The notes beneath the pieces were generated by a model. That model had not been told where the DNA came from. It did no database searches and worked only from the letters and a program-made list of their open reading frames with translations. This document shows positions 1 through 64,000 of a stretch of DNA of 64,000 bases, piece after piece. This DNA is from Arthrobacter sp. 135MFCol5.1 (lineage in GTDB: Bacteria; Actinomycetota; Actinomycetes; Actinomycetales; Micrococcaceae). Position 1 is the stretch's first letter. Each line of letters begins with the position of its first letter. The stretch spans positions 1-64,000 of the forward strand of contig NZ_KB895468.1 of the NCBI RefSeq assembly GCF_000374865.1, given 5' to 3'. The position numbers and the translations under genes were made by a program.

Positions 1-245
1 AAAACAGACACAACCAAGCAGGTGGAAATAACACCACACCCGGCTGCACAAAATTTGAAACCAGCTGTAAAAACCAGACCACACCACGGGGTGGCGGATC
101 CAGTCAATTCAACCAATCCATAAAACAATTGGTATCAACAAACTTGGCACACTATTGAGTTCTCAAACAACAGACACATTCGAATATTCCCGGAAGAAAT
201 TCAGTAAACTGAATTATATATTCCGTATTTCTTCGCTGCGATGTT
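1..245 (-). promoter_or_regulatory. rRNA operon 5' leader with boxA-like antitermination site
   Basis: Read on the minus strand, 172-145 gives GTTGTTTGAGAACTCAATAG followed by TGTGCC. This is the boxA-type element that actinobacteria carry in front of 16S rRNA and in the 16S-23S spacer. The AT-rich sequence after it, down to position 1, resembles the Arthrobacter pre-16S leader as I remember it. The 16S gene itself should lie just left of the window and is not visible. No protein gene fits here. The identification is from memory of the element, not from an alignment. Confidence 0.7.
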
Positions 246-248
246 TCC

Positions 249-278
249 ATCTTATTTCATTCATATTCACTTTCGCAA
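249..278 (-). promoter_or_regulatory. candidate rRNA operon promoter
   Basis: On the minus strand a -35 TTGCGA (278-273) and a -10 TAAGAT (254-249) are separated by 18 bases, just upstream of the boxA leader. A second possible -10, TATAAT, lies at 218-213 without a clear -35. Several promoters per rrn operon are common. The stretch between this promoter and the tyrS stop (about 280-492) holds no gene I can support. Confidence 0.45.
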
Positions 279-492
279 ATCCGGTTATTTTTCCGGAATT
301 CACTCGGTGGAATGAATCCGCCCAGCAGAATGGGAAGCAATTTCTCCAGTTCCACGCTGTGCGCGGTAAGAATTGCTTCTCATCAGTTGGGGGTTGTCGC
401 CACTCAGCGGCGGCGACTCAGAAAACAATACACGCCCCCCGGCGGCCGTGCAAATCGGCTGCCGAGAGGCGTGCATCAAGCATCCGAAGGTG

Positions 493-1806
493 CTAGGGAA
501 CCAGCACCTCAACCGTGGCCAGGTTCTTCTTGCCCCTGCGCAGGAGCAAATACTGGCCATGCAGGAGTTCAGACTCGGAAATCACGGCCTCAGGATCCGA
601 GACTTTCTCGTTGTTGACGTAGGCGCCGCCCTCCCCCACGGTTCTCCGGGCAGCCGACTTGCTTTCGGAAAGTCCGGACGCAACCAGGAGGTCGACGATT
701 CCCATCCCGTCCACCTGCACCGTGGTGGTGGGAAGTTCGGAGGTTGCCGCCTGCAGGGTTGCCTTGTCCAGCGCGGCCAGGTCGCCGTTGCCAAAGAGCG
801 CCGCCGAGGCGGCAATGACCTTCTCGGTGGCGTCGACGCCATGCACCAGCGAGGTGACCTCGAAAGCCAACTTCCGCTGGCCTTCCCTGGCAAAGGGACG
901 CTCCGCCACCGAAACTGCGATCTCTTCGATCTCGGCCCGCGTCAGGAAGGTGAAGACCTTGAGCCGGTCCACGACGTCGGCATCGGACGTGTTGAGCCAG
1001 AACTGGTAGAACGCATACGGGCTGCACATGCCGGCATCGAGCCAAATGGCGTTGCCCTCGCTCTTGCCGAACTTGGTTCCATCGGAGTTGGTGATCAAGG
1101 GAGTGCCGAGGGCGTGTACGCTCTTGCCCTCCACCTTGCGGATCAGCTCCGTACCGCTGGTGAGGTTGCCCCACTGGTCGGAGCCGCCGGTCTGCAGTAC
1201 GCAGCCGTAGTCGCGGTAGAGCTGGAGGTAGTCCATGCCCTGCAGGATCTGGTAGCTGAATTCGGTGTAGCTGATGCCTTCATCGGAGTTCAGCCGGGAG
1301 GCCACAGCGTCCTTGCGCAGCATGGTGCCCACCCGGAAGTGCTTGCCCACTTCACGCAGGAAGTCGATGGCGCTCAACGGCGCCGTCCAGTCCAGGTTGT
1401 TCACGATCCTTGCAGCGTTGTCCCCTTCAAAGCTGAGGAAGCGGCTGACTTGGGCCTGGAGGTAGCCGACCCACTCCGCAACCGTGTCCTTGGTGTTCAA
1501 GGTGCGCTCCGCCGTCGGACGGGGATCGCCGATCATGCCGGTGGAACCGCCAACCAGCCCCAGCGGTTTATGCCCGGCCAGCTGGAGCCGCCGCATGACC
1601 AGCAGCTGGACCAGGTTGCCCAGGTGCAGGCTCGGCGCGGTGGGGTCGAAGCCGCAATAGTAGGTGACCGGCCCATTGGCGAGGAGCTTCTCCAGCTCTG
1701 CTTCGTCCGTGGAGACATGGACCAGCCCACGCCACTTCAGTTCCTGCCAAATGTTGGCGAAAGTGGGGTCGTTGCGCTGCGGTTCGAGGTTGTTCAGTTC
1801 AGGCAC
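493..1806 (-). CDS. tyrS: tyrosyl-tRNA synthetase
   Basis: Charges tRNA-Tyr with tyrosine in the cytoplasm (class I aminoacyl-tRNA synthetase). At 437 aa it has the usual bacterial length. The HIGH-type motif is HLGN at residues 61-64 and the KMSKS-type motif is KFGKS at 245-249. The Rossmann catalytic domain spans roughly residues 30-330, and a C-terminal S4-like RNA-binding domain starts near 370 (LLVASGLSESKSAARR). The start is GTG at 1806. Its 3' end faces the rRNA operon promoter, and both are read leftward. Identification is secure; the start is the less certain point. Confidence 0.96.
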   Translation of the reverse strand: MPELNNLEPQRNDPTFANIWQELKWRGLVHVSTDEAELEKLLANGPVTYYCGFDPTAPSLHLGNLVQLLVMRRLQLAGHKPLGLVGGSTGMIGDPRPTAERTLNTKDTVAEWVGYLQAQVSRFLSFEGDNAARIVNNLDWTAPLSAIDFLREVGKHFRVGTMLRKDAVASRLNSDEGISYTEFSYQILQGMDYLQLYRDYGCVLQTGGSDQWGNLTSGTELIRKVEGKSVHALGTPLITNSDGTKFGKSEGNAIWLDAGMCSPYAFYQFWLNTSDADVVDRLKVFTFLTRAEIEEIAVSVAERPFAREGQRKLAFEVTSLVHGVDATEKVIAASAALFGNGDLAALDKATLQAATSELPTTTVQVDGMGIVDLLVASGLSESKSAARRTVGEGGAYVNNEKVSDPEAVISESELLHGQYLLLRRGKKNLATVEVLVP

Positions 1807-1840
1807 GCTTCCTAAGTTAGCAGTAACGCCGGGACCCCGG

Positions 1841-4069
1841 TCAGCCGGCTATTCCGGCCGGTACAGGTTCTGCGGCAATCAACCGGAGCCGCTGCGTGGC
1901 GCGGGTCATGGCAACGTAGAGATCCCCCACCTTGCCGTGCTCGTGGTTGAGCATGACGGAAGGTTCCAGCACCACCACACCGTCGAACTCCAGTCCCTTC
2001 GCCTCGCGCGGGCTGATTACCACGATGTCCTGTTCGTAGCTTCCCGCGCCGGTACCGATCCGCCGGCCGTAGGCCGCACGCAGGGCGGAAGTTGCCTGGG
2101 GCAGGAGGTCACCGTCGGCGATGACGGCGAGCAGGCCGCCGTCGAGCGCTCCCAACTCCTCCGGAAGGACCTCGAGAAGCCGGTCCACCACGCCGCCGGC
2201 AGCAACCTCATCGATGATGGGTGACCAGCGTCCTTCACGTACGGCCTTGGGAGCGGACACCACCAGGCCGGCGGCGTTGGCCATTCTGACCGCGGCCTCG
2301 GCGATCTGGGACGGCGTACGGTAATTGACCGTCAACTCTTCCAGCTGCCACCGGTCACCGAACATCGGGGCCAGTGCGCCCTGCCAGGAGTTGGCACCGG
2401 CCACGGAACTGGTCTGGGCGATGTCCCCCACGATGGTGAAGGACTTCAGCGGGCAGCGCCGGACCAGCAGCCGCCACTGCATGGGCGAGAGTTCCTGCGC
2501 CTCGTCCACCACGATGTGCCCGAATGCCCAGGTCCGGTCACTCGTGGCACGCTCGGCAGCGGTCTGCCGGGCGCCCTGCTCCTGGTTCTGTTCAGCAAGC
2601 TCCTCAGCGGACATCAGCGGGTCCACGCCGGCGGCCTGCATGTTGACCAGGGTCTGTTTTGCGTTGGCAAGGTCCCGGGCCCGGTCGTGCTCCTGCTGGG
2701 CCAGACCGCGCCCGGCGGCCGGGTCCAGCTCGCCCAGCAGCTCGGCGGCCTCATCCAGCAGCGGCACGTCCGGCTCGGTCCACGGAGCGTCGGCGGGGCG
2801 CAGCAGCAGCGCCCGCTCCTCCGGTGTCATGTTGGGGGTGCAGAATTCCAGGATTTCCGGCTTGCTGAAGAGGTCCGAGATCAGCTTTTCCGGAGTCATC
2901 GGCATCCAGCACAAGTTCAGCGCAATCCGCACGTCCCGGGCAGTGCGCACATCCTCGGCCAGGTACGAGCGGTCCGCATTGTTCCCGATGCTCCCGGCCT
3001 CAACGAGTTCGGTCATCTGCTCGGTCAGCTCGCGCAGCAGGATCTTGACGAACGTCACCCGGGCCTCGTTGTACGGCTTCCCGGTGGCGCGTGCACGTTC
3101 CCGGGCACGACGGACCTGCCGGGGCGTCAAGGTCAGCTTGCGCCCGTCCACCTCGAGGATCCGGTTCCGGGCGGGGACACGCATCCGGTTGGACACGGCG
3201 TTGGCCACGATGGCGGCCATGTCCAGGCGCCCCTTGATGGCCGCCACGTCGGCGTTGGTTTCGGGCACGGCGTGGATGCCCGGCATCAAGCGGCCAACGC
3301 TGGCCATGACAACCCCCGTCTCGCCGAGCGAGGGCAGCACCCGTTCGATGTATTTCATGAACGACGACGACGGCCCCACCAGCAGGACGCCGGCGCTTTT
3401 GAGCCGGTCACGATGGGTGTAGAGCAGGTAGGCGGCGCGGTGCAGCGCCACGGCGGTCTTGCCCGTGCCGGGGCCGCCCTGGACCACCACGGCACCGGAG
3501 ATCGAGGACCGGATGATGCGGTCCTGCTCGGACTGGATGGTGCTGACGATGTCCGACATCCGGCCGGTCCGCTTGGAGTTCAGGGCGGCAAGCAGGGCCC
3601 CTTCGCCCTGGAGCGATTCGGCGTCCGTCAGCATGCCTGCGTCAAGGACGTCGTCCTCGATGGCTTTGACGTCGCGGCCCTGCAGGATCAGGTGCCGGCG
3701 GCGCCGCACACCCTGCCGGTCGAAGGCGGTGGCCTGGTAGAAGTGGCCGGCCTCGGGTGCCCGCCAGTCCACCATCAACCGCTGCAGGTCCTCGGTGGTC
3801 AGCCCGATGCGCCCGATGTACTGGGCCTCGCCGGAATCCAGGTCCAGCCGGCCGAACACCAGCCGGTCATCCACGGCGTCCAGCTGGGCCAGGCGGTCCT
3901 CATACAGTGCGGCGAACGCATCACGTTCGGAAACGTTCTGCATGGTGCCCACGGCTCCGGCACGGCGGACCTGCGCCAGTTGGCGGCGCTTTTCCTCACG
4001 GAGCTCCTCCAGCCGGGCATACAGGCCGGCAACATAGTCCCGTTCGTGGGCCAATTCGGCGTCGAGCAT
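1841..4069 (-). CDS. HelD/HelR-type RNA polymerase-recycling ATPase (UvrD-like superfamily 1)
   Basis: A 742-aa SF1 helicase-like ATPase. The N-terminus (about residues 1-45) is charged and likely a coiled coil, as in HelD proteins that reach into the RNA polymerase channels. Walker A is GGPGTGKT near residue 199. Walker B is VVDEAQE near 530, followed by the GDIAQ motif. HelD proteins remove stalled RNA polymerase from DNA, and actinobacterial HelR variants protect against rifampicin. ATG at 4069 is preferred over the adjacent in-frame TTG because GGGGA lies 6 bases upstream of it. It stands alone in its orientation after tyrS. A DNA-repair helicase is the alternative, but the N-terminus favours HelD. 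Confidence 0.85.
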   Translation of the reverse strand: MLDAELAHERDYVAGLYARLEELREEKRRQLAQVRRAGAVGTMQNVSERDAFAALYEDRLAQLDAVDDRLVFGRLDLDSGEAQYIGRIGLTTEDLQRLMVDWRAPEAGHFYQATAFDRQGVRRRRHLILQGRDVKAIEDDVLDAGMLTDAESLQGEGALLAALNSKRTGRMSDIVSTIQSEQDRIIRSSISGAVVVQGGPGTGKTAVALHRAAYLLYTHRDRLKSAGVLLVGPSSSFMKYIERVLPSLGETGVVMASVGRLMPGIHAVPETNADVAAIKGRLDMAAIVANAVSNRMRVPARNRILEVDGRKLTLTPRQVRRARERARATGKPYNEARVTFVKILLRELTEQMTELVEAGSIGNNADRSYLAEDVRTARDVRIALNLCWMPMTPEKLISDLFSKPEILEFCTPNMTPEERALLLRPADAPWTEPDVPLLDEAAELLGELDPAAGRGLAQQEHDRARDLANAKQTLVNMQAAGVDPLMSAEELAEQNQEQGARQTAAERATSDRTWAFGHIVVDEAQELSPMQWRLLVRRCPLKSFTIVGDIAQTSSVAGANSWQGALAPMFGDRWQLEELTVNYRTPSQIAEAAVRMANAAGLVVSAPKAVREGRWSPIIDEVAAGGVVDRLLEVLPEELGALDGGLLAVIADGDLLPQATSALRAAYGRRIGTGAGSYEQDIVVISPREAKGLEFDGVVVLEPSVMLNHEHGKVGDLYVAMTRATQRLRLIAAEPVPAGIAG

Positions 4070-4120
4070 CAACGTTCCCCTATCGCGAAAGACAGACCGT
4101 CCATTCTACAACCATTTCGA

Positions 4121-4813
4121 TTAACGCAGGCGAAACGTGCCGGCCCCGGGCGGCCCACCGGCCGCGGGCCTCCGGGTCCGCGGTTTGGCTGCCTTGTATT
4201 TGGAAACCGTGGGGTCGCCGGTGAGCCAGAACCGCCAGGCGTAGCGGTCCGATCCCCCGGCCCCGGCCACGCCCACCCGCGGACCGGAGCTGACGGGACC
4301 GGCCGGTCCGGAGGGAAGCTCCAGCCCGAACGGCGGTGCCAGCGCATCCCGGCCGCTGTCCGCCGTCGTCATGCCCAGCGCCTTGGCCAGGCGGGCCGGG
4401 CCGCTGGCGAGGTCGGCGGGGGTCTTCGACGTCGGACGCCGGCGTTGCGCCACGTCCAGCCCGCCGACGATTTCCCCGGCCCGCAGCAGCAGGGCGGAAG
4501 CCACCCCGTCGGGTCCGCACACGATGTTGGTGCAGTGATGCATGCCGTAGGTGAAGTAGACGTAGAGGTGCCCGGCGGGACCGAACATCGGCGCGTTGCG
4601 GGGCGTCGGGCCGCGATAGGTGTGCGAGCCGGGATCTGGATGCAGGGAGTCCTCCGGCCCAAGGTAGGCCTCCACCTCGGTCAACCGCACGGACACGGTG
4701 CCGTCCCGGGACTCGTGGGTCAGCACGGCGCCAAGCAGCAGCGGCGCGAGTTCCCGGGCGTCCCCGGACAGGAAATCCCGGAGCGGCCCGGTGGTTGAAG
4801 GGCTCTCATCCAT
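4121..4813 (-). CDS. DNA-3-methyladenine glycosylase, MPG/AAG family
   Basis: Removes alkylated purines (3-methyladenine, hypoxanthine and others) in base excision repair. The 230-aa product has the family marks: [14 protein letters not shown] with the catalytic Glu, the substrate-pocket segment [11 protein letters not shown], and LLRAGE. A longer reading frame extends upstream, but the family normally starts close to the LLGAVL segment, so ATG at 4813 is chosen. On its strand TACAGT lies 6 bases before this ATG and could be a -10 giving a leaderless mRNA. It is divergent from the Ada-AlkA gene, forming a two-way alkylation-repair locus. Confidence 0.92.
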
Positions 4814-4930
4814 TGCTCGACTGTACCCAGAAATCCGCTGTTCCCACGGGAACAACGGGCATCCGGCACCAACCACGGCCATGTCCGATTTCCGCTAGTA
4901 GCAGAGGTGCGGGGCTGGCAGGATGGAGGC

Positions 4931-6406
4931 ATGGACTTCTGGCAGCGCTACCGGGCAATCGATGCCCGCGACCCCCGGTTCGATGGCCAGTTCTTCACAG
5001 CGGTCCGCACCACCGGGATCTATTGCCGTCCCTCGTGCCCGGCCCGGACGCCAAAGGCATCGAACGTGACGTTCTACGAGACGTCCGCGGCCGCGCACGA
5101 GGCAGGGTACCGGGCCTGCAAACGTTGCCTGCCGGAGGCTGTCCCGGGGACACCGGCATGGAACGTGCGCCAAGACGTTGCCGGCCGGGCGATGCGCCTG
5201 ATCAACGATGGCGTCATCAACCGGGACGGCGTGGCGGGTCTTGCTGCCCGGCTGGGCTACTCCGCCCGGCAGCTCAACCGCATCCTCGGCCAGGAACTGG
5301 GTGCCGGTCCTCTGTCGCTGGCCCGGGCGGCGAGGGCACAGACGGCGCGCACCCTGTTGGTGTCCACGTCCATGAAGTTTGCGGATGTGGCCTTCGCAGC
5401 CGGTTTCAGCAGCATCCGGCAGTTCAACGACACCATTGCCGAAGTCTTCGATTTGACCCCCACGGCACTGCGGCGGACCACCCGGCATCCGGCAGCCGCC
5501 GGGGGCGCCACCGCCCTGACCCTGAGCCTGCCCTACCGGGCGCCCTTCGATACCGGTATTTTCTCCTTCCTGGCCGTGCGTGCGATTCCGGGAATCGAGG
5601 AGGGCACGCCCACCTCCTATGCCCGGACCCTCCGCCTCCCGCACGGCGACGCCCGGTTCCGGGTGGAGTACGACGACGCCGCGCGGGGGCGGCCGCTGAC
5701 CCTCACCGTCGGCGCGGTGGACCTGCGCGACCTGCCGGCGCTGCTGAGCCGCGTGAGGCGGCTGTTCGATCTCGACGCGGACCCGGAAGCGATCGACAGC
5801 ACCCTTGCTGCGGACCCCCGGCTGGCGGACTCCGTTTCAGCCGCCCCCGGGATGAGGCTGCCCGGGGCGCTGGACCCGCAGGAACTGTTGGTGCGGGCCA
5901 TGGTGGGGCAGCAGATCACGGTGGCGGCCGCCCGGACCGCACTCACGCAACTGGCCGCCGCCGGCAGCCCCGCCAGCGACCCCGGCGGGGGCCTGGAACG
6001 GCTGTTTCCGACGCCGGCGCAGATCGCCGCAGCGGGGCATGTGCTGCGCGGACCCCGGCGAAGGATCGAATCGCTGCTGAACGCGGCGGATGCGATGGCC
6101 GGCGGGCGGCTCGAATTCGGGTACGGCGACGATGTGCCAAGCCTCACCGGGGCCCTGCTTCCCCTGCCGGGGGTGGGACCATGGACGGTGGGATACGTGG
6201 CAATGCGCGTCCTGGGGGCCCCGGACATCTTCCTCGCCAACGACGCCGCCGTCCGGAACGGCATCCGCGCCCTCGGCACCGGAGGCCACACCCTCACACC
6301 GGACTTCCGGGAAACCAGCCCCTGGCGTTCCTACGCCACCATGCACTTGTGGCGCGCCGCGGCACGGCCCGCCACTCCATCCACCCCCGCGAAAGGGATG
6401 CCATGA
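4931..6406 (+). CDS. Ada (N-terminal)-AlkA fusion: methyl-responsive regulator / 3-methyladenine DNA glycosylase II
   Basis: A 491-aa fusion. Residues 1-75 are an Ada metal-binding domain with the four-cysteine set (YCRPSC and ACKRC) that takes methyl groups from DNA phosphotriesters. About residues 80-185 are an AraC-type helix-turn-helix region. The rest is AlkA-like, with an N-terminal AlkA fold and a helix-hairpin-helix segment [15 protein letters not shown] followed by LAND, where the Asp aligns with the AlkA catalytic residue. It should both sense methylation and excise damaged bases. GGATGGAGGC precedes ATG 4931. The stop overlaps the start of ogt (ATGA), so the two are translationally coupled. 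Confidence 0.93.
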
Positions 6407-6897
6407 AAGCCCAACTGCTCAAGCTGTCCACCCCGGACGGCCCGTTCACCATCCTCGCCAGGGACGGCATGGTCCTGGCCTCGGGCTGGACGGCCGGCCT
6501 GCCGGAATTGATCGGGCAGGTCCACCCCGCGCTGCGTCCCGAGGACGTGGAGGAGGTGGCCGGCCTGGCGGGAATCTCGTCCGCCGTCGAGGCCTTCTAC
6601 GACGGCGACCCGGCGCCCGCCATGGCCGTCCCGGTCCTGCAGCGGTCCGGGCCGTTCCGCGCGCACGCCTGGGATGTGCTGCGGGAGGTCAAACCGGGTT
6701 TCCCGGTGACGTACAGCGAGTACGCGGCCCTGGCAGGGAACCCCAAGGCAGTGCGGGCGGCGGCCAGTGCGTGCGCCTTCAACGCGGCGGCCCTTTTTGT
6801 CCCATGCCACCGGGTGATCCGGACTGACGGCTCTTTGGGCGGGTTCCGCTGGGGCCTGCGTATCAAGGAGAGCCTGCTGGCCCGCGAGGCCGCGTAG
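6403..6897 (+). CDS. ogt: methylated-DNA--protein-cysteine methyltransferase
   Basis: Repairs O6-methylguanine by suicide transfer of the methyl group to its own cysteine. The 164-aa product has the active-site motif PCHRVI and the downstream GFRWG segment, and is of normal Ogt length. Its start ATG at 6403 overlaps the Ada-AlkA stop by 4 bases, so both are probably induced together by alkylation. It lacks the Ada N-terminal domain, which sits in the preceding gene; the two genes together divide up the functions of a classical Ada plus AlkA. Confidence 0.95.
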
Positions 6898-6899
6898 GG

Positions 6900-7637
6900 C
6901 TACTTGGGGTCCGGCATCGCCGAAGGCCAGGGCAGCAGCTCCGGGAGGTCCGTGCCGTCGCCGGCGGCGGTGGCGCGCAGGCTGTCCAGCGATGGCTGCC
7001 TGCCGGCGAGCCACGCGGCGATGTCAGTGACCATGCCGCTGACGACGACGGTGCTGCCGCCGGCGCCGAGTCCCATCGGCGGCAGGGCAACGGGCTGCAG
7101 GACCAGCCGGGTTCCCGTGGGAACCCGGGCGGCCAGGAAGTCGAAAAGGTGCGAGCAGAAGGCGCCGTTCCAGGTTTCGGGGCCCGTGCCGGCATCCAGG
7201 TCCGAGGTGTGGATGACAAGTTCGCGCCACAGCGCCAGGCCTGCGTCGTAGATGACTCCGTCGCGGAAGGCGATGGGCGTCTGCCACTCAGGACCGGTCA
7301 GAGCATCGAAGGCGGCCAGCGCACGGTGGAGGGCTGCGGTGATGTCGGCGCGGTGCTGGCCGAGGCTGTGCCCCGCTGCAAGATCGATGGCACGGTTGCG
7401 TCCCTCCACGCCGCCGTCGTAGAGCGCCACCTTTTCGCCGCGGCGGCCGTGCTCCACCTGCCGGGCGAGGGCGTCGCAGATGCCGGCGATGTGGGCCAGC
7501 AGGTGGCCGCGGCTCCAGCCGGGAAGCGTTGACGGCGCCTTTTCGCCGCCGTCGGGAAGGCGGTCCAGGGCGGCGGCAAGCGCCTCGGCGGCCTTGTGCA
7601 CTTCGGCCTGGAGCGCCGCAGGGGAAGGTGAGGTCAT
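6900..7637 (-). CDS. maleylpyruvate isomerase family mycothiol-dependent enzyme
   Basis: A 245-aa DinB/MDMPI-fold protein. The N-terminal part carries LPGWSRGHLLAHIAGI near residues 38-54, typical of the mycothiol-dependent maleylpyruvate isomerase N-terminal domain, where a His contributes to the metal site. A second conserved patch, LWRELVIHTSDLDAG, lies near 135-150. Members use mycothiol as a cofactor thiol, but most are annotated only to family, and the true substrate here is unknown. It is convergent with ogt, with 2 bases between the stops. It supports a mycothiol-producing actinobacterial host. Confidence 0.8.
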   Translation of the reverse strand: MTSPSPAALQAEVHKAAEALAAALDRLPDGGEKAPSTLPGWSRGHLLAHIAGICDALARQVEHGRRGEKVALYDGGVEGRNRAIDLAAGHSLGQHRADITAALHRALAAFDALTGPEWQTPIAFRDGVIYDAGLALWRELVIHTSDLDAGTGPETWNGAFCSHLFDFLAARVPTGTRLVLQPVALPPMGLGAGGSTVVVSGMVTDIAAWLAGRQPSLDSLRATAAGDGTDLPELLPWPSAMPDPK

Positions 7638-7673
7638 GCGGTCAGCCTAGCGGAGCGCCCGGCGCGGCGGCGG

Positions 7674-8222
7674 CTATTCCAGCGGTGTTCCGTCCGGTCC
7701 AACGCGGTGCCGGACGTGCCGGCCGTCGGCGGCTGCCTGCCAGAACTCAATCTCGCGAGGCTGGAGTGCATAGAGCTGCCAGTTCGGGTTTTCGGTGCCG
7801 TCTGCGCGGGGCCGTTCGTGCCAGTCGAGGCTGGAGGCTTCGGCGGAGAGACCGGTCACCGTCCCGGCGAGCCGGACCTGGCGGCCCAGGCGTGGCCAGT
7901 AAAAGTTCATCGCAGCCCTCGGCTCCGCCGTGAGTTCCCTGCCCTTGCGGGAGGTGCGGGACGTGGCGAAGTGCCAGCCGTCGTCGTCGATGTTCTTCAG
8001 GATCAGCATCCGGGAGGAAGGCTGCGGGCCACCGCCGGACGCGGCATCCACCGTGGCGAGGCTGAACGCGTGCGGCTGTTGCTCCCCCGCGTCCAAGGCC
8101 TCGTCCAGCCATTGTTTGAAGAGCAAAGCCGGATCCCGCGGGGCACTGCCGGGATGGAAGGCGGGCAGGTCGGCCGGGAAATCGGGCAGCGTGCGAAGGA
8201 ACTTCCGGAACGTTTCGCTCAT
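7674..8222 (-). CDS. pyridoxamine 5'-phosphate oxidase family flavoprotein
   Basis: A 182-aa split-barrel FMN protein. RMLILKNIDDDGWHFATS and the R-x-V-R-L-x-G strand (GRQVRLAGTV) resemble PdxH, and the C-terminus EIEFWQ with a downstream HxR resembles the PdxH dimerisation/PLP segment. It may oxidise pyridoxamine or pyridoxine phosphate to PLP. Divergent PdxH-like proteins of actinobacteria often have unproven substrates, so I name only the family. It lies 36 bases upstream of the mycothiol-dependent enzyme on the same strand, possibly in one transcript. Confidence 0.8.
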   Translation of the reverse strand: MSETFRKFLRTLPDFPADLPAFHPGSAPRDPALLFKQWLDEALDAGEQQPHAFSLATVDAASGGGPQPSSRMLILKNIDDDGWHFATSRTSRKGRELTAEPRAAMNFYWPRLGRQVRLAGTVTGLSAEASSLDWHERPRADGTENPNWQLYALQPREIEFWQAAADGRHVRHRVGPDGTPLE

Positions 8223-8280
8223 GGACCCAGCCTAGCCACATGCGGGTTTCAGCACGCCCAACCACCCACACCTACCCCCG

Positions 8281-8382
8281 ACGCCCGCTCAGGTATTGCA
8301 GTGGAACTACCAACGCCCGCTCACTTCCGTAAAGAAAGTGAGCGGGCGTTGACGCAAAACCTGCAGGAAGTGAGCGGGCGTT
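8281..8382. repeat. palindromic intergenic repeat around AACGCCCGCTCACTT
   Basis: AACGCCCGCTCACTT at 8312-8326 is followed after 9 bases by its exact inverse complement at 8336-8350. A second inverse copy occurs at 8368-8382, ending against the argH stop codon. A shortened direct copy, ACGCCCGCTCA, is at 8281-8291. The perfect 15-bp arms could fold into a strong hairpin and end transcription of the arginine operon, although no T-run follows. Copy number elsewhere in the genome is unknown. Confidence 0.75.
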
Positions 8383-11078
<2,696 letters not shown>

Positions 11079-11123
11079 TTTAAATGCTCCTTGTTGGGGT
11101 TGGTTGATGTTCTGACGTCAAGC

Positions 11124-13919
<2,796 letters not shown>

Positions 13920-13923
<4 letters not shown>

Positions 13924-14879
13924 GCGTTGTTCTCCTCGTCCGGGACCACCTGGGTGCCGATGCCCGCCGTCGTAAATGTTTCAAGAAGCATGGAGTGGGG
14001 CAGGCGCCCGTCCACGATGTGCGCGCGCTCCACGCCCTCGTCGATGGCCTTCAGGCACGCGGCCATCTTGGGGATCATGCCCGATTCGAGCCGGGGCAGC
14101 ATCTTCCGCAGCTCGGAGGCCGTCAGCGATGAAATCAGGGAGGACTTGTCCGGCCAGTTGGCATACAGGCCTTCGACGTCGGTCAGGATGACCAGCTTGG
14201 AGGCGCCCAGTGCCGAGGCGACGGCGGCAGCCGCGGTGTCCGCGTTGACGTTCAGGACCTGGCCGGTGGGCTGGAAACGCCCGGCACCTGCCACGTTCTC
14301 CCCGCCGTCGACAATCTCCGGGGCGACGGTGGAGATCACCGGGATGCGGCCGGCGGCCAGGATGTCCACGATGCCCGCGGGGTCGACGCCGACCACCTCG
14401 CCCACGAGCCCGAGGTCGATGTCTTCGCCGTCCACCACGGTGCCGGTGCGGACGGCGCGCAGCAGCCCGCCGTCTTCGCCGGACATGCCGACGGCGTAGG
14501 GCCCGTGGGAGTTGATCAGGCCCACCAGTTCGCGCCCCACCTGGCCGGTGAGGACCATGCGGACCACGTCCATGGCTTCCGGGGTGGTGACGCGCAGGCC
14601 GCCTTTGAACTCGGATTCGATGCCCAGCCGGCCCAGCATGGAGTTGATCTGGGGGCCGCCGCCGTGGACCACCACCGGGTGGATACCCACGTGGTGCAGG
14701 AAGACGATGTCCTCGGCGAAGGCCCGGCGGAGTTCGTCGTTGACCATGGCGTTGCCGCCGTACTTGATCACCATGGTGGTGCCTGCGAACCGCTGGATCC
14801 AGGGCAGCGCCTCGATCAGGGTGGCGGCCTTGTCCTGGGCAGCGGACATGCTGGTGGTTTCACGCGTCTGGGTGTTCAT
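13920..14879 (-). CDS. argB: acetylglutamate kinase
   Basis: Phosphorylates N-acetylglutamate, usually the arginine-inhibited control step. The 319-aa product has the amino-acid kinase fold: [11 protein letters not shown] near the N-terminus (K-x-G-G phosphate loop), [10 protein letters not shown], and [11 protein letters not shown] near the C-terminus. The start [15 protein letters not shown] gives two possible initiators; a second Met at residue 11 could also serve. It follows argJ with a 42-base gap, the only clear spacing within the first half of the operon. Confidence 0.96.
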
Positions 14880-14921
14880 GCTGTCACTTTCCGCAGCGGT
14901 TCCTGCCGGGAGCAGGAGCTC

Positions 14922-17165
<2,244 letters not shown>

Positions 17166-17275
17166 GCGCAATCCGGGGACGGTTGTTCCGCATCCGTGTC
17201 CGTCCGGCACAGGGTGTCCCTAGGATGGACTTCGGCAGCCGGGCCGGAAATACCGGAACCCGGGAAAGGAGCGCC

Positions 17276-18241
17276 ATGACGCACGCAATCGTCGCACGGC
17301 AGGCAGGCGGACCGGAAGTCCTCGACTACGCCGCGGTTGAGCCCCCCACTCCCGGCCCGGGGCAGCTGCTGTTCAAGGTGGGCGCGGCCGGCGTGAACTT
17401 CATCGATACCTACAAGCGCAGCGGCACCTACAAAGTGCAGTACCCCTTCACCCCCGGCTCCGAGGCCGCCGGCACGGTGGAGGCGGTGGGAGAGGGGGTG
17501 ACCGGATTTGCCGTCGGCGACCGGATTGCCACGGCTGAAGGCATCAACTGCTACGCGGACTACGCGCTGGTGGACGAAGACGCCGCGCTGCCGGTACCAA
17601 GGGGCCTCGACGTCTTTACCGCCGCGGCGCTGCCCCTGCAGGGCATGACTGCCCACTACCTGATGAACTCCACCTTCAAGGTGGAACCTGGCCACAAGGT
17701 CCTGCTCCATGCCGGCGCCGGAGGCGTGGGACTGCTGCTGATCCAGCTCCTTAAGGCACGGGGCGCTGAGGTGTTCACCACGGTGTCCACGGACGAAAAG
17801 GAAGACTTGGCGCGCGGCGCCGGCGCGGACCACGTTCTCCGCTACGAAGGATTCGCGGAGCACGTCAGGGACATCACGGGCAGTACCGGCGTGGACGTGG
17901 TGTACGACGGCGTGGGCAAGGACACCTTCGACGGTTCCCTTGCCGCCTTGCGCATCAGGGGGATGCTGGTGTTGTTCGGTGCCGCATCGGGCCCCGTCCC
18001 GCCGGTCGACCCGCAGCGCCTGAATGCCGGCGGCTCCTTGTTCCTGACCCGCCCCACGATGGGCCACTACCTCCGGGATGCCACGGAACGGCGCTGGCGC
18101 TCCGACGAGGTGTTCGCAGCGGCTGCCGACGGCAGCCTGAAGGTGCGGGTCGGGGCCCGTTACCCCTTGTCGCAGGCAGCCCTCGCGCACCGCGACCTTG
18201 AGGGCAGGAAGACCACCGGCAAAGTCCTCCTGGTCCCGTAA
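17276..18241 (+). CDS. zinc-independent quinone oxidoreductase (MDR superfamily)
   Basis: NADPH:quinone reductase-like member of the medium-chain dehydrogenase family, 321 aa. The N-terminal GroES-like half has the quinone-reductase pattern GVNFIDTYKRSG. The NADPH fold starts at LLHAGAGGVGLLLIQL near residue 143, with no structural zinc cysteines. AAAGGAG stands 4 bases before ATG 17276. The frame is open upstream but lacks family similarity. It is divergent from argC, sharing a 160-base control region. Substrate not predictable. Confidence 0.88.
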   Translation: MTHAIVARQAGGPEVLDYAAVEPPTPGPGQLLFKVGAAGVNFIDTYKRSGTYKVQYPFTPGSEAAGTVEAVGEGVTGFAVGDRIATAEGINCYADYALVDEDAALPVPRGLDVFTAAALPLQGMTAHYLMNSTFKVEPGHKVLLHAGAGGVGLLLIQLLKARGAEVFTTVSTDEKEDLARGAGADHVLRYEGFAEHVRDITGSTGVDVVYDGVGKDTFDGSLAALRIRGMLVLFGAASGPVPPVDPQRLNAGGSLFLTRPTMGHYLRDATERRWRSDEVFAAAADGSLKVRVGARYPLSQAALAHRDLEGRKTTGKVLLVP

Positions 18242-18276
18242 CCTCCGGCAACGTGAACGTCGGGCAAACGCCCGGG

Positions 18277-18295
18277 CCGCCGCAAACGGCGGTTT
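18277..18295 (+). terminator. weak hairpin after the quinone oxidoreductase gene
   Basis: CCGCCG-CAAA-CGGCGG followed by only TTT sits 36 bases after the oxidoreductase stop and about 50 bases before the synthetase start. The short U-run makes termination doubtful. It may partly separate the two genes. Confidence 0.35.
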
Positions 18296-18344
18296 CGGGC
18301 GCGCCGGACACCTTTTGTTCATCTTCTCCCGGGAAAATGCACGG

Positions 18345-21300
18345 GTGACCCAGCAGCAGGTCCCCTTCGGGGATGACCATCCCGGTGCAGCGCCGGCCAG
18401 CACCGTCCACCAGGATCCTGCGGCCTCGGCAGCCGTGCCCCGGGCAGACGACAGCGGCAGTGGCCTTGCCCCGCACCGGCCCCAGATGCCGGGGGCCGCG
18501 GCTGCACCGGCCGCCCGGACGCTGATCGATATCCTGCAGGACACCGCGGCCCGCTTTCCCGACGCCTCGGCGCTGGACGACGGCCGTACCTCACTGAGCT
18601 ACGCGCAGCTGCTGGACGCTGTCCGCGCCACCGGCCGCCGCCTGCACCAGGCCGGGTTCGGCGCCGGGGACAGGATTGGCATCCGGATCCCGTCCGGCAC
18701 CAGCGAACTCTACGTCTCCATCCTCGCCGTCCTCCTGGTGGGAGCCGCTTATGTCCCCGTGGATGCCGACGATCCCGAGGAACGCGCACGACTGGTGTTC
18801 GGCGAGGCCAACGTGGCAGCCGTCCTGGGGCAGGGCGGTTCGATCAGGCCGGGCGCATCGATCGGGACGGGGCCGGCCGGGCAGGGGCGGAAAGGCCCGT
18901 TCAAAGGCGCACGGCCCCCGGAACCTGGCGACGACGCCTGGATCATCTTTACCTCCGGCTCCACCGGAACGCCCAAGGGCGTGGCGGTCCGGCACCGGTC
19001 TGCCGCTGCCTTCGTGGATGCGGAGGCAAGGATCTTCCTCCAGGACGAACCCCTCGGTCCGCAGGACCGGGTCCTGGCCGGACTGTCGGTCGCCTTCGAC
19101 GCTTCCTGTGAAGAAATGTGGCTCGCTTGGCGGCACGGCGCCTGCCTGGTGCCCGCACCGCGCGCCCTGGTCCGGACCGGCATGGACCTCGGCCCCTGGC
19201 TGATCAACCACGGCATCACCGCCGTTTCGACCGTGCCCACCCTCGCTGCGCTCTGGCCGGCGGAATCGCTCGAGAACGTCCGGCTCCTCATTTTCGGCGG
19301 CGAGGCCTGCCCGCCCGAGCTCGCCGGCCGCCTGGCCATTGAAGGCCGCGAAGTCTGGAACACGTACGGTCCAACGGAAGCAACGGTGGTGGCCTGCGCG
19401 GCGCCCCTGGGTACACCCGGTCCCGTGCGGATCGGGTTGCCGCTGGACGGCTGGGACCTGGCCATCGTGGATGGGAACGCGGTACCGGTAGCCGAAGGCG
19501 AAGTTGGCGAACTCATCATCGGCGGCGTTGGCCTGGCCCGCTACCTCGATCCTGCCATGGACGCGGAGAAGTACGCGCCCATGCCCACCCTGGGGTGGGA
19601 CCGGGCCTACCGGTCGGGCGACCTGGTGCGCTTCGAGCAGGCCGGCCTGGTCTTCCAGGGCCGGGCTGACGAACAGGTCAAGCTCGGCGGCCGCAGGATT
19701 GAGCTGGGCGAGATCGATGCCGCGCTCCAGTCCCTTCCCGGGGTGGCCGGCGGCGCAGCCGCAGTCCAAACCACGGCCGCCGGAAACCACGTCCTGGTGG
19801 GCTACCTGGCGCCGGCGGCCGGGGTGGACCTAGACCTTTCGGTTGCCCGGGAGCAGCTGACGGCAAGCCTGCCTGCGGCCCTGGTTCCCATGCTCACCGT
19901 GGTGGACTCCCTGCCGACCAAGACCAGCGGCAAGGTAAACCGGCACGAACTCCCATGGCCTCTGGCCGGGGCTGGCGCCGCGGAGGCAAACGCCGCCCCC
20001 CTGAACATCCCGGATGACGCCGCCTGGATCGTGGAGCAGTGGAGCAACGTGCTGGGCAGCCCGGTCAGCTCGCTGGACGCCGATTTCTTCGCGTACGGCG
20101 GCGGTTCACTCTCGGCCGCCCAGCTGGTCTCGGCCCTGCGGGTCCGCTACCCCACCATCACCGTGGCCGATATCTACGCGACGCCGCGGATCGGTGCGCT
20201 GGTGGAAGTGGCACGCCAGTCCCGTCCCGGCGGCCCGGCGGTCCCGGCACCGGAGCGCTCCGTGCGGCCCACTGCCAGGAAGTCCCAGGTTTTCCAGACC
20301 CTGATGGGTGTGCCGCTGCACATCCTGGTGGGCATGCGGTGGCTGACCTACGTCATGGCCCTGAACAACCTGTTGTCCGGGCTTGCCGGGTTCACTGCCG
20401 CTCCCACGGTCTCGTGGTGGTGGGTGGCGGTGTCCTGGCTGGTGTTCGTCAGCCCGGCGGGGCGGATGCTGTTGGCCATCGGCGCGGCCCGGTTCCTGCT
20501 GCGCGGGGTGGAACCGGGCATCTATCCGCGGTCCGGGCGCGTCCACCTGCGGTTGTGGCTCGCCGAACAGATCCAGGACCTCGCCGGCGCCGTCAGCCTC
20601 GCCAGTGCGCCATGGGTCCCGTATTACGCCCGGGCGCTGGGTGCAAAGATCGGCCGGGACGTCCAGCTGCATTCGCTGCCTCCTGTTACCGGGATGCTGA
20701 CGCTGGGCAGCGGAGCCAACGTGGAACCGGAAGTGGACCTCTCCGGCTGGTGGATCGACGGCGACGATGTCCATATTGGAGCCATCCGGATTGGCCGCGG
20801 AGCCAGCGTGGGCGCACGCAGCACGCTGATGCCCGGCGCCTCGATCGGAGCCGGGGCGCAGGTGGAAGCCGGTTCCGCGGTGCTGGGGAAGGTCAAGGCA
20901 GGCCAGCTGGCGGCCGGGTCTCCGGCGCGCCGGCAGGGCAAGGCCAAACACAGCGTGCCGGATGCCGCAGCCCAAGGCAGGTTTGCCGCACGCGCCTGGT
21001 TCGCCGGCTTCGCGCTGGCGTCGGCTTGCCTTTCCGTCATCCCTTACGTGTCCGCCGCTGCCGCGCTGTGGGTCGCGTTCGCCTTCATCCAGGGCAGTAC
21101 CTCTCTCACCGAAGCCCTCCCCCGGCTGGTGCCGGCCCTTGCCCCCGCGTCGCTGGTGTGGTTTGCCGTGAACGCCGTCCTGGTGCTGGCTGCCACGCGC
21201 CTGCTGTCCATCGGGATCGCGGAGGGCTACTACCGGATCCGCAGCCGGGTGGGATGGCAGATCTGGGCCACCGAGCGGGTGCTGGACCTGGCCAGGGACC

Positions 21301-22409
21301 TGCTGTTCCCGATCTACGCCAGCCTGTTCACCCCGGTGTGGCTTCGCCTGCTGGGCGCCAAGGTCGGGAAGAACGTCGAGGCCTCCACCGTGCTGCTGAT
21401 ACCGAAAATGACCACCGTGGGAGAGGGTGCCTTCCTGGCCGATGACACCATGGTGGCCTCTTACGAGCTCGACGGCGGCTGGTTGCGGGTGGCACCGGCC
21501 AAGATCGGCAAGCGGTCCTTCCTCGGCAATTCCGGCATGACCGCCGCCGGCCGGAACGTGCCCAAGAACTCGCTGGTGGCCGTCCTGTCCGCGACGCCGG
21601 CAAAAGCCAAGGCGGGCACCTCCTGGCTGGGAAGCCCGCCGGTCCGGCTGCGGCGGACCGCGATCGCCTCAGACGGTTCCCGCACTTTCCAGCCCCCGGC
21701 GCAGCTGAAGGTGGCCCGGACCCTGTGGGAGCTGGGCCGGTTTGTGCCGGTCATGCTCACGGTGGCCATCGCTGCCGGCACCATGCTGGCCTTCGACTGG
21801 ATCGCTGCAGCCCTGGGCTATGGCGCCGCAGCCGTACTCACGGGCGTGGTCATGCTGCTGGCGGGCTTTGTGGCCGCAGCCGCGTCCGTCGTCGCCAAGT
21901 GGATCCTGGTGGGCCGGATCCGCCCCGGCGAGCACCCGCTCTGGAGCTCGTTCATCTGGCGCAACGAAGTAGTGGACAGCTTTATCGAGATGGTGTCCGC
22001 GCCATGGTTTGCGCGGGCTGCTTCCGGCACGCCGGCCCTGGTCTGGTGGCTGCGTGCGCTCGGCGCGAAGATCGGCAGCGGCACATGGTGTGAAAGCTAC
22101 TGGCTGCCCGAAGCCGACCTGGTGACGCTTGGCCGCAACTCCACGGTGAATCGGGGCTGCGTGGTGCAGACGCACCTGTTCCATGACCGGGTGATGAGCA
22201 TTGACGCTGTTACGCTCGAGGACGGGGCCACCATGGGCCCGCACGGGGTCATCCTTCCCCAGGCCAGGGTCGGCGCAGGCGGAACAGTGGGGCCGGCGTC
22301 CCTGGTGATGCGCGGCGAAGCAGTTCCCGCCGCGACGTACTGGATGGGCAACCCCGTCAGTCCCTGGAGCGGCCCCGGATCGCCGTCTGCCAACCGAAGG
22401 TCCCCATGA
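18345..22409 (+). CDS. Pls/PosA-type membrane-bound single-module peptide synthetase, candidate poly-lysine synthetase
   Basis: A 1354-aa protein. Residues about 55-540 are an adenylation domain with [37 protein letters not shown] and the terminal Lys in TSGKVNR. Residues about 545-625 are a carrier domain with YGGGSLSA (phosphopantetheine Ser near 588). About six hydrophobic segments then alternate with three related hexapeptide-like blocks, each opening with LGAK(I/V)G (near 20640, 21350, 22065). There is no condensation or thioesterase domain. This is the plan of epsilon-poly-lysine synthetase (Pls) and PosA, which polymerise one amino acid at the membrane. By hand alignment to GrsA the code reads D-A-E-S-I-G-T-V-V-K, close to lysine. 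GTG 18345 is chosen; earlier codons overlap the previous gene. Family membership is firm; the product is inferred. Confidence 0.8.
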
Positions 22410-23767
22410 GTTCTTCAGCATCATCCGCGCGCGGCAGTGTCAACGAGGCCGGCGGCGCTGCCCCGGATCCTTACCTGCCCGGCGCCGGGACCAACGCCTT
22501 CCGGGTGGAGCGGTACGAACTGGACCTGGACTACCGGGTGGCCAGCAACCGGCTCAGCGGCAGGGCGGTGCTGCACGGCGTCACGTGCGTCCCGGCGTCG
22601 GCCATTGTGCTGGACCTTGCCGGGCTGCGCGCCACCAAAGTGCTGCTGGACGGCCGCAAGCCCCTTCGGTTCAGCCAGCGGGCAGGGCAACTTGTGGTTG
22701 CGGCGCAGAACCCTTTCGAGGCCCGGCAGCCGTTCACGCTGGAGGTGCGCTACGAAGGCAACCCGCGGCCACGTCGGGGCCTCTGGGGTGAGGTGGGCTG
22801 GGAGGAGCTCACGGACGGCGTCCTGGTGGCCGGGCAGCCCAACGGGGCGCCCTCCTGGTTCCCGTGCAACGACCACCTCGGGGACAAAGCCAGCTACCGG
22901 TTCACCGTGACCACCGATGCGAACTACCGCGTGGTGTGCAACGGCGTCCTGCAATCGCACACCGCCCGGTCCAGCCGGGAAACCTGGGTCTACGAACAGG
23001 CCGATCCCATGCCCGCCTACCTGGCCACCGTGCAGATTGGCAGGTATGCGCTGCTGGAACTGGACAGCGGTCGGCACGGCACCCCCGTACCGCAGACCGT
23101 GGCCGTCTCCCACGCCTTGGCGGACCGGGCACGGGCCGGCCTGGCGCTCCAGCCGGCCATGATGCGCACCTTCAGCAGCTGCTTTGGCCCCTACCCGTTT
23201 CCCGGGTACGTCGTGGTGGTCACCGAGGACGAACTGGAAATCCCGCTTGAGGCGCAGGCAATGTCCATCCTTGGCCCCAACCACCTGGGCCTGGACTGGG
23301 AGTCCCAGCGCCTGATCGCCCACGAACTCTCCCATCAATGGTTTGGCAATGCCCTGACGGCGGCCAGCTGGCAGGACATCTGGCTGCACGAGGGCTTTGC
23401 CTGCTACGCGGAATGGATCTGGTCCGAAGAAGCCGGCGTCATGGCCGTGGCGGACCGGGCCCGGGCTGCCTGGCGCCGGCTGGCCGCCGAGGAGCAGGAC
23501 ATCCTGGTGGGAGACCCCGGACCTGGGCGGATGTTCGATGACCGCGTCTACAAACGCGGAGCACTGGCTGTCCATGCCGTCCGGATGGCCGTCGGCGACC
23601 TTGCCTTCTTCGCCGTCCTGCAGGACTGGACCGCCAGCCACCGGCATGGCTCGGTGACCACACAGGACTTCATCATGGCCGTCAGCCGGGCAACAGCCGT
23701 GGATGCAGAATCCCTGCTGCACCCTTGGCTCTACGAGGAGCCGCTGCCGCCATTGCCGGCGTCCTGA
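22406..23767 (+). CDS. M1 family zinc metallopeptidase (aminopeptidase N-like)
   Basis: A 453-aa soluble M1 peptidase. The zinc site is [10 protein letters not shown] near residues 303-312, with the second Glu in WLHEGF about 20 residues later. The exopeptidase loop is LEAQAMS in place of GAMEN, as in several actinobacterial members. No signal peptide is seen. Its ATG overlaps the synthetase stop (ATGA), so the two are co-translated. M1 enzymes are the family of the described zinc-dependent epsilon-poly-lysine-degrading enzyme of Streptomyces albulus, so it may trim or detoxify the product. A general aminopeptidase is the alternative. Confidence 0.88.
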
Positions 23768-24435
23768 CCAGGGCAGGAAAGCGCGACGGCGGCGGCAAGG
23801 TGGGCGGGCAGCCCGGTTTCCGCGGGGCCAAGGTCGCTCAGTCCGGGACGTTCCAGGACGCCAAGGGAGGACGGCATCCTGCTGAGTCCCTCGCCGGTCA
23901 TCTTCAGCCAGGCCTCTTTGCGGGCCCACAACCTTGCCCTGGCGGCCGGCAGGAGGTCCGCCGTGACGCCCCGGAGCGCAAGCCGTTCGGCAGGTGCCAG
24001 CGCCAGTCCGTCGAACCCGTCGAAACCGGTGCGGGCCGGATCCTCGATGTCCGTCCCGAGGCGGGTTCCGGGTGCGGCATCCGGCACGGCCGTGAGCAGG
24101 GTCCAGCCGCCGGCCCGGGACAGGCTGAGGGCCAGGGGCACGGGGGCACCCCGATAGGTGTACCCCGGCCTGCCGTGGCCCAGGTCCGGGCCCGTGCCGC
24201 AGCGCGGGCAGCCGTAGGCCGTGGCGAGGTCTGCGGCGGACACTGACAGCAGGCTGGCGGCGAAGTCCCGCTGGGCCAAACGCCCGGCCAGGAACGCCGT
24301 CCCGGCGGCAGCCGCCATGGCCTTGGCCCGCGCCAGTTCCACGCCGCCCAGGAGGCGTTCGGCGTCCTTCCGCACCGCGGCGGCCTCGCCGGGCAGCAGG
24401 AAGGGCGGGACTGCACGCATTTCACAGTGCGTCAT
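23731..24435 (-). CDS. 4'-phosphopantetheinyl transferase, Sfp-like
   Basis: A 234-aa transferase moving phosphopantetheine from CoA onto a carrier-protein serine. The magnesium-binding GTDIEDPAR and the downstream [14 protein letters not shown] match the G-x-D-x-E and W-x-x-K-E-A-x-x-K signatures of Sfp/EntD-type enzymes. The gene is convergent with the M1 peptidase and the coding ends overlap by 37 bases. It is the only carrier-modifying enzyme in the window and the neighbour of the only carrier domain, so it probably activates the synthetase. ATG 24435 or 24420 could be the start. An odd CPRC pair near residues 76-79 could bind a metal. Confidence 0.85.
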
Positions 24436-24466
24436 GACCCGCCCTTCCGGAGGCTGCGAACAGGAA

Positions 24467-27010
24467 CTAGCGCTGCACGGCTCCGAAGCGTTCCGCGGCC
24501 AGGGCCACGGCGCTTTCGCGCGCGGCCGAGGCTTCGTCCGCGGTCAAGGTGCGGTCGGCGGCCCGGAACCGGAGCCCGAAGGCCAGCGACTTCTTGCCGT
24601 CCTCAATGCCCTTGCCGGCGTAGACGTCGAACAGGGCGACGTCCTCCAGCAGCTCGCCGGCACCTTCACGCAGGGCGGCCAGGACCTCATCGGCCGGGAC
24701 GTCGGCCGGGACCACGAGCGCCACGTCCTGGGTGGCCACGGGGAAGGTCGAGATGTGGCGGGCCACGATCACGTCCGGTGCGGCGTCGAAGAGGGCGTCG
24801 GCATTGAGTTCAAGTGCCACCGAACGGGCCGGCATGTCCGAGGCCGCCAGCAGCTTGGGGTGCAGTTCGCCCGCGTACCCCACGGTCTCTCCCGTCCGCA
24901 GTGCGAGCCGGGCGGTGCGGCCGGGATGGAACGCCTGGTGGCTGCCCTGCGTGACCACAAGGTCGACGCCGAGGACGTCGCCCGCAAGGCGGGCAACATC
25001 CAGCGCGTCAGCCCAGTCCCACGTCCGCGGAGTGTGGCCGGCAGCAGCCGGGGAATCGTGGCCGGTGAGGATGGCGGCCACATGGAACGGCTGGTCCGGG
25101 ACGCCGTCGTAGAGGGCATCCAGCACCTCGTCGGCAGGCTTTTCCCCCAACGGCGGGATGGCGGCGGTACCCATGGCGTCGCCGGGAAGGAAGACCAGGC
25201 CGGACTCGAACAGGGCGAGGTCGCGGAAGCCGCGGGAATGGTTCCGCTTGGCCACCTCGATCAGGCCCGGAAGGATCGAGGTCCGCAGGTAGCCCTGCTC
25301 CTCGCTGATCGGGTTGGCGAGCTTGACGGCGCTCCGGGGGGTGGCTTCGTCGGCCGTGCCGAAGGTGTCGTTGGCCGCCTTGGACACGAACGGGTAGGAC
25401 AGGACCTCGGTGAGTCCGGCGTCCGCCAGGGCCTGGATCAGGCGCCGGCGCTGCTGCTGGACCCGGGTGAGGCCGCGGCCGGGAGGGGCCACGGGCAACG
25501 TGGCAGGGATCTTGTCGTAGCCCACCAGCCGCGCGATTTCCTCTGTGAGGTCTTCCTTGGTTTCCAGGTCGCTGCGCCAGCTGGGCGGCGTCACGGTCCA
25601 GCCGGCGTCGTGCTTTACGACGACGGCACCCAGGTCCTCCAGCGAGGTGACAATCTGCGCTTCGGTGAAGTCGATCCCGATGCGGGCCGCGGCGAAGCCG
25701 GCCGGCAGCTCGATGGTGACGGTTTCGGGGGCGGTGCCGACGTCGGTCCCCGCCTCATCGGCGGATCCCCCGGCCAGTTCCACCAGGAGGTCCACCACGC
25801 GCTGCGCGGCGACGCCCGCAACCTGCCAGTCAACGCCGCGTTCGAAGCGCTTGGACGCCTCGGACGGCAGCTTGTGCCGGCGGCGGGAACGTCCGATGGA
25901 CACGTCGTCGAAGTGTGCCGCCTCAACCAGGATGTTCGACGTCGAATCGCTCACCTCGGTGGCCGCGCCGCCCATGACGCCCGCGATGCCGATGGCGCCG
26001 GAGTCGTCGGTGATCAGGAGGTCCTCCGCGTCAAGGGTGCGCTCCTTGCCGTCCAGGGTGGTGATCTTCTCCCCTGCGGACGCGCGCCGCACCACGATGT
26101 CGCCGGACAGCTTGTCCAGGTCGTAGCAGTGCGTGGGCTGGCCCAGCTCAAGCATGACGTAGTTTGAAATGTCCACCGGCAGCGAGATGGAGCGGATGCC
26201 GGCCAGCCGCAGCCGGGATACCATCCACTGCGGGGTGGGCCGGGTGGCATCCACGCCGCGCACCGTGCGGGCCACGAAGCGGTCGCAGCCGGGCGTGCCG
26301 TAAATGGGGGCGTCGTCGTTGAGCTTGACGCCGTAGCCGCCGGACAGCTCGGCCGGGGCGTTGACCTTTGTGGCGGGATCCGTGAAGGCGGTGCCGGTGG
26401 CGTGCGCGTACTCGCGGGCCACGCCGCGGATGGAGAAGGCGTAGCCGCGGTCCGGGGTGACGTTGATTTCCGCAGCCTGGTCGTAGAGGCCCAGGAGCTC
26501 CATGGCGTCGGTGCCGATTTCCGGGTCCAGCCCGATGCGGGAGAGCACCAGGATGCCGTCGTGGTCATCGCCGATGCCCAGTTCGCGGACGGAGGCGATC
26601 ATGCCGGCGGAGAGGTGGCCGTAGGTCTTGCGGGCGGAGATGTGGAAGTCGCCGGGCAGCACGGCGCCGGGCAGGGTGACCACCACTTTGTCGCCTTCCA
26701 CGAAGTTGTGGGCGCCGCAGATGATGCCCTGCACGCCGGAGGGGTCGATGCCGTCTCCTGTCAGGGTCTGCTCCTGCCCTTCGGGCACGACGCGGACCTG
26801 GCACCAGTTGATGGTCTTGCCGTTGGTCTGCGGTTCCTTGACCAGGCTCAGGACCTGGCCCACCACCACGGGCCCGCGCAGGGCGTCGGTGGGGCGGTGG
26901 ACCGCTTCCTCTTCGAAACCGACCTTGACCAGTTCGGCCATAACGTCTTCGGCCGTTGCATCGGCCGGTACGGCCGCGAATTCACGCAGCCAGGAAAGTG
27001 GGATACGCAC
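24467..27010 (-). CDS. pheT: phenylalanyl-tRNA synthetase, beta subunit
   Basis: Large subunit of the (alpha-beta)2 enzyme that charges tRNA-Phe, with editing activity. The 847-aa product starts with the usual VRIPLSWLREF, taken as GTG 27010. The open frame continues upstream only as a shadow of pheS. In order come the tRNA-binding OB fold (about 45-160), B3/B4 editing domain, B5 domain (with GVDWQ and SLEDLG patches), the catalytic-like domain, and the C-terminal FDX-ACB anticodon-binding domain (ISTFPVATQDVALVV). It follows pheS after 2 bases. Confidence 0.97.
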   Translation of the reverse strand: MRIPLSWLREFAAVPADATAEDVMAELVKVGFEEEAVHRPTDALRGPVVVGQVLSLVKEPQTNGKTINWCQVRVVPEGQEQTLTGDGIDPSGVQGIICGAHNFVEGDKVVVTLPGAVLPGDFHISARKTYGHLSAGMIASVRELGIGDDHDGILVLSRIGLDPEIGTDAMELLGLYDQAAEINVTPDRGYAFSIRGVAREYAHATGTAFTDPATKVNAPAELSGGYGVKLNDDAPIYGTPGCDRFVARTVRGVDATRPTPQWMVSRLRLAGIRSISLPVDISNYVMLELGQPTHCYDLDKLSGDIVVRRASAGEKITTLDGKERTLDAEDLLITDDSGAIGIAGVMGGAATEVSDSTSNILVEAAHFDDVSIGRSRRRHKLPSEASKRFERGVDWQVAGVAAQRVVDLLVELAGGSADEAGTDVGTAPETVTIELPAGFAAARIGIDFTEAQIVTSLEDLGAVVVKHDAGWTVTPPSWRSDLETKEDLTEEIARLVGYDKIPATLPVAPPGRGLTRVQQQRRRLIQALADAGLTEVLSYPFVSKAANDTFGTADEATPRSAVKLANPISEEQGYLRTSILPGLIEVAKRNHSRGFRDLALFESGLVFLPGDAMGTAAIPPLGEKPADEVLDALYDGVPDQPFHVAAILTGHDSPAAAGHTPRTWDWADALDVARLAGDVLGVDLVVTQGSHQAFHPGRTARLALRTGETVGYAGELHPKLLAASDMPARSVALELNADALFDAAPDVIVARHISTFPVATQDVALVVPADVPADEVLAALREGAGELLEDVALFDVYAGKGIEDGKKSLAFGLRFRAADRTLTADEASAARESAVALAAERFGAVQR

Positions 27011-27012
27011 TG

Positions 27013-28074
<1,062 letters not shown>

Positions 28075-28274
28075 CTACTGTTCTTAGCTACGAGTCGTGG
28101 CTGCCGGCGGGCGGGGCAGCCGTACGCGGTTTCCCGCTTGGCGCGTCCGTCGCTGGCAGGTCATGGATGAATGCGCTGAACGTCAGTTCATTCAATGACC
28201 AGGTCAGGGCTCGCCGGCAGGACCGGCGGCCACTGCCCTCCAGTCTAGTTGAACCCTCCGGCTACCATGGCCTC

Positions 28275-28730
28275 ATGACTTTGCGGCAGCGCGCGGGTAC
28301 CCAGGATGTCCCGACGACGGCCCAGCGGCTCAGGCGGGCAGCGAACCTCCTCAACGGGAGTACTGTCGCGGGCCTCGCCGTCGCCCTCGCCGCGGGGACC
28401 CGGCTAAGCCGCGGCCCGCGTGGCATGGTCCTGGCCGCCGGGTACCGTTGGCGGCTTCCGGCCGCCCGCGCCTTCACGGTGGGGAACGTGGTGCTGTACC
28501 GCGGTCCGGCCGCCGACCTGTTGTCCCGGCCTGCGTTGCTGGGCCATGAGGAGCGGCACTGCAGCCAGTACGCCTGGTGCCTCGGCCTGCCGTTCATTCC
28601 CTTCTACCTGGCCGCGGCCGGGTGGTCCGTGCTGCGGAGCGGAAATCCGGGAACAGCGAATATTTTCGAACGCAGGGCCGGCCTGGCCGCCGGCGGCTAC
28701 CCGGTTCCGGCGGGGAGCGCGGTCCTGTGA
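28275..28730 (+). CDS. hypothetical protein with HEERH motif and hydrophobic segment
   Basis: A 151-aa protein I cannot assign. ATG 28275 is chosen because the preceding frame overlaps the pheS upstream region without an RBS. A hydrophobic stretch (about residues 22-40) is followed by AAGYRWRLPAARAFTVGNVV and then LLGHEERHCSQYAWCLGLPF, in which HEERH looks like an HExxH-type metal site next to a likely membrane helix (FIPFYLAAAGWSVL). The C-terminus reads NIFERRAGLAAGGY. This pattern recalls small actinobacterial DUF4157-like proteins. Its stop overlaps the next start (GTGA), so it is coupled to the SIMPL protein. Confidence 0.7.
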   Translation: MTLRQRAGTQDVPTTAQRLRRAANLLNGSTVAGLAVALAAGTRLSRGPRGMVLAAGYRWRLPAARAFTVGNVVLYRGPAADLLSRPALLGHEERHCSQYAWCLGLPFIPFYLAAAGWSVLRSGNPGTANIFERRAGLAAGGYPVPAGSAVL

Positions 28731-29380
28731 ACGCCGCGGAGCGGGCCTCCACAGATGCCGGCACTGTGACCGTCACCGGGAGCGGGTGGGCGGAGGCGGT
28801 CCCTGACCTGGTGACGGTGTCCGTGGCGGTGGAGTGCCGCGCGCCGTCCGTGGCGGACGCGTATGCGGCGGCCGGCCAGGGCCTTGCCGCCGTGGCCGCG
28901 GCCCTCCGGGGACACGGCGTTGCCCCTGCCGACCTGCGGACGGGCGGCCTGTCAGTGCGGGCAGACCTCGCGTGGCGGGACGGCGAAGGGCAGAAACTCG
29001 TGGGCTACGTTGCGGTCGGCAGCATTGCTGTCAGGCTGCGGGACGTCGGCAACGCACCGGCGGCCATCTCCGCCGTTGGGTCGGGCGGTGACGACGTCCG
29101 GCTGGAGAGCCTGCAGCTGGTCCTCTCCGATGACTCAGCCACCCGTGCACAGGCCAGGGAGGCTGCCTGGCAGGACGCACTCCGCGCAGCCGCCCAGTTC
29201 GCGTCGCTCGCCTCGGCCACACTGGGCCGGGTCTTGTCCGTGACCGACCTCCGGGCGGCTCCCGGCCCGGTACCGGCCGCCGGCCTGCAACGGGCCTCCG
29301 CCGTTGAGGGGCTGCCCCTTGAGTCCGGCCGGAACCGGGTGGAGGCAGGCGTGACGGTCACGTGGGAGCTGCTGCACTAG
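28727..29380 (+). CDS. SIMPL (DUF541) domain protein
   Basis: A 217-aa protein of the SIMPL family, seen in TVTVTGSGWAEAVPDLVTVSVAVE at the start and the late beta-strand VEAGVTVTWELLH. SIMPL proteins are usually secreted or periplasmic and poorly understood; some relate to oxidative stress. No signal peptide is visible here, which is unusual. Start GTG 28727 overlaps the previous stop by 4 bases. The C-terminal half carries the expected R-A-x-A-R-x-A-A segment (ATRAQAREAAWQDALR). Confidence 0.78.
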   Translation: MNAAERASTDAGTVTVTGSGWAEAVPDLVTVSVAVECRAPSVADAYAAAGQGLAAVAAALRGHGVAPADLRTGGLSVRADLAWRDGEGQKLVGYVAVGSIAVRLRDVGNAPAAISAVGSGGDDVRLESLQLVLSDDSATRAQAREAAWQDALRAAAQFASLASATLGRVLSVTDLRAAPGPVPAAGLQRASAVEGLPLESGRNRVEAGVTVTWELLH

Positions 29381-29432
29381 CCGGCGTTGGCTGGGAGAAG
29401 CCCTGAGGCAGCGCGCCGCCCTTGACTTCCGT

Positions 29433-29448
29433 TCGAACATGTCTTCGA
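29433..29448 (+). promoter_or_regulatory. LexA (SOS) box in the radical SAM gene promoter
   Basis: TCGAACATGTCTTCGA differs from the actinobacterial consensus TCGAAC-N4-GTTCGA at one position. A -35 TTGACT (29422-29427) and a -10 TCGAAT (29445-29450) are 17 bases apart, and the box covers the spacer and the -10. The -10 ends 7 bases before ATG 29458, so the mRNA is probably leaderless. Confidence 0.72.
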
Positions 29449-29457
29449 ATGGAGGCC

Positions 29458-30555
29458 ATGAGATGGGAAGCACAGGCTTTGGTTCCGACCCCCGAAACTG
29501 CCAGTGGGGCTGCTCCGGCATTGCTGCCGCTGGCCGGCCTGGTCCGGTCCGTCACCACTCCCGAGTTCGCCGGCATCACGTTCCATGAGGTCACCGCAAA
29601 ATCGGTGCTCAACAGGGTCCCGGCGGGGTCCAGGATGCCTTTCGAATGGACGGTGAACCCCTACCGTGGTTGCAGCCACGCCTGCGTGTACTGCTTTGCC
29701 AGGAAGTCCCACACGTATTTGGATTTCGACGCCGGCATGGACTTCGACAACCAGGTGGTGGTTAAGGTCAACGCGGCGGAAGTGCTGCGCAAGGAAGTGA
29801 ACAAGGCGTCCTGGACGCGCCAGCAGGTGGCGCTTGGCACCAACACCGACCCCTATCAGCGGGCCGAGGGACGGTACCGCCTCATGCCGGGCATTATCTC
29901 CGCCCTGGCGGACTCCGGCACTCCCCTGTCCATCCTCACCAAGGGCACGTTGCTGGCGCGGGACATTCCCCTGTTGAAAAGTGCTGCCACGCAGGTGCCG
30001 GTAGGCCTGGGAATCTCGCTGGCCATGACCGATGAGGCCCTTTCGGAAGCCATCGAGCCCGGCACACCCGGGCCCAGGGCGCGGCTGAGGCTGGTGTCCC
30101 GGCTGCGCGAAGCCGGGCTCCCGTGTGGGGTGATGGCCATGCCCATCCTGCCGTGGCTTTCCGACAGTGACGAAGCCCTGGATGCTCTCTTCGGCTCCCT
30201 GGCGGCCGCGGGCGCAACGGGAGTCACCGCGGGTGCCCTGTACCTGAAGCCCGGGACCAGGGAGTGGTTCATGAAGTGGATCGCAGCCCACCACCCCGAA
30301 CTGGCGGGACGCTACCGGCGGCTGTACGGGACGGGGTCCTACGCTTCCAAGGAGTACCGCACCTGGCTGGCCGCCAAGGTCCGGTACTTCAAGGCACGCC
30401 ACGGTTTCTCGCATTCCTCCGGCTTCAGCCACCGGGACCTGGACGATCCCCGCGCCGAGGAAGCGCAGTACCCCGCCGGCAGCATCCCCGCCCCGGCTAC
30501 AGAGGGCACCGCGGGGGTTCCCGCCCGGCCTTCGCAGCAGGACGCCCTCTTCTAG
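29458..30555 (+). CDS. Rv2578c-type radical SAM protein, SOS-regulated
   Basis: A 365-aa radical SAM enzyme of the Rv2578c family, distantly like spore photoproduct lyase. The iron-sulfur motif C-x3-C-x2-C is CSHACVYC after TVNPYRGC. NTDPYQRAEGRYRLM and the C-terminal GSYASKEYRTWLAAKVRY are family hallmarks. The reaction is not known; a DNA-damage function is plausible. MRWEAQ at 29458 matches family N-termini; ATG 29449 is an alternative. A LexA box lies directly before it, and the M. tuberculosis counterpart is, as I recall, on the published LexA target list. The C-terminal 35 residues are Pro/Ala-rich and variable. Confidence 0.85.
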   Translation: MRWEAQALVPTPETASGAAPALLPLAGLVRSVTTPEFAGITFHEVTAKSVLNRVPAGSRMPFEWTVNPYRGCSHACVYCFARKSHTYLDFDAGMDFDNQVVVKVNAAEVLRKEVNKASWTRQQVALGTNTDPYQRAEGRYRLMPGIISALADSGTPLSILTKGTLLARDIPLLKSAATQVPVGLGISLAMTDEALSEAIEPGTPGPRARLRLVSRLREAGLPCGVMAMPILPWLSDSDEALDALFGSLAAAGATGVTAGALYLKPGTREWFMKWIAAHHPELAGRYRRLYGTGSYASKEYRTWLAAKVRYFKARHGFSHSSGFSHRDLDDPRAEEAQYPAGSIPAPATEGTAGVPARPSQQDALF

Positions 30556-30587
30556 CAGGTCCTGTGGTGGCGGTCCCGTGTCAGAGG

Positions 30588-30643
30588 CCCTGGTTCAGCG
30601 GGCCTGGTTCAGAGTGCCTGGTTCAGAGTGCCTGGTTCAGCGG
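30588..30643. repeat. four tandem copies of a 14-bp unit
   Basis: Units at 30588-30601, 30602-30615, 30616-30629 and 30630-30643 follow GCCTGGTTCAG plus three variable bases (CGG or AGT). Copies 3 and 4 encode, on the minus strand, the last residues of the Nudix protein (LNQAL); copies 1 and 2 extend past its stop. The unit length is not a multiple of three, so changes in copy number would shift the reading frame at the C-terminus. Confidence 0.85.
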
Positions 30644-31069
30644 GGATGCCACCGAGTCCAGCAAAGCCCGGACGATCGGAAAATCAGCAGGGATCCACGG
30701 CAGGCCCAGGACCGCGTCCCGGTCCCGGAGGTCCAGCCACCGCAGTTCGTCATGGTCTTCAAGGGGCCGCGGCTCGCCGTCGCTGACCTCCGCGAACCAG
30801 ACCCGCATGCTGGCCCGTTCGTTCAGCGGCCAGCCGCCGGGATCCTCCGCCGGCAGTTCGGGTCCCAGCCGGACACCGATTCCGAGTTCCTCTGACAGTT
30901 CCCGCACCAGCGCGGCCTCGGGCTCCTCGCCGGGTTCAACCTTGCCGCCCGGGAACTCCCACAGACCGGCCAGGTGCTCCGGCGCACTTCGCCTGGCGAC
31001 CAGCAGGGCCGCCGGGTCCGCCAGCTCGTCCACGATGGCTCCGCCCACAACCTGAATCAGTCCAGTCAT
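30623..31069 (-). CDS. Nudix hydrolase, MutT/8-oxo-dGTPase-like
   Basis: A 148-aa (deoxy)nucleoside-triphosphate pyrophosphohydrolase candidate. The Nudix box GGKVEPGEEPEAALVRELSE continuing into ELGI fits G-x5-E-x7-R-E-U-x-E-E-x-G-U. The N-terminus IQVVGGAIVD and the WEFPGG segment are typical of MutT-type enzymes that clean oxidised nucleotides. It is convergent with the SOS-linked radical SAM gene. The C-terminal LNQAL is encoded within a 14-bp tandem repeat, so strains may differ in the last residues. Substrate unproven. Confidence 0.88.
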   Translation of the reverse strand: MTGLIQVVGGAIVDELADPAALLVARRSAPEHLAGLWEFPGGKVEPGEEPEAALVRELSEELGIGVRLGPELPAEDPGGWPLNERASMRVWFAEVSDGEPRPLEDHDELRWLDLRDRDAVLGLPWIPADFPIVRALLDSVASPLNQAL

Positions 31070-31224
31070 TCGGCCATTCTATGGTCCACAATGGAATGTC
31101 CCGGAACAGCATTCCGGCTCAGGGAATAGGTCCTGGCCGCCAAGGGTTTGCGACTCTGTCCGGACGTTCCTGCCCCACTGCCGTGGCATCCGGTCTTTTC
31201 CACCCATCTTTGAGAAGCAGGCAC

Positions 31225-32433
31225 ATGAGCAGCGTTCTTTCCCAGTCCACGGCAACACCCGCCAAAACCCCGAACCTTGGGATGGCCATTTTTGCGCTGG
31301 CCATGGGCGGGGTAGGCATCGGTGTGACCGAGTTCACCATGATGGGCCTGTTGAAGGAGGTGGAGCAGGGACTGGCGATCAGCACTCCCCAGGCCGGCTA
31401 CCTGATCTCCGCCTACGCCCTGGGCGTCGTGGTCGGCGCCCCGCTGCTTGCCGTCGTCGGGGCCAAGCTACCCCGCAAATACCTGGCGCTCGGGCTCCTG
31501 CTTTTCTTTACGGTTGCCAACCTCAGTTCGTTCATCGCACCTGACTACGGGTCCATGCTCGTCTCGAGGTTCGCTGCGGGCCTGCCGCACGGGGCGTTCT
31601 TTGGCGTGGCCGCCGTGATAGCCGCCTCCCTGGTCCCGCCGACGCGGCGCGGCTGGGCCATCTCCATGGTGATGGCCGGCCTCAGCATCTCCAACGTCGT
31701 CGGAGTACCCTTTGCCACCTGGCTGGGCCAGGCCTTCGGCTGGCGGCTGCTGTTCGTCCTGGTGGGGTGCATCGGGCTGCTGGCACTGGTGCTCGTCTGG
31801 ATCTTCGTGCCGTTCCAGAAGACGCACCCGGACGCGAGCATCCGGCGCGAACTCGGTGCGCTGAAACGGCTGCAGGTGTGGCTGGCGCTCCTGGTGGGGA
31901 TTGTTGGCTTCGGCGGCTTCTTCGCAACCTATACCTACATCGCCCACACCATGACCAACGTGGCCGGAATCCCCTCCACGCTGATCCCGCTGGTGGTGGC
32001 CTTGTACGGACTGGGTATGGTGGCCGGGAACCTCATCGGCGGCAGGCTGGCCGACAAGTCGGTGATGGGCACCCTCTACCGCGTCCTGCCCGCGATTGCA
32101 GTTGCCCTGGTGCTCTACGCCGTGGCAGCACACTGGGCATGGAGCGCCCTGGTCATGGTGTTCGTGGTGGGGGCCGCCGGTTCCATGCTGGTCCCCGCCC
32201 TGCAAACCCGGCTGCTGGATGCTTCACCGGATGCGCCGTCCCTGGCCTCCTCGCTCAACCACGCCGCGCTCAACGTTGCCAACGCCCTGGGGGCCTTTCT
32301 CGGCGGCCTCGTCATTTCCCTCGGGTGGGGCTTCGTAGCCCCGGCGCTCGTGGGCGCCGTACTCGCCGTCCTCGGGTTCGGCGTCGCGCTGCTCAGTGGC
32401 GTGCTGGAGCGCAAGCGTCCGCTGGCAGCCTGA
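31225..32433 (+). CDS. MFS exporter, DHA1/AraJ-like
   Basis: A 402-aa major facilitator with about 12 membrane helices. MAIFALAMGGVGIGVTEFTMMG is the typical first helix of the AraJ/YdhP-type proton-driven exporters; VVGAPLLAVVGAKLPRKYLAL includes the cytoplasmic loop 2-3 motif. Such carriers export sugars, arabinose-like compounds or drugs, and the substrate cannot be predicted. ATG 31225 follows AGAAGCAGG. The open frame upstream to 31081 is hydrophilic and unlike the family, so it is not included. Divergent from the Nudix gene. Confidence 0.85.
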   Translation: MSSVLSQSTATPAKTPNLGMAIFALAMGGVGIGVTEFTMMGLLKEVEQGLAISTPQAGYLISAYALGVVVGAPLLAVVGAKLPRKYLALGLLLFFTVANLSSFIAPDYGSMLVSRFAAGLPHGAFFGVAAVIAASLVPPTRRGWAISMVMAGLSISNVVGVPFATWLGQAFGWRLLFVLVGCIGLLALVLVWIFVPFQKTHPDASIRRELGALKRLQVWLALLVGIVGFGGFFATYTYIAHTMTNVAGIPSTLIPLVVALYGLGMVAGNLIGGRLADKSVMGTLYRVLPAIAVALVLYAVAAHWAWSALVMVFVVGAAGSMLVPALQTRLLDASPDAPSLASSLNHAALNVANALGAFLGGLVISLGWGFVAPALVGAVLAVLGFGVALLSGVLERKRPLAA

Positions 32434-32673
32434 TCCCGCCCGCGACCCACCATCGCCGCGGTACCGCCATGTACAGCCAGGGAGCTTCCTAGTCGCCGGT
32501 TCTTCGCTGCTGGACAGTGCAGGATCCCGCCGTGGCCCCACCCGGTCCATACCGTACCGGGACGCCCCTAACGATGCAGCAACGGCGCAGGTTCGGCTAC
32601 TGACTTTGCGGGGCCCTTATGTTAGCTTGAGGCTCATCGGGACTATTTTTCCCGGTCACAATAAGGAGGAGAC

Positions 32674-32949
32674 ATGGGTTTTCTTGCTTGGATTATTTTG
32701 GGCCTGATTGTCGGGGCCATCGTTAAGGCCGTTATGCCCGGACGGGTCGGCGGCGGCTGGGTCACCAGCCTCATCCTCGGTGTTGTTGGTGCCATTGTTG
32801 GCGGCTGGATTGGCAGCCTCCTTTTCGCCAAGGGCGACATGGGCTTCTTCGACCTCGGCACGTGGATTCTCGCTATCGTCGGTGGCCTCATTGTCGCCGG
32901 CATCTACGGATTCGTCACCGGACGCGGAAAAGCCACCCGCGCGCCCTGA
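32674..32949 (+). CDS. GlsB/YeaQ/YmgE family stress-associated membrane protein
   Basis: A 91-aa protein with three glycine-rich helices: ILGLIVGAIVKAVMPG, TSLILGVVGAIVGGWIG and ILAIVGGLIVAGIYG, with charged loops between. This matches the transglycosylase-associated (GlsB/YeaQ) family linked to general stress; the molecular role is unknown. A strong AAGGAGGAG lies 4 bases before ATG 32674. A poor promoter candidate (CTGACT at 32600, TTAGCT at 32622) lies in the 240-base gap after the MFS gene. A clear terminator follows, so it is monocistronic. Confidence 0.88.
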   Translation: MGFLAWIILGLIVGAIVKAVMPGRVGGGWVTSLILGVVGAIVGGWIGSLLFAKGDMGFFDLGTWILAIVGGLIVAGIYGFVTGRGKATRAP

Positions 32950-32974
32950 CCACTCCGTCACCACATAACCACCG

Positions 32975-33003
32975 GGCCCCGGATATCCGGGGCCTTTCTT
33001 TTT
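32975..33003 (+). terminator. intrinsic terminator after the GlsB-family gene
   Basis: GGCCCCGG-ATAT-CCGGGGCC (32975-32994), a perfect 8-bp stem, is followed by TTTCTTTTT. It lies 25 bases after the stop and also faces the end of the convergent methyltransferase gene. Confidence 0.9.
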
Positions 33004-33068
33004 GCCCGGCCGCTTCTTCCCCGGCCACTCCTTCGTCGGCGGCGCCCTCCTGGCTGGCCGCCGGCAAC

Positions 33069-33980
33069 TTATTCCGGAACTGCCCCATCCCGGCGTTGGG
33101 ACCTGGCGCTGGCGTAGAGGCAGACGGTGGCCGCAGTACCGAGGTTCAGGCTCTCCGCCGCCCCGTAGACGGGGACAGCCACCCGGTGGTCGGCCAGGGC
33201 AAGTTCTTCCTCCGACAACCCCTGCGCCTCGTTGCCGAAGAACCAGGCTGTGGGCCCGGCCAGATCGTACACGGAATCCGGGCCCTTTCCGGTGAGCCTG
33301 CGGCGGGCGCTCTCGTCCTGGAGGACATCCAGGTCCAACTGTCCGTAGCCGTCCGCAGCGAGGATGCCGATGCCGCGGGCCTTGCACGCAGCCGCGAGTT
33401 CTGCCGGGTCGGCAGCCAGGACAACGGGCAGGTGGAACAGGGAACCGGCCGTAGAGCGGACTGCCTTGGGATTGTAGATATCGACGCTGGACGCAGTGAA
33501 CACCACGGCGTCGGCCCCGGCGGAATCGGCGGCGCGGAGCACTGTTCCGGCGTTACCGGGATCCCTGACCTGGCAGAGCACGGCTACCAGGCGTGGTCCG
33601 GCGTCGAGCACGTCCGCCAGGGAAACGTCCACGAAGCGGCAGACGGCCACGATTCCCTGCGGATTGACCGTGTCGGCCATGGCCGACAGGACCTCATCGG
33701 TGGCCAGCCGTGCCGTGGTCCCCTCGGCAAGCTCCTCGAACTCGGGAAAACGGTCCAGGCAGCTTTCACTTGCGTAGACGTCCGTGACGATGCCCGGGGC
33801 TCCGGCCGCAAGGCGCTGCTGGTGGAGCTTGAGTGCCTCGCGCACTGCCTGCGGCCCCTCAGCAAGGAACTGGCCACGCTTTAAACGGGCCGGGCGCCCT
33901 GCAAGCTTTGCCACGTCCCTGACCCGATCGGCTCGGGGGTTGGACAATGGAAAATCTTGCGGGCGCCCGGTGTCGTTCAT
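33069..33980 (-). CDS. SpoU/TrmH-family RNA 2'-O-methyltransferase
   Basis: A 303-aa SPOUT methyltransferase. The N-terminal substrate-binding part (RGQFLAEGPQAVREAL) is followed by the knot motifs: motif 1 LCQVRDPGNAGTVLRAADSAG, motif 2 WFFGNEAQGLSEEE and motif 3 VPVYGAAESLNLGTAATV. It likely methylates a ribose in 23S rRNA or tRNA; the exact nucleotide is unknown. ATG 33980 (MNDTGRPQ) is chosen; the longer frame runs into rplT. It follows rplT on the same strand after 70 bases, as in other actinobacteria, suggesting read-through from the infC operon. Confidence 0.9.
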   Translation of the reverse strand: MNDTGRPQDFPLSNPRADRVRDVAKLAGRPARLKRGQFLAEGPQAVREALKLHQQRLAAGAPGIVTDVYASESCLDRFPEFEELAEGTTARLATDEVLSAMADTVNPQGIVAVCRFVDVSLADVLDAGPRLVAVLCQVRDPGNAGTVLRAADSAGADAVVFTASSVDIYNPKAVRSTAGSLFHLPVVLAADPAELAAACKARGIGILAADGYGQLDLDVLQDESARRRLTGKGPDSVYDLAGPTAWFFGNEAQGLSEEELALADHRVAVPVYGAAESLNLGTAATVCLYASARSQRRDGAVPE

Positions 33981-34050
33981 ACAAGAAACTGTAGTAGCTG
34001 CTGCCACCAGTTCTTGAACCGGCCCCTCAGGGAGGAGCACTGCGCGGCCT

Positions 34051-34440
34051 CTAGGCTGCGGCGACCTTCTTGGCGGAGGTGTCAGCCGGCAGGGAGTCCT
34101 TGGCCACCTGGACCAGTGCGGCAAATGCGTTGGCGTCCGAGACGGCGAGCTCGGCCAGCATGCGGCGGTCAACCTCGACCTCAGCGGCCTTCAGGCCCTG
34201 GATCAGTCGGTTGTAGGTGAGGCCGTTGGCGCGGGACGCAGCGTTGATGCGCTGGATCCACAGGCGGCGGAAGTCGCCCTTCTTCTTCTTGCGGTCACCG
34301 TAGCTGTACACAAACGAGTGCAGCAGCTGCTCTTTGGCCTTGCGGTACAGGCGCGAACGCTGTCCGCGGTAACCCTTTGCCCGCTCAAGGACAACCCGGC
34401 GCTTCTTGTGGGCGTTTACCGCCCTCTTCACACGTGCCAC
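34051..34440 (-). CDS. rplT: 50S ribosomal protein L20
   Basis: A 129-aa ribosomal protein binding 23S rRNA early in 50S assembly. The start [15 protein letters not shown] and RQLWIxRIN-type segment [13 protein letters not shown] are characteristic. GTG 34440 is chosen with AAGGAG 7 bases before it; an upstream in-frame ATG (34470) would add residues not found in L20. The C-terminus [11 protein letters not shown] is a short extension. Third gene of infC-rpmI-rplT. Confidence 0.97.
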
Positions 34441-34558
34441 GTGCGTACTCCTTCGAAAATCTGATCCCAAGCATCTGTTGCCGGAAATCCGGCGGCCTGA
34501 GAAGGCTGTTTGGCAGAAGACGAACCGCCAGGGGGCGGCCCATCAATAAACTTGGAAA

Positions 34559-34753
34559 CTAGATGCCGAGCATCTTCCGGATGACCTTGGCATCGCCCTT
34601 GAAGACGATCTTGTCGCCGGCGAGGCGGCGGGTCAGGCGGCTGGACTTGTGCTCCAGGTAGTGGCGGCGGTTGGCCTGCTGGCGGCGCAGCTTGCCGCTG
34701 CCGGTCAGCTTGAAGCGCTTCTTAGCACCACTGTGGGTCTTCATCTTCGGCAT
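34559..34753 (-). CDS. rpmI: 50S ribosomal protein L35
   Basis: A 64-aa ribosomal protein: [20 protein letters not shown] and the C-terminal ending IRKMLGI are classic L35. AAGGAG lies about 10 bases before the ATG. It stands between infC and rplT, with gaps of 121 and 118 bases. Confidence 0.98.
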
Positions 34754-34874
34754 GGGAACCGATCTCCTTACGTGTCTGCGGGCCCTGGGGCCGGCAGTTC
34801 TATCGCGCAGCCGCCCCTGCGGGCAGCATGCTGGTTGCTGACTGCCGGAGGGCGGAACCTCCGGCAGCTGTGAA

Positions 34875-35903
34875 CTAGTTGGTCTTCTTACCCGCCGGCT
34901 TGGGCACTGCCTTGGGGGCAGGGCGGGCAGCAGGCTTCGGTGCAGCAGGCCTGGCCACCGGCTTCGGCGGTGCAGGCACGGCGGCGGGCTTCGGCGCCGC
35001 TGCCGCCGGCTTGGCGGCGGTCGCGGGCTTCGGTGCTGCGGCAGCCTTCGGAGCCTCCTGCTTCGGAGCCTCCTGCTTGGGTGCAGCAGCCTTGGGCGCG
35101 GCGGCCTTAGGTGCTTCCTGCCGGGGAGCCGGGGCAGCCTTGGGAGCTTCCTCCTTGGCGGCTTCCTGCTCGGGAGCCGGTGCAGCAGGCGCCTCGGCAG
35201 CGGCAGTTTCCTCCGGAGCCGTCTCCGGTTCGGTGGAAACGGTGAAGCCTTCCGGCAGGAGGTCAGCCAGTGACTGGGTCATGGGCGCCTGGTCCGTGCC
35301 GGACGTGTCCACACGGCCGGAGGCTTTGGCTTCGTTCTGTGCCTTCGCCTCGGCGCGCTGGGTGGCGCGACGGGCTTCAGCCTTTGCCTCGGCCTTGTTC
35401 TTCAGCGGACCGACAACCATGACCATGTTCCGGCCATCGATGCGGGGGCTGGACTCCACCACGCCAACTTCGGCGACGTCGTCCGCGAAGCGCTGGAGCA
35501 GGCGGATGCCCATTTCGGGGCGCTGCTGCTCGCGGCCGCGGAACTGGATCATGGCCTTGACCTTGTCCCCGGCGCCGAGGAAGCGAAGGGCGTGGCCCCG
35601 CTTGGTCTCGTAGTCGTGGGTGTCGATCTTGAGGCGGAAGCGGATTTCCTTCAGAACGGTGTTCGTCTGGTTCTTCCGGGCCTCACGTGCCTTGACCGCG
35701 GCTTCGTACTTGTACTTGCCGAAATCCATCAGCTTGCACACCGGAGGCTTCGCCTGAGGTGCAACTTCAACGAGATCAAGGTCGGATTCGGCAGCCAGGC
35801 GCAGGGCATCCTCAATACGGACGATTCCTACCTGTTCACCTGCAGGTCCGACCAGCCGCACCTCGGGGACGCGGATACGCTCATTGATTCTTGGCTCGCT
35901 AAT
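34875..35903 (-). CDS. infC: translation initiation factor IF-3 with long Ala/Pro/Lys-rich C-terminal tail; ATT start
   Basis: Binds the 30S subunit and checks start-codon pairing. The core, residues 1 to about 180, contains [30 protein letters not shown] and a C-terminal domain ending near [11 protein letters not shown]. It then continues for about 160 residues of low-complexity A/P/K/E sequence (repeats like KQEAPK), giving 342 aa against the usual 170-210. No ATG/GTG/TTG fits; AGGAG stands 7 bases before ATT at 35903, which begins exactly where IF-3 begins. AUU is the known self-regulatory start of infC elsewhere. First gene of the infC-rpmI-rplT operon. Confidence 0.93.
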
Positions 35904-36150
35904 GTTAAAGCTCCTGTGTTTGTTGTTGTGTCCGGCAAATAGAGAAGGCCCCCAATTGCCGGAGCAATCGAAGGCCTCAAACAGGTTGGCGAAGCCGTCC
36001 CGAAAACGGGAAGCACGCGCACAGCTCCGGTTGTTACCGGTTCCATGCCCAACCAGGTACCCGGCAACCTTTCGTCCCCTGGCGGTTCGCAAGGAACCTG
36101 GGAAACAGCGGCTGACGCGGGTGGGAGAGAACTCCGCTTGCAAACTGGAT
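35904..36150 (-). promoter_or_regulatory. structured 5' leader of the infC operon
   Basis: A possible -10 TAGAAT lies at 36159-36154 on the minus strand, giving an untranslated leader of roughly 245 bases. Near its end (35977-35946) AGGCC and GGCCT enclose an inner ATTGC-TCCG-GCAAT hairpin, followed by TTCTCTATTT: a terminator-like structure just before the infC RBS. Leader control of infC/rpmI/rplT by L20 or attenuation is known in other bacteria; the class here is not recognised. No open gene fits this 362-base gap. Confidence 0.5.
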
Positions 36151-36265
36151 GCCATTCTACAGAAAAAAATTCCCGCCAACGCCGCGAAGCGCTGCTGGGA
36201 ACCCCATCGCTTGGAACGATCTCTGAAATAACGACATCCAGTCGGTCTGTGTCAAGCTTACCAGT

Positions 36266-36652
36266 ATGAGCACCTCAGACAGTAATTCGTACGTTTTCGA
36301 GCCCGCTGACGCAGGCGCGGACGTTTCACAGCAGATCCGCGACATCTCGGAGGTCCCCGCCATCGAGGTCATCACCACGGCCGCCGTGCACCTCATGAGC
36401 GCCGCCGCCGTGAAGCTGGGCCTCGCCGCTGAAGACAACGCAGCCGAACTCAAGGACCTGGACGAAGCCCGGAAACTGATCACCGCCCTTGCCGGCCTGG
36501 TTACCGCGGCCGCCCCGGAAATCGGCTCCCAGCACGCCGGACCGTTGCGCGATGGCCTCCGCTCCCTCCAGCTCGCCTTCCGTGAGGAGTCCCTGATTCC
36601 CGATGCTCCGGGCAAGGGCCCGGGCGAAAAGTACACCGGGGCCGTGAACTAA
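36266..36652 (+). CDS. DUF1844 family protein
   Basis: A 128-aa small acidic protein. VITTAAVHLMSAAAVKLGL followed by LKDLDEARKLITALAGLV matches the DUF1844 pattern, a helical family of unknown function found next to infC/rplT in actinobacteria. No signal peptide or membrane span. It is divergent from infC, sharing its upstream region, and ends in a strong terminator. Confidence 0.85.
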   Translation: MSTSDSNSYVFEPADAGADVSQQIRDISEVPAIEVITTAAVHLMSAAAVKLGLAAEDNAAELKDLDEARKLITALAGLVTAAAPEIGSQHAGPLRDGLRSLQLAFREESLIPDAPGKGPGEKYTGAVN

Positions 36653-36676
36653 CGCCGGACTCCCCCACGCAGCGCC

Positions 36677-36720
36677 CGACGGCGGGACGACCATCCGAGG
36701 TCGTCCCGCCGTCGTCGTTT
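36677..36720. terminator. bidirectional intrinsic terminator
   Basis: Perfect 15-bp arms CGACGGCGGGACGAC (36677-36691) and GTCGTCCCGCCGTCG (36700-36714) with an 8-base loop, followed by TCGTTT. It separates the DUF1844 gene from the convergent MFS gene. Confidence 0.85.
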
Positions 36721-36779
36721 CCCCTGAACATGGCCCGCGGCTCATCCACGCGGGCGGGGAGCAACCGTTGGAAGCGGGT

Positions 36780-38075
36780 TCAGGCGGCGGCCCTGCGCCG
36801 GCGCAGCTGCAGGGCCAGCCCCACCAGGCACAGCAGCACACCCGCGCCCCCGACCGAGACGAAGCCGCCGGAGGGGCCCATCAGGTCGATGAAGATGCCG
36901 GCGAGCGGCGAACCGAGTGCAACCCCGGCGGTGAGGGCCGAGCCGTACCAGCCCATCGCCTCCCCGCGCCGCTCCTCCGGGACCAGGTCCGCCACCTTCT
37001 CGGAGGCCGCCGAGAGCACCGGGGCGCACAGCAAGCCGGGCAGGACGGAGACGAAAGCGAGCGTCCAGGTGTCGTGGGCGAGTGCCATGGGCAGCGTCAG
37101 GGCCGCCATGCCCAGCAGCAGGATGACGGGCGGGACGGGCCTGTGCATGGCGCCGTAGATGATGCCGCCCACCACTGAGGCGGCGCACCAGAAGACGAAG
37201 ACGATGCCGATTTCGCTCTGGTGTCCACCGATCTCCAAGGCGGCAACAATGCCAACGTCGGTGCCGCTCAGGACCATGCCGGCGCCGGCGGCGACCGCGA
37301 AGAGGGCCGCCACTGTGGCGGTGAACCAGGAGAAGCCGCCCGCCGGCCTTCCCCTCGAGCCCTCCTGCGGTGCAGCGGCACCCGCGGGCGCCGCCAGTTC
37401 CGCGGCGGCTTCCTGGACATGGGCCGGGGCGGTGGAGACGACGGCGGCCTCCGCCGCGTGCTGCTCGTCAGCTTCGCGTCCCATTCCCGGGTCCGCACTG
37501 CGGGTGGGCGGGTTGAACCACATGAGGAACAGTCCGGCCAGCGACGTCGCTATGCCCACGACGGTCAAGCCTGCGGTGGTGAACCCGCTGGTGGCCACCA
37601 CGGCGCCCGCGGCCGGGCCGATCATGAACACCATTTCGGTGGTGATGGCGTCCAGGGCAAAGGCCGTACGGCGCTGGTCGCCTTGGGCCAGGACGCCCAA
37701 GGACTGCCGGACGACGCTGAAGATGGGCAGTGTGAGCAGGCCGCCGACGAAGACGAGCGGCAGGAGCCACTGGTAGGACACATGGGGCACCACGGACCAG
37801 ATGATGGTCTCCGAGATCACCGACGGAATAAGCGCCGTCCGCAGGCCCACGGTGTCAACGCGCCGGCCACGCCACGGGGCGCCAAGGGCAATGCCAATGG
37901 TCATCACCGCCGCGGCGGCGCCGGCCGCCGCGTAGCCCTGGCCCAGGGTCAGGACGATATGCAGGGTGAGCAGGACTCCGGCAGCCGAGTGCGGGATCCG
38001 GGCAACCATGCCCACCAGCAGCAGCCGCCGGATGGGCCGGACGGCGAGCAACTCCCGGTAGAGAGCGAAATTCAC
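36780..38075 (-). CDS. MFS transporter
   Basis: A 431-aa major facilitator with about 12 helices. The N-terminal MVARIPHSAAGVLLTLHIV and GLRTALIPSVIS resemble actinobacterial MFS proteins next to the his operon. A hydrophilic Ala/Glu-rich central loop (near residues 185-240) separates the two six-helix halves. Substrate unknown. GTG 38075 (VNFALYRELL) is preferred because AAGGA lies 7 bases before it; GTG 38117 gives 14 more residues without an RBS. It follows the SseB-family gene at the end of the his cluster. Confidence 0.8.
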   Translation of the reverse strand: MNFALYRELLAVRPIRRLLLVGMVARIPHSAAGVLLTLHIVLTLGQGYAAAGAAAAVMTIGIALGAPWRGRRVDTVGLRTALIPSVISETIIWSVVPHVSYQWLLPLVFVGGLLTLPIFSVVRQSLGVLAQGDQRRTAFALDAITTEMVFMIGPAAGAVVATSGFTTAGLTVVGIATSLAGLFLMWFNPPTRSADPGMGREADEQHAAEAAVVSTAPAHVQEAAAELAAPAGAAAPQEGSRGRPAGGFSWFTATVAALFAVAAGAGMVLSGTDVGIVAALEIGGHQSEIGIVFVFWCAASVVGGIIYGAMHRPVPPVILLLGMAALTLPMALAHDTWTLAFVSVLPGLLCAPVLSAASEKVADLVPEERRGEAMGWYGSALTAGVALGSPLAGIFIDLMGPSGGFVSVGGAGVLLCLVGLALQLRRRRAAA

Positions 38076-38132
38076 GAAGCGATCCTTAGGGTCCGCCCCG
38101 GCGCGGGCGGGGTTCACCCATCCGGCCGGCAG

Positions 38133-39017
38133 CTAGTCGGGAGCGCGCCTGAGCTTGATCTCCAGGGAATCGACGCGCTCCCCAAACAATACATTCCGGG
38201 ACCACTCCGCCTGCAGGCCGGCCACCAGTTCCTGGACCCCGGCGGCGTCCAACCCGTCCTCAAGGTAGAGCACCACCTGGAGTTCGGGTCCGGCGCCGCC
38301 GCCGGGAACCACGGTGCCGTCGGCAGCAGTGGCGGACACTCCCCTGCCAGGCAGGAGTTCGATACCGCGCACCGCGGGAAACCCGGAGGAGGCGCGGCCA
38401 AGTTCACCCGCAAGCTCACCGTCCTCGTAGGAAGGGACCCAGTGGTGCTGCTTGGCCAGGGCCCAGACGGCCGGGCGGCGGACCACGAAGGTGAAGTCTG
38501 CCCCCGGGTCCAGGACCAGGAGTTCGGCACCCTCCGCGACGGCAGAGAGCGCGGCGCGGGCCGCGTACACGGCAACCGGCCGGGCCTCGGGGTGCCAGGC
38601 GGAGAGCGCGGCTGAAGAGGTGAATGCCGGGAGCGCCGTCCGGCCGTCGGCGGCCTTCAGCGTGACCAGGGCCATGTCCGCCTGCTTGTCGGCGTGCAGC
38701 CCGTGGTCCGTCTCCGCTTCCTCAGCAAGCTGCGCCACGATGGGGATGAAGACCCGGGCCGTTGCCAGCGCCGCCACCACCCCGGCCTCGCTGCCGCTCC
38801 CCTGCCGGAGCGCCGCAACAGCGGTGAGGTAGCCGGCGTCGGCCGTGCCGTCGTCGTCTTCGAAGTTGTGGATCTTGCCGTCTGCGCCGGCTAGGCTGCG
38901 CCCGGCCCATGGCCGGCCCGCGGAGTCCGCCGGCCCGCCGGCCCCGGCAAGGGCTGCGGCGATATGTCCTGGCAGATGGCGGGCTGGGGGATGTCCCGGT
39001 TCCTGGGCGCTGGGCAT
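38133..39017 (-). CDS. SseB family protein
   Basis: A 294-aa protein with the SseB N-terminal fold: an R-x-F-I-P-I-V strand (ARVFIPIVAQLAEEA), DMALVTLKAADGRTALPAFTS and EGAELLVLDPGADF. SseB proteins were named for rhodanese-linked serine sensitivity in E. coli, but their role is unclear. The C-terminal part (ELQVVLYLEDGLD) probably forms the second SseB domain. It follows hisA by 20 bases, an arrangement I know from other actinobacteria, and is likely co-transcribed with the his genes. Confidence 0.85.
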   Translation of the reverse strand: MPSAQEPGHPPARHLPGHIAAALAGAGGPADSAGRPWAGRSLAGADGKIHNFEDDDGTADAGYLTAVAALRQGSGSEAGVVAALATARVFIPIVAQLAEEAETDHGLHADKQADMALVTLKAADGRTALPAFTSSAALSAWHPEARPVAVYAARAALSAVAEGAELLVLDPGADFTFVVRRPAVWALAKQHHWVPSYEDGELAGELGRASSGFPAVRGIELLPGRGVSATAADGTVVPGGGAGPELQVVLYLEDGLDAAGVQELVAGLQAEWSRNVLFGERVDSLEIKLRRAPD

Positions 39018-39037
39018 TGGCTGGACCTTCCGGGCGC

Positions 39038-39784
39038 CTAGCGCCGGCCGGCGACGTCGAGGGCTTCGGGCAGCGTGAAGGCCCCGGCGTACAGGGCCTT
39101 GCCCACGATGGCGCCTTCCACGCCCAGCGGCACCAGCGAGCGGAGGACCTTGAGGTCATCGAGGCTGGAGATGCCGCCGGAGGCGACCACGGGTTTGCCG
39201 GTCTTCTCCACCATCTGGCGCAGGAGTTCAACGTTGGGTCCCTGCAGGGTGCCGTCCTTGGTCACGTCGGTCACCACATAGCGGGAGCACCCGGCCTCCT
39301 CGAGGCGGCCCAGCACGTCCCAGAGGTCTCCGCCTTCCTTGGTCCAGCCCCGGCCGGCCAGGGTGGTGCCCCGGACGTCAAGGCCGACGGCGATCTTGTC
39401 GCCGAAGCGTTCGATGGCCCGCGCGGTCCACTCCGGATTCTCCAGCGCAGCGGTGCCCAGGTTGACCCGGGCCACGCCCAGGTCCAGGGCCGCTTCGAGG
39501 GTCTCGTCGTCGCGCAGGCCGCCGGAAAGCTCCACCTTGATGTCCAGGCGGCCCACCACGTCGCGGAGCAGGTCCGCGTTGGAGCCGCGCCCGAACGCCG
39601 CATCCAGGTCCACCAGGTGCACCCACTCGGCGCCCTGCTGCTGCCAGTTCAGTGCCGCGTCCAAGGGCGTGCCGTAGCTGGTTTCGCTGCCGGCTTCCCC
39701 CTGGACCAGCCGGACGGCCTGCCCGTTGACGACATCGACGGCAGGCAGCAGTTCAAGGACCGGCAGGTCATGTGCGGTGGTCAT
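39038..39784 (-). CDS. hisA: phosphoribosyl isomerase A (HisA, possibly bifunctional HisA/TrpF)
   Basis: A 248-aa TIM barrel isomerising ProFAR to PRFAR in histidine synthesis. [21 protein letters not shown] carries the first catalytic Asp and [11 protein letters not shown] the second region. In many actinobacteria the enzyme (PriA) also does the TrpF step of tryptophan synthesis; no trpF is in the window, but this cannot be decided from sequence by eye. ATG 39784 is chosen with GAGG 6 bases before it; ATG 39790 is close by. Confidence 0.93.
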
Positions 39785-39860
39785 ACTCATCCTCAGTGTT
39801 GGTTCTTCGGGACAGGGGCTGGGGCGCCGACGCCGGCATGGTCGCCGGCGGCCGGCGGGG

Positions 39861-40019
39861 TCAGCTGGCGGGCAGCGTGAGCAAATAGGCGGCCAGCAGC
39901 GACATGGCGGCCAGGACGTAGAACGACACCTGCGTCCAGAGCGGCTTGTGCTGCTGACGGAACGAGATGCCGCCGCCAATCAGGATGCCGGCGAGGCCCA
40001 TCAGGAGTACGGACCACAT
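39861..40019 (-). CDS. small membrane protein within the his operon
   Basis: A 52-aa frame starting [17 protein letters not shown] and ending [13 protein letters not shown], with two likely membrane helices joined by the basic turn FRQQHKPLW. Its ATG lies directly after the hisH stop codon (no gap), and hisA follows 76 bases later, so its placement suggests a real co-translated gene. Function unknown. A hydrophobic GC-rich chance frame is possible, but the tight junction argues against this. Confidence 0.62.
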
Positions 40020-40787
40020 CTAGGCGCCACTGCCGGCTTCGGCCGGGGAGGTGCCATGGCCGGCCTCGCCGGTGGCAGGCTTGCGGAGGCCTTCCACCCA
40101 GTTGCGCAGGAGCCGGGCGCCGGCGTCGCCGGACTTTTCGGGGTGGAACTGCGTCGCGCAGAGCGGCCCGTTCTCCACGGCGGCAATGAAGGGGCCGCCG
40201 TGCTCGGACCAGGTGACCAGCGGTGGCGCCATCCGCGGCTGGATCACCTCAAAGTTCCACTCCTGCACGCCGTAGGAATGCACGAAGTAGAACCGTTCAT
40301 TTTCGACGCCGGCGAACAGCTTGGATCCCTCGGGCACCTTGACGGTGTTCCAGCCCATGTGCGGGACAACTTCGGCGCGCAATGCCTCCACCTTGCCAGG
40401 CCATTCACCGATGCCCTCGGCTTCCGTGCCATGTTCCACGCCAGCCTCGAAGAGGACCTGCAAACCCACGCAGATGCCCAGCACGGGGCGTCCTCCTGCG
40501 ACGCGCCTGCCGATGAGGCGGATGCCGTCCACGGCCTTGAGTTCGCGCATCACGGTCTCGAATGCGCCGACGCCGGGCACCACCAGGCCGTCGGCGTTGA
40601 GCACATCGTCCGGTTTGGCGCTGAGGATCACTTCCGCACCGGCGCGCTCCAGGGCGCGCACGGCGGAGCGGACGTTCCCGGACCCGTAGTCGAGCACCGT
40701 CACCGTCGGCTTGCCCTCGGGCGACGGGAGCTTCTGTGAGGCGGTGGGATCGATGATCGCTCCGTCCTTGAGGACCTGCCCACTCAC
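40020..40787 (-). CDS. hisH: imidazole glycerol phosphate synthase, glutaminase subunit
   Basis: Supplies ammonia from glutamine to HisF. The 255-aa class I amidotransferase has [11 protein letters not shown], the nucleophile in [11 protein letters not shown], and the catalytic His-Glu in FHPEKSG. The N-terminal 27 residues and the Ala/Gly-rich C-terminal tail are extra to the roughly 200-aa norm. GTG 40787 overlaps the hisB stop by 4 bases. HisF itself is not in the window. Confidence 0.95.
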
Positions 40788-41410
40788 AGCGCACCCTTGG
40801 TGGAGGGGATGCCTTCAACCCGGGGATCGGGTTCGACGGCGGCGCGGAGCGCGCGGGCGAAGGCCTTGAACTGCGCCTCCACGATGTGGTGCGGGTCCCG
40901 GCCGGCCAGGACGTTCATGTGCAGGCAGATGCCGGCGTGCAGCGTGATGGCCTCAAAGACGTGGCGGGTCAGGGAGCCGGTGAAGTGGCCGCCTATCAAG
41001 TGGTACTCCTGGCCAGCGGGCTCGCCGCCGTGGACCAGGTAGGGACGGCCGGAGACGTCCACCACCGCGTTGGCGAGGGCTTCGTCCAGCGGCACGGTGG
41101 CCTCGCCGAACCTGCGGATCCCGGCTTTGTTTCCCAACGCGGTCCGCAGGACCTCGCCGAACGTGATGGCGACATCCTCCACGGTGTGGTGGACGTCGAT
41201 ATGGGTGTCGCCGGTGGCTTTGACGGTCATGTCGATCAGCGAGTGCTTGCACAGGGCGGTCAGCATGTGGTCGTAGAACGGCACCGAGGTGTCGATGTTG
41301 GACACACCCGTACCGTCGAGGTTGATCTCCACGAGGACGGAGGACTCGCTGGTGGCGCGCTCCATGCGGGCGGTCCGGGCCGCAGCAGTATTCGAACCGG
41401 TTGAACTCAT
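40784..41410 (-). CDS. hisB: imidazoleglycerol-phosphate dehydratase
   Basis: Dehydrates IGP to imidazole acetol phosphate using manganese. The 208-aa monofunctional form shows the two metal-binding motifs HHTVEDVAI and [12 protein letters not shown], plus [15 protein letters not shown] near the start. No phosphatase domain. It overlaps hisH by 4 bases and lies 61 bases after hisC. Confidence 0.96.
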
Positions 41411-41471
41411 GGTGAAGGATCCTTAGTGGGAGAAGGAGTGGTTCAGGGCGCCCAGCGCCGCTGTATCAAGT

Positions 41472-42590
41472 CTAGGCGGGAAGCGCGGCGTGGCCCGCAA
41501 GGATGCGCTCCAGGGACGTGAGGAAGGCCGTGGTTTCCGGCTCGGTACCGGCCGTGACCCGCAGGTGCCCGGGAATTCCCACGTCGCGGATCAGCACGCC
41601 CGCGTCCAGCAGTTCCTGCCAGACCTGGTGCGGGTTCTCCAGGCCGCCGAAGAACACGTAGTTGGAGTCGGACGCGGCAGGCTTGAGGCCCATCCTGGTC
41701 AGCTCAGCCACAATGCGGTCGCGCTGCTGCTTGATGTCCTGCACATCGGCCATGAGCGCTTCGCGGTGCTGCAGGGCTGCCAGGGCGGTTGCCTGGGTGA
41801 TCGCGGACAGGTGGTACGGAAGGCGCACCAGGCGCAGGGCATCGGTGACCTCCGGGGCCGCGGCCATGTAGCCGAGGCGTGCGCCGGCGAGTGCGAAGGC
41901 CTTGCTCATGGTGCGGGAGACAATCAGCCGCTCCCTGCCGGGCAACAGGGTCAGGGCGCTGGGCGTGCCGTCGTGGGCGAATTCGTGGTACGCCTCGTCC
42001 ACGATGACGATGGTCTGGCTTGGAGCACCGGCCTCGTAGACAGCCTCGACGACGTCCAGTCCCAGGCCGGTGCCGGTGGGATTGTTCGGCGAGCAGAGGA
42101 ACACGATGTTCGGCTGCAGCTCCCTGACCTGCCGGGCAGCGGATTCTGCGCTGAGGTCGTAGCCCTCGGCCCGGACACCGGTGATGTATTCGGTGTCGGT
42201 GCCGCTCGCCAGCAGCGGGTACATGGAGTACGTGGGCGGGAAGCCCAGGGCGGTGCGGCCCGGGCCGCCGAACGCCTGGAGGATTTGCTGCAGGACCTCG
42301 TTGGAGCCGTTGGCGGCCCACAGGTTGGTTTCGTCGAGGCCATGGCCAAGGTATTCGGCCAGGGCCTTGCGGAGCTCGGTGAACTCCCGGTCCGGGTAGC
42401 GGTTCAGGCCGGCGGCGGCCTCCGTCACGGCGGCGCTGATGGCGGCACGCACGTCCGCCGGGACGCCATGGGTGTTCTCGTTGACGTTCAGGAGAATGGG
42501 GACGTCCAGTTGGGGCGCCCCGTAGGGAGTCAGCCCGCGAAGGTTGCTGCGGAGGGGTAGCCGGTTCAGGCGTTCTAGCTGGTCGTTCAC
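41472..42590 (-). CDS. hisC: histidinol-phosphate aminotransferase
   Basis: PLP enzyme, 372 aa, class I/II fold. NENTHGVP near the N-terminus, CSPNNPTGTG in the cofactor site, and VSRTMSKAFALAGARLGY with the Schiff-base Lys support HisC. First his gene seen in this run; hisD, which often precedes hisC in actinobacteria, is not present upstream, where the LysM gene stands instead. The 165-base gap before it should hold the promoter, but I see no clear elements. Confidence 0.94.
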   Translation of the reverse strand: MNDQLERLNRLPLRSNLRGLTPYGAPQLDVPILLNVNENTHGVPADVRAAISAAVTEAAAGLNRYPDREFTELRKALAEYLGHGLDETNLWAANGSNEVLQQILQAFGGPGRTALGFPPTYSMYPLLASGTDTEYITGVRAEGYDLSAESAARQVRELQPNIVFLCSPNNPTGTGLGLDVVEAVYEAGAPSQTIVIVDEAYHEFAHDGTPSALTLLPGRERLIVSRTMSKAFALAGARLGYMAAAPEVTDALRLVRLPYHLSAITQATALAALQHREALMADVQDIKQQRDRIVAELTRMGLKPAASDSNYVFFGGLENPHQVWQELLDAGVLIRDVGIPGHLRVTAGTEPETTAFLTSLERILAGHAALPA

Positions 42591-42755
42591 CTGAACAGTT
42601 TAGTTGCCGTGGCAACTACCGGAAAATATGACACTTTTGGCCTGCCTCGGAAACGCCCGGACGAAGAGCTGGCGGCAGCCTCCGGGGGACGCGCACCCGC
42701 AGTCACCAGGCCGCGGCGCCAGGCTGCCGCTCCGCGGTACCCGCTCAAGAAGGGG

Positions 42756-43172
42756 TCAGTGGCTGGGGACGAAGAGCTGCTGCCCGGGCAGGACCGCGCC
42801 GGCGGACAGGTTGTTGAGCTGGACGATGTCCGCCACGACGTCCCGTGCATCCCGGTTCGGGGCCACGGCACCGGCGATGGACCAAAGGGACTGGCCGGGC
42901 TGGACCGTGACTGTCACCGTGGGCGTCACGGCGAGGTCCGCGGCGGAATCGGAGGCCTTGGCCGGGGAGTGGAAAAGTCCCGCCAAGGAGAGCAGCAGGA
43001 CCGCGAGGAGAATCAGCGGCACTCCCACCAGGACGATCCGCCCCCGCCGGGTCAACCGAAGCGGCGCCGGTGATGGCGCAGTTCCGGCACTGATCCGCCG
43101 GCTGCCGGACGAGTGGCGCTCCCCGGCCAGGAACTCCGGACGCGATATGTGGGAAAGAGTTAAAGCTGACAT
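42756..43172 (-). CDS. LysM-domain single-pass membrane protein divergent from lexA (SOS division-inhibitor candidate)
   Basis: A 138-aa protein. A basic N-terminus, then one membrane helix (VLVGVPLILLAVLLLSLAGLF), a short linker and a C-terminal LysM domain VQPGQSLWSIAGAVAP ending QQLFVPSH. AGGAGGG is 8 bases before ATG 43172. Its place, divergent from lexA with LexA boxes between, equals that of YneA in Bacillus, DivS in Corynebacterium and Rv2719c/ChiZ in Mycobacterium, which stop division or act on the wall during DNA damage. That role is inferred from position and fold. No hydrolase domain is seen. Confidence 0.82.
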   Translation of the reverse strand: MSALTLSHISRPEFLAGERHSSGSRRISAGTAPSPAPLRLTRRGRIVLVGVPLILLAVLLLSLAGLFHSPAKASDSAADLAVTPTVTVTVQPGQSLWSIAGAVAPNRDARDVVADIVQLNNLSAGAVLPGQQLFVPSH

Positions 43173-43288
43173 GAACTGAGCCCTCCTGGACCTGCCGTGC
43201 TGCCCGGGTGTCCGCCGCTGCCGTCCTGCCTGCCGTGCCGGAATACCAATCTCTTCCGGCCAGGTCTTCGAACAGGCCATGCAATGGT

Positions 43289-43304
43289 TAGAACACATAT
43301 TCGA
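43289..43304. promoter_or_regulatory. LexA box on the LysM side of the lexA-LysM divergent region
   Basis: TAGAACACATATTCGA matches TCGAAC-N4-GTTCGA with two mismatches, and lies 117 bases before the LysM start. No convincing -35/-10 pair could be fixed on the minus strand. The whole 353-base intergenic region is noticeably AT-rich in its middle. Confidence 0.6.
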
Positions 43305-43355
43305 ACTTTGCTTACTAAGTTTTAGCACCTATCAACGAACAATGTCGAGACTCGC

Positions 43356-43396
43356 TAGAACAAATGTTTGAAAAAGCAATGTGGCTGGCCTAGCTT
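43356..43396 (+). promoter_or_regulatory. lexA promoter with overlapping LexA box
   Basis: The LexA box TAGAACAAATGTTTGA (43356-43371, two mismatches) overlaps a -35 TTGAAA (43368-43373). A 17-base spacer leads to a -10 TAGCTT (43391-43396). LexA binding here would block RNA polymerase and give autoregulation. A leader of about 120 bases follows. Confidence 0.68.
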
Positions 43397-43525
43397 GGAA
43401 ACCAAGAACAACCACCACTGAAGTTGAACAGCAGGGTCTGACAATGACAGCGGTGACCCTTCACGCAACGCCGGCCTACGGCGTGGGGCGGAAGATCCGG
43501 CGGCAAGCGAAAGGCATTGGCGAAC

Positions 43526-44254
43526 ATGGCAGCAGCAGCCGCCGGGGGCAGGACGGCCCCGCAACCAAAGAGGACTCCGAAGGGGCTTACCCCGCGGCAG
43601 AAGAAGATCCTCGAGACCATCCAGCGGTCCGTCAATGACAACGGCTACCCGCCCTCAATGCGCGAGATCGGCGACACGGTGGGCCTTGCGAGCTTGTCCA
43701 GCGTGACCCATCAGCTGTCCCAGCTGGAGAAGCTGGGCTACCTCCGGCGCGACCCGAAGCGGCCGCGAGCCATGGAGGTGCTCATGCCCCTCACGCTTGA
43801 CGGCGGCGGCGGGGAGCCGATTGCCGCCTCAGCGCCGCAGACACCCGGCGCCACCGTAACGGAGCTGCCTACCGCGCTGGACACCGCCATGGTTCCGCTC
43901 GTGGGCCGGATTGCCGCCGGCGGTCCCATCCTCGCCGAGCAGCTCGTTGAGGATGTCATGCCGCTCCCCCGCCAACTTGTGGGCCAGGGTGAACTGTTCA
44001 TGCTCAAGGTGGCCGGGGACTCCATGGTGGACGCCGCCATCTGCGACGGAGACTGGGTCGTGGTGCGCCGCCAGGCGGACGCCGTCAACGGTGATATCGT
44101 CGCTGCCCTGCTCGATGACGAAGCAACCGTCAAGACCTTCCGCCAGCGGGACGGCCACACCTGGCTGCTCCCGCAGAACACGCAGTACGAACCCATCCTG
44201 GGCGACCACGCGACCATCATGGGCAAAGTGGTTTCGGTGCTGCGGTCCCTCTGA
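43526..44254 (+). CDS. lexA: LexA repressor
   Basis: SOS repressor, about 242 aa. The N-terminal winged helix ([36 protein letters not shown]) binds SOS boxes. The C-terminal S24 peptidase-like half has the self-cleavage site Ala-Gly in GRIAAGGPI, the Ser in [10 protein letters not shown] and the Lys in EATVKTF. Activated RecA, also encoded in this window, triggers cleavage. ATG 43526 or TTG 43517 (closer to GAAAGG) could be the start. Convergent with dinG. Confidence 0.96.
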
Positions 44255-44286
44255 CACCGCCTGTCACCTCCGGCCGCGGCAGGCCT

Positions 44287-46347
44287 CTATTCAGAGGCCT
44301 CCGCGCCGAGCCTGGTGAGTGCGGCCAGCGCCTTGCTGCGGTCCGTAGTGGACCAGAAAGGCGGCAGCGCGGCCCGCAGGAAGCCCGCATAACGTTCGGT
44401 TGCCAGCCGCGAATCCAGCACCGCCACCACTCCTTTGTCGCCGGTTGACCGGATCAGCCGCCCGGCGCCCTGCGCCAGCCGGATGGCCGCGTGGGTAGCC
44501 GACACCGACATGAAACCGTTGCCACCGGCCTGGGCCACGGCCCGCGACCGAGCTGTCATGAGGGGATCGTCCGGCCGGGGGAAGGGAATCCGGTCGATCA
44601 CCACGAGCCGGCACGACCCGCCCGGAACGTCCACCCCCTGCCACAGGGACATAGTCCCGAAGAGGCAGGTATCCGGTTCGTCCGCGAACTGCTTGACCAG
44701 GGCGGTCATGGTTGACTCGCCCTGGCAGAGCACGGTCATATCGAGCTTGGGCCGCAGGGCATCGGCGGCCTCCTCCGCAGCCCGACGCGAGGAAAAGAGG
44801 CAAAGAGCCCCGCCACCGGATGCTTTGATGAGCGCCTCGAGCTCCTCCAGGGCTTCCGGCGAAACACCCCGGCCCGGTTTGGGCAGGTGTCCCGCCACGT
44901 AGAGGATGCCCTGTTTGGGGTAGTCGAAGGGTGAGCCGACATCCACCCCCGTCCAGCTGGGAGCTCCGTCGCCTATCAGTCCCAGCCCGCCCGCTGCCGG
45001 TTCGAACGCGGACCCGATGGCCAGGGTGGCAGAGGTCAGCACAACAGTGTGGCCGGCGAAGAGTCCTTCCCTCAGCCGCCCGGCAACGGACAGCGGCGCG
45101 ATGTTGACCAGCACCGGCGCATTCTCGTCAGGCTGGGAGTAACCCTGGCCGGGGTCGAAGGTGCTCGCGCGCGAGAACCAGACCACTTCGCGGTTCTCCC
45201 GGGCAGCCAGCAGCCGTTCGCATAATTCAAGGATCAGCATGAGGCGGGACCGGGCGAGCTGCCGCCCGCCGTCGGCCGTGGTGTTGCTGTCCCCCTTGGA
45301 ATCGGACAGCGCCGCGCGGCAGGCCTCACGCAGCTGGTCCACGCAGTCCAGCTGTTCGTCGTTCAGGCCGTTGGGCAGCAGGCCGTTCGGGGCCCCGGCG
45401 AGGGCCAGCTCAAGGTTGGCGGCCGCAGCGTTCAGGGCGTCAACGGTGATGGCCGTGTGTTTGCGGGCACCTGATGCGGCGGCGTGCACCATGGCGACGG
45501 ACAACTGCCCGGAGACGGCCCCGGTGACGCGGTCCTGCAGTTCATGCGCCTCGTCCACTACCACGACGTCATATTCGGGCAGCACGGCGAGCCCCTCGAA
45601 GGCGCTGACGGCGAGCATGGCGTGGTTGGTCACCACGACGTCTGCCTCGGCCGCGTCCTGCCGCGCCAGTTCACTGAAGCACTCAGCGGCCATGGGACAT
45701 TTTTGCGCCCCCAGGCATTCCATGGAGGTCACGGACACCTGCCGCCATGCACGGTCGGTCACGCCGGGAAGGAGCTCGTCACGGTCGCCGGTGGCCGTTT
45801 TTTCGGCCCACTCCCGCAGCCGCACCACTTCCTTGCCCAGCTGGGAGGCGGGACCGCCCACAGATGCGGCGAAGTGCGGCACGCTGGTGTCCTCGCCCAG
45901 GGAGAACAGCTGGCCCTCCGAAGGCTCTTCGGAAGGGAACCCGCCCTCCACCTTGTGGCGGCAGACGTAGTTGGACCGCCCCTTGACCAGGGCCACTTTG
46001 ACGGGCCGATCCAGGGCCGGGGTGATGTTCTTCAGGAGGCGGGGCAGGTCCCTGCCCACGATCTGGGTTTGCAGGGCCAGCGTGGCCGTGGACACCAGGG
46101 CGGGCTTATTGCTTTCCAACGCGTGGGCAATGAGCGGTACCAGGTAGGCCAGGGACTTGCCGGTCCCGGTGCCGGCCTGGACCAGGAGATGGTTGCCCGA
46201 ACTGATGGCCCGGGCCACCTGGCGGGCCATTTCGTGTTGTCCGGTGCGGCTTTGTCCGCCCATGCCGGCGACGGCGCGGTCGAGCAGTTCAAGGACGAAC
46301 TGCTCGCCGGCCGCCTGCGCAGCTTCCCCGGCCGCGAGGTCAGTCAT
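44287..46347 (-). CDS. DinG/XPD-like ATP-dependent DNA helicase
   Basis: A 686-aa superfamily 2 5'-3' helicase. Walker A AGTGTGKSLAYLVP is near residue 58. The DEAH box is VVVDEAHELQD near 270. The iron-sulfur cluster cysteines lie between them (CRHK, then CLGAQKCPMAAEC), and the C-terminal motif QGAGRLIRS is motif VI. Such enzymes unwind R-loops, G-quadruplexes and displaced strands. The start overlaps the hflX stop by 8 bases, so they are one operon. It lies tail to tail with lexA; no LexA box was found for this operon. Confidence 0.92.
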   Translation of the reverse strand: MTDLAAGEAAQAAGEQFVLELLDRAVAGMGGQSRTGQHEMARQVARAISSGNHLLVQAGTGTGKSLAYLVPLIAHALESNKPALVSTATLALQTQIVGRDLPRLLKNITPALDRPVKVALVKGRSNYVCRHKVEGGFPSEEPSEGQLFSLGEDTSVPHFAASVGGPASQLGKEVVRLREWAEKTATGDRDELLPGVTDRAWRQVSVTSMECLGAQKCPMAAECFSELARQDAAEADVVVTNHAMLAVSAFEGLAVLPEYDVVVVDEAHELQDRVTGAVSGQLSVAMVHAAASGARKHTAITVDALNAAAANLELALAGAPNGLLPNGLNDEQLDCVDQLREACRAALSDSKGDSNTTADGGRQLARSRLMLILELCERLLAARENREVVWFSRASTFDPGQGYSQPDENAPVLVNIAPLSVAGRLREGLFAGHTVVLTSATLAIGSAFEPAAGGLGLIGDGAPSWTGVDVGSPFDYPKQGILYVAGHLPKPGRGVSPEALEELEALIKASGGGALCLFSSRRAAEEAADALRPKLDMTVLCQGESTMTALVKQFADEPDTCLFGTMSLWQGVDVPGGSCRLVVIDRIPFPRPDDPLMTARSRAVAQAGGNGFMSVSATHAAIRLAQGAGRLIRSTGDKGVVAVLDSRLATERYAGFLRAALPPFWSTTDRSKALAALTRLGAEASE

Positions 46348-47920
46348 TGAGGGCGAATGGTTCCAGCTCGGATGCCAGGCCCTCGCGGACCATCACCACG
46401 GCCCTGGTACCTTCCTCAACGTGGTCGAGGTGGATGATTTCGGCGTCGGATTCGTGCAGCTTGCTGAGCAGGTCGCCCCGGTCGTACGGAATGAGCAGTT
46501 CAAGCTTCACGCTGGGCCTCGGGATGGCGTCGCTGATGGCCTTCAGCAGCTCGGCAATACCCTCACCCGTCCGGGCCGAGACCACCACATGGCGTGGTTC
46601 GCGCTGCTTCAGCCGCTCAATCACGAAGGGATCGGCGGCATCGGCCTTGTTCAGCACGATGATCTCAGGCACCTTGCGGGCGTCAACTTCGCTGAAGACC
46701 TTCCGGACCGCGGCGATCTGGCCCTCGGGATCGGGGTGCGAGGCGTCCACCACGTGCAGGATCAGGTCCGAATCGGCCACCTCTTCGAGGGTGGAGCGGA
46801 AGGCCTCCACCAGCTGGGTGGGCAGCGAGCGGACGAAGCCCACGGTGTCGGCCAGGGTGTAACCCAGGCCGTCAGCGGTTTCGGCCTTGCGGACGGTGGG
46901 ATCCAGGGTGGCGAACAAGGCGTTCTCCACCAGGACGCCGGCGTCGGTGAGCCTGTTGAGCAGGGAGGATTTCCCCGCGTTGGTGTACCCGGCAATGGCC
47001 ACCGACGGTACCTCGTTACGACGGCGGTTGGCCCGCTTGGTTTCCCGCGCCGGCTTCATCGCGGCGATCTCGCGCCGAAGCTTGGCCATGCGCGTACGGA
47101 TCCGGCGCCGGTCCAGTTCGATCTTGGTTTCACCCGGGCCGCGCGAGCCCATGCCGGCGGCGGCGCCACCCACTTGGCCGCCTGCCTGGCGGGACATCGA
47201 TTCGCCCCAGCCGCGGAGTCGGGGAAGCAGGTATTCCAGCTGTGCCAGCTCCACTTGGGCCTTGCCCTCGCGGCTCTTGGCGTGCTGGGCGAAGATGTCC
47301 AGGATCAGGGCCGTACGGTCGATCACCTTGACCTTGACGATGTCTTCGAGGCCACGACGCTGCGAGGGTGCGAGCTCGGCGTCCACCACCACGGTGTCCG
47401 CACCGGTGGACATGACGATGTCCTTGAGTTCGAGCGCCTTGCCCGAGCCCAGGAACGTTCCGGGATCCGGCTTGGCCCTCCGCTGTACCAGCCCGTCGAG
47501 GACCTCGGAGCCGGCCGTCTCGGCGAGGGCGGCAAGCTCGCGCAGCGAATTTTCGGCGTCGGCCAGTGTTCCGTCGGACCAGAGCCCTGCCAGGACCACG
47601 CGTTCCAGGCGGAGCTGGCGGTATTCGACCTCGGTGACGTCTTCGAGTTCGGTGGACAACCCTGCCCTGCGGCGCAGGGCCCGGCGTTCCTCGAGGTCCT
47701 GCTGGTCGCCGTCGAACGTTGAATGTTCTTCGTCGAGGCGGGATATGGCCTGGGCCTTGCCGAGCACGGCTTTTCCGGTGCCGCTGCCGTCGCCGCTGGG
47801 CGTGCTGACTTTCCGGGCCGGTACGTCCTTGGCGAGGATCCGGTCGATGACAGCCTGGATTTCCTCGGGACTCATGTCCTGGGCGGCTGGATCGGACCCG
47901 GTGTTTGGCTGGCTGGTCAT
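46340..47920 (-). CDS. hflX: ribosome-splitting GTPase HflX
   Basis: A 526-aa GTPase that splits stalled ribosomes under stress. The N-terminal nucleotide-binding domain (about 110-230), a long helical arm (LAQLEYLLPRLRGWGESMSRQ), and the G domain with G1 GYTNAGKSS, G3 DTVGF and G4 NKAD follow in order. The first 100 residues are a variable, charged leader. ATG 47920 is taken with AAAGGAG 4 bases upstream; the longer frame is GC-rich and unlike the family. The downstream dinG gene overlaps it. Confidence 0.94.
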   Translation of the reverse strand: MTSQPNTGSDPAAQDMSPEEIQAVIDRILAKDVPARKVSTPSGDGSGTGKAVLGKAQAISRLDEEHSTFDGDQQDLEERRALRRRAGLSTELEDVTEVEYRQLRLERVVLAGLWSDGTLADAENSLRELAALAETAGSEVLDGLVQRRAKPDPGTFLGSGKALELKDIVMSTGADTVVVDAELAPSQRRGLEDIVKVKVIDRTALILDIFAQHAKSREGKAQVELAQLEYLLPRLRGWGESMSRQAGGQVGGAAAGMGSRGPGETKIELDRRRIRTRMAKLRREIAAMKPARETKRANRRRNEVPSVAIAGYTNAGKSSLLNRLTDAGVLVENALFATLDPTVRKAETADGLGYTLADTVGFVRSLPTQLVEAFRSTLEEVADSDLILHVVDASHPDPEGQIAAVRKVFSEVDARKVPEIIVLNKADAADPFVIERLKQREPRHVVVSARTGEGIAELLKAISDAIPRPSVKLELLIPYDRGDLLSKLHESDAEIIHLDHVEEGTRAVVMVREGLASELEPFALND

Positions 47921-48357
47921 GGTCTCCTTTGAAGATTCGGCATTTCCAGAATAGTGCCGATTAGTTGGAAGGTGGGAAGAATTCGCGCTGGGCTGACGGC
48001 CTGCGGTCATGCAGTCCTCCTGATGGTGGGGCCGCCGGCGGCGGTGCCGGGGCCGGGATGCCGCGTTGCAGGGGCGGCTGGGCGGGCGAGGCCGGAGAAT
48101 TGCAGGAAGCGCAGCAGAAGGCTGACGTTCGAGTACTGTCCGGCGGCCGGGCCTGGACGGAATGGTCCGGTCCGGTGCACAAGCGGAAGGCATGGGAACC
48201 TGCGTCGCTGTGGGACGGGCTGCCTCTGCTGGGCAGCGGCAGGAACGGGCGGGGCCCGTACCGGCTACTCGAAGATCAAGAACATGCCCATTAGCCTAAC
48301 AGAGGGGCGCAGGCACAGTTTCCCATTACGCTGCAGGGGGAACTACTCTGGCCAGTT
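47921..48357. other. divergent intergenic region, hflX / methyltransferase
   Basis: This 437-base gap separates two divergent genes. It contains the hflX RBS (AAAGGAG, minus strand) at the left edge and must hold both promoters, but none is clear. A 73-codon minus-strand frame (47961-48182) is Pro/Cys-rich with no RBS or family resemblance, and I do not call it. No SOS box, RNA gene or repeat was seen. Confidence 0.5.
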
Positions 48358-48981
48358 ATGGAGTCCGCTCACTATTTCAGCACGTCCCCCGCCGGGCCCT
48401 TTACCCGCAAGCCCCTCACCGTGGAACTGGCCGGCGGAACGCGCAGGCTCCAGACCTCCTCGGGCATTTTCAGCCCGGACGGCATCGACAAGGGCACTGC
48501 AGTACTTCTGGCGGAGGTCCCTGCGCCGAACCCCCACGGCAACCTGTTGGACATTGGTTGCGGCTGGGGGCCGGTGGCCCTCACCATGGCTCTGCTGGCG
48601 CCCCAGTCAAGGGTCTACGCGGTGGACGTCAACGAACGGTGCATCACCCTGACCAACGAGAATGCCGAGGCGCTGGGCCTGTCCAATGTCGTTGCCAGCA
48701 CGCCTGAGGCCGTAGACCCCGAAGTGCGTTTCGACACCATTTGGTCCAATCCGCCCATCAGGATCGGCAAGGAAGAACTGCATGCCCTGCTGAAGCTGTG
48801 GCTCCCCCGCCTGGCTGAGGGCGGGACGGCGTGGCTGGTGGTCCAGAAGAACCTGGGCTCGGACTCGCTGCAGCGCTGGCTGGCCGCCGAACTGGACAGC
48901 TCCTTCACCGTGACGCGCGAATCGACCGCCAAGTCCTTCCGGATCCTGAAGGTCAGGAAAGCGTCCCGCTCGCCACAATGA
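48358..48981 (+). CDS. RsmC-like class I SAM methyltransferase
   Basis: A 207-aa methyltransferase of the 'small domain' group. The SAM motif LLDIGCGWGPVAL, acidic strand VYAVDVNERC and the catalytic motif NPPIRIG (N-P-P, as in base-N methylases such as RsmC, which makes m2G1207 in 16S rRNA) are visible. It is shorter than RsmC and lacks its N-terminal half, like many actinobacterial homologs. Substrate RNA is likely but unproven. Its 3' end overlaps the dapF end by 29 bases on opposite strands. Confidence 0.86.
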   Translation: MESAHYFSTSPAGPFTRKPLTVELAGGTRRLQTSSGIFSPDGIDKGTAVLLAEVPAPNPHGNLLDIGCGWGPVALTMALLAPQSRVYAVDVNERCITLTNENAEALGLSNVVASTPEAVDPEVRFDTIWSNPPIRIGKEELHALLKLWLPRLAEGGTAWLVVQKNLGSDSLQRWLAAELDSSFTVTRESTAKSFRILKVRKASRSPQ

Positions 48982-49897
48982 CCGCCGGACCGCTGAGCTC
49001 AACATGCTCGTGGCCGCCGGGTCCGGCGAAGAACTTGACGCCTACAACCCCTCCGGGAACATGGACGCGCCAGACGTCGGGAGCCTCGGCACCTGCCCAG
49101 TGCCGGATGGCGACGGCGGCCGCGCAGGCGCCCGTGCCGCAGGATTGCGTCTCCCCCACACCGCGCTCATGCACGCGCATGGTCACCGATCCGACGCCGT
49201 CGTGCACAAGGGGCTCAGCCGGAACGACGAACTCCACGTTGGTACCGTTTGCCGGGACGGGATCGACTTTCGGCGCGGTGAAAAGCCGGGTGCCGGCCAG
49301 CTCGGACAGCTCGGCGAGGGCCACCACGGTGTGCGGGTTGCCCATGCTCACGGACAAGGCCGGCCGGGGAACCTCCAGCCCGTCGGCAGCGACGAGGGAA
49401 TCCATGGCCTTGGCACTGGCTTCGCCGGGAAAGATGAACTCCCAGGGGCCCATGTCCACCGCGTAGTCGTTCCCGGTACGGACCACGGTCTTTACCCCGC
49501 CGCGCGTCCCGATGGCAAGTGAACCGCCGTCGGGCAGGTCGATCAGCCCCTCGGTGCGCAGGAAGTGGACGAACACCCGGACCCCGTTTCCGCACATTTC
49601 GGACAGCGAACCGTCCGCGTTCCGGTAATCCATGAACCATTCCGCGCCGGGGGTGTCCAGCAGCAGTTCCCTGCCCTCCGTCAGGAAGCGGGAGGGCACG
49701 GCCCTGATCAGCCCGTCGGCGCCGATTCCCTGGTGCCGGTCGCAAAGGGCCGCTGCCTGGTGCGCATCGAAGCTGCGGGTGCCCTCAGGATCGGCCACCA
49801 GGACGAAGTCGTTGCCCGTGCCGTGCCCCTTGGAAAAGCGGAGGCCGCCCATGGCACGAAGGGCGGATCCGGACGTTTCGACGGGGGTAGCATTCAT
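48953..49897 (-). CDS. dapF: diaminopimelate epimerase
   Basis: Interconverts LL- and meso-diaminopimelate for lysine and peptidoglycan. The 314-aa product has both catalytic cysteines (SEMCGNGVR and SCGTGACAA) and KGHGTGNDFVLV near the start. ATG 49897 is chosen; a longer frame runs into miaA. The gene closes the recA-recX-miaB-miaA-dapF run, with a 44-base gap after miaA. Confidence 0.95.
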   Translation of the reverse strand: MNATPVETSGSALRAMGGLRFSKGHGTGNDFVLVADPEGTRSFDAHQAAALCDRHQGIGADGLIRAVPSRFLTEGRELLLDTPGAEWFMDYRNADGSLSEMCGNGVRVFVHFLRTEGLIDLPDGGSLAIGTRGGVKTVVRTGNDYAVDMGPWEFIFPGEASAKAMDSLVAADGLEVPRPALSVSMGNPHTVVALAELSELAGTRLFTAPKVDPVPANGTNVEFVVPAEPLVHDGVGSVTMRVHERGVGETQSCGTGACAAAVAIRHWAGAEAPDVWRVHVPGGVVGVKFFAGPGGHEHVELSGPAVIVASGTLS

Positions 49898-49941
49898 GGT
49901 CCCAAGCGTAGCGGCGGATGCCGCTGCCGCTGAAACCGCGG

Positions 49942-50838
49942 CTACCTGCAGAGCAGTGCAGCCTTGCCGGCAAGTTCCGGATCCTGCCAGTCCAGCCACG
50001 TGATGCGGGGGTCGGCGCGGAACCATGTGAGCTGGCGGCGGGCAAATTGGCGGGTGGCCACAATGGTTTCCTCCGCAGCGTCCGCCACGGTTGAGGCGCC
50101 GTCGAGGACCCGCAGGAACTGTGAATAGCCGAGGGCCCGGGAGGCTGTCTTCCCGGTCCGCAGGCCTTGGGCGTCAAGCGTCCCCACTTCTGCCAGCAGC
50201 CCGGCGTCCACCATCCGGTGGACCCTGGCTGCCAGGCGCTCCCGCAGGACATCACGGTTCACGGCCAGGCCCACCTGGACAGCCGGCTGGTGGTACTCCC
50301 GGCGGGGCATGAAGGAGCTGAAAGGCCGTCCGGTGAGTTCGTGGACTTCCAGGGCGCGGATGATCCGCCGGGCATCAGAGAGCCGCTCGGCCGACACGGG
50401 ATCCACCGCGCGGAGCCTTGCCAGGAGTTCTGCCGTCCCGCGTTCCGCGTATTCGGCCTCAAGCCGGGCGCGCAATGAGGCGTCCGTACCGGGGAACTCC
50501 AGTACGTCCAGGGCGGCCCGTACGTAGAGCCCCGAGCCGCCGGCGAGGATGGCCCTCTTGCCGCGGGCATGGACAGCCGCTATCACGTTGCGGGCCTGCT
50601 CCTGGAATGTGGAGACGCTCGCTTCCTGCGTGACGTCCATGACGTCCAGGAGGTGGTGCGGCACGCCCTTGCGCTCGGCCACGGAGATCTTCGCGGTGCC
50701 GATGTCCATTCCCCGGTAGAACTGCATGGCGTCGGCGTTGATGACCTCGCCGTCGAGTTCCAGGGCAAGGTTGACGGCAAGATCCGATTTGCCGGAGCCA
50801 GTGGGACCGACGACGGCGATGACGGGCGGGGCGACCAC
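49942..50838 (-). CDS. miaA: tRNA dimethylallyltransferase
   Basis: Adds the isopentenyl group to A37 of tRNAs reading UNN codons. The 298-aa product has the P-loop [13 protein letters not shown] at its N-terminus, the D-A-M-Q-x-Y-R-G segment [15 protein letters not shown] and the catalytic core [12 protein letters not shown] 50838 follows miaB with a 3-base gap, so the two A37-modifying enzymes are in one operon. Confidence 0.96.
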
Positions 50839-50841
50839 CGG

Positions 50842-52398
50842 TCAGCGGGTGCGCAGCGGCAGCGAAGGCATGCCCAGCGAGACACCCTTTTGTCCAGCCC
50901 CGCTCCCCGGCACCGGCGCGCCGCAGGAATCGGCCTGCGACCGGTCCCACGCGTCCCCGGCGCGCGACCTGCGCAGGCTGTAGTCCTCGGGCGTGGGGTC
51001 GGCCACCAGGTGGAAGGCAGCGGCTTCGGTGATGGTGACTGTTACGAGGTCGCCCGGCCTCGGGGCCGGCGCGCCTTCAGGAACCGAGAAATGTACCAGC
51101 CTCTGGTCCCTGGACCGGCCGGAGAGCCGGTGCGTCTCCTCAGACTTGCGCCCCGACTGGGCGGTGACCATGACCTCCAGCCGCCGGCCGAGCTGCTTCC
51201 GGTTCTCCTCCGCGGCGATCCTGTCCTGCAGTGCGGTGAGCCGTTCGAACCTTTCCTGGACCACGGCCTTGGGCAGTTGGTCCGGCAGGTCGGCGGCAGG
51301 GGTCCCCGGCCGCTTGGAGTACTGGAAGGTGAAGGCGGTGGCAAAGCGCGACTTCTCGACGACGTCGAGCGTGGCCTGGAAGTCCTCTTCCGTCTCGCCG
51401 GGGAAGCCGACGATGATGTCGGTGGAGATGGCGGCGTCCGGGATCCTGTCCCGGACCTTGTCCAGGATGCCGAGGAACTTGGTGGACCGGTAGGACCGCT
51501 TCATGGCCTTCAGGATGCTGTCCGAGCCGGACTGCAGCGGCATGTGCAGCTGGGGCATGACATTGGGTGTTTCCGCCATGGCCTCAATGACGTCGTCGGT
51601 AAACGCCGCCGGGTGCGGGCTGGTGAAACGGACCCGTTCCAGCCCGTCGATTTCGCCGCAGGCACGGAGGAGCTTGGAGAAGGCCTGGCGGTCGCCGAAC
51701 TCCACTCCGTAGGAGTTGACGTTCTGGCCAAGCAGCGTGACTTCGATGGCGCCGTCGTCCACGAGGGCCTGGATTTCGGCGAGGATCTCACCCGGGCGGC
51801 GGTCCTTTTCCTTACCCCGGAGGGCCGGCACGATGCAGAACGTGCAGGTGTTGTTGCAGCCAACGGAGATGGACACCCAGCCGGAGTACACGGAGTCGCG
51901 CTTGGTGGGCAGCGTGGACGGGAACACGTCCAGGGACTCCAGGATTTCCAGCTGTGCTTCGTCGTTGTGCCGGGCCCGGTCGAGCAGGGCCGGGAGCGCA
52001 CCAACATTGTGGGTGCCGAAAACGGCGTCGACCCAGGGCGCCTTCTTGAGGATGGTTTCCCGGTCCTTCTGGGCCAGGCATCCGCCCACGGCGATCTGCA
52101 TCCCGGGGTTCGCCGCCTTGACGGGCGCCAGGATCCCGAGGTTTCCGTAGAGCTTGTTGTCAGCGTTTTCGCGCACCGCGCAGGTGTTGAACACCACGAC
52201 GTCGGCTTGCTCGCCTTCCGCGGGAACGTACCCGGCGTCTTCAAGGAGTCCCGCCATCCGCTCCGAGTCGTGGACGTTCATCTGGCACCCGAACGTCCGC
52301 ACCTGGTAGGTACGCGGCCGGGCTCCGGGCTGCGGACCCGTCCCGGGTTCAACGGAAGGGGTGGTGCCGGAATGGGGGGAAGGAATGGTCAAACTCAC
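50842..52398 (-). CDS. miaB: tRNA-2-methylthio-N6-dimethylallyladenosine synthase
   Basis: Radical SAM methylthiotransferase acting after MiaA on i6A37. In its 518 aa the N-terminal UPF0004 domain has cysteines in [18 protein letters not shown] and GGCLAQ. The radical SAM site is C-x3-C-x2-C in [13 protein letters not shown]-terminal TRAM-like strand lies near residues 420-470. The last 40 residues ([12 protein letters not shown] onward) are an extra tail. Spacing of 3 bases to both recX and miaA. Confidence 0.96.
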
Positions 52399-52401
52399 CC
52401 G

Positions 52402-53058
52402 TTAAGGGTACCGGCTTTGGAGCGGGTCACCGTCGGGATCCTGGACTGAACCGAGTACCTCATTGACGATCCTGAACGCCTGCCCGGGCTGGTAGCCCTT
52501 TCGCGCCAGCATGGACGCCAGACGGCGCACTGCTTTATCCCGTTCGGCCGGGTCTGACAGGTTTGTTCCGGGCCGCAGCTTGCGCTCAACCAGGGTCCTG
52601 GCGGCAGTTTCCTCGTCGGCGTCGGTCACTTGTTCCAGGGCCGCGGCAGCGGTTTCGGGGTCGATGCCCTTCTCCGACAGCTCGCGCCGGAGGGCTCCCC
52701 TGGCGAGCTTGCGGGACTGGGATCGGCTCCTGACCCACATGTCAGCAAATTCGGCGTCATCGATCAGGCGGACTTCCTGGAATTTGTCCAGGACTTCCTC
52801 TGCAACGCGTTCCGGAATGTTCCGTTCGGCCAGTTTCCGGGCAAGCTGCAGCCTGCTCTTCGGCGAGGCCGTCAGTTGCCGGTACACGATGGCCTTGGCC
52901 ACCCCGGCAGGATCCGGTTCGGCGTCCTCTGCCAGGGGATCTTCGGGCACAGCAGACCGCTCCGTTGCCCCACGGGCGGGGTTGGCGGAGCGGCGCCGCC
53001 GGGAACCGGATTTGGGTGACCTGGCGTCGGGAGGATGCGCCTCGGGAGACCATGTCAA
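52402..53058 (-). CDS. recX: RecA regulator RecX
   Basis: A 218-aa all-helical protein that inhibits RecA filament growth. After a basic, variable first 45 residues come the RecX three-helix repeats: AIVYRQLTASPKSRLQLARKL, LDKFQEVRLIDDAEFADMWV, and the C-terminal RRLASMLARKGYQPGQAF. It starts 3 bases after recA, so both are co-transcribed and RecX rises with RecA in the SOS response. Confidence 0.94.
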   Translation of the reverse strand: MTWSPEAHPPDARSPKSGSRRRRSANPARGATERSAVPEDPLAEDAEPDPAGVAKAIVYRQLTASPKSRLQLARKLAERNIPERVAEEVLDKFQEVRLIDDAEFADMWVRSRSQSRKLARGALRRELSEKGIDPETAAAALEQVTDADEETAARTLVERKLRPGTNLSDPAERDKAVRRLASMLARKGYQPGQAFRIVNEVLGSVQDPDGDPLQSRYP

Positions 53059-53061
53059 GGG

Positions 53062-54117
53062 CTAGAACCCGTCGACGGCTTTCAGCTTGGGCGTGTCCTT
53101 GGACTCGTCCTCCGCCGGCTTCACGCCCACACCGAGTTTCTCCTTGATGAGGCGCTCCAGTTCGGCGGCAAGCTCGGGGTTGTCGCGGAGGAACCGGCGC
53201 GAGTTCTCCATGCCCTGGCCCAACTGGTCGCCATCGTACGTGAACCAGGAGCCGGACTTCTTGATGATGCCGTGCTCGACGCCCATGTCGATAATGCCGC
53301 CTTCGCGGGAGATGCCCTGGCCGTAGATGATGTCGAACTCGGCCACCTTGAAGGGCGGGGCCATCTTGTTCTTTACGATCTTGGCCTTGGTCCGGTTGCC
53401 GACCGAATCAGCGCCTTCCTTCAGGGTCTGGATGCGCCGGACGTCGATGCGGACCGACGCGTAGAACTTCAGCGCCTTGCCACCGGTGGTGGTTTCGGGG
53501 GAACCGAAGAACACGCCGATCTTTTCGCGGAGCTGGTTGATGAAGATGGCGGTGGTCTTGGTCTGGCTCAAGCGGCCGGTAATTTTACGCAGTGCCTGGC
53601 TCATGAGCCGTGCCTGGAGGCCAACGTGGCTGTCGCCCATGTCGCCTTCGATTTCAGCACGCGGAACCAGGGCGGCGACGGAGTCGATGACGACGATGTC
53701 CAAGGAGCCGGAGCCCACCAGCATGTCCATGATTTCCAAGGCCTGTTCACCGGTGTCCGGCTGCGAGACCAGCAAGGCGTCGGTATCCACGCCGAGCTTC
53801 GCGGCATAGTCCGGGTCCAGGGCGTGCTCGGCGTCGATGAAGGCAGCGATGCCACCCAGCCGCTGGGCGTTGGCAACGGCGTGCAGTGCCACGGTGGTCT
53901 TACCTGACGATTCCGGCCCATAGATCTCCACCACACGGCCACGGGGCAGCCCGCCAATGCCCAGGGCGACGTCCAGGGCAATGGACCCGGTAGGGATGAC
54001 TTCGATGGGGGCACGGACTTCGTCGCCCAGGCGCATCACCGATCCCTTGCCGAACTGCTTGTCAATCTGGGCAAGTGCTGCTTCCAGCGCTTTTGCACGA
54101 TCCGGGGCTGCCGCCAT
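53062..54117 (-). CDS. recA: RecA recombinase
   Basis: Forms the strand-exchange filament and activates LexA cleavage. The 351-aa product starts [18 protein letters not shown] 54117 has AGAGGTG 6 bases upstream and fits family length, whereas an upstream ATG (54174) lacks an RBS. Walker A is GPESSGKTT, Walker [10 protein letters not shown], and loop L2 lies around [13 protein letters not shown] LexA box sits 143 bases upstream. No intein is seen. Confidence 0.98.
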
Positions 54118-54259
54118 GGTTGACACCTCTAATGCTTTCTCGATGGTGGCCTGTGCGGCCGTCTTGTTGGTCATCTCTGACGCTAAGGGGACCCACTGAC
54201 ATTCCGGCCTCAGGACATCGGCTATGTGGATAAACCCAATAGAAAGAGCATAGCGTTAT

Positions 54260-54275
54260 CCGAACAGGTATTCGA
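54260..54275 (-). promoter_or_regulatory. LexA box of recA
   Basis: On the minus strand TCGAATACCTGTTCGG matches TCGAAC-N4-GTTCGA with two mismatches. A possible -35 TCGAAT (54275-54270) and -10 TATGCT (54252-54247) are 17 bases apart, with the box across the -35 and spacer. A leader of about 125 bases would precede recA. Confidence 0.68.
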
Positions 54276-54368
54276 AGAGGATGGTCGCGCGGCGTGTCCG
54301 GCAAGGGTTCCCGGACCGGTCGGCAGGAGGGCCCGGCCGGCCGGCGGATGGAGGGTGCCCCGCGGGAA

Positions 54369-54593
54369 TCAGTCGCGGCGGGGGGCTATGTCCCGGCCGA
54401 GCCGGCGGTCCGCCGGCACGTCCTGGAGGTCGCAGACGGCAAGCCAGACCTTGCGCGGTTCCACGCCGGCGGCCAGTGCCTGGTCCGCGGTTCGCCCGCC
54501 CACCCCGGCCAGGACCAGGGTACTGCTCAGCACTCGGGAGTAGCCCGCGCCGAACTCGTCATCCATGAGCCGCCAGTAGTCGCTGATTCGCAT
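54369..54593 (-). CDS. DUF3046 family protein
   Basis: A 74-aa protein of unknown function typical of actinobacteria, where it lies just upstream of recA as here. MRISDYWRLMDDEFGAGYSR and AGVEPRKVWLAVCDLQDVP are the conserved ends. No catalytic residues or membrane helix stand out. It lies 250 bases before recA on the same strand, ahead of the LexA box, so it is probably not itself in the SOS unit. Confidence 0.88.
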   Translation of the reverse strand: MRISDYWRLMDDEFGAGYSRVLSSTLVLAGVGGRTADQALAAGVEPRKVWLAVCDLQDVPADRRLGRDIAPRRD

Positions 54594-54634
54594 CGGTAAA
54601 TCCTCTCATGATTGGGGACCCTAGAATTGTTGCC

Positions 54635-55165
54635 ATGAGCAACTCCCCCGATCGCACGCCGGCTGATGTCTCAATCGAGGCTGCCGCCGACACGGCCCTG
54701 CAGAACGTCGAACACCAGATCAGTCTTTTTTGGCGGCGGGCCCGGGCCATCTCGAACCAGCTGTCCCGGGAAGTGCACCCGGACATGGAGCCTGCGGCGT
54801 ACGGGCTGTTGACCGTGATCCGCCGGGAGGGGCCCATCCGGCTGACCGAACTGGCAATGAACATCGGGGTGGGCAAGCCCTCCGTCAGCCGGCAGATCGC
54901 ATTCCTTGAAGGCCTGGGGCTGGTTTCCAAGGAGGCCGATCCGCTGGACCGCCGGGCGCAGGCCATCCGGCTGACGCCCAAGGGGGAGGAAAAGATGCAC
55001 CAGGTCCAGGACGCCCGGCGCCAGGTCTTTCAGGAACGGCTGCGGGAATGGCCGGTGGAGGACCTGCAGGAGCTGGCCCGCTACATGGCCAAGCTGAACG
55101 CCACCTACGAGCCCGACGGATTCCCGAAGGAAGCACCGGGCGCGTCGCCGGCACAGGAGAGCTAA
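54635..55165 (+). CDS. MarR family transcriptional regulator
   Basis: A 176-aa winged-helix regulator. The recognition region is LTELAMNIGVGKPSVSRQIAF, the wing D-R-R-A-Q-A-I-R-L-T (DPLDRRAQAIRLTPKG), with dimerisation helices at both ends. Ligand and targets are unknown; no transporter or enzyme gene is directly coupled. ATG 54635 is chosen: a -10-like TAGAAT (54622-54627) ends 7 bases before it, implying a leaderless mRNA, which would exclude the in-frame ATG at 54608. Divergent from the DUF3046 gene. Confidence 0.87.
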   Translation: MSNSPDRTPADVSIEAAADTALQNVEHQISLFWRRARAISNQLSREVHPDMEPAAYGLLTVIRREGPIRLTELAMNIGVGKPSVSRQIAFLEGLGLVSKEADPLDRRAQAIRLTPKGEEKMHQVQDARRQVFQERLREWPVEDLQELARYMAKLNATYEPDGFPKEAPGASPAQES

Positions 55166-55179
55166 CCGCCTTCACGCAA

Positions 55180-55208
55180 GGAAGCCCCCGGCCATGCCGG
55201 GGGCTTCC
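55180..55208. terminator. intrinsic terminator between marR-type gene and clgR-type gene
   Basis: GGAAGCCCCCGG and CCGGGGGCTTCC form a perfect 12-bp stem with a CCATG loop, 15 bases after the MarR stop. The T-run is weak (TGGTT), but the stem is strong and lies between convergent genes. Confidence 0.75.
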
Positions 55209-55244
55209 TGGTTCCACGGCCCACCCAACGGGTGGGGGCTGCCC

Positions 55245-55697
55245 CTAACGGGCGCCGGAGAGAAGGCCTGTGGAGAGTTCGTCGTTCAGTTCAGCGTTGA
55301 GGTCGCGTTCCAGGTCACGGCCGTAACGCTGGGAGAATTCCTGCGGTACGGTGTCCGGAACTGCAACGCCCTCGGCTACCGCCACCCGGTCGCTGACCTC
55401 CCGAAGCATGCTGGACAACGGCACGTCCAGGGCCGAGCAAATCGAGGACAGGAGCTCCGACGAGGCTTCCTTCTGGCCACGCTCCACTTCGCTGAGGTAC
55501 CCCAGGGAAACGCGGGCGCTGTGCGAAACTTCACGGAGCGTGCGCCCCTGACGCTGGCGGACATCGCGCAGCACATCACCAATTTCGTGACGAAGTACCA
55601 CCATCTTGCGCTCCTTCTGTTCGCTCTTAGCCTGTTCGGCGAGGCCCACATCCTTCCAGCGGACAACGCCGTTTACGGATACGGGCTGCTTTACCAT
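55245..55697 (-). CDS. ClgR-like helix-turn-helix regulator (XRE family)
   Basis: A 150-aa regulator. [20 protein letters not shown] then [21 protein letters not shown] is the helix-turn-helix of ClgR, which activates clp protease and stress genes in actinobacteria. The gene position downstream of pgsA/cinA matches clgR in Mycobacterium and Corynebacterium. The start at 55697 gives a 31-residue leader before [15 protein letters not shown] 55604 has a better RBS (AGAAGGAG at 7 bases), so both are possible. The C-terminal 40 residues are acidic. Confidence 0.84.
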
Positions 55698-55862
55698 CTG
55701 TATCGCCTTGCTCCCTCATTGGTCAGGTCCGCCGAAAGGCGGACCGTCTGGTCGTTTCATCCTAGGCGCCTCCGCTCTCCGGAAGCGACACAATGTAATA
55801 ACTAATCGGTACCGGCTTTTGTTCCCGGCAACTTTACGTGCGGTAACTTGAGCGGGCAAGCG

Positions 55863-56342
55863 TCAGGCGGAGATCGCCTGGAGGAGTCGTTCGAGGGCCG
55901 CCGCACACGCTTCGGCGCGGATATCAGGCCTGCTGCCGGTGAAGGAGTATTCAAATGCCGCGGTACCGGCGGCGGTGGCAATCCCGACATAGACCCGCCC
56001 CACGGGTTTGCCGTCGTGCGGCTCCGGACCGGCCACGCCGGTGGTGGAAACCCCGAGGTGGGCGCCCAGGACGTCGCGGGCTCCTGCCGCCATGGCGCGG
56101 GCGACGTCCGGGTCGACGGAGCCGACCCTTGCCAGGAGCCCGGCGGGGACGTGGAGTACGCCTTCCTTGACCGAATTCTGGTACGCCACGACGCCGCCCT
56201 GAAGCATGCCGGAGGCGCCGGGGGTGTCGGCGAGGACGGCGGAGACCATGCCGGCGGTCAGGGACTCTGCCGTGGCAACGGTCAGTCCCGCGTCAAGTGC
56301 CTGCCGCACGGCCTGTCCGGCGAGATGGTGGAGGTTGCTCAC
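55863..56342 (-). CDS. CinA C-terminal family protein (nicotinamide-nucleotide amidohydrolase-like)
   Basis: A 159-aa stand-alone CinA C-terminal domain (PncC type), which deamidates NMN in pyridine-nucleotide recycling. TVATAESLTAGMVSAVLADTPGAS and GGVVAYQNSVKEGVL are signature segments, and STTGVAGPEPHDGKPVG closes the site. The N-terminal MoCF domain of full CinA is absent. GTG 56342 overlaps the pgsA stop by 4 bases. Confidence 0.92.
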   Translation of the reverse strand: MSNLHHLAGQAVRQALDAGLTVATAESLTAGMVSAVLADTPGASGMLQGGVVAYQNSVKEGVLHVPAGLLARVGSVDPDVARAMAAGARDVLGAHLGVSTTGVAGPEPHDGKPVGRVYVGIATAAGTAAFEYSFTGSRPDIRAEACAAALERLLQAISA

Positions 56343-56977
56343 GGTTCCTGCCCTTTCGCCGTTCCTGCCTGCCGCCCCTTCGCGCGCAGGCGCAGGGCTT
56401 CGATGACATACTCGACGCCGGTCCACACGGTGATGGCCAGCGCCGCCATCATGACGGCGAAAGCAACCCACACCAGCCACGGCGCAAAGGCGCCCAAGGG
56501 GAGCAAATACAGGAAGATCGCTGCGGTCTGCACGACGGTCTTGAGCTTTCCGCCGCGGGAAGCGGGAATGACCCCATAGCGGATGACGAAGAAGCGCAGG
56601 GCCGTGATTCCCCATTCCCGGACCAGGATCACCAGCGTTGCCCACCACGGCAGTTCACCCAGCAGGGAAAGCATGACCAGGGCCGATCCGATGAGCAGCT
56701 TGTCCGCGATGGGGTCGGCGATCTTGCCGAAGTCCGTGACAAGGTTCCGGCTCCTGGCGATGTCGCCGTCGAGCTTGTCCGTGTAGATGGCGACGGCGAA
56801 CGCCGCCACCGCGGCCCAACGCCACGGCCCGGCCCCACTGTGCAGGCCGGGGGCATCCGCCACAAGGAACCACACAAAGAACGGGACCAGCGCGATGCGG
56901 ATCATGGTCAGGACGTTGGGAAGGTTCCAGACCCCGGCACGGCGCGGGCCGGCGGCGGTGGCATCGGTGCTAGTCAC
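56339..56977 (-). CDS. pgsA: CDP-diacylglycerol--glycerol-3-phosphate 3-phosphatidyltransferase
   Basis: Integral membrane enzyme making phosphatidylglycerol phosphate, 212 aa. The CDP-alcohol phosphotransferase motif D-G-x2-A-R-x8-G-x3-D-x3-D is complete from LDGDIARSRN to DPIADK. NLPNVLTMIRIALVPFFVW is the first helix; about five more follow. It lies 45 bases after ftsK, with cinA overlapping its end. Some clustered copies in actinobacteria make other phospholipids, so the head group is not absolutely certain. Confidence 0.92.
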   Translation of the reverse strand: MTSTDATAAGPRRAGVWNLPNVLTMIRIALVPFFVWFLVADAPGLHSGAGPWRWAAVAAFAVAIYTDKLDGDIARSRNLVTDFGKIADPIADKLLIGSALVMLSLLGELPWWATLVILVREWGITALRFFVIRYGVIPASRGGKLKTVVQTAAIFLYLLPLGAFAPWLVWVAFAVMMAALAITVWTGVEYVIEALRLRAKGRQAGTAKGQEP

Positions 56978-57022
56978 GTTCCTAGGCTACCTTCCCGGGG
57001 CTGCCGCAACGCCGGCGCGGCC

Positions 57023-59908
57023 CTACCGTCCGGTGAGCGACCAGGCGTCCTCGGAGCCGTCGTCGTCATCGCCGTACCCGCCGGGAGCGGAATCGGAGCC
57101 GTCGTAGTACTCGACGTTCTGCTTCCGTTTGTCCAGGTCCGCGGCCACCAGGTCCTCTGCGTAGCCGCCCTGGGCGATGTTGGCGTTGGCATTGTCACTG
57201 AGCGCGGCTGTCTGCGAATCCGGGGCGGCCGGTGCTTCCTGTCCCTTCATCGCGGCCAGGACCGCGGCGAGGTCGTCCGGCTTGACCAGCACGTCGCGGG
57301 CCTTGGAACCCTCGGACGGGCCCACCACTCCCCTGGACTCGAGCAGGTCCATGAGCCGGCCGGCCTTGGCGAACCCCACCCGGAGCTTGCGCTGCAGCAT
57401 GGAGGTGGAGCCGAACTGCGTGGTGACCACGAGTTCCGTGGCCTGCAGCAGCACCTCGAGGTCATCGCCGATGTCGTCGTCGATCTGCTTCTTTTCCGCC
57501 TCGGGGGCGACGTCGTCCCGGTAGACGGCCTGGAGCTGTCCCTTGACGTGCTCCACCACCTTGTGGATCTCCGACTCGGTGACCCAGGCGCCCTGGACGC
57601 GCATCGCCTTGGAAGCACCCATCGGCAGGAAGAGCGCGTCGCCTTGGCCGATGAGTTTTTCGGCGCCGGGCTGGTCGAGGACAACGCGGGAGTCGGTGAC
57701 CGAGGAGGTGGCGAAGGCCATGCGGGAGGGCACGTTGGCCTTGATCAGGCCGGTGACGACATCCACCGAGGGCCGCTGGGTGGCCAGCACCAAGTGGATG
57801 CCGGCGGCGCGGGCCAGCTGGGTGATGCGGACGATCGAGTCTTCGACGTCGCGCGGGGCCACCATCATCAGGTCGGCGAGTTCGTCCACGATCACCAGCA
57901 GGTACGGGTAGGGGCGGATGACGCGCTTGGAGTCCACCGGCGGGTGGACCTTCCCGGCGCGGACGGCCTTGTTGAAGTCGTCGATGTGCTTGAAGCCGTA
58001 GTTGGCGAGGTCGTCGTAGCGGGCGTCCATCTCGCGGACCACCCACTGCAGCGCCTCGGCGGCCTTCTTGGGGTTGGTGATGATGGGGGTGATCAGGTGC
58101 GGGACGCCCTCGTAGGCGGTCAATTCCACGCGCTTGGGGTCCACCATGACCATGCGCACCTCGTCCGGGGTGGCGCGCATCAGGATCGAGGTGATCATCG
58201 AGTTCACGAACGAGGACTTACCGGCACCGGTGGCACCGGCGACCAGGAGGTGCGGCATCTTGGCGAGGTTGGCCACCACGTAGCCGCCTTCGACGTCCTT
58301 GCCCACGCCCATCACCATGGGGTGGTCCGTGCGGCGGGCGTTCTGGCTGCGGAGGACGTCGCCCAGGGAGACGGTTTCGCGGTCCGTGTTGGGGATCTCG
58401 ATGCCGATCGCGGACTTGCCGGGGATGGGGCTGAGGATCCGGACGTCGGAGCTGGCGACCGCGTAGGAGATGTTCTTGGACAGCGCGGTGACGCGTTCCA
58501 CCTTGGTGCCGGGTGAGAGTTCGATTTCGTACCGGGTGACCGTGGGGCCGCGGCTGAAGCCGGTGACGGTGGCATCGACGTTGAACTGCGTGAGGGTGTC
58601 GGTCAGGGCGGCGACGACGGCGTCATTGGCCTCGGTGCGTTCCTTCGGGATGGACCCGGGGGTCAGGTAGTCCGAGGCGGGGAGCGTGTAGGTGACGTCC
58701 CCGGCGAGGGAAAGTTGCTCGGTGCGCTGCGGGATGGGCACCGGTGGCGGAGCGGGCGCTACCGGATTCGAGGGCACCGTGGGTGCGGCGGCCGGTTTCC
58801 CGGGAGCCGCGGCGCCGGGAATGACCAGCGGGATGGCCTCGGTGGCGTTCTCCGCGGGAGGCGCCGCTCCTGCGCCCAGGCCCTGCGCCGCCTTGATTTT
58901 TTCGACGGCGATCTCCGCCTGGGTGGGGCGCCGGACGCCGGGTGCGGGCCGTGCGGGCTCCGGCTCGTCGTCGTCGATGACCGCATGTTCGAAGGCTTCG
59001 TCGCCCACGTAGCCTTCAAGGCCGGCGTCGGGCTCCTGGTCCTTGCCGAACAGCCTACGCTTTTTCTTTTTGGGTTCAGCGGCTGGGGTGCGTTCGAGGT
59101 AGCTGCGGTCGTGGGTGTCGCCGGGCTCCTGGTCCATCAGGTCGATGCCCATGAGGTGCTCGTAGGCTCCGCGAAGGCGGCGCGGGATGGCGGTGAACGG
59201 GGTGGCCGTGATGATCAGCAGCGAAACGAAGGCCAGCAGCCCGTAGAGTGCCACCGGCACGGCGGGATGGATGGCGGCCAAGGGACTGGCGGCCAGGAAG
59301 CCGAGCATGCCGCCGGCTTTGCGGAGGCCGTCGAAGCCATCGGCAACCGTGGGCTGGCCGCCGAGGATGTGGGCCAGGCCGCACCCGGCGAAGGTCATGA
59401 TAAGGAAGCCGATGCCCACCCGATTGTTGCCCCGGCCGTCCGAGGGGCGCCTGAACAAGCGGAACGCGCAGACAAAGAGCATGAGCGGGAGCAGCAGGGA
59501 GAGCCAGCCGAAGGTTCCGTTGACCACGGCGTAGACGGCGTCCGGGAACCAGCCCGTCAGGCCCCACCAGGCGAACGTGGCAATGAACACACCCAGGGCC
59601 AGGTTGAACAGCGCGGCACCGTCGCGGCGTTCGTCCGCGGGGAGGTCGCTGACGTCGTAGCCGATCCGGCGTACTCCCCCGCCCACCAGGTGCCCGATTC
59701 CGAGCCATGCCCCGGCCACGACGCGCAGGAGCCAAGGCTGGTGGTGTTCGACGGCGGGAAGCTGTCGGGTGCGTGCGGTGCTGGTTGAGCCGCCGCGCCC
59801 TGTCTTGCCGGCTGTGGAGCCGGTTCCGCGGCCTGTGGAGCTTCCGGCTTTGCTGCCGGAGCTGCCCCTGCCGGTACCTTTGGGCGCGGAAGTAGTACGT
59901 GTGGCCAT
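57023..59908 (-). CDS. ftsK: DNA translocase FtsK
   Basis: A 961-aa septal DNA pump that clears chromosome ends at division. After a Thr/Gly/Ser-rich basic start come about four membrane helices (residues 60-240), a Pro/Ala-rich linker (about 260-430), the motor domain with Walker A GATGAGKSS and Walker B VIVDELADL, and a C-terminal gamma domain (LQRKLRVGFAKAGRLMDLLE) that reads KOPS. ATG 59908 is used; an in-frame GTG is 9 bases earlier. The linker is short compared with E. coli. Confidence 0.95.
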   Translation of the reverse strand: MATRTTSAPKGTGRGSSGSKAGSSTGRGTGSTAGKTGRGGSTSTARTRQLPAVEHHQPWLLRVVAGAWLGIGHLVGGGVRRIGYDVSDLPADERRDGAALFNLALGVFIATFAWWGLTGWFPDAVYAVVNGTFGWLSLLLPLMLFVCAFRLFRRPSDGRGNNRVGIGFLIMTFAGCGLAHILGGQPTVADGFDGLRKAGGMLGFLAASPLAAIHPAVPVALYGLLAFVSLLIITATPFTAIPRRLRGAYEHLMGIDLMDQEPGDTHDRSYLERTPAAEPKKKKRRLFGKDQEPDAGLEGYVGDEAFEHAVIDDDEPEPARPAPGVRRPTQAEIAVEKIKAAQGLGAGAAPPAENATEAIPLVIPGAAAPGKPAAAPTVPSNPVAPAPPPVPIPQRTEQLSLAGDVTYTLPASDYLTPGSIPKERTEANDAVVAALTDTLTQFNVDATVTGFSRGPTVTRYEIELSPGTKVERVTALSKNISYAVASSDVRILSPIPGKSAIGIEIPNTDRETVSLGDVLRSQNARRTDHPMVMGVGKDVEGGYVVANLAKMPHLLVAGATGAGKSSFVNSMITSILMRATPDEVRMVMVDPKRVELTAYEGVPHLITPIITNPKKAAEALQWVVREMDARYDDLANYGFKHIDDFNKAVRAGKVHPPVDSKRVIRPYPYLLVIVDELADLMMVAPRDVEDSIVRITQLARAAGIHLVLATQRPSVDVVTGLIKANVPSRMAFATSSVTDSRVVLDQPGAEKLIGQGDALFLPMGASKAMRVQGAWVTESEIHKVVEHVKGQLQAVYRDDVAPEAEKKQIDDDIGDDLEVLLQATELVVTTQFGSTSMLQRKLRVGFAKAGRLMDLLESRGVVGPSEGSKARDVLVKPDDLAAVLAAMKGQEAPAAPDSQTAALSDNANANIAQGGYAEDLVAADLDKRKQNVEYYDGSDSAPGGYGDDDDGSEDAWSLTGR

Positions 59909-60018
59909 AGTAGCCACGGTACCGGAAGCATGCTGTGATTCCGGGGATATCGGGGCTGCCGGGCCGCCTGCCGGGGCTTGCCGATGCGCTTGCGGATGCG
60001 CTGGGCGGGACGCACGAA

Positions 60019-60047
60019 AAGGCCCGGTCCACTGGGAACCGGGCCTT
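60019..60047 (-). terminator. intrinsic terminator after rnj
   Basis: AAGGCCCGGT and ACCGGGCCTT form a 10-bp stem around a 9-base loop. On the minus strand the stem is followed by TTCG after the two T's that end the stem. It lies 62 bases after the rnj stop and should separate rnj from ftsK. Confidence 0.75.
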
Positions 60048-60108
60048 ATCGGAGGTGCAGCGACGTTGTCCGCGCAGCCCAGTGTCGCAGCCGGGCCGCG
60101 CGGGGCGC

Positions 60109-61800
60109 TCAGGCCTCGAGCACCACCGGGATGATCATGGGCTTGCGGCGCAGCTTGCGGTTGACCCAGGTGCCCACGACGCGGCGCACCACCTGCTGGA
60201 GCTGGTGGCTGGTGTGGTCGGCGTGGTTCTGGACTGCTTCCTCCAGCGCCGCGTTGATCTTGGGGATGATGTCGTCGAAGACGGAATCGTCCTCGGCGAC
60301 GCCGCGGGCGTGGATTTCCGGACCGGACACTACCTTGCCGGTGGCGCGGTGGATGACCGTGATGATCGAAATGAATCCTTCGTCACCGAGGATGCGGCGG
60401 TCCTTGAGGTCGGCATCGGTGATTTCACCCACGCTGGACCCGTCAACGTAGACAAAGCCCACCTCCACCTGGCCGACGATGTCTGCCTGGTGGTCGCGGA
60501 GGTCGATGACTGTGCCGTTGTCGGCAAGGATGACGCTCGCCTCGGGCACGCCGGACTCGATGGCGATCTTGCCGTTGGCGATGAGGTGCCGGGTTTCGCC
60601 GTGCACGGGCATGGCGTTCAAGGGCTCAAGGATGTTGTAGCAGTACAGCAGCTCACCCGCGGCGGCGTGGCCGGAGACGTGGACCTTGGCGTTGCCCTTG
60701 TGGATGACATCGGCGCCGAGCTTCAGGAGGCCGTTGATGATCCGGAACACGGCGTTCTCGTTGCCCGGGATGAGGCTGGAAGCCAGGATCACGGTGTCGC
60801 CGTCGCCCACCACCACGCGGTGGTCGCCGTTGGCCATCCTGGACAGGGCGGCCATGGGCTCGCCCTGGGAGCCTGTGGACATCAGCACCACGCGGTTGTC
60901 CGGCAGGTTGTCGATGTTCTTGATGTCCACGATCAATCCGGCGGGAACATCCAGGTAGCCAAGCTTTTCCGCGATGGCCATGTTGCGGACCATGGAGCGG
61001 CCCACGAAGGCCACCTTGCGGTTGTGCTTGGCGGCGGCGTCGAGGACTTGCTGCACGCGGTGGACGTGGGAGGAGAAGGACGCCACGATAATGCGTTTGG
61101 TGGCCTGGCCGAAGAGGCGCTCCAAGGTGGGGCCGATTTCCTTCTCGGCCGTGGTGAATCCGGGCACGTCGGCGTTGGTGGAGTCGGACATGAAAAGGTC
61201 CACGCCCTCCTCGCCCAGCTTGGCGAAGTGCCGGAGGTCGGTGATCCGGCCGTCAAGGGGCAGCTGGTCCATCTTGAAGTCGCCGGTGTGCAGGACCGTT
61301 CCGCCCGCAGTGCGGATGAAGACGGCCAGGGCGTCCGGGATGGAGTGGTTGACGGCCACGAATTCGCATTCGAAGGGGCCGAACTTCTCCACCTGGCCCT
61401 CCTCCACGGTGAGCGTATAGGGCCGGATGCGGTGTTCCTGCAGCTTGGCCTCGATCAGGGCAAGGGTCAGTTGCGATCCCACCAGCGGGATGTCGTTGCG
61501 CAGGCGCAGCAGGTACGGCACGGCGCCGATGTGGTCCTCGTGGCCGTGCGTGAGGACGACAGCCACGACGTCATCCAGCCGGTCCTCGATGTAGGAGAAA
61601 TCGGGCAGGATCAGGTCGACGCCGGGCTGGGTTTCCTCAGGGAAGAGGACACCGCAGTCCACGATCAGCAGCTTGCCGTCGATTTCGAACACGGCCATGT
61701 TCCGGCCGATCTCCCCCAGCCCGCCCAGCGGAACGATCCGCAGCGTGCCCTGGGGCAGGCGCGGAGGGGTGACAAGGCCGGTAAGGGCAGTTTGGGTCAT
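60109..61800 (-). CDS. rnj: ribonuclease J
   Basis: A 563-aa beta-CASP metallo-beta-lactamase nuclease with endo- and 5'-exonuclease activity in RNA maturation and decay. The zinc motif is LTHGHEDHIGA near residue 80. Later metal ligands lie in HTGDFKMDQ and SGHAAAGE, with the C-terminal domain after about 450. It lies 40 bases after dapA on the same strand, an arrangement conserved in actinobacteria. Confidence 0.96.
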   Translation of the reverse strand: MTQTALTGLVTPPRLPQGTLRIVPLGGLGEIGRNMAVFEIDGKLLIVDCGVLFPEETQPGVDLILPDFSYIEDRLDDVVAVVLTHGHEDHIGAVPYLLRLRNDIPLVGSQLTLALIEAKLQEHRIRPYTLTVEEGQVEKFGPFECEFVAVNHSIPDALAVFIRTAGGTVLHTGDFKMDQLPLDGRITDLRHFAKLGEEGVDLFMSDSTNADVPGFTTAEKEIGPTLERLFGQATKRIIVASFSSHVHRVQQVLDAAAKHNRKVAFVGRSMVRNMAIAEKLGYLDVPAGLIVDIKNIDNLPDNRVVLMSTGSQGEPMAALSRMANGDHRVVVGDGDTVILASSLIPGNENAVFRIINGLLKLGADVIHKGNAKVHVSGHAAAGELLYCYNILEPLNAMPVHGETRHLIANGKIAIESGVPEASVILADNGTVIDLRDHQADIVGQVEVGFVYVDGSSVGEITDADLKDRRILGDEGFISIITVIHRATGKVVSGPEIHARGVAEDDSVFDDIIPKINAALEEAVQNHADHTSHQLQQVVRRVVGTWVNRKLRRKPMIIPVVLEA

Positions 61801-61840
61801 AATGCACTACTTTCCAGGCGGAAGGGTGCCGGTCTTAGCC

Positions 61841-62749
61841 TCAGGAGAAGACCAGCCCAGCTTCCGCCAAATCCCCGCGGATGGTTTCGATCTCGGTTTC
61901 GTCCGGCTCCACGAGGGGCAAACGGACAATCGAGTTGGGCAGGACTCCCTGCCATTTAAGAATCTGCTTGGCCGCCACGGCCCCCTGGACGCGGGTCATG
62001 GTTGCCCGGACCACCGGCTGGAGTTCAACGTTGATCTTCCGGGCGGTGCCGAGGTCGTTGGCGTTGACGGCGTCGATGAGTTCGCGGAAGCGGCGCGTGG
62101 CCACGTGGGTGGTGACGCCCACCAGTCCGACGGCGCCCAGCGCCATCCACGGCAGGGTCAGTCCGTCGTCGCCGGAGTAGAAGAGGAGGTCGGTTTCGGC
62201 CATGACCCGGGTTGCCGCAACGAGGTCCGCCTTGGCGTCCTTGACGGCCACAATGTTGGGGTGCTGGGCCAGCCGGATCATGGTGTCGGGTTCGATCGCG
62301 ATGGAGGACCGGCCCGGAATGTCGTAGAGCATGACCGGAACGTCCACGGCGGAGGCGACGGTCTCGAAGTGGGCGCGGACACCGGCCTGGCTCGGCTTGT
62401 TGTAGTAAGGGGTCACCAGGAGCAGTCCGTCGACGCCGAGGGCAGCGGCCTGCTTGGACAGGTGGACCGAGTGGGCTGTGTCGTTGGTGCCGGTACCGGC
62501 AATGATCGCGGCGCGGCCACCGACTGCGTCTTTCACCGCGCGGAACATGCCGAGGTTCTCTTCGTCGGTCAGGGTTGAGGTCTCACCGGTGGTGCCGGTG
62601 ACCACCAGCCCGTCGCAGCCGTCGTCGACGAGCTTGCTGGCCAGCGCAGCCGCCTGGTCGTAGTCCACTGCGCCGTCCTTGGTAAACGGCGTGACCATGG
62701 CGGTCAGGAGGGTACCGAGGGCAGGGATGTGCGCGGAAGAATCAGCCAT
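61841..62749 (-). CDS. dapA: 4-hydroxy-tetrahydrodipicolinate synthase
   Basis: Condenses pyruvate with aspartate semialdehyde at the entry of lysine/DAP synthesis. The 302-aa TIM barrel has GTTGETSTLTDEE, the Tyr-containing TPYYNKPSQ and the Schiff-base Lys in IVAVKDAKAD. On the minus strand TAACGT lies 8 bases before the ATG, so the mRNA may be leaderless. First gene of the dapA-rnj pair. It supplies lysine, the likely monomer of the synthetase at 18-22 kb, though the two loci are not linked. Confidence 0.96.
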   Translation of the reverse strand: MADSSAHIPALGTLLTAMVTPFTKDGAVDYDQAAALASKLVDDGCDGLVVTGTTGETSTLTDEENLGMFRAVKDAVGGRAAIIAGTGTNDTAHSVHLSKQAAALGVDGLLLVTPYYNKPSQAGVRAHFETVASAVDVPVMLYDIPGRSSIAIEPDTMIRLAQHPNIVAVKDAKADLVAATRVMAETDLLFYSGDDGLTLPWMALGAVGLVGVTTHVATRRFRELIDAVNANDLGTARKINVELQPVVRATMTRVQGAVAAKQILKWQGVLPNSIVRLPLVEPDETEIETIRGDLAEAGLVFS

Positions 62750-62807
62750 GGAAAAAACGTTACCCTGTCCCCGGCTGGTTAGGACAATGCCACGGGCGTG
62801 ACGAGCG

Positions 62808-63188
62808 TCAAACAGCCTGGCTGCCGGGCCCCGGCGCGTCTGTTCCGGCGTGGCAATAGCGGCCGACGGCGGCCTGCCGGAGGTCCTCCGCCCAGGCAGC
62901 GAGCCGCTGCGCGGCCCGCACGTAATGGAACAGCTCGGTGGGCGTCAGGGCATCGATATCCGTCTCGGACAGCCGCCGGGCGAGTTCCGCCCCCTCCGGC
63001 TGGGCCGCGAGGGCGATGCCTTCCCGCTCCCACTGGAGGTCCTCTGACGGCCGCCCGGACACCAGCTGCCGGAACAGGTAGTCCACCACGCCCGGACTCA
63101 TTGCCCTCAGCGGCAGGTTGACTGAGTGGGTATGTGCCGGCTGCAGGCTTTCCCGCCGGGCGGGGATTCCGGATGATGGCGTGTCCAT
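62808..63188 (-). CDS. small SOS-controlled protein, DUF222-like fragment
   Basis: A 126-aa protein of unsure family. The central helix region IDALTPTELFHYVRAAQRLAAWAEDL resembles the N-terminal DUF222 part of actinobacterial HNH endonucleases (13E12 family), but no HNH domain follows; it ends after GPGSQAV. It may be a stand-alone domain or a remnant. ATG 63188 sits 6 bases after a -10, fitting a leaderless transcript under LexA control. Some 13E12 proteins of mycobacteria are, as I recall, also LexA targets. Convergence of promoter and motif makes it likely to be functional. Confidence 0.6.
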   Translation of the reverse strand: MDTPSSGIPARRESLQPAHTHSVNLPLRAMSPGVVDYLFRQLVSGRPSEDLQWEREGIALAAQPEGAELARRLSETDIDALTPTELFHYVRAAQRLAAWAEDLRQAAVGRYCHAGTDAPGPGSQAV

Positions 63189-63194
63189 TCCGCC

Positions 63195-63223
63195 ATGTTA
63201 TTCGAACATATATTCGAACACAA
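63195..63223 (-). promoter_or_regulatory. SOS promoter with LexA box in the spacer
   Basis: On the minus strand a -35 TTGTGT (63223-63218), a 17-base spacer and a -10 TAACAT (63200-63195) are clear. The spacer contains the LexA box TCGAATATATGTTCGA (63217-63202), one mismatch from consensus. The ATG at 63188 starts 6 bases after the -10, so the mRNA should be leaderless and tightly controlled by LexA. Confidence 0.75.
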
Positions 63224-63320
63224 GGGTGCGCCGCCACCGCATCGGCACGATAGTCCGCCGGCGGCCACCCGTCACCTCACCGGCAAGCCGCGCCGCACGG
63301 GCATGTGAGACGATCGGGTC

Positions 63321-64000
63321 ATGACGTCCCGCACCCCGGCCACCCGGTCGCGAAAGGCCCCCGGGCGGAACCAGCCGGGCCGTCTTCGCGGCATCGATGC
63401 AGCGCGGGGCCTCGCCCTTCTGGGCATGATGGCCACGCACCTGCTGCCAACGTTCGAGTCGAACGCCAACCTCACCCCGACCTGGATCGGCCTCACCTTC
63501 TCCGGACGGGCCGCGGCCCTCTTCGCCGTGCTGGCCGGGGTGGGACTTGCCCTGTCCACCGGAAAGCACCAGCCGCTGTCCGGTCCCGATCTCGCGAAGG
63601 CCCGCCGCGGCGTGGCGCTGCGTGCCGTGGTGATTGCCGCCGTCGGACTTACCCTGGGCGGCTTGGAAGTGAACGTGGCCGTCATCCTGGTCCATTACGC
63701 CGTGTTGTTCCTTTGCGTACTGCCCTTCCTGGGCCTGGGCGCCAAGGCCCTGTGCGCCTGGGCCGCGGGCTGGATCCTTGGGTCGCCCGCGCTGGCCTAC
63801 CTGCTGCGCCCCTGGCTCCTTGCCGCTGAGCCGCCACTGAAGCTGGGCCACAACCCGCGGTGGGAGGACCTGGGCACCCCCGGCCAGCTGCTGGGCGACC
63901 TCTTCCTGACCGGCTACTACCCGGTGGTGCAGTGGCTCGCCTACCTGCTGGTGGGCCTGGCCATCGGCCGCCTGGTCCTTGCCAAGGCGCTGGTCCCTGT
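63321..64000 (+). CDS. acyltransferase-like integral membrane protein (DUF1624/HGSNAT-like), cut by window end
   Basis: The first 226 residues of a multi-pass membrane protein. GIDAARGLALLGMMATHLLP is the opening of the heparan-alpha-glucosaminide N-acetyltransferase-like (DUF1624/DUF418) family. Helices then follow around RAAALFAVLAGVGLAL, RAVVIAAVGLTLGGL, VNVAVILVHYAVLFLCVLP and QWLAYLLVGLAIG. Members are thought to move acyl groups across membranes, but few are characterised. ATG 63321 has no strong RBS. The 3' end lies outside the window. Confidence 0.78.
   Translation, partial: MTSRTPATRSRKAPGRNQPGRLRGIDAARGLALLGMMATHLLPTFESNANLTPTWIGLTFSGRAAALFAVLAGVGLALSTGKHQPLSGPDLAKARRGVALRAVVIAAVGLTLGGLEVNVAVILVHYAVLFLCVLPFLGLGAKALCAWAAGWILGSPALAYLLRPWLLAAEPPLKLGHNPRWEDLGTPGQLLGDLFLTGYYPVVQWLAYLLVGLAIGRLVLAKALVP

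Follow-up and report, generated by a model that had tools for sequence, protein, structure and literature searches.

The window, the 64,000-nucleotide stretch of contig NZ_KB895468.1 from Arthrobacter sp. 135MFCol5.1 analysed here, carries a gene for a small LysM membrane protein divergent from lexA, whose product governs how bacteria respond to DNA damage; the host is an actinobacterium of soil type. The LysM gene occupies positions 42,756–43,172 of the minus strand (stop codon included), as defined by its open reading frame, Pfam and NCBIfam matches, and a structural model. Read from the sequence, it starts at the ATG at 43,172 and encodes 138 amino acids; a Shine-Dalgarno sequence, AGGAGG, lies on the same strand at 43,182–43,187, with the ATG 9 nt further on. 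On the plus strand, lexA spans 43,517–44,254 and is recognised by TIGR00498 (226 bits against a cut-off of 111), PF00717 and PF01726; its translation shows a readable AG cleavage site, the serine (GDSM) and the lysine (VKTF). An earlier note, made from the letters alone, had described a 138-aa single-pass LysM protein divergent from lexA, and the reading frame, Pfam, the model and TIGR00498 bear this out to the base.

The 344-bp spacer between the two genes holds both of the LexA boxes that the same note had placed at 43289 and 43356. Box 2 (TAGAACACATATTCGA, 43,289–43,304) is the one nearer the LysM gene, immediately after the predicted LysM −10, and box 1 (TAGAACAAATGTTTGA, 43,356–43,371) is nearer lexA and overlaps the predicted lexA −35; each has 10 of 12 consensus bases. 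When the spacer was dinucleotide-shuffled, 1.1% of the shuffles contained one or more such boxes and 0 of 4,000 contained two. This placement, divergent from lexA with LexA boxes present, is that of YneA genes, and ChiZ-type genes too are divergent from lexA. Counting the bare consensus across the genome was rejected as proof of LexA boxes, because with up to two mismatches it gave 318 matches against 289 for the control, barely an enrichment; the evidence for the boxes is therefore their position and conservation. Across 30 loci, a conserved block, GTCTCGACA...TTCGT..ATA.GTGCTA.AA, separates the two boxes, and we infer that it is the LysM promoter. The predicted promoter (43,319–43,348, minus strand) comprises a −35 TCGACA (43,343–43,348), an 18-nt spacer and a −10 TGC-TAAAAC (43,319–43,324). 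Columns conserved at the 30 loci likewise suggest a lexA promoter (43,368–43,396, plus strand), with a −35 TTGAAA (43,368–43,373), a 17-nt spacer and a −10 TAGCTT (43,391–43,396).

Further LexA-like boxes lie elsewhere in the window and genome. One (TCGAACATGTCTTCGA, 29,433–29,448, 11/12) immediately precedes a radical SAM gene of the Rv2578c family that starts at about 29,458 (NF038135, 516 bits) and is probably a further SOS gene. Another (TCGAACATATATTCGA, 63,202–63,217, 11/12) stands 13 bp upstream of the gene for a 126-aa protein (62,808–63,188, minus strand) that has no Pfam or NCBIfam match; we regard this gene as a candidate SOS gene. In the same genome, AT-centred LexA boxes also precede canonical SOS genes, namely a dnaE2 cassette and two umuD-like genes (L142, L143 and L144), and these we counted in favour of an SOS reading.

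The architecture of the 138-aa protein is simple. Pfam detected LysM at residues 89–136 (32.5 bits against a cut-off of 20.9) and no further domain. An AlphaFold model, whose alignment included mycobacterial relatives, depicts a disordered tail (residues 1–45, pLDDT below about 55), a membrane helix at residues 46–66 that coincides with the hydrophobic stretch (42,975–43,037, minus strand), and a confident beta-alpha-alpha-beta LysM domain at residues 85–136 (42,765–42,920, minus strand; pLDDT about 78–92). The low overall pTM (0.39) is what a protein made of a tail, a helix and one small domain should give. Foldseek against the PDB placed the LysM structures 4uz2/4uz3 on top, and a sequence search of solved structures returned mostly LysM domains of hydrolases. 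No catalytic domain is present in the model, so that Pfam and AlphaFold agree with the earlier note on a protein having only a helix and a LysM domain. YneA has this layout too, a single membrane helix and then an extracellular LysM with nothing more, and the best NCBIfam match is indeed YneA (NF010723, cell division suppressor; 41.3 bits, E 1.1e-10). This match spans helix, linker and LysM and stays below the curated cut-off of 60 bits; the best score within the phylum is 54.7 bits.

Both the protein and its place are widely conserved. Orthologues were found in 147 of 149 genomes and all 32 genera of the window's family, and at 47 of 50 loci the gene is divergent from lexA, with the best box pair spaced 65–68 bp in 43 of these 47. 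Across the class, the family profile matches 261 of 297 genomes, and LysM gene and lexA are divergent neighbours in 63 of the 64 genomes for which both sets of coordinates were printed; in the sole exception, a fragmented assembly, they lie on different contigs. Outside the class, the two are divergent within 1.5 kb in 33 of the 56 genomes having both a YneA-model match and lexA, representing 14 families. Among 50 orthologues, mean identity is 21% in the N-terminal tail, 56% in the transmembrane helix and 61% in LysM, which is second to an eight-residue segment at the cytoplasmic edge of the helix (80%). Here lies the motif LTRRGR (residues 40–45; 43,038–43,055, minus strand), a putative divisome docking site whose columns are 88–94% identical.

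Homology extends to the mycobacteria. The lexA neighbour in Mycobacterium is a 165-aa protein with the ChiZ layout that matches the family profile at 48–52 bits (E 5e-14 to 3e-15, values from a small search set) and is about 31–38% identical to the 138-aa protein. On the strength of its length, layout and place we take it to be ChiZ; with the mycobacterial member as query, a search of named records returned carriers all named Mycobacterium, M. tuberculosis not among them. ChiZ is thus a relative and not a look-alike. The earlier note had called such counterparts unrelated or weakly related, which needs amending given this detectable homology and the YneA match.

Lineages lacking the gene, LysM or lexA are informative about which parts travel together. 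In Streptomyces-like genomes, the LysM gene is absent in 12 of 12 and exactly one box is left, on the lexA side; the 12 belong to one genus, so they perhaps reflect one evolutionary event. LysM-bearing genomes of other families (n = 18) average 2.8 boxes, against a background of 0.004–0.025 per region. Hence, the lexA box is separable from the boxes of the membrane protein. In family f41, two loci (L067 and L076) also lack the LysM gene and have two LexA boxes 86 bp apart between lexA and nrdR, so LexA may control nrdR at these loci.

Several single-helix proteins divergent from lexA in Mycobacteriaceae lack LysM, and most have LexA boxes. We assessed their kinship to LysM-bearing proteins with composition-matched shuffles (n = 100 each) and with E values at Z = 10,000. 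Three are kin through tail and helix, with 0 of 100 shuffles reaching the score (L062, E 8e-9; L064, E 1e-6; L125, E 0.004). L063 exceeds its own shuffles, yet its E value is 0.23, and L126 and L133 give a weak signal, 3 of 100 shuffles reaching the score. In the shuffle test, kinship was unsupported for L127, L129, L130, L138 and L140. A general descent from ChiZ to DivS was rejected as a claim, since for most LysM-less proteins other than these three the kinship is not significant.

Genus g21, within the window's family, offers the converse case. LexA exceeded the cut-off in none of the five genomes checked (best 80 bits, about 145 aa), and at the three loci read (L049, L053 and L054) the gene lies between a helicase gene and hisC, with no LexA boxes. 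The boxes are therefore missing where lexA is missing, and the gene can persist once SOS control has gone. Its product is the most divergent orthologue, with a degraded LTRRGR motif; persistence without a full-length lexA or boxes suggests that the protein may act outside SOS.

Taken together, gene place, LexA boxes, a topology without a catalytic domain, conservation and kinship to the mycobacterial protein argue that the 138-aa protein belongs with YneA and ChiZ as a cell-division inhibitor induced by the SOS response, a reading to which we assign a probability of roughly three in four. It would hold back division until damaged DNA has been repaired. The earlier note's proposal of a probable SOS division checkpoint is strengthened by the place, boxes, topology and kinship.

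Published work on the two relatives suggests how such an inhibitor could act. YneA binds FtsW TM7 through its transmembrane helix, requires K5, E6, F10, V11 and F14 for midcell localisation and toxicity, and needs wall binding by LysM, in which D46, T47 and I81 are required (PMC13396833). The first five residues fall on the same edge and first helix turns as the LTRRGR region; in an alignment by eye, D46, T47 and I81 correspond by position to Q94, S95 and V135 here. ChiZ makes cells filament and has FtsI and FtsQ as partners (PMC3989709, PMC7355643); its tail and helix are reported to be sufficient, and its hydrolase activity is now thought to be a false positive (PMC7355643, PMC3989709). Whether LysM is needed is disputed: for YneA it is, for ChiZ it is not.

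Building on the conserved edge and on these reports, we propose a docking edge combined with a LysM clamp. In undamaged cells, LexA would occupy both boxes, box 2 lying just beyond the LysM promoter and box 1 covering the lexA −35; judging by their place and conservation, it would keep both genes low. On DNA damage, RecA-activated LexA would cleave itself and the membrane protein would presumably be made. The LTRRGR edge and membrane helix would dock on the complex for septal wall synthesis, in all likelihood on FtsW/FtsI/FtsQ to judge from YneA and ChiZ, and LysM on the outer face would bind nascent glycan, stalling septal synthesis with bonds unbroken. The genome encodes three SEDS-family proteins, two of them over the FtsW cut-off, so a target is present. 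When LexA returns, membrane proteases would remove the protein and division would resume. The genome also has a protease with PDZ and S16 domains, a relative of the SepM family that scores 107 bits where the cut-off is 200, and this protease may take part in the recovery.

Box 2 bears on whether such a checkpoint could instead run mainly under PafBC or another damage regulator, with the boxes chiefly autoregulating lexA. Its position immediately after the predicted LysM −10 is distant from the lexA promoter, and the Streptomyces-like genomes, which have no LysM gene, do not have box 2 either; inspection of the spacer by eye found no convincing PafBC or RecA-NDp motif. Precedent for such control exists, as the rv2719c operon of M. 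tuberculosis is under PafBC control (PMC8151990), so that LexA may not be the main switch everywhere. The presence of PafBC in Arthrobacter (PMC6789036) and the box-free gene of genus g21 also count for it. On balance we consider control of this kind unlikely, with some weight left to it.

The pattern of conservation speaks to a second alternative, a damage-linked wall protein anchored by LysM that strengthens or remodels the envelope under stress and leaves division unblocked. Its best-conserved feature should hardly be the membrane edge motif in place of LysM, and the loss of LysM in some lexA-linked relatives is ill-suited to a pure wall anchor. LysM is a general wall-binding fold, the matches among solved structures are mostly from hydrolases and the gene persists in the lexA-less genus, all of which would fit a wall protein; ChiZ and YneA, the studied proteins of the same place and layout, nevertheless block division, and we judge this alternative improbable. 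That the gene merely happens to adjoin lexA beside accidental box-like sequences has a negligible chance of being right; it is contradicted by the conservation, within the class and outside it, of the box pair and of the gene's position and orientation, even though the two-mismatch consensus is hardly enriched genome-wide.

Extending the inhibitor reading to the phylum, one could picture a single ancestral lexA-linked divisome inhibitor running through most Actinomycetota and giving rise to ChiZ, to the 138-aa protein and, where LysM was lost, to DivS-like forms. What stayed constant would be the basic edge and helix at the membrane end, which hold on to the septal synthase; LysM would serve as an optional clamp on the wall, and the lexA-less lineage would have kept the inhibitor for another use. 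This history is tentative, and we put it at clearly less than even odds.

Small membrane division inhibitors adjoining lexA are known in Bacillus, Listeria, Staphylococcus, Mycobacterium and Corynebacterium (PMC6851548). The title of a 2006 paper, as cited in PMC13396833, calls Rv2719c 'the mycobacterium-specific gene', and work published in 2022 on the LexA regulon of Streptomyces reported no gene that clearly corresponds to a known division inhibitor (PMC9380542). In the literature searched, we found no paper on SOS division arrest in Arthrobacter or Micrococcus. As far as that literature shows, the distribution of the gene throughout the class and beyond it, the signature LTRRGR, and the three natural experiments offered by lineages lacking the gene, LysM or lexA appear to be new. 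The gene regularly accompanies lexA throughout the class, and in other classes too; the Streptomyces-like genomes are the exception. The natural LysM-less and lexA-less versions provide a ready non-pathogenic set for testing which part is responsible for stopping division, a question to which the papers on YneA and on ChiZ give conflicting answers.

Among known systems, SosA of Staphylococcus and SidA of Caulobacter are the same in kind, being small SOS-induced membrane inhibitors of late division, although SosA lacks LysM (PMC6851548). DivS of Corynebacterium glutamicum is likewise a single-pass division suppressor linked to lexA; it has no LysM (PMC6851548), so the earlier note erred in placing a LysM protein at the Corynebacterium locus. 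The 138-aa protein differs from it in bearing LysM, and the LysM-less relatives hint at a possible kinship between the two. YneA of Bacillus subtilis and Listeria shares the lexA-divergent place, the single membrane helix and the extracellular LysM, but its cytoplasmic tail is nearly absent, with the key residues K5 and E6 at its start (PMC13396833), whereas the tail here has about 45 residues and ends in LTRRGR. ChiZ (Rv2719c) of Mycobacterium differs in its longer tail without LTRRGR, in a LysM tryptophan that is replaced by glutamine in the GESLQ motif, and in boxes positioned otherwise. The two nevertheless share the place divergent from lexA, detectable homology over tail edge, helix and LysM, and, when the AlphaFold model is set against the layout of PMC7355643, the same order of parts: a disordered basic cytoplasmic tail, one membrane helix, a linker and a C-terminal LysM.

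Follow-up and report, generated by a model that had tools for sequence, protein, structure and literature searches.

What does a gene for a protein of only 126 amino acids do with a promoter of its own that seems to be built around a LexA site? The question arises near the end of the window (the whole 64,000-nucleotide stretch of Arthrobacter sp. 135MFCol5.1 that was analysed here), where an original prediction, made from the sequence alone, had described a DUF222-like protein without an HNH domain. It proposed that the gene is either the remaining half of a 13E12-type endonuclease or a true small SOS effector. Its coordinates and promoter anatomy were right: a -35-like hexamer, a 17-base spacer that contains the one-mismatch LexA box TCGAATATATGTTCGA, a -10-like hexamer and the ATG are packed together (Table 1). 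Only six bases separate the -10-like hexamer from the ATG, so that, with the transcription start that we infer, the mRNA probably has no leader or almost none. A lone one-mismatch box is close to chance (26 sites in the genome versus 19 for a reversed control pattern), and the evidence therefore has to rest on context and conservation. The pattern TTGTNTTCGAATATNTGTTCGAATA (25 bases, 23 of them fixed), searched with up to three mismatches, is present in 120 of 121 genomes of the genus, against 0 of 121 for its reversed control; the packed promoter arrangement is not due to chance.

Table 1. Features of the window that bear on the small gene and its SOS setting
Feature	Positions	Strand	Remarks
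Radical-SAM-type ORF	29422-30555	plus	Box TCGAACATGTCTTCGA at 29433-29448, directly before a possible ATG; presumably photoproduct-lyase-like
LysM protein with hydrophobic segment	42756-43328	minus	Divergent from lexA
lexA	43517-44254	plus	Expected repressor; SOS-like boxes upstream at 43289 and 43356
recA	53062-54174	minus	One-mismatch box CCGAACAGGTATTCGA upstream, 54260-54275
dapA	61841..62749	minus	Pfam DHDPS, E=1.7e-78; conserved downstream neighbour
Small gene (putative SOS protein)	62808..63188	minus	126 aa; ATG at 63188; ends at 62808, stop included
Coding region for residues 65-113	62850..62996	minus	Strongly conserved; common to DUF222-HNH N-termini
-10-like hexamer TAACAT	63200-63195	minus	TANNAT across the genus
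LexA box TCGAATATATGTTCGA	63217-63202	minus	One mismatch to TCGAAC-N4-GTTCGA; part of the promoter kept in 119 of 121 genomes
-35-like hexamer TTGTGT	63223-63218	minus	TTGTNT across the genus
Divergent neighbour of the small gene, membrane protein	63321..63998	plus	Extends beyond the window; presumably DUF418/acyltransferase-like

The locus could be read in every genome of the 121-genome genus sample. The small protein is matched in all of them as a single-copy gene (in G114 in two pieces), and its promoter has no mismatch in 106 genomes and one mismatch in 13; the short form with this promoter, whose recurrence had been proposed as a check, thus does recur. The exceptions are L116, with four mismatches, and L159 (G073), a contig-end fragment in which the promoter is absent. 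The core of the protein is an open reading frame in 118 of the genomes, and in 117 it is in frame with an ATG 10 to 11 bases past the promoter pattern. L104 (G082) has an open core that is not in frame with the promoter-proximal ATG, while L156 (G030) and L158 (G114) are frame-shifted copies. Frameshifts in related strains had been named as the sign of a decayed gene, but frameshifts or fragments of the core are found at just three loci (L156, L158 and L159). The 44 loci from named Arthrobacter and Pseudarthrobacter, which overlap the 121-genome set rather than adding to it, have a promoter with no mismatch in 38 and one in 6, an ATG 10 to 11 bases on in all 44, and dapA in 43. Of the full sample, 119 loci have dapA downstream in the same orientation (no dapA was found at L042 or L132), and 104 have a divergent membrane-protein gene upstream. 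As a separate observation, L116 (G120) has lost the left half of the promoter and retains an intact gene.

Both the protein and its promoter bear the marks of selection. Among 118 proteins (L156, L158 and L159 were left out), conservation is strong in the core (G25 to C112), which is nearly invariant, while the tail at the N-terminus and the final residues are free to vary. The median pS and pN are 0.66 and 0.15 in the core (600 random pairs) and 0.66 and 0.53 in the tail (370 pairs), which on sequence comparison places the core under purifying selection. Over 117 loci the promoter positions hold approximately 1.7 to 2 bits each, except for the free base after TTGT, compared with at most 0.36 bits at any of positions 3 to 80 upstream, where the background is roughly 0.1. 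Nearly all loci of the genus have TCGAAT instead of TCGAAC as the left arm of the box, so it is the imperfect LexA box itself that is conserved, which suggests a tuned affinity for LexA.

To look beyond the genus, a profile built from 57 proteins was searched against 295 genomes of the family. It matched 38 genomes: 24 from the same genus, nine from g10, one from g119, two from g112, one from g11 and one from g126. In g10 and g119 the matched proteins (10 loci, G504 among them) are short, diverged orthologues, and each has a LexA box before the gene (TCGAA-N6-TTCGA, with no mismatch in nine and one mismatch in one), dapA downstream in 10 of 10 and the divergent neighbour in 9 of 10. In several of them the front helix AMSPGVVDFLFRQLV is missing and what remains is the module around GELARRL..D...L...EL, which is therefore the common denominator. 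The matched proteins of g112, g11 and g126 are long and of the DUF222 type, as Pfam confirms for three of the four (those of g112 and g11). The small protein is confined to few genera and universal in its own genus sample. Single-sequence matches at the level of the order (G505 and G360) were set aside, as their frames do not seem DUF222-like and one match contains a stop.

The surroundings of the gene fit an SOS function. It lies with recA and lexA within about 20 kb of the window, and the TCGAATATATGTTCGA 16-mer occurs again at the umuC operon on contig 9 of the same genome (L060), with a near-identical box before umuDC; the names umuC and umuDC come from a reading of the translations. Given this recurrence, and the kindred boxes at umuDC, lexA, recA and the radical-SAM gene, TCGAATATATGTTCGA is a LexA-type site. 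At the small gene the box overlaps the promoter, the site is kept in the orthologues, and the genome encodes lexA. A study of the Streptomyces venezuelae LexA regulon describes a 16-bp SOS box of the same type and targets that include recA, lexA, translesion polymerases and radical-SAM genes; 'HNH' and 'DUF' have no occurrence in its main text (PMC9380542). On these grounds the small gene very probably encodes a functional protein under LexA control, in line with the 'true small SOS effector' of the original prediction, given that in the genus sample it is universal and single-copy, keeps to one place and evolves under purifying selection.

Identifying the protein proved less direct. Scans against Pfam, NCBIfam, PHROGs and PADLOC returned no family match for the 126-amino-acid ORF, so an HNH catalytic domain is indeed lacking as far as these collections can detect one. 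PF02720, the DUF222 family, is absent among the Pfam families matched by 57 homologues; LysM is likewise absent there and gives no Pfam match in the protein of the window, which also has no membrane match. Weak Pfam matches of single homologues (tPilZ, Enterochelin_N and others) involve at most 4 of the 57 members and were set aside. A sequence search of the PDB gave 0 matches, and a Foldseek search of the PDB with a predicted structure gave none at E<=0.001. The AlphaFold2 model is poor as a whole (mean pLDDT 66.5, pTM 0.41) and is confident only in a short helix (residues 65-75) and a long helix (83-113), with a weaker helix at 32-43; pLDDT is 70-92 in blocks of residues 61-110 and near 90 for residues 71-110. 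Its conservation suggests that the long helix provides a binding surface.

Profile comparison was more informative about ancestry. Aligned by hhalign with seven full-length relatives (A2), residues 45-115 of the small protein match over 71 columns with a probability of 96.9 and E=2e-10, so the search for full-length homologues did lead to DUF222-HNH proteins. The matched region lies just before and at the start of PF02720, and in a subset of these proteins only: the five DUF222 proteins of the same genome (A3) give E=0.82, and the module is not seen in them. With an HMM built from the genus alone, 3 of 60 DUF222 ORFs score at E<1e-5 (L253, L252 and L280), compared with none of 120 reversed or shuffled sequences below E 0.5. 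'DUF222-like' was thus apt for a link to the N-terminal edge of some DUF222 proteins and inaccurate for the family itself: by Pfam the small protein is not a DUF222 member, while the relation of its N-terminal module to the 13E12/DUF222 endonucleases is, at the level of sequence profiles, real. We consider it probable that the small protein shares ancestry with the front module of DUF222-HNH proteins. Unlike these proteins of about 500-800 residues, it is single-copy, occupies a fixed place and has neither a PF02720 match nor an HNH domain; roughly 70 residues are alike, and its conserved front helix falls outside the stretch common to the full-length relatives.

The two best-matching full-length genes, L252 and L253 (both in g112, and the same genes as L249 and L248), also share the promoter layout of the small gene. 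In them, TTGTAT or TCGTAC is followed by a spacer of 17 bases that contains TAGAATATCAGTTCGA or TAGAACTGGTGTTCGA, then by TAGAAT or TAGACT and, after six more bases, by the ATG, a packing like that of the small gene. Boxes with at most one mismatch near a DUF222 start were found in 2 of 30 loci of the family set and 0 of 30 of the genus set, so that none of the other 58 has one; nor do the five DUF222 ORFs of the same genome within 200 bases upstream, and the weaker full-length matches in G702 and G526 have no good box at the start. Since the g112 genes were reached via the small protein's own profile, the coincidence of the two features is striking without being an independent test. Genomic co-occurrence cannot discriminate at all, because PF02720 proteins (1 to 19 per genome) are present in all 121 genus genomes, as is the small protein. 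In one g112 genome (G512) we also noted 18 matches to a DUF222-HNH query, one of them under a LexA-like box.

The relatives thus have SOS links of their own, rather than belonging to a non-SOS family, the finding that would have spoken against the original prediction: two full-length genes have LexA-like boxes, and 13E12 genes appear in the M. tuberculosis regulon. Among the reports on that species, one gives the SOS box and proposes the 13E12 HNH genes as members of a LexA-linked repair route (PMC4181829), another places four 13E12 members in the LexA regulon and ascribes mobile-element characteristics to the family (PMC5005354), and a third finds that five putative HNH endonucleases respond to mitomycin C in a RecA-dependent manner (PMC8151990). 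In M. smegmatis, overexpression of an HNH nuclease kills the cell, according to a source whose accessible text has 0 occurrences of DUF222 (PMC9416677).

The explanation that we favor combines these observations. Bound to the box between the -35 and -10 hexamers, a LexA dimer would block RNA polymerase; DNA damage would lead to cleavage of LexA and to transcription from at or beside the ATG, and the transcript would be translated as a leaderless mRNA. Its product would be a stand-alone helical module like that at the front of an SOS-type branch of DUF222-HNH (13E12-type) nucleases, preceded by a tail of low complexity and lacking a catalytic part, and would most likely act by binding a partner protein through a helix. 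The leading candidates for this partner are the DUF222-HNH proteins, present in every genus genome sampled, whose activity the binding might curb or steer for as long as the chromosome is damaged. The chances that this whole reading of a LexA-repressed, free-standing front module acting by partner binding is correct are about even, and the assignment of DUF222-HNH proteins as the partner is more tentative, somewhat below an even chance; because the DUF222-HNH proteins of the same genome lack the module by profile, direct pairing with them can only be proposed. One specific and rather improbable version is an SOS-induced antidote, in which the free module spoils the assembly or docking of DUF222-HNH nucleases, so that the several chromosomal 13E12-type enzymes would be kept from cutting while damage exposes the genome; in g112, a similar SOS promoter would drive the whole nuclease instead.

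The homology, promoter and co-occurrence data would look identical if the small protein were a positive partner, that is, an adaptor or assembly factor that supplies the module in trans to recruit or activate DUF222-HNH nucleases after damage. Such a role is unlikely, as the full-length relatives have a front region of their own, nothing indicates that the DUF222-HNH proteins of the genus need a separate one, and those of the same genome give no module match. The protein might also have no nuclease role and be a lineage-specific SOS checkpoint protein, halting division or some other process, with the module co-opted for another target. SOS genes that are small, single-copy and lineage-bound often encode division inhibitors, among them SulA, YneA, DivS, ChiZ and SidA, and a protein that is universal in its genus sample and restricted to few genera resembles YneA, DivS, ChiZ and SulA in being small, lineage-bound and apparently LexA-controlled. 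It differs from these in having no LysM or membrane match, and the window already holds the LysM protein divergent from lexA, a likely candidate for the SOS division inhibitor that we take to be of the YneA/DivS/ChiZ type known from actinobacteria and firmicutes. The presence of this natural candidate beside lexA makes the same role less likely for the small gene, and we regard the checkpoint alternative as rather doubtful.

The conserved neighborhood raises the further thought of a leader ORF that couples dapA, and hence diaminopimelate/lysine synthesis, to DNA damage. In 67 of the 119 loci with dapA downstream, it does lie within 430 bases of the small-gene match, but the remaining 52 have it 828-1922 bases away, and in the three wide-gap loci that were read (L173, L191 and L207) the gap is filled by a gene that is presumably nitrilase-like; together with the conservation of the protein sequence itself, this leaves the leader very improbable. 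An inserted gene, which we likewise take to be nitrilase-like, also separates the small gene from dapA at L063 (G504). Least plausible is that the gene is what decay has left of the N-terminal part of a 13E12-type endonuclease and has survived by chance. Only the front part is resembled and HNH is missing, as expected of a remnant, but the core is open nearly throughout the genus with a pN far below its pS, and the ATG and promoter are held at one place across three genera. Conservation, purifying selection and the orthologues beside dapA in two other genera argue that this is not a decayed gene, and so, of the 'remaining half of a 13E12-type endonuclease', the shared ancestry of an N-terminal module stands and the sense of decay does not.

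We found no description of the small gene in the open-licence literature searched. The family is thus an undescribed one that has, in a large soil genus, the constancy of a housekeeping gene; this constancy, combined with an exceptionally conserved SOS promoter, points to a member of the core damage response there that has so far gone undescribed. Given that the 13E12/DUF222-HNH proteins are an abundant actinobacterial group, the small protein would also offer an easily expressed handle on the role of their front module.

Further loci of the same genome merit mention. The genome has two umuC-like genes (L060 and L062), each near a LexA box. At L061 (3369-3384; C3:328868), the LexA box TCGAATATGTGTTCGA directly adjoins the ATG of a 119-amino-acid ORF on the minus strand, which we assume to be DUF6504/imu-operon-like and which is apparently another leaderless SOS gene.
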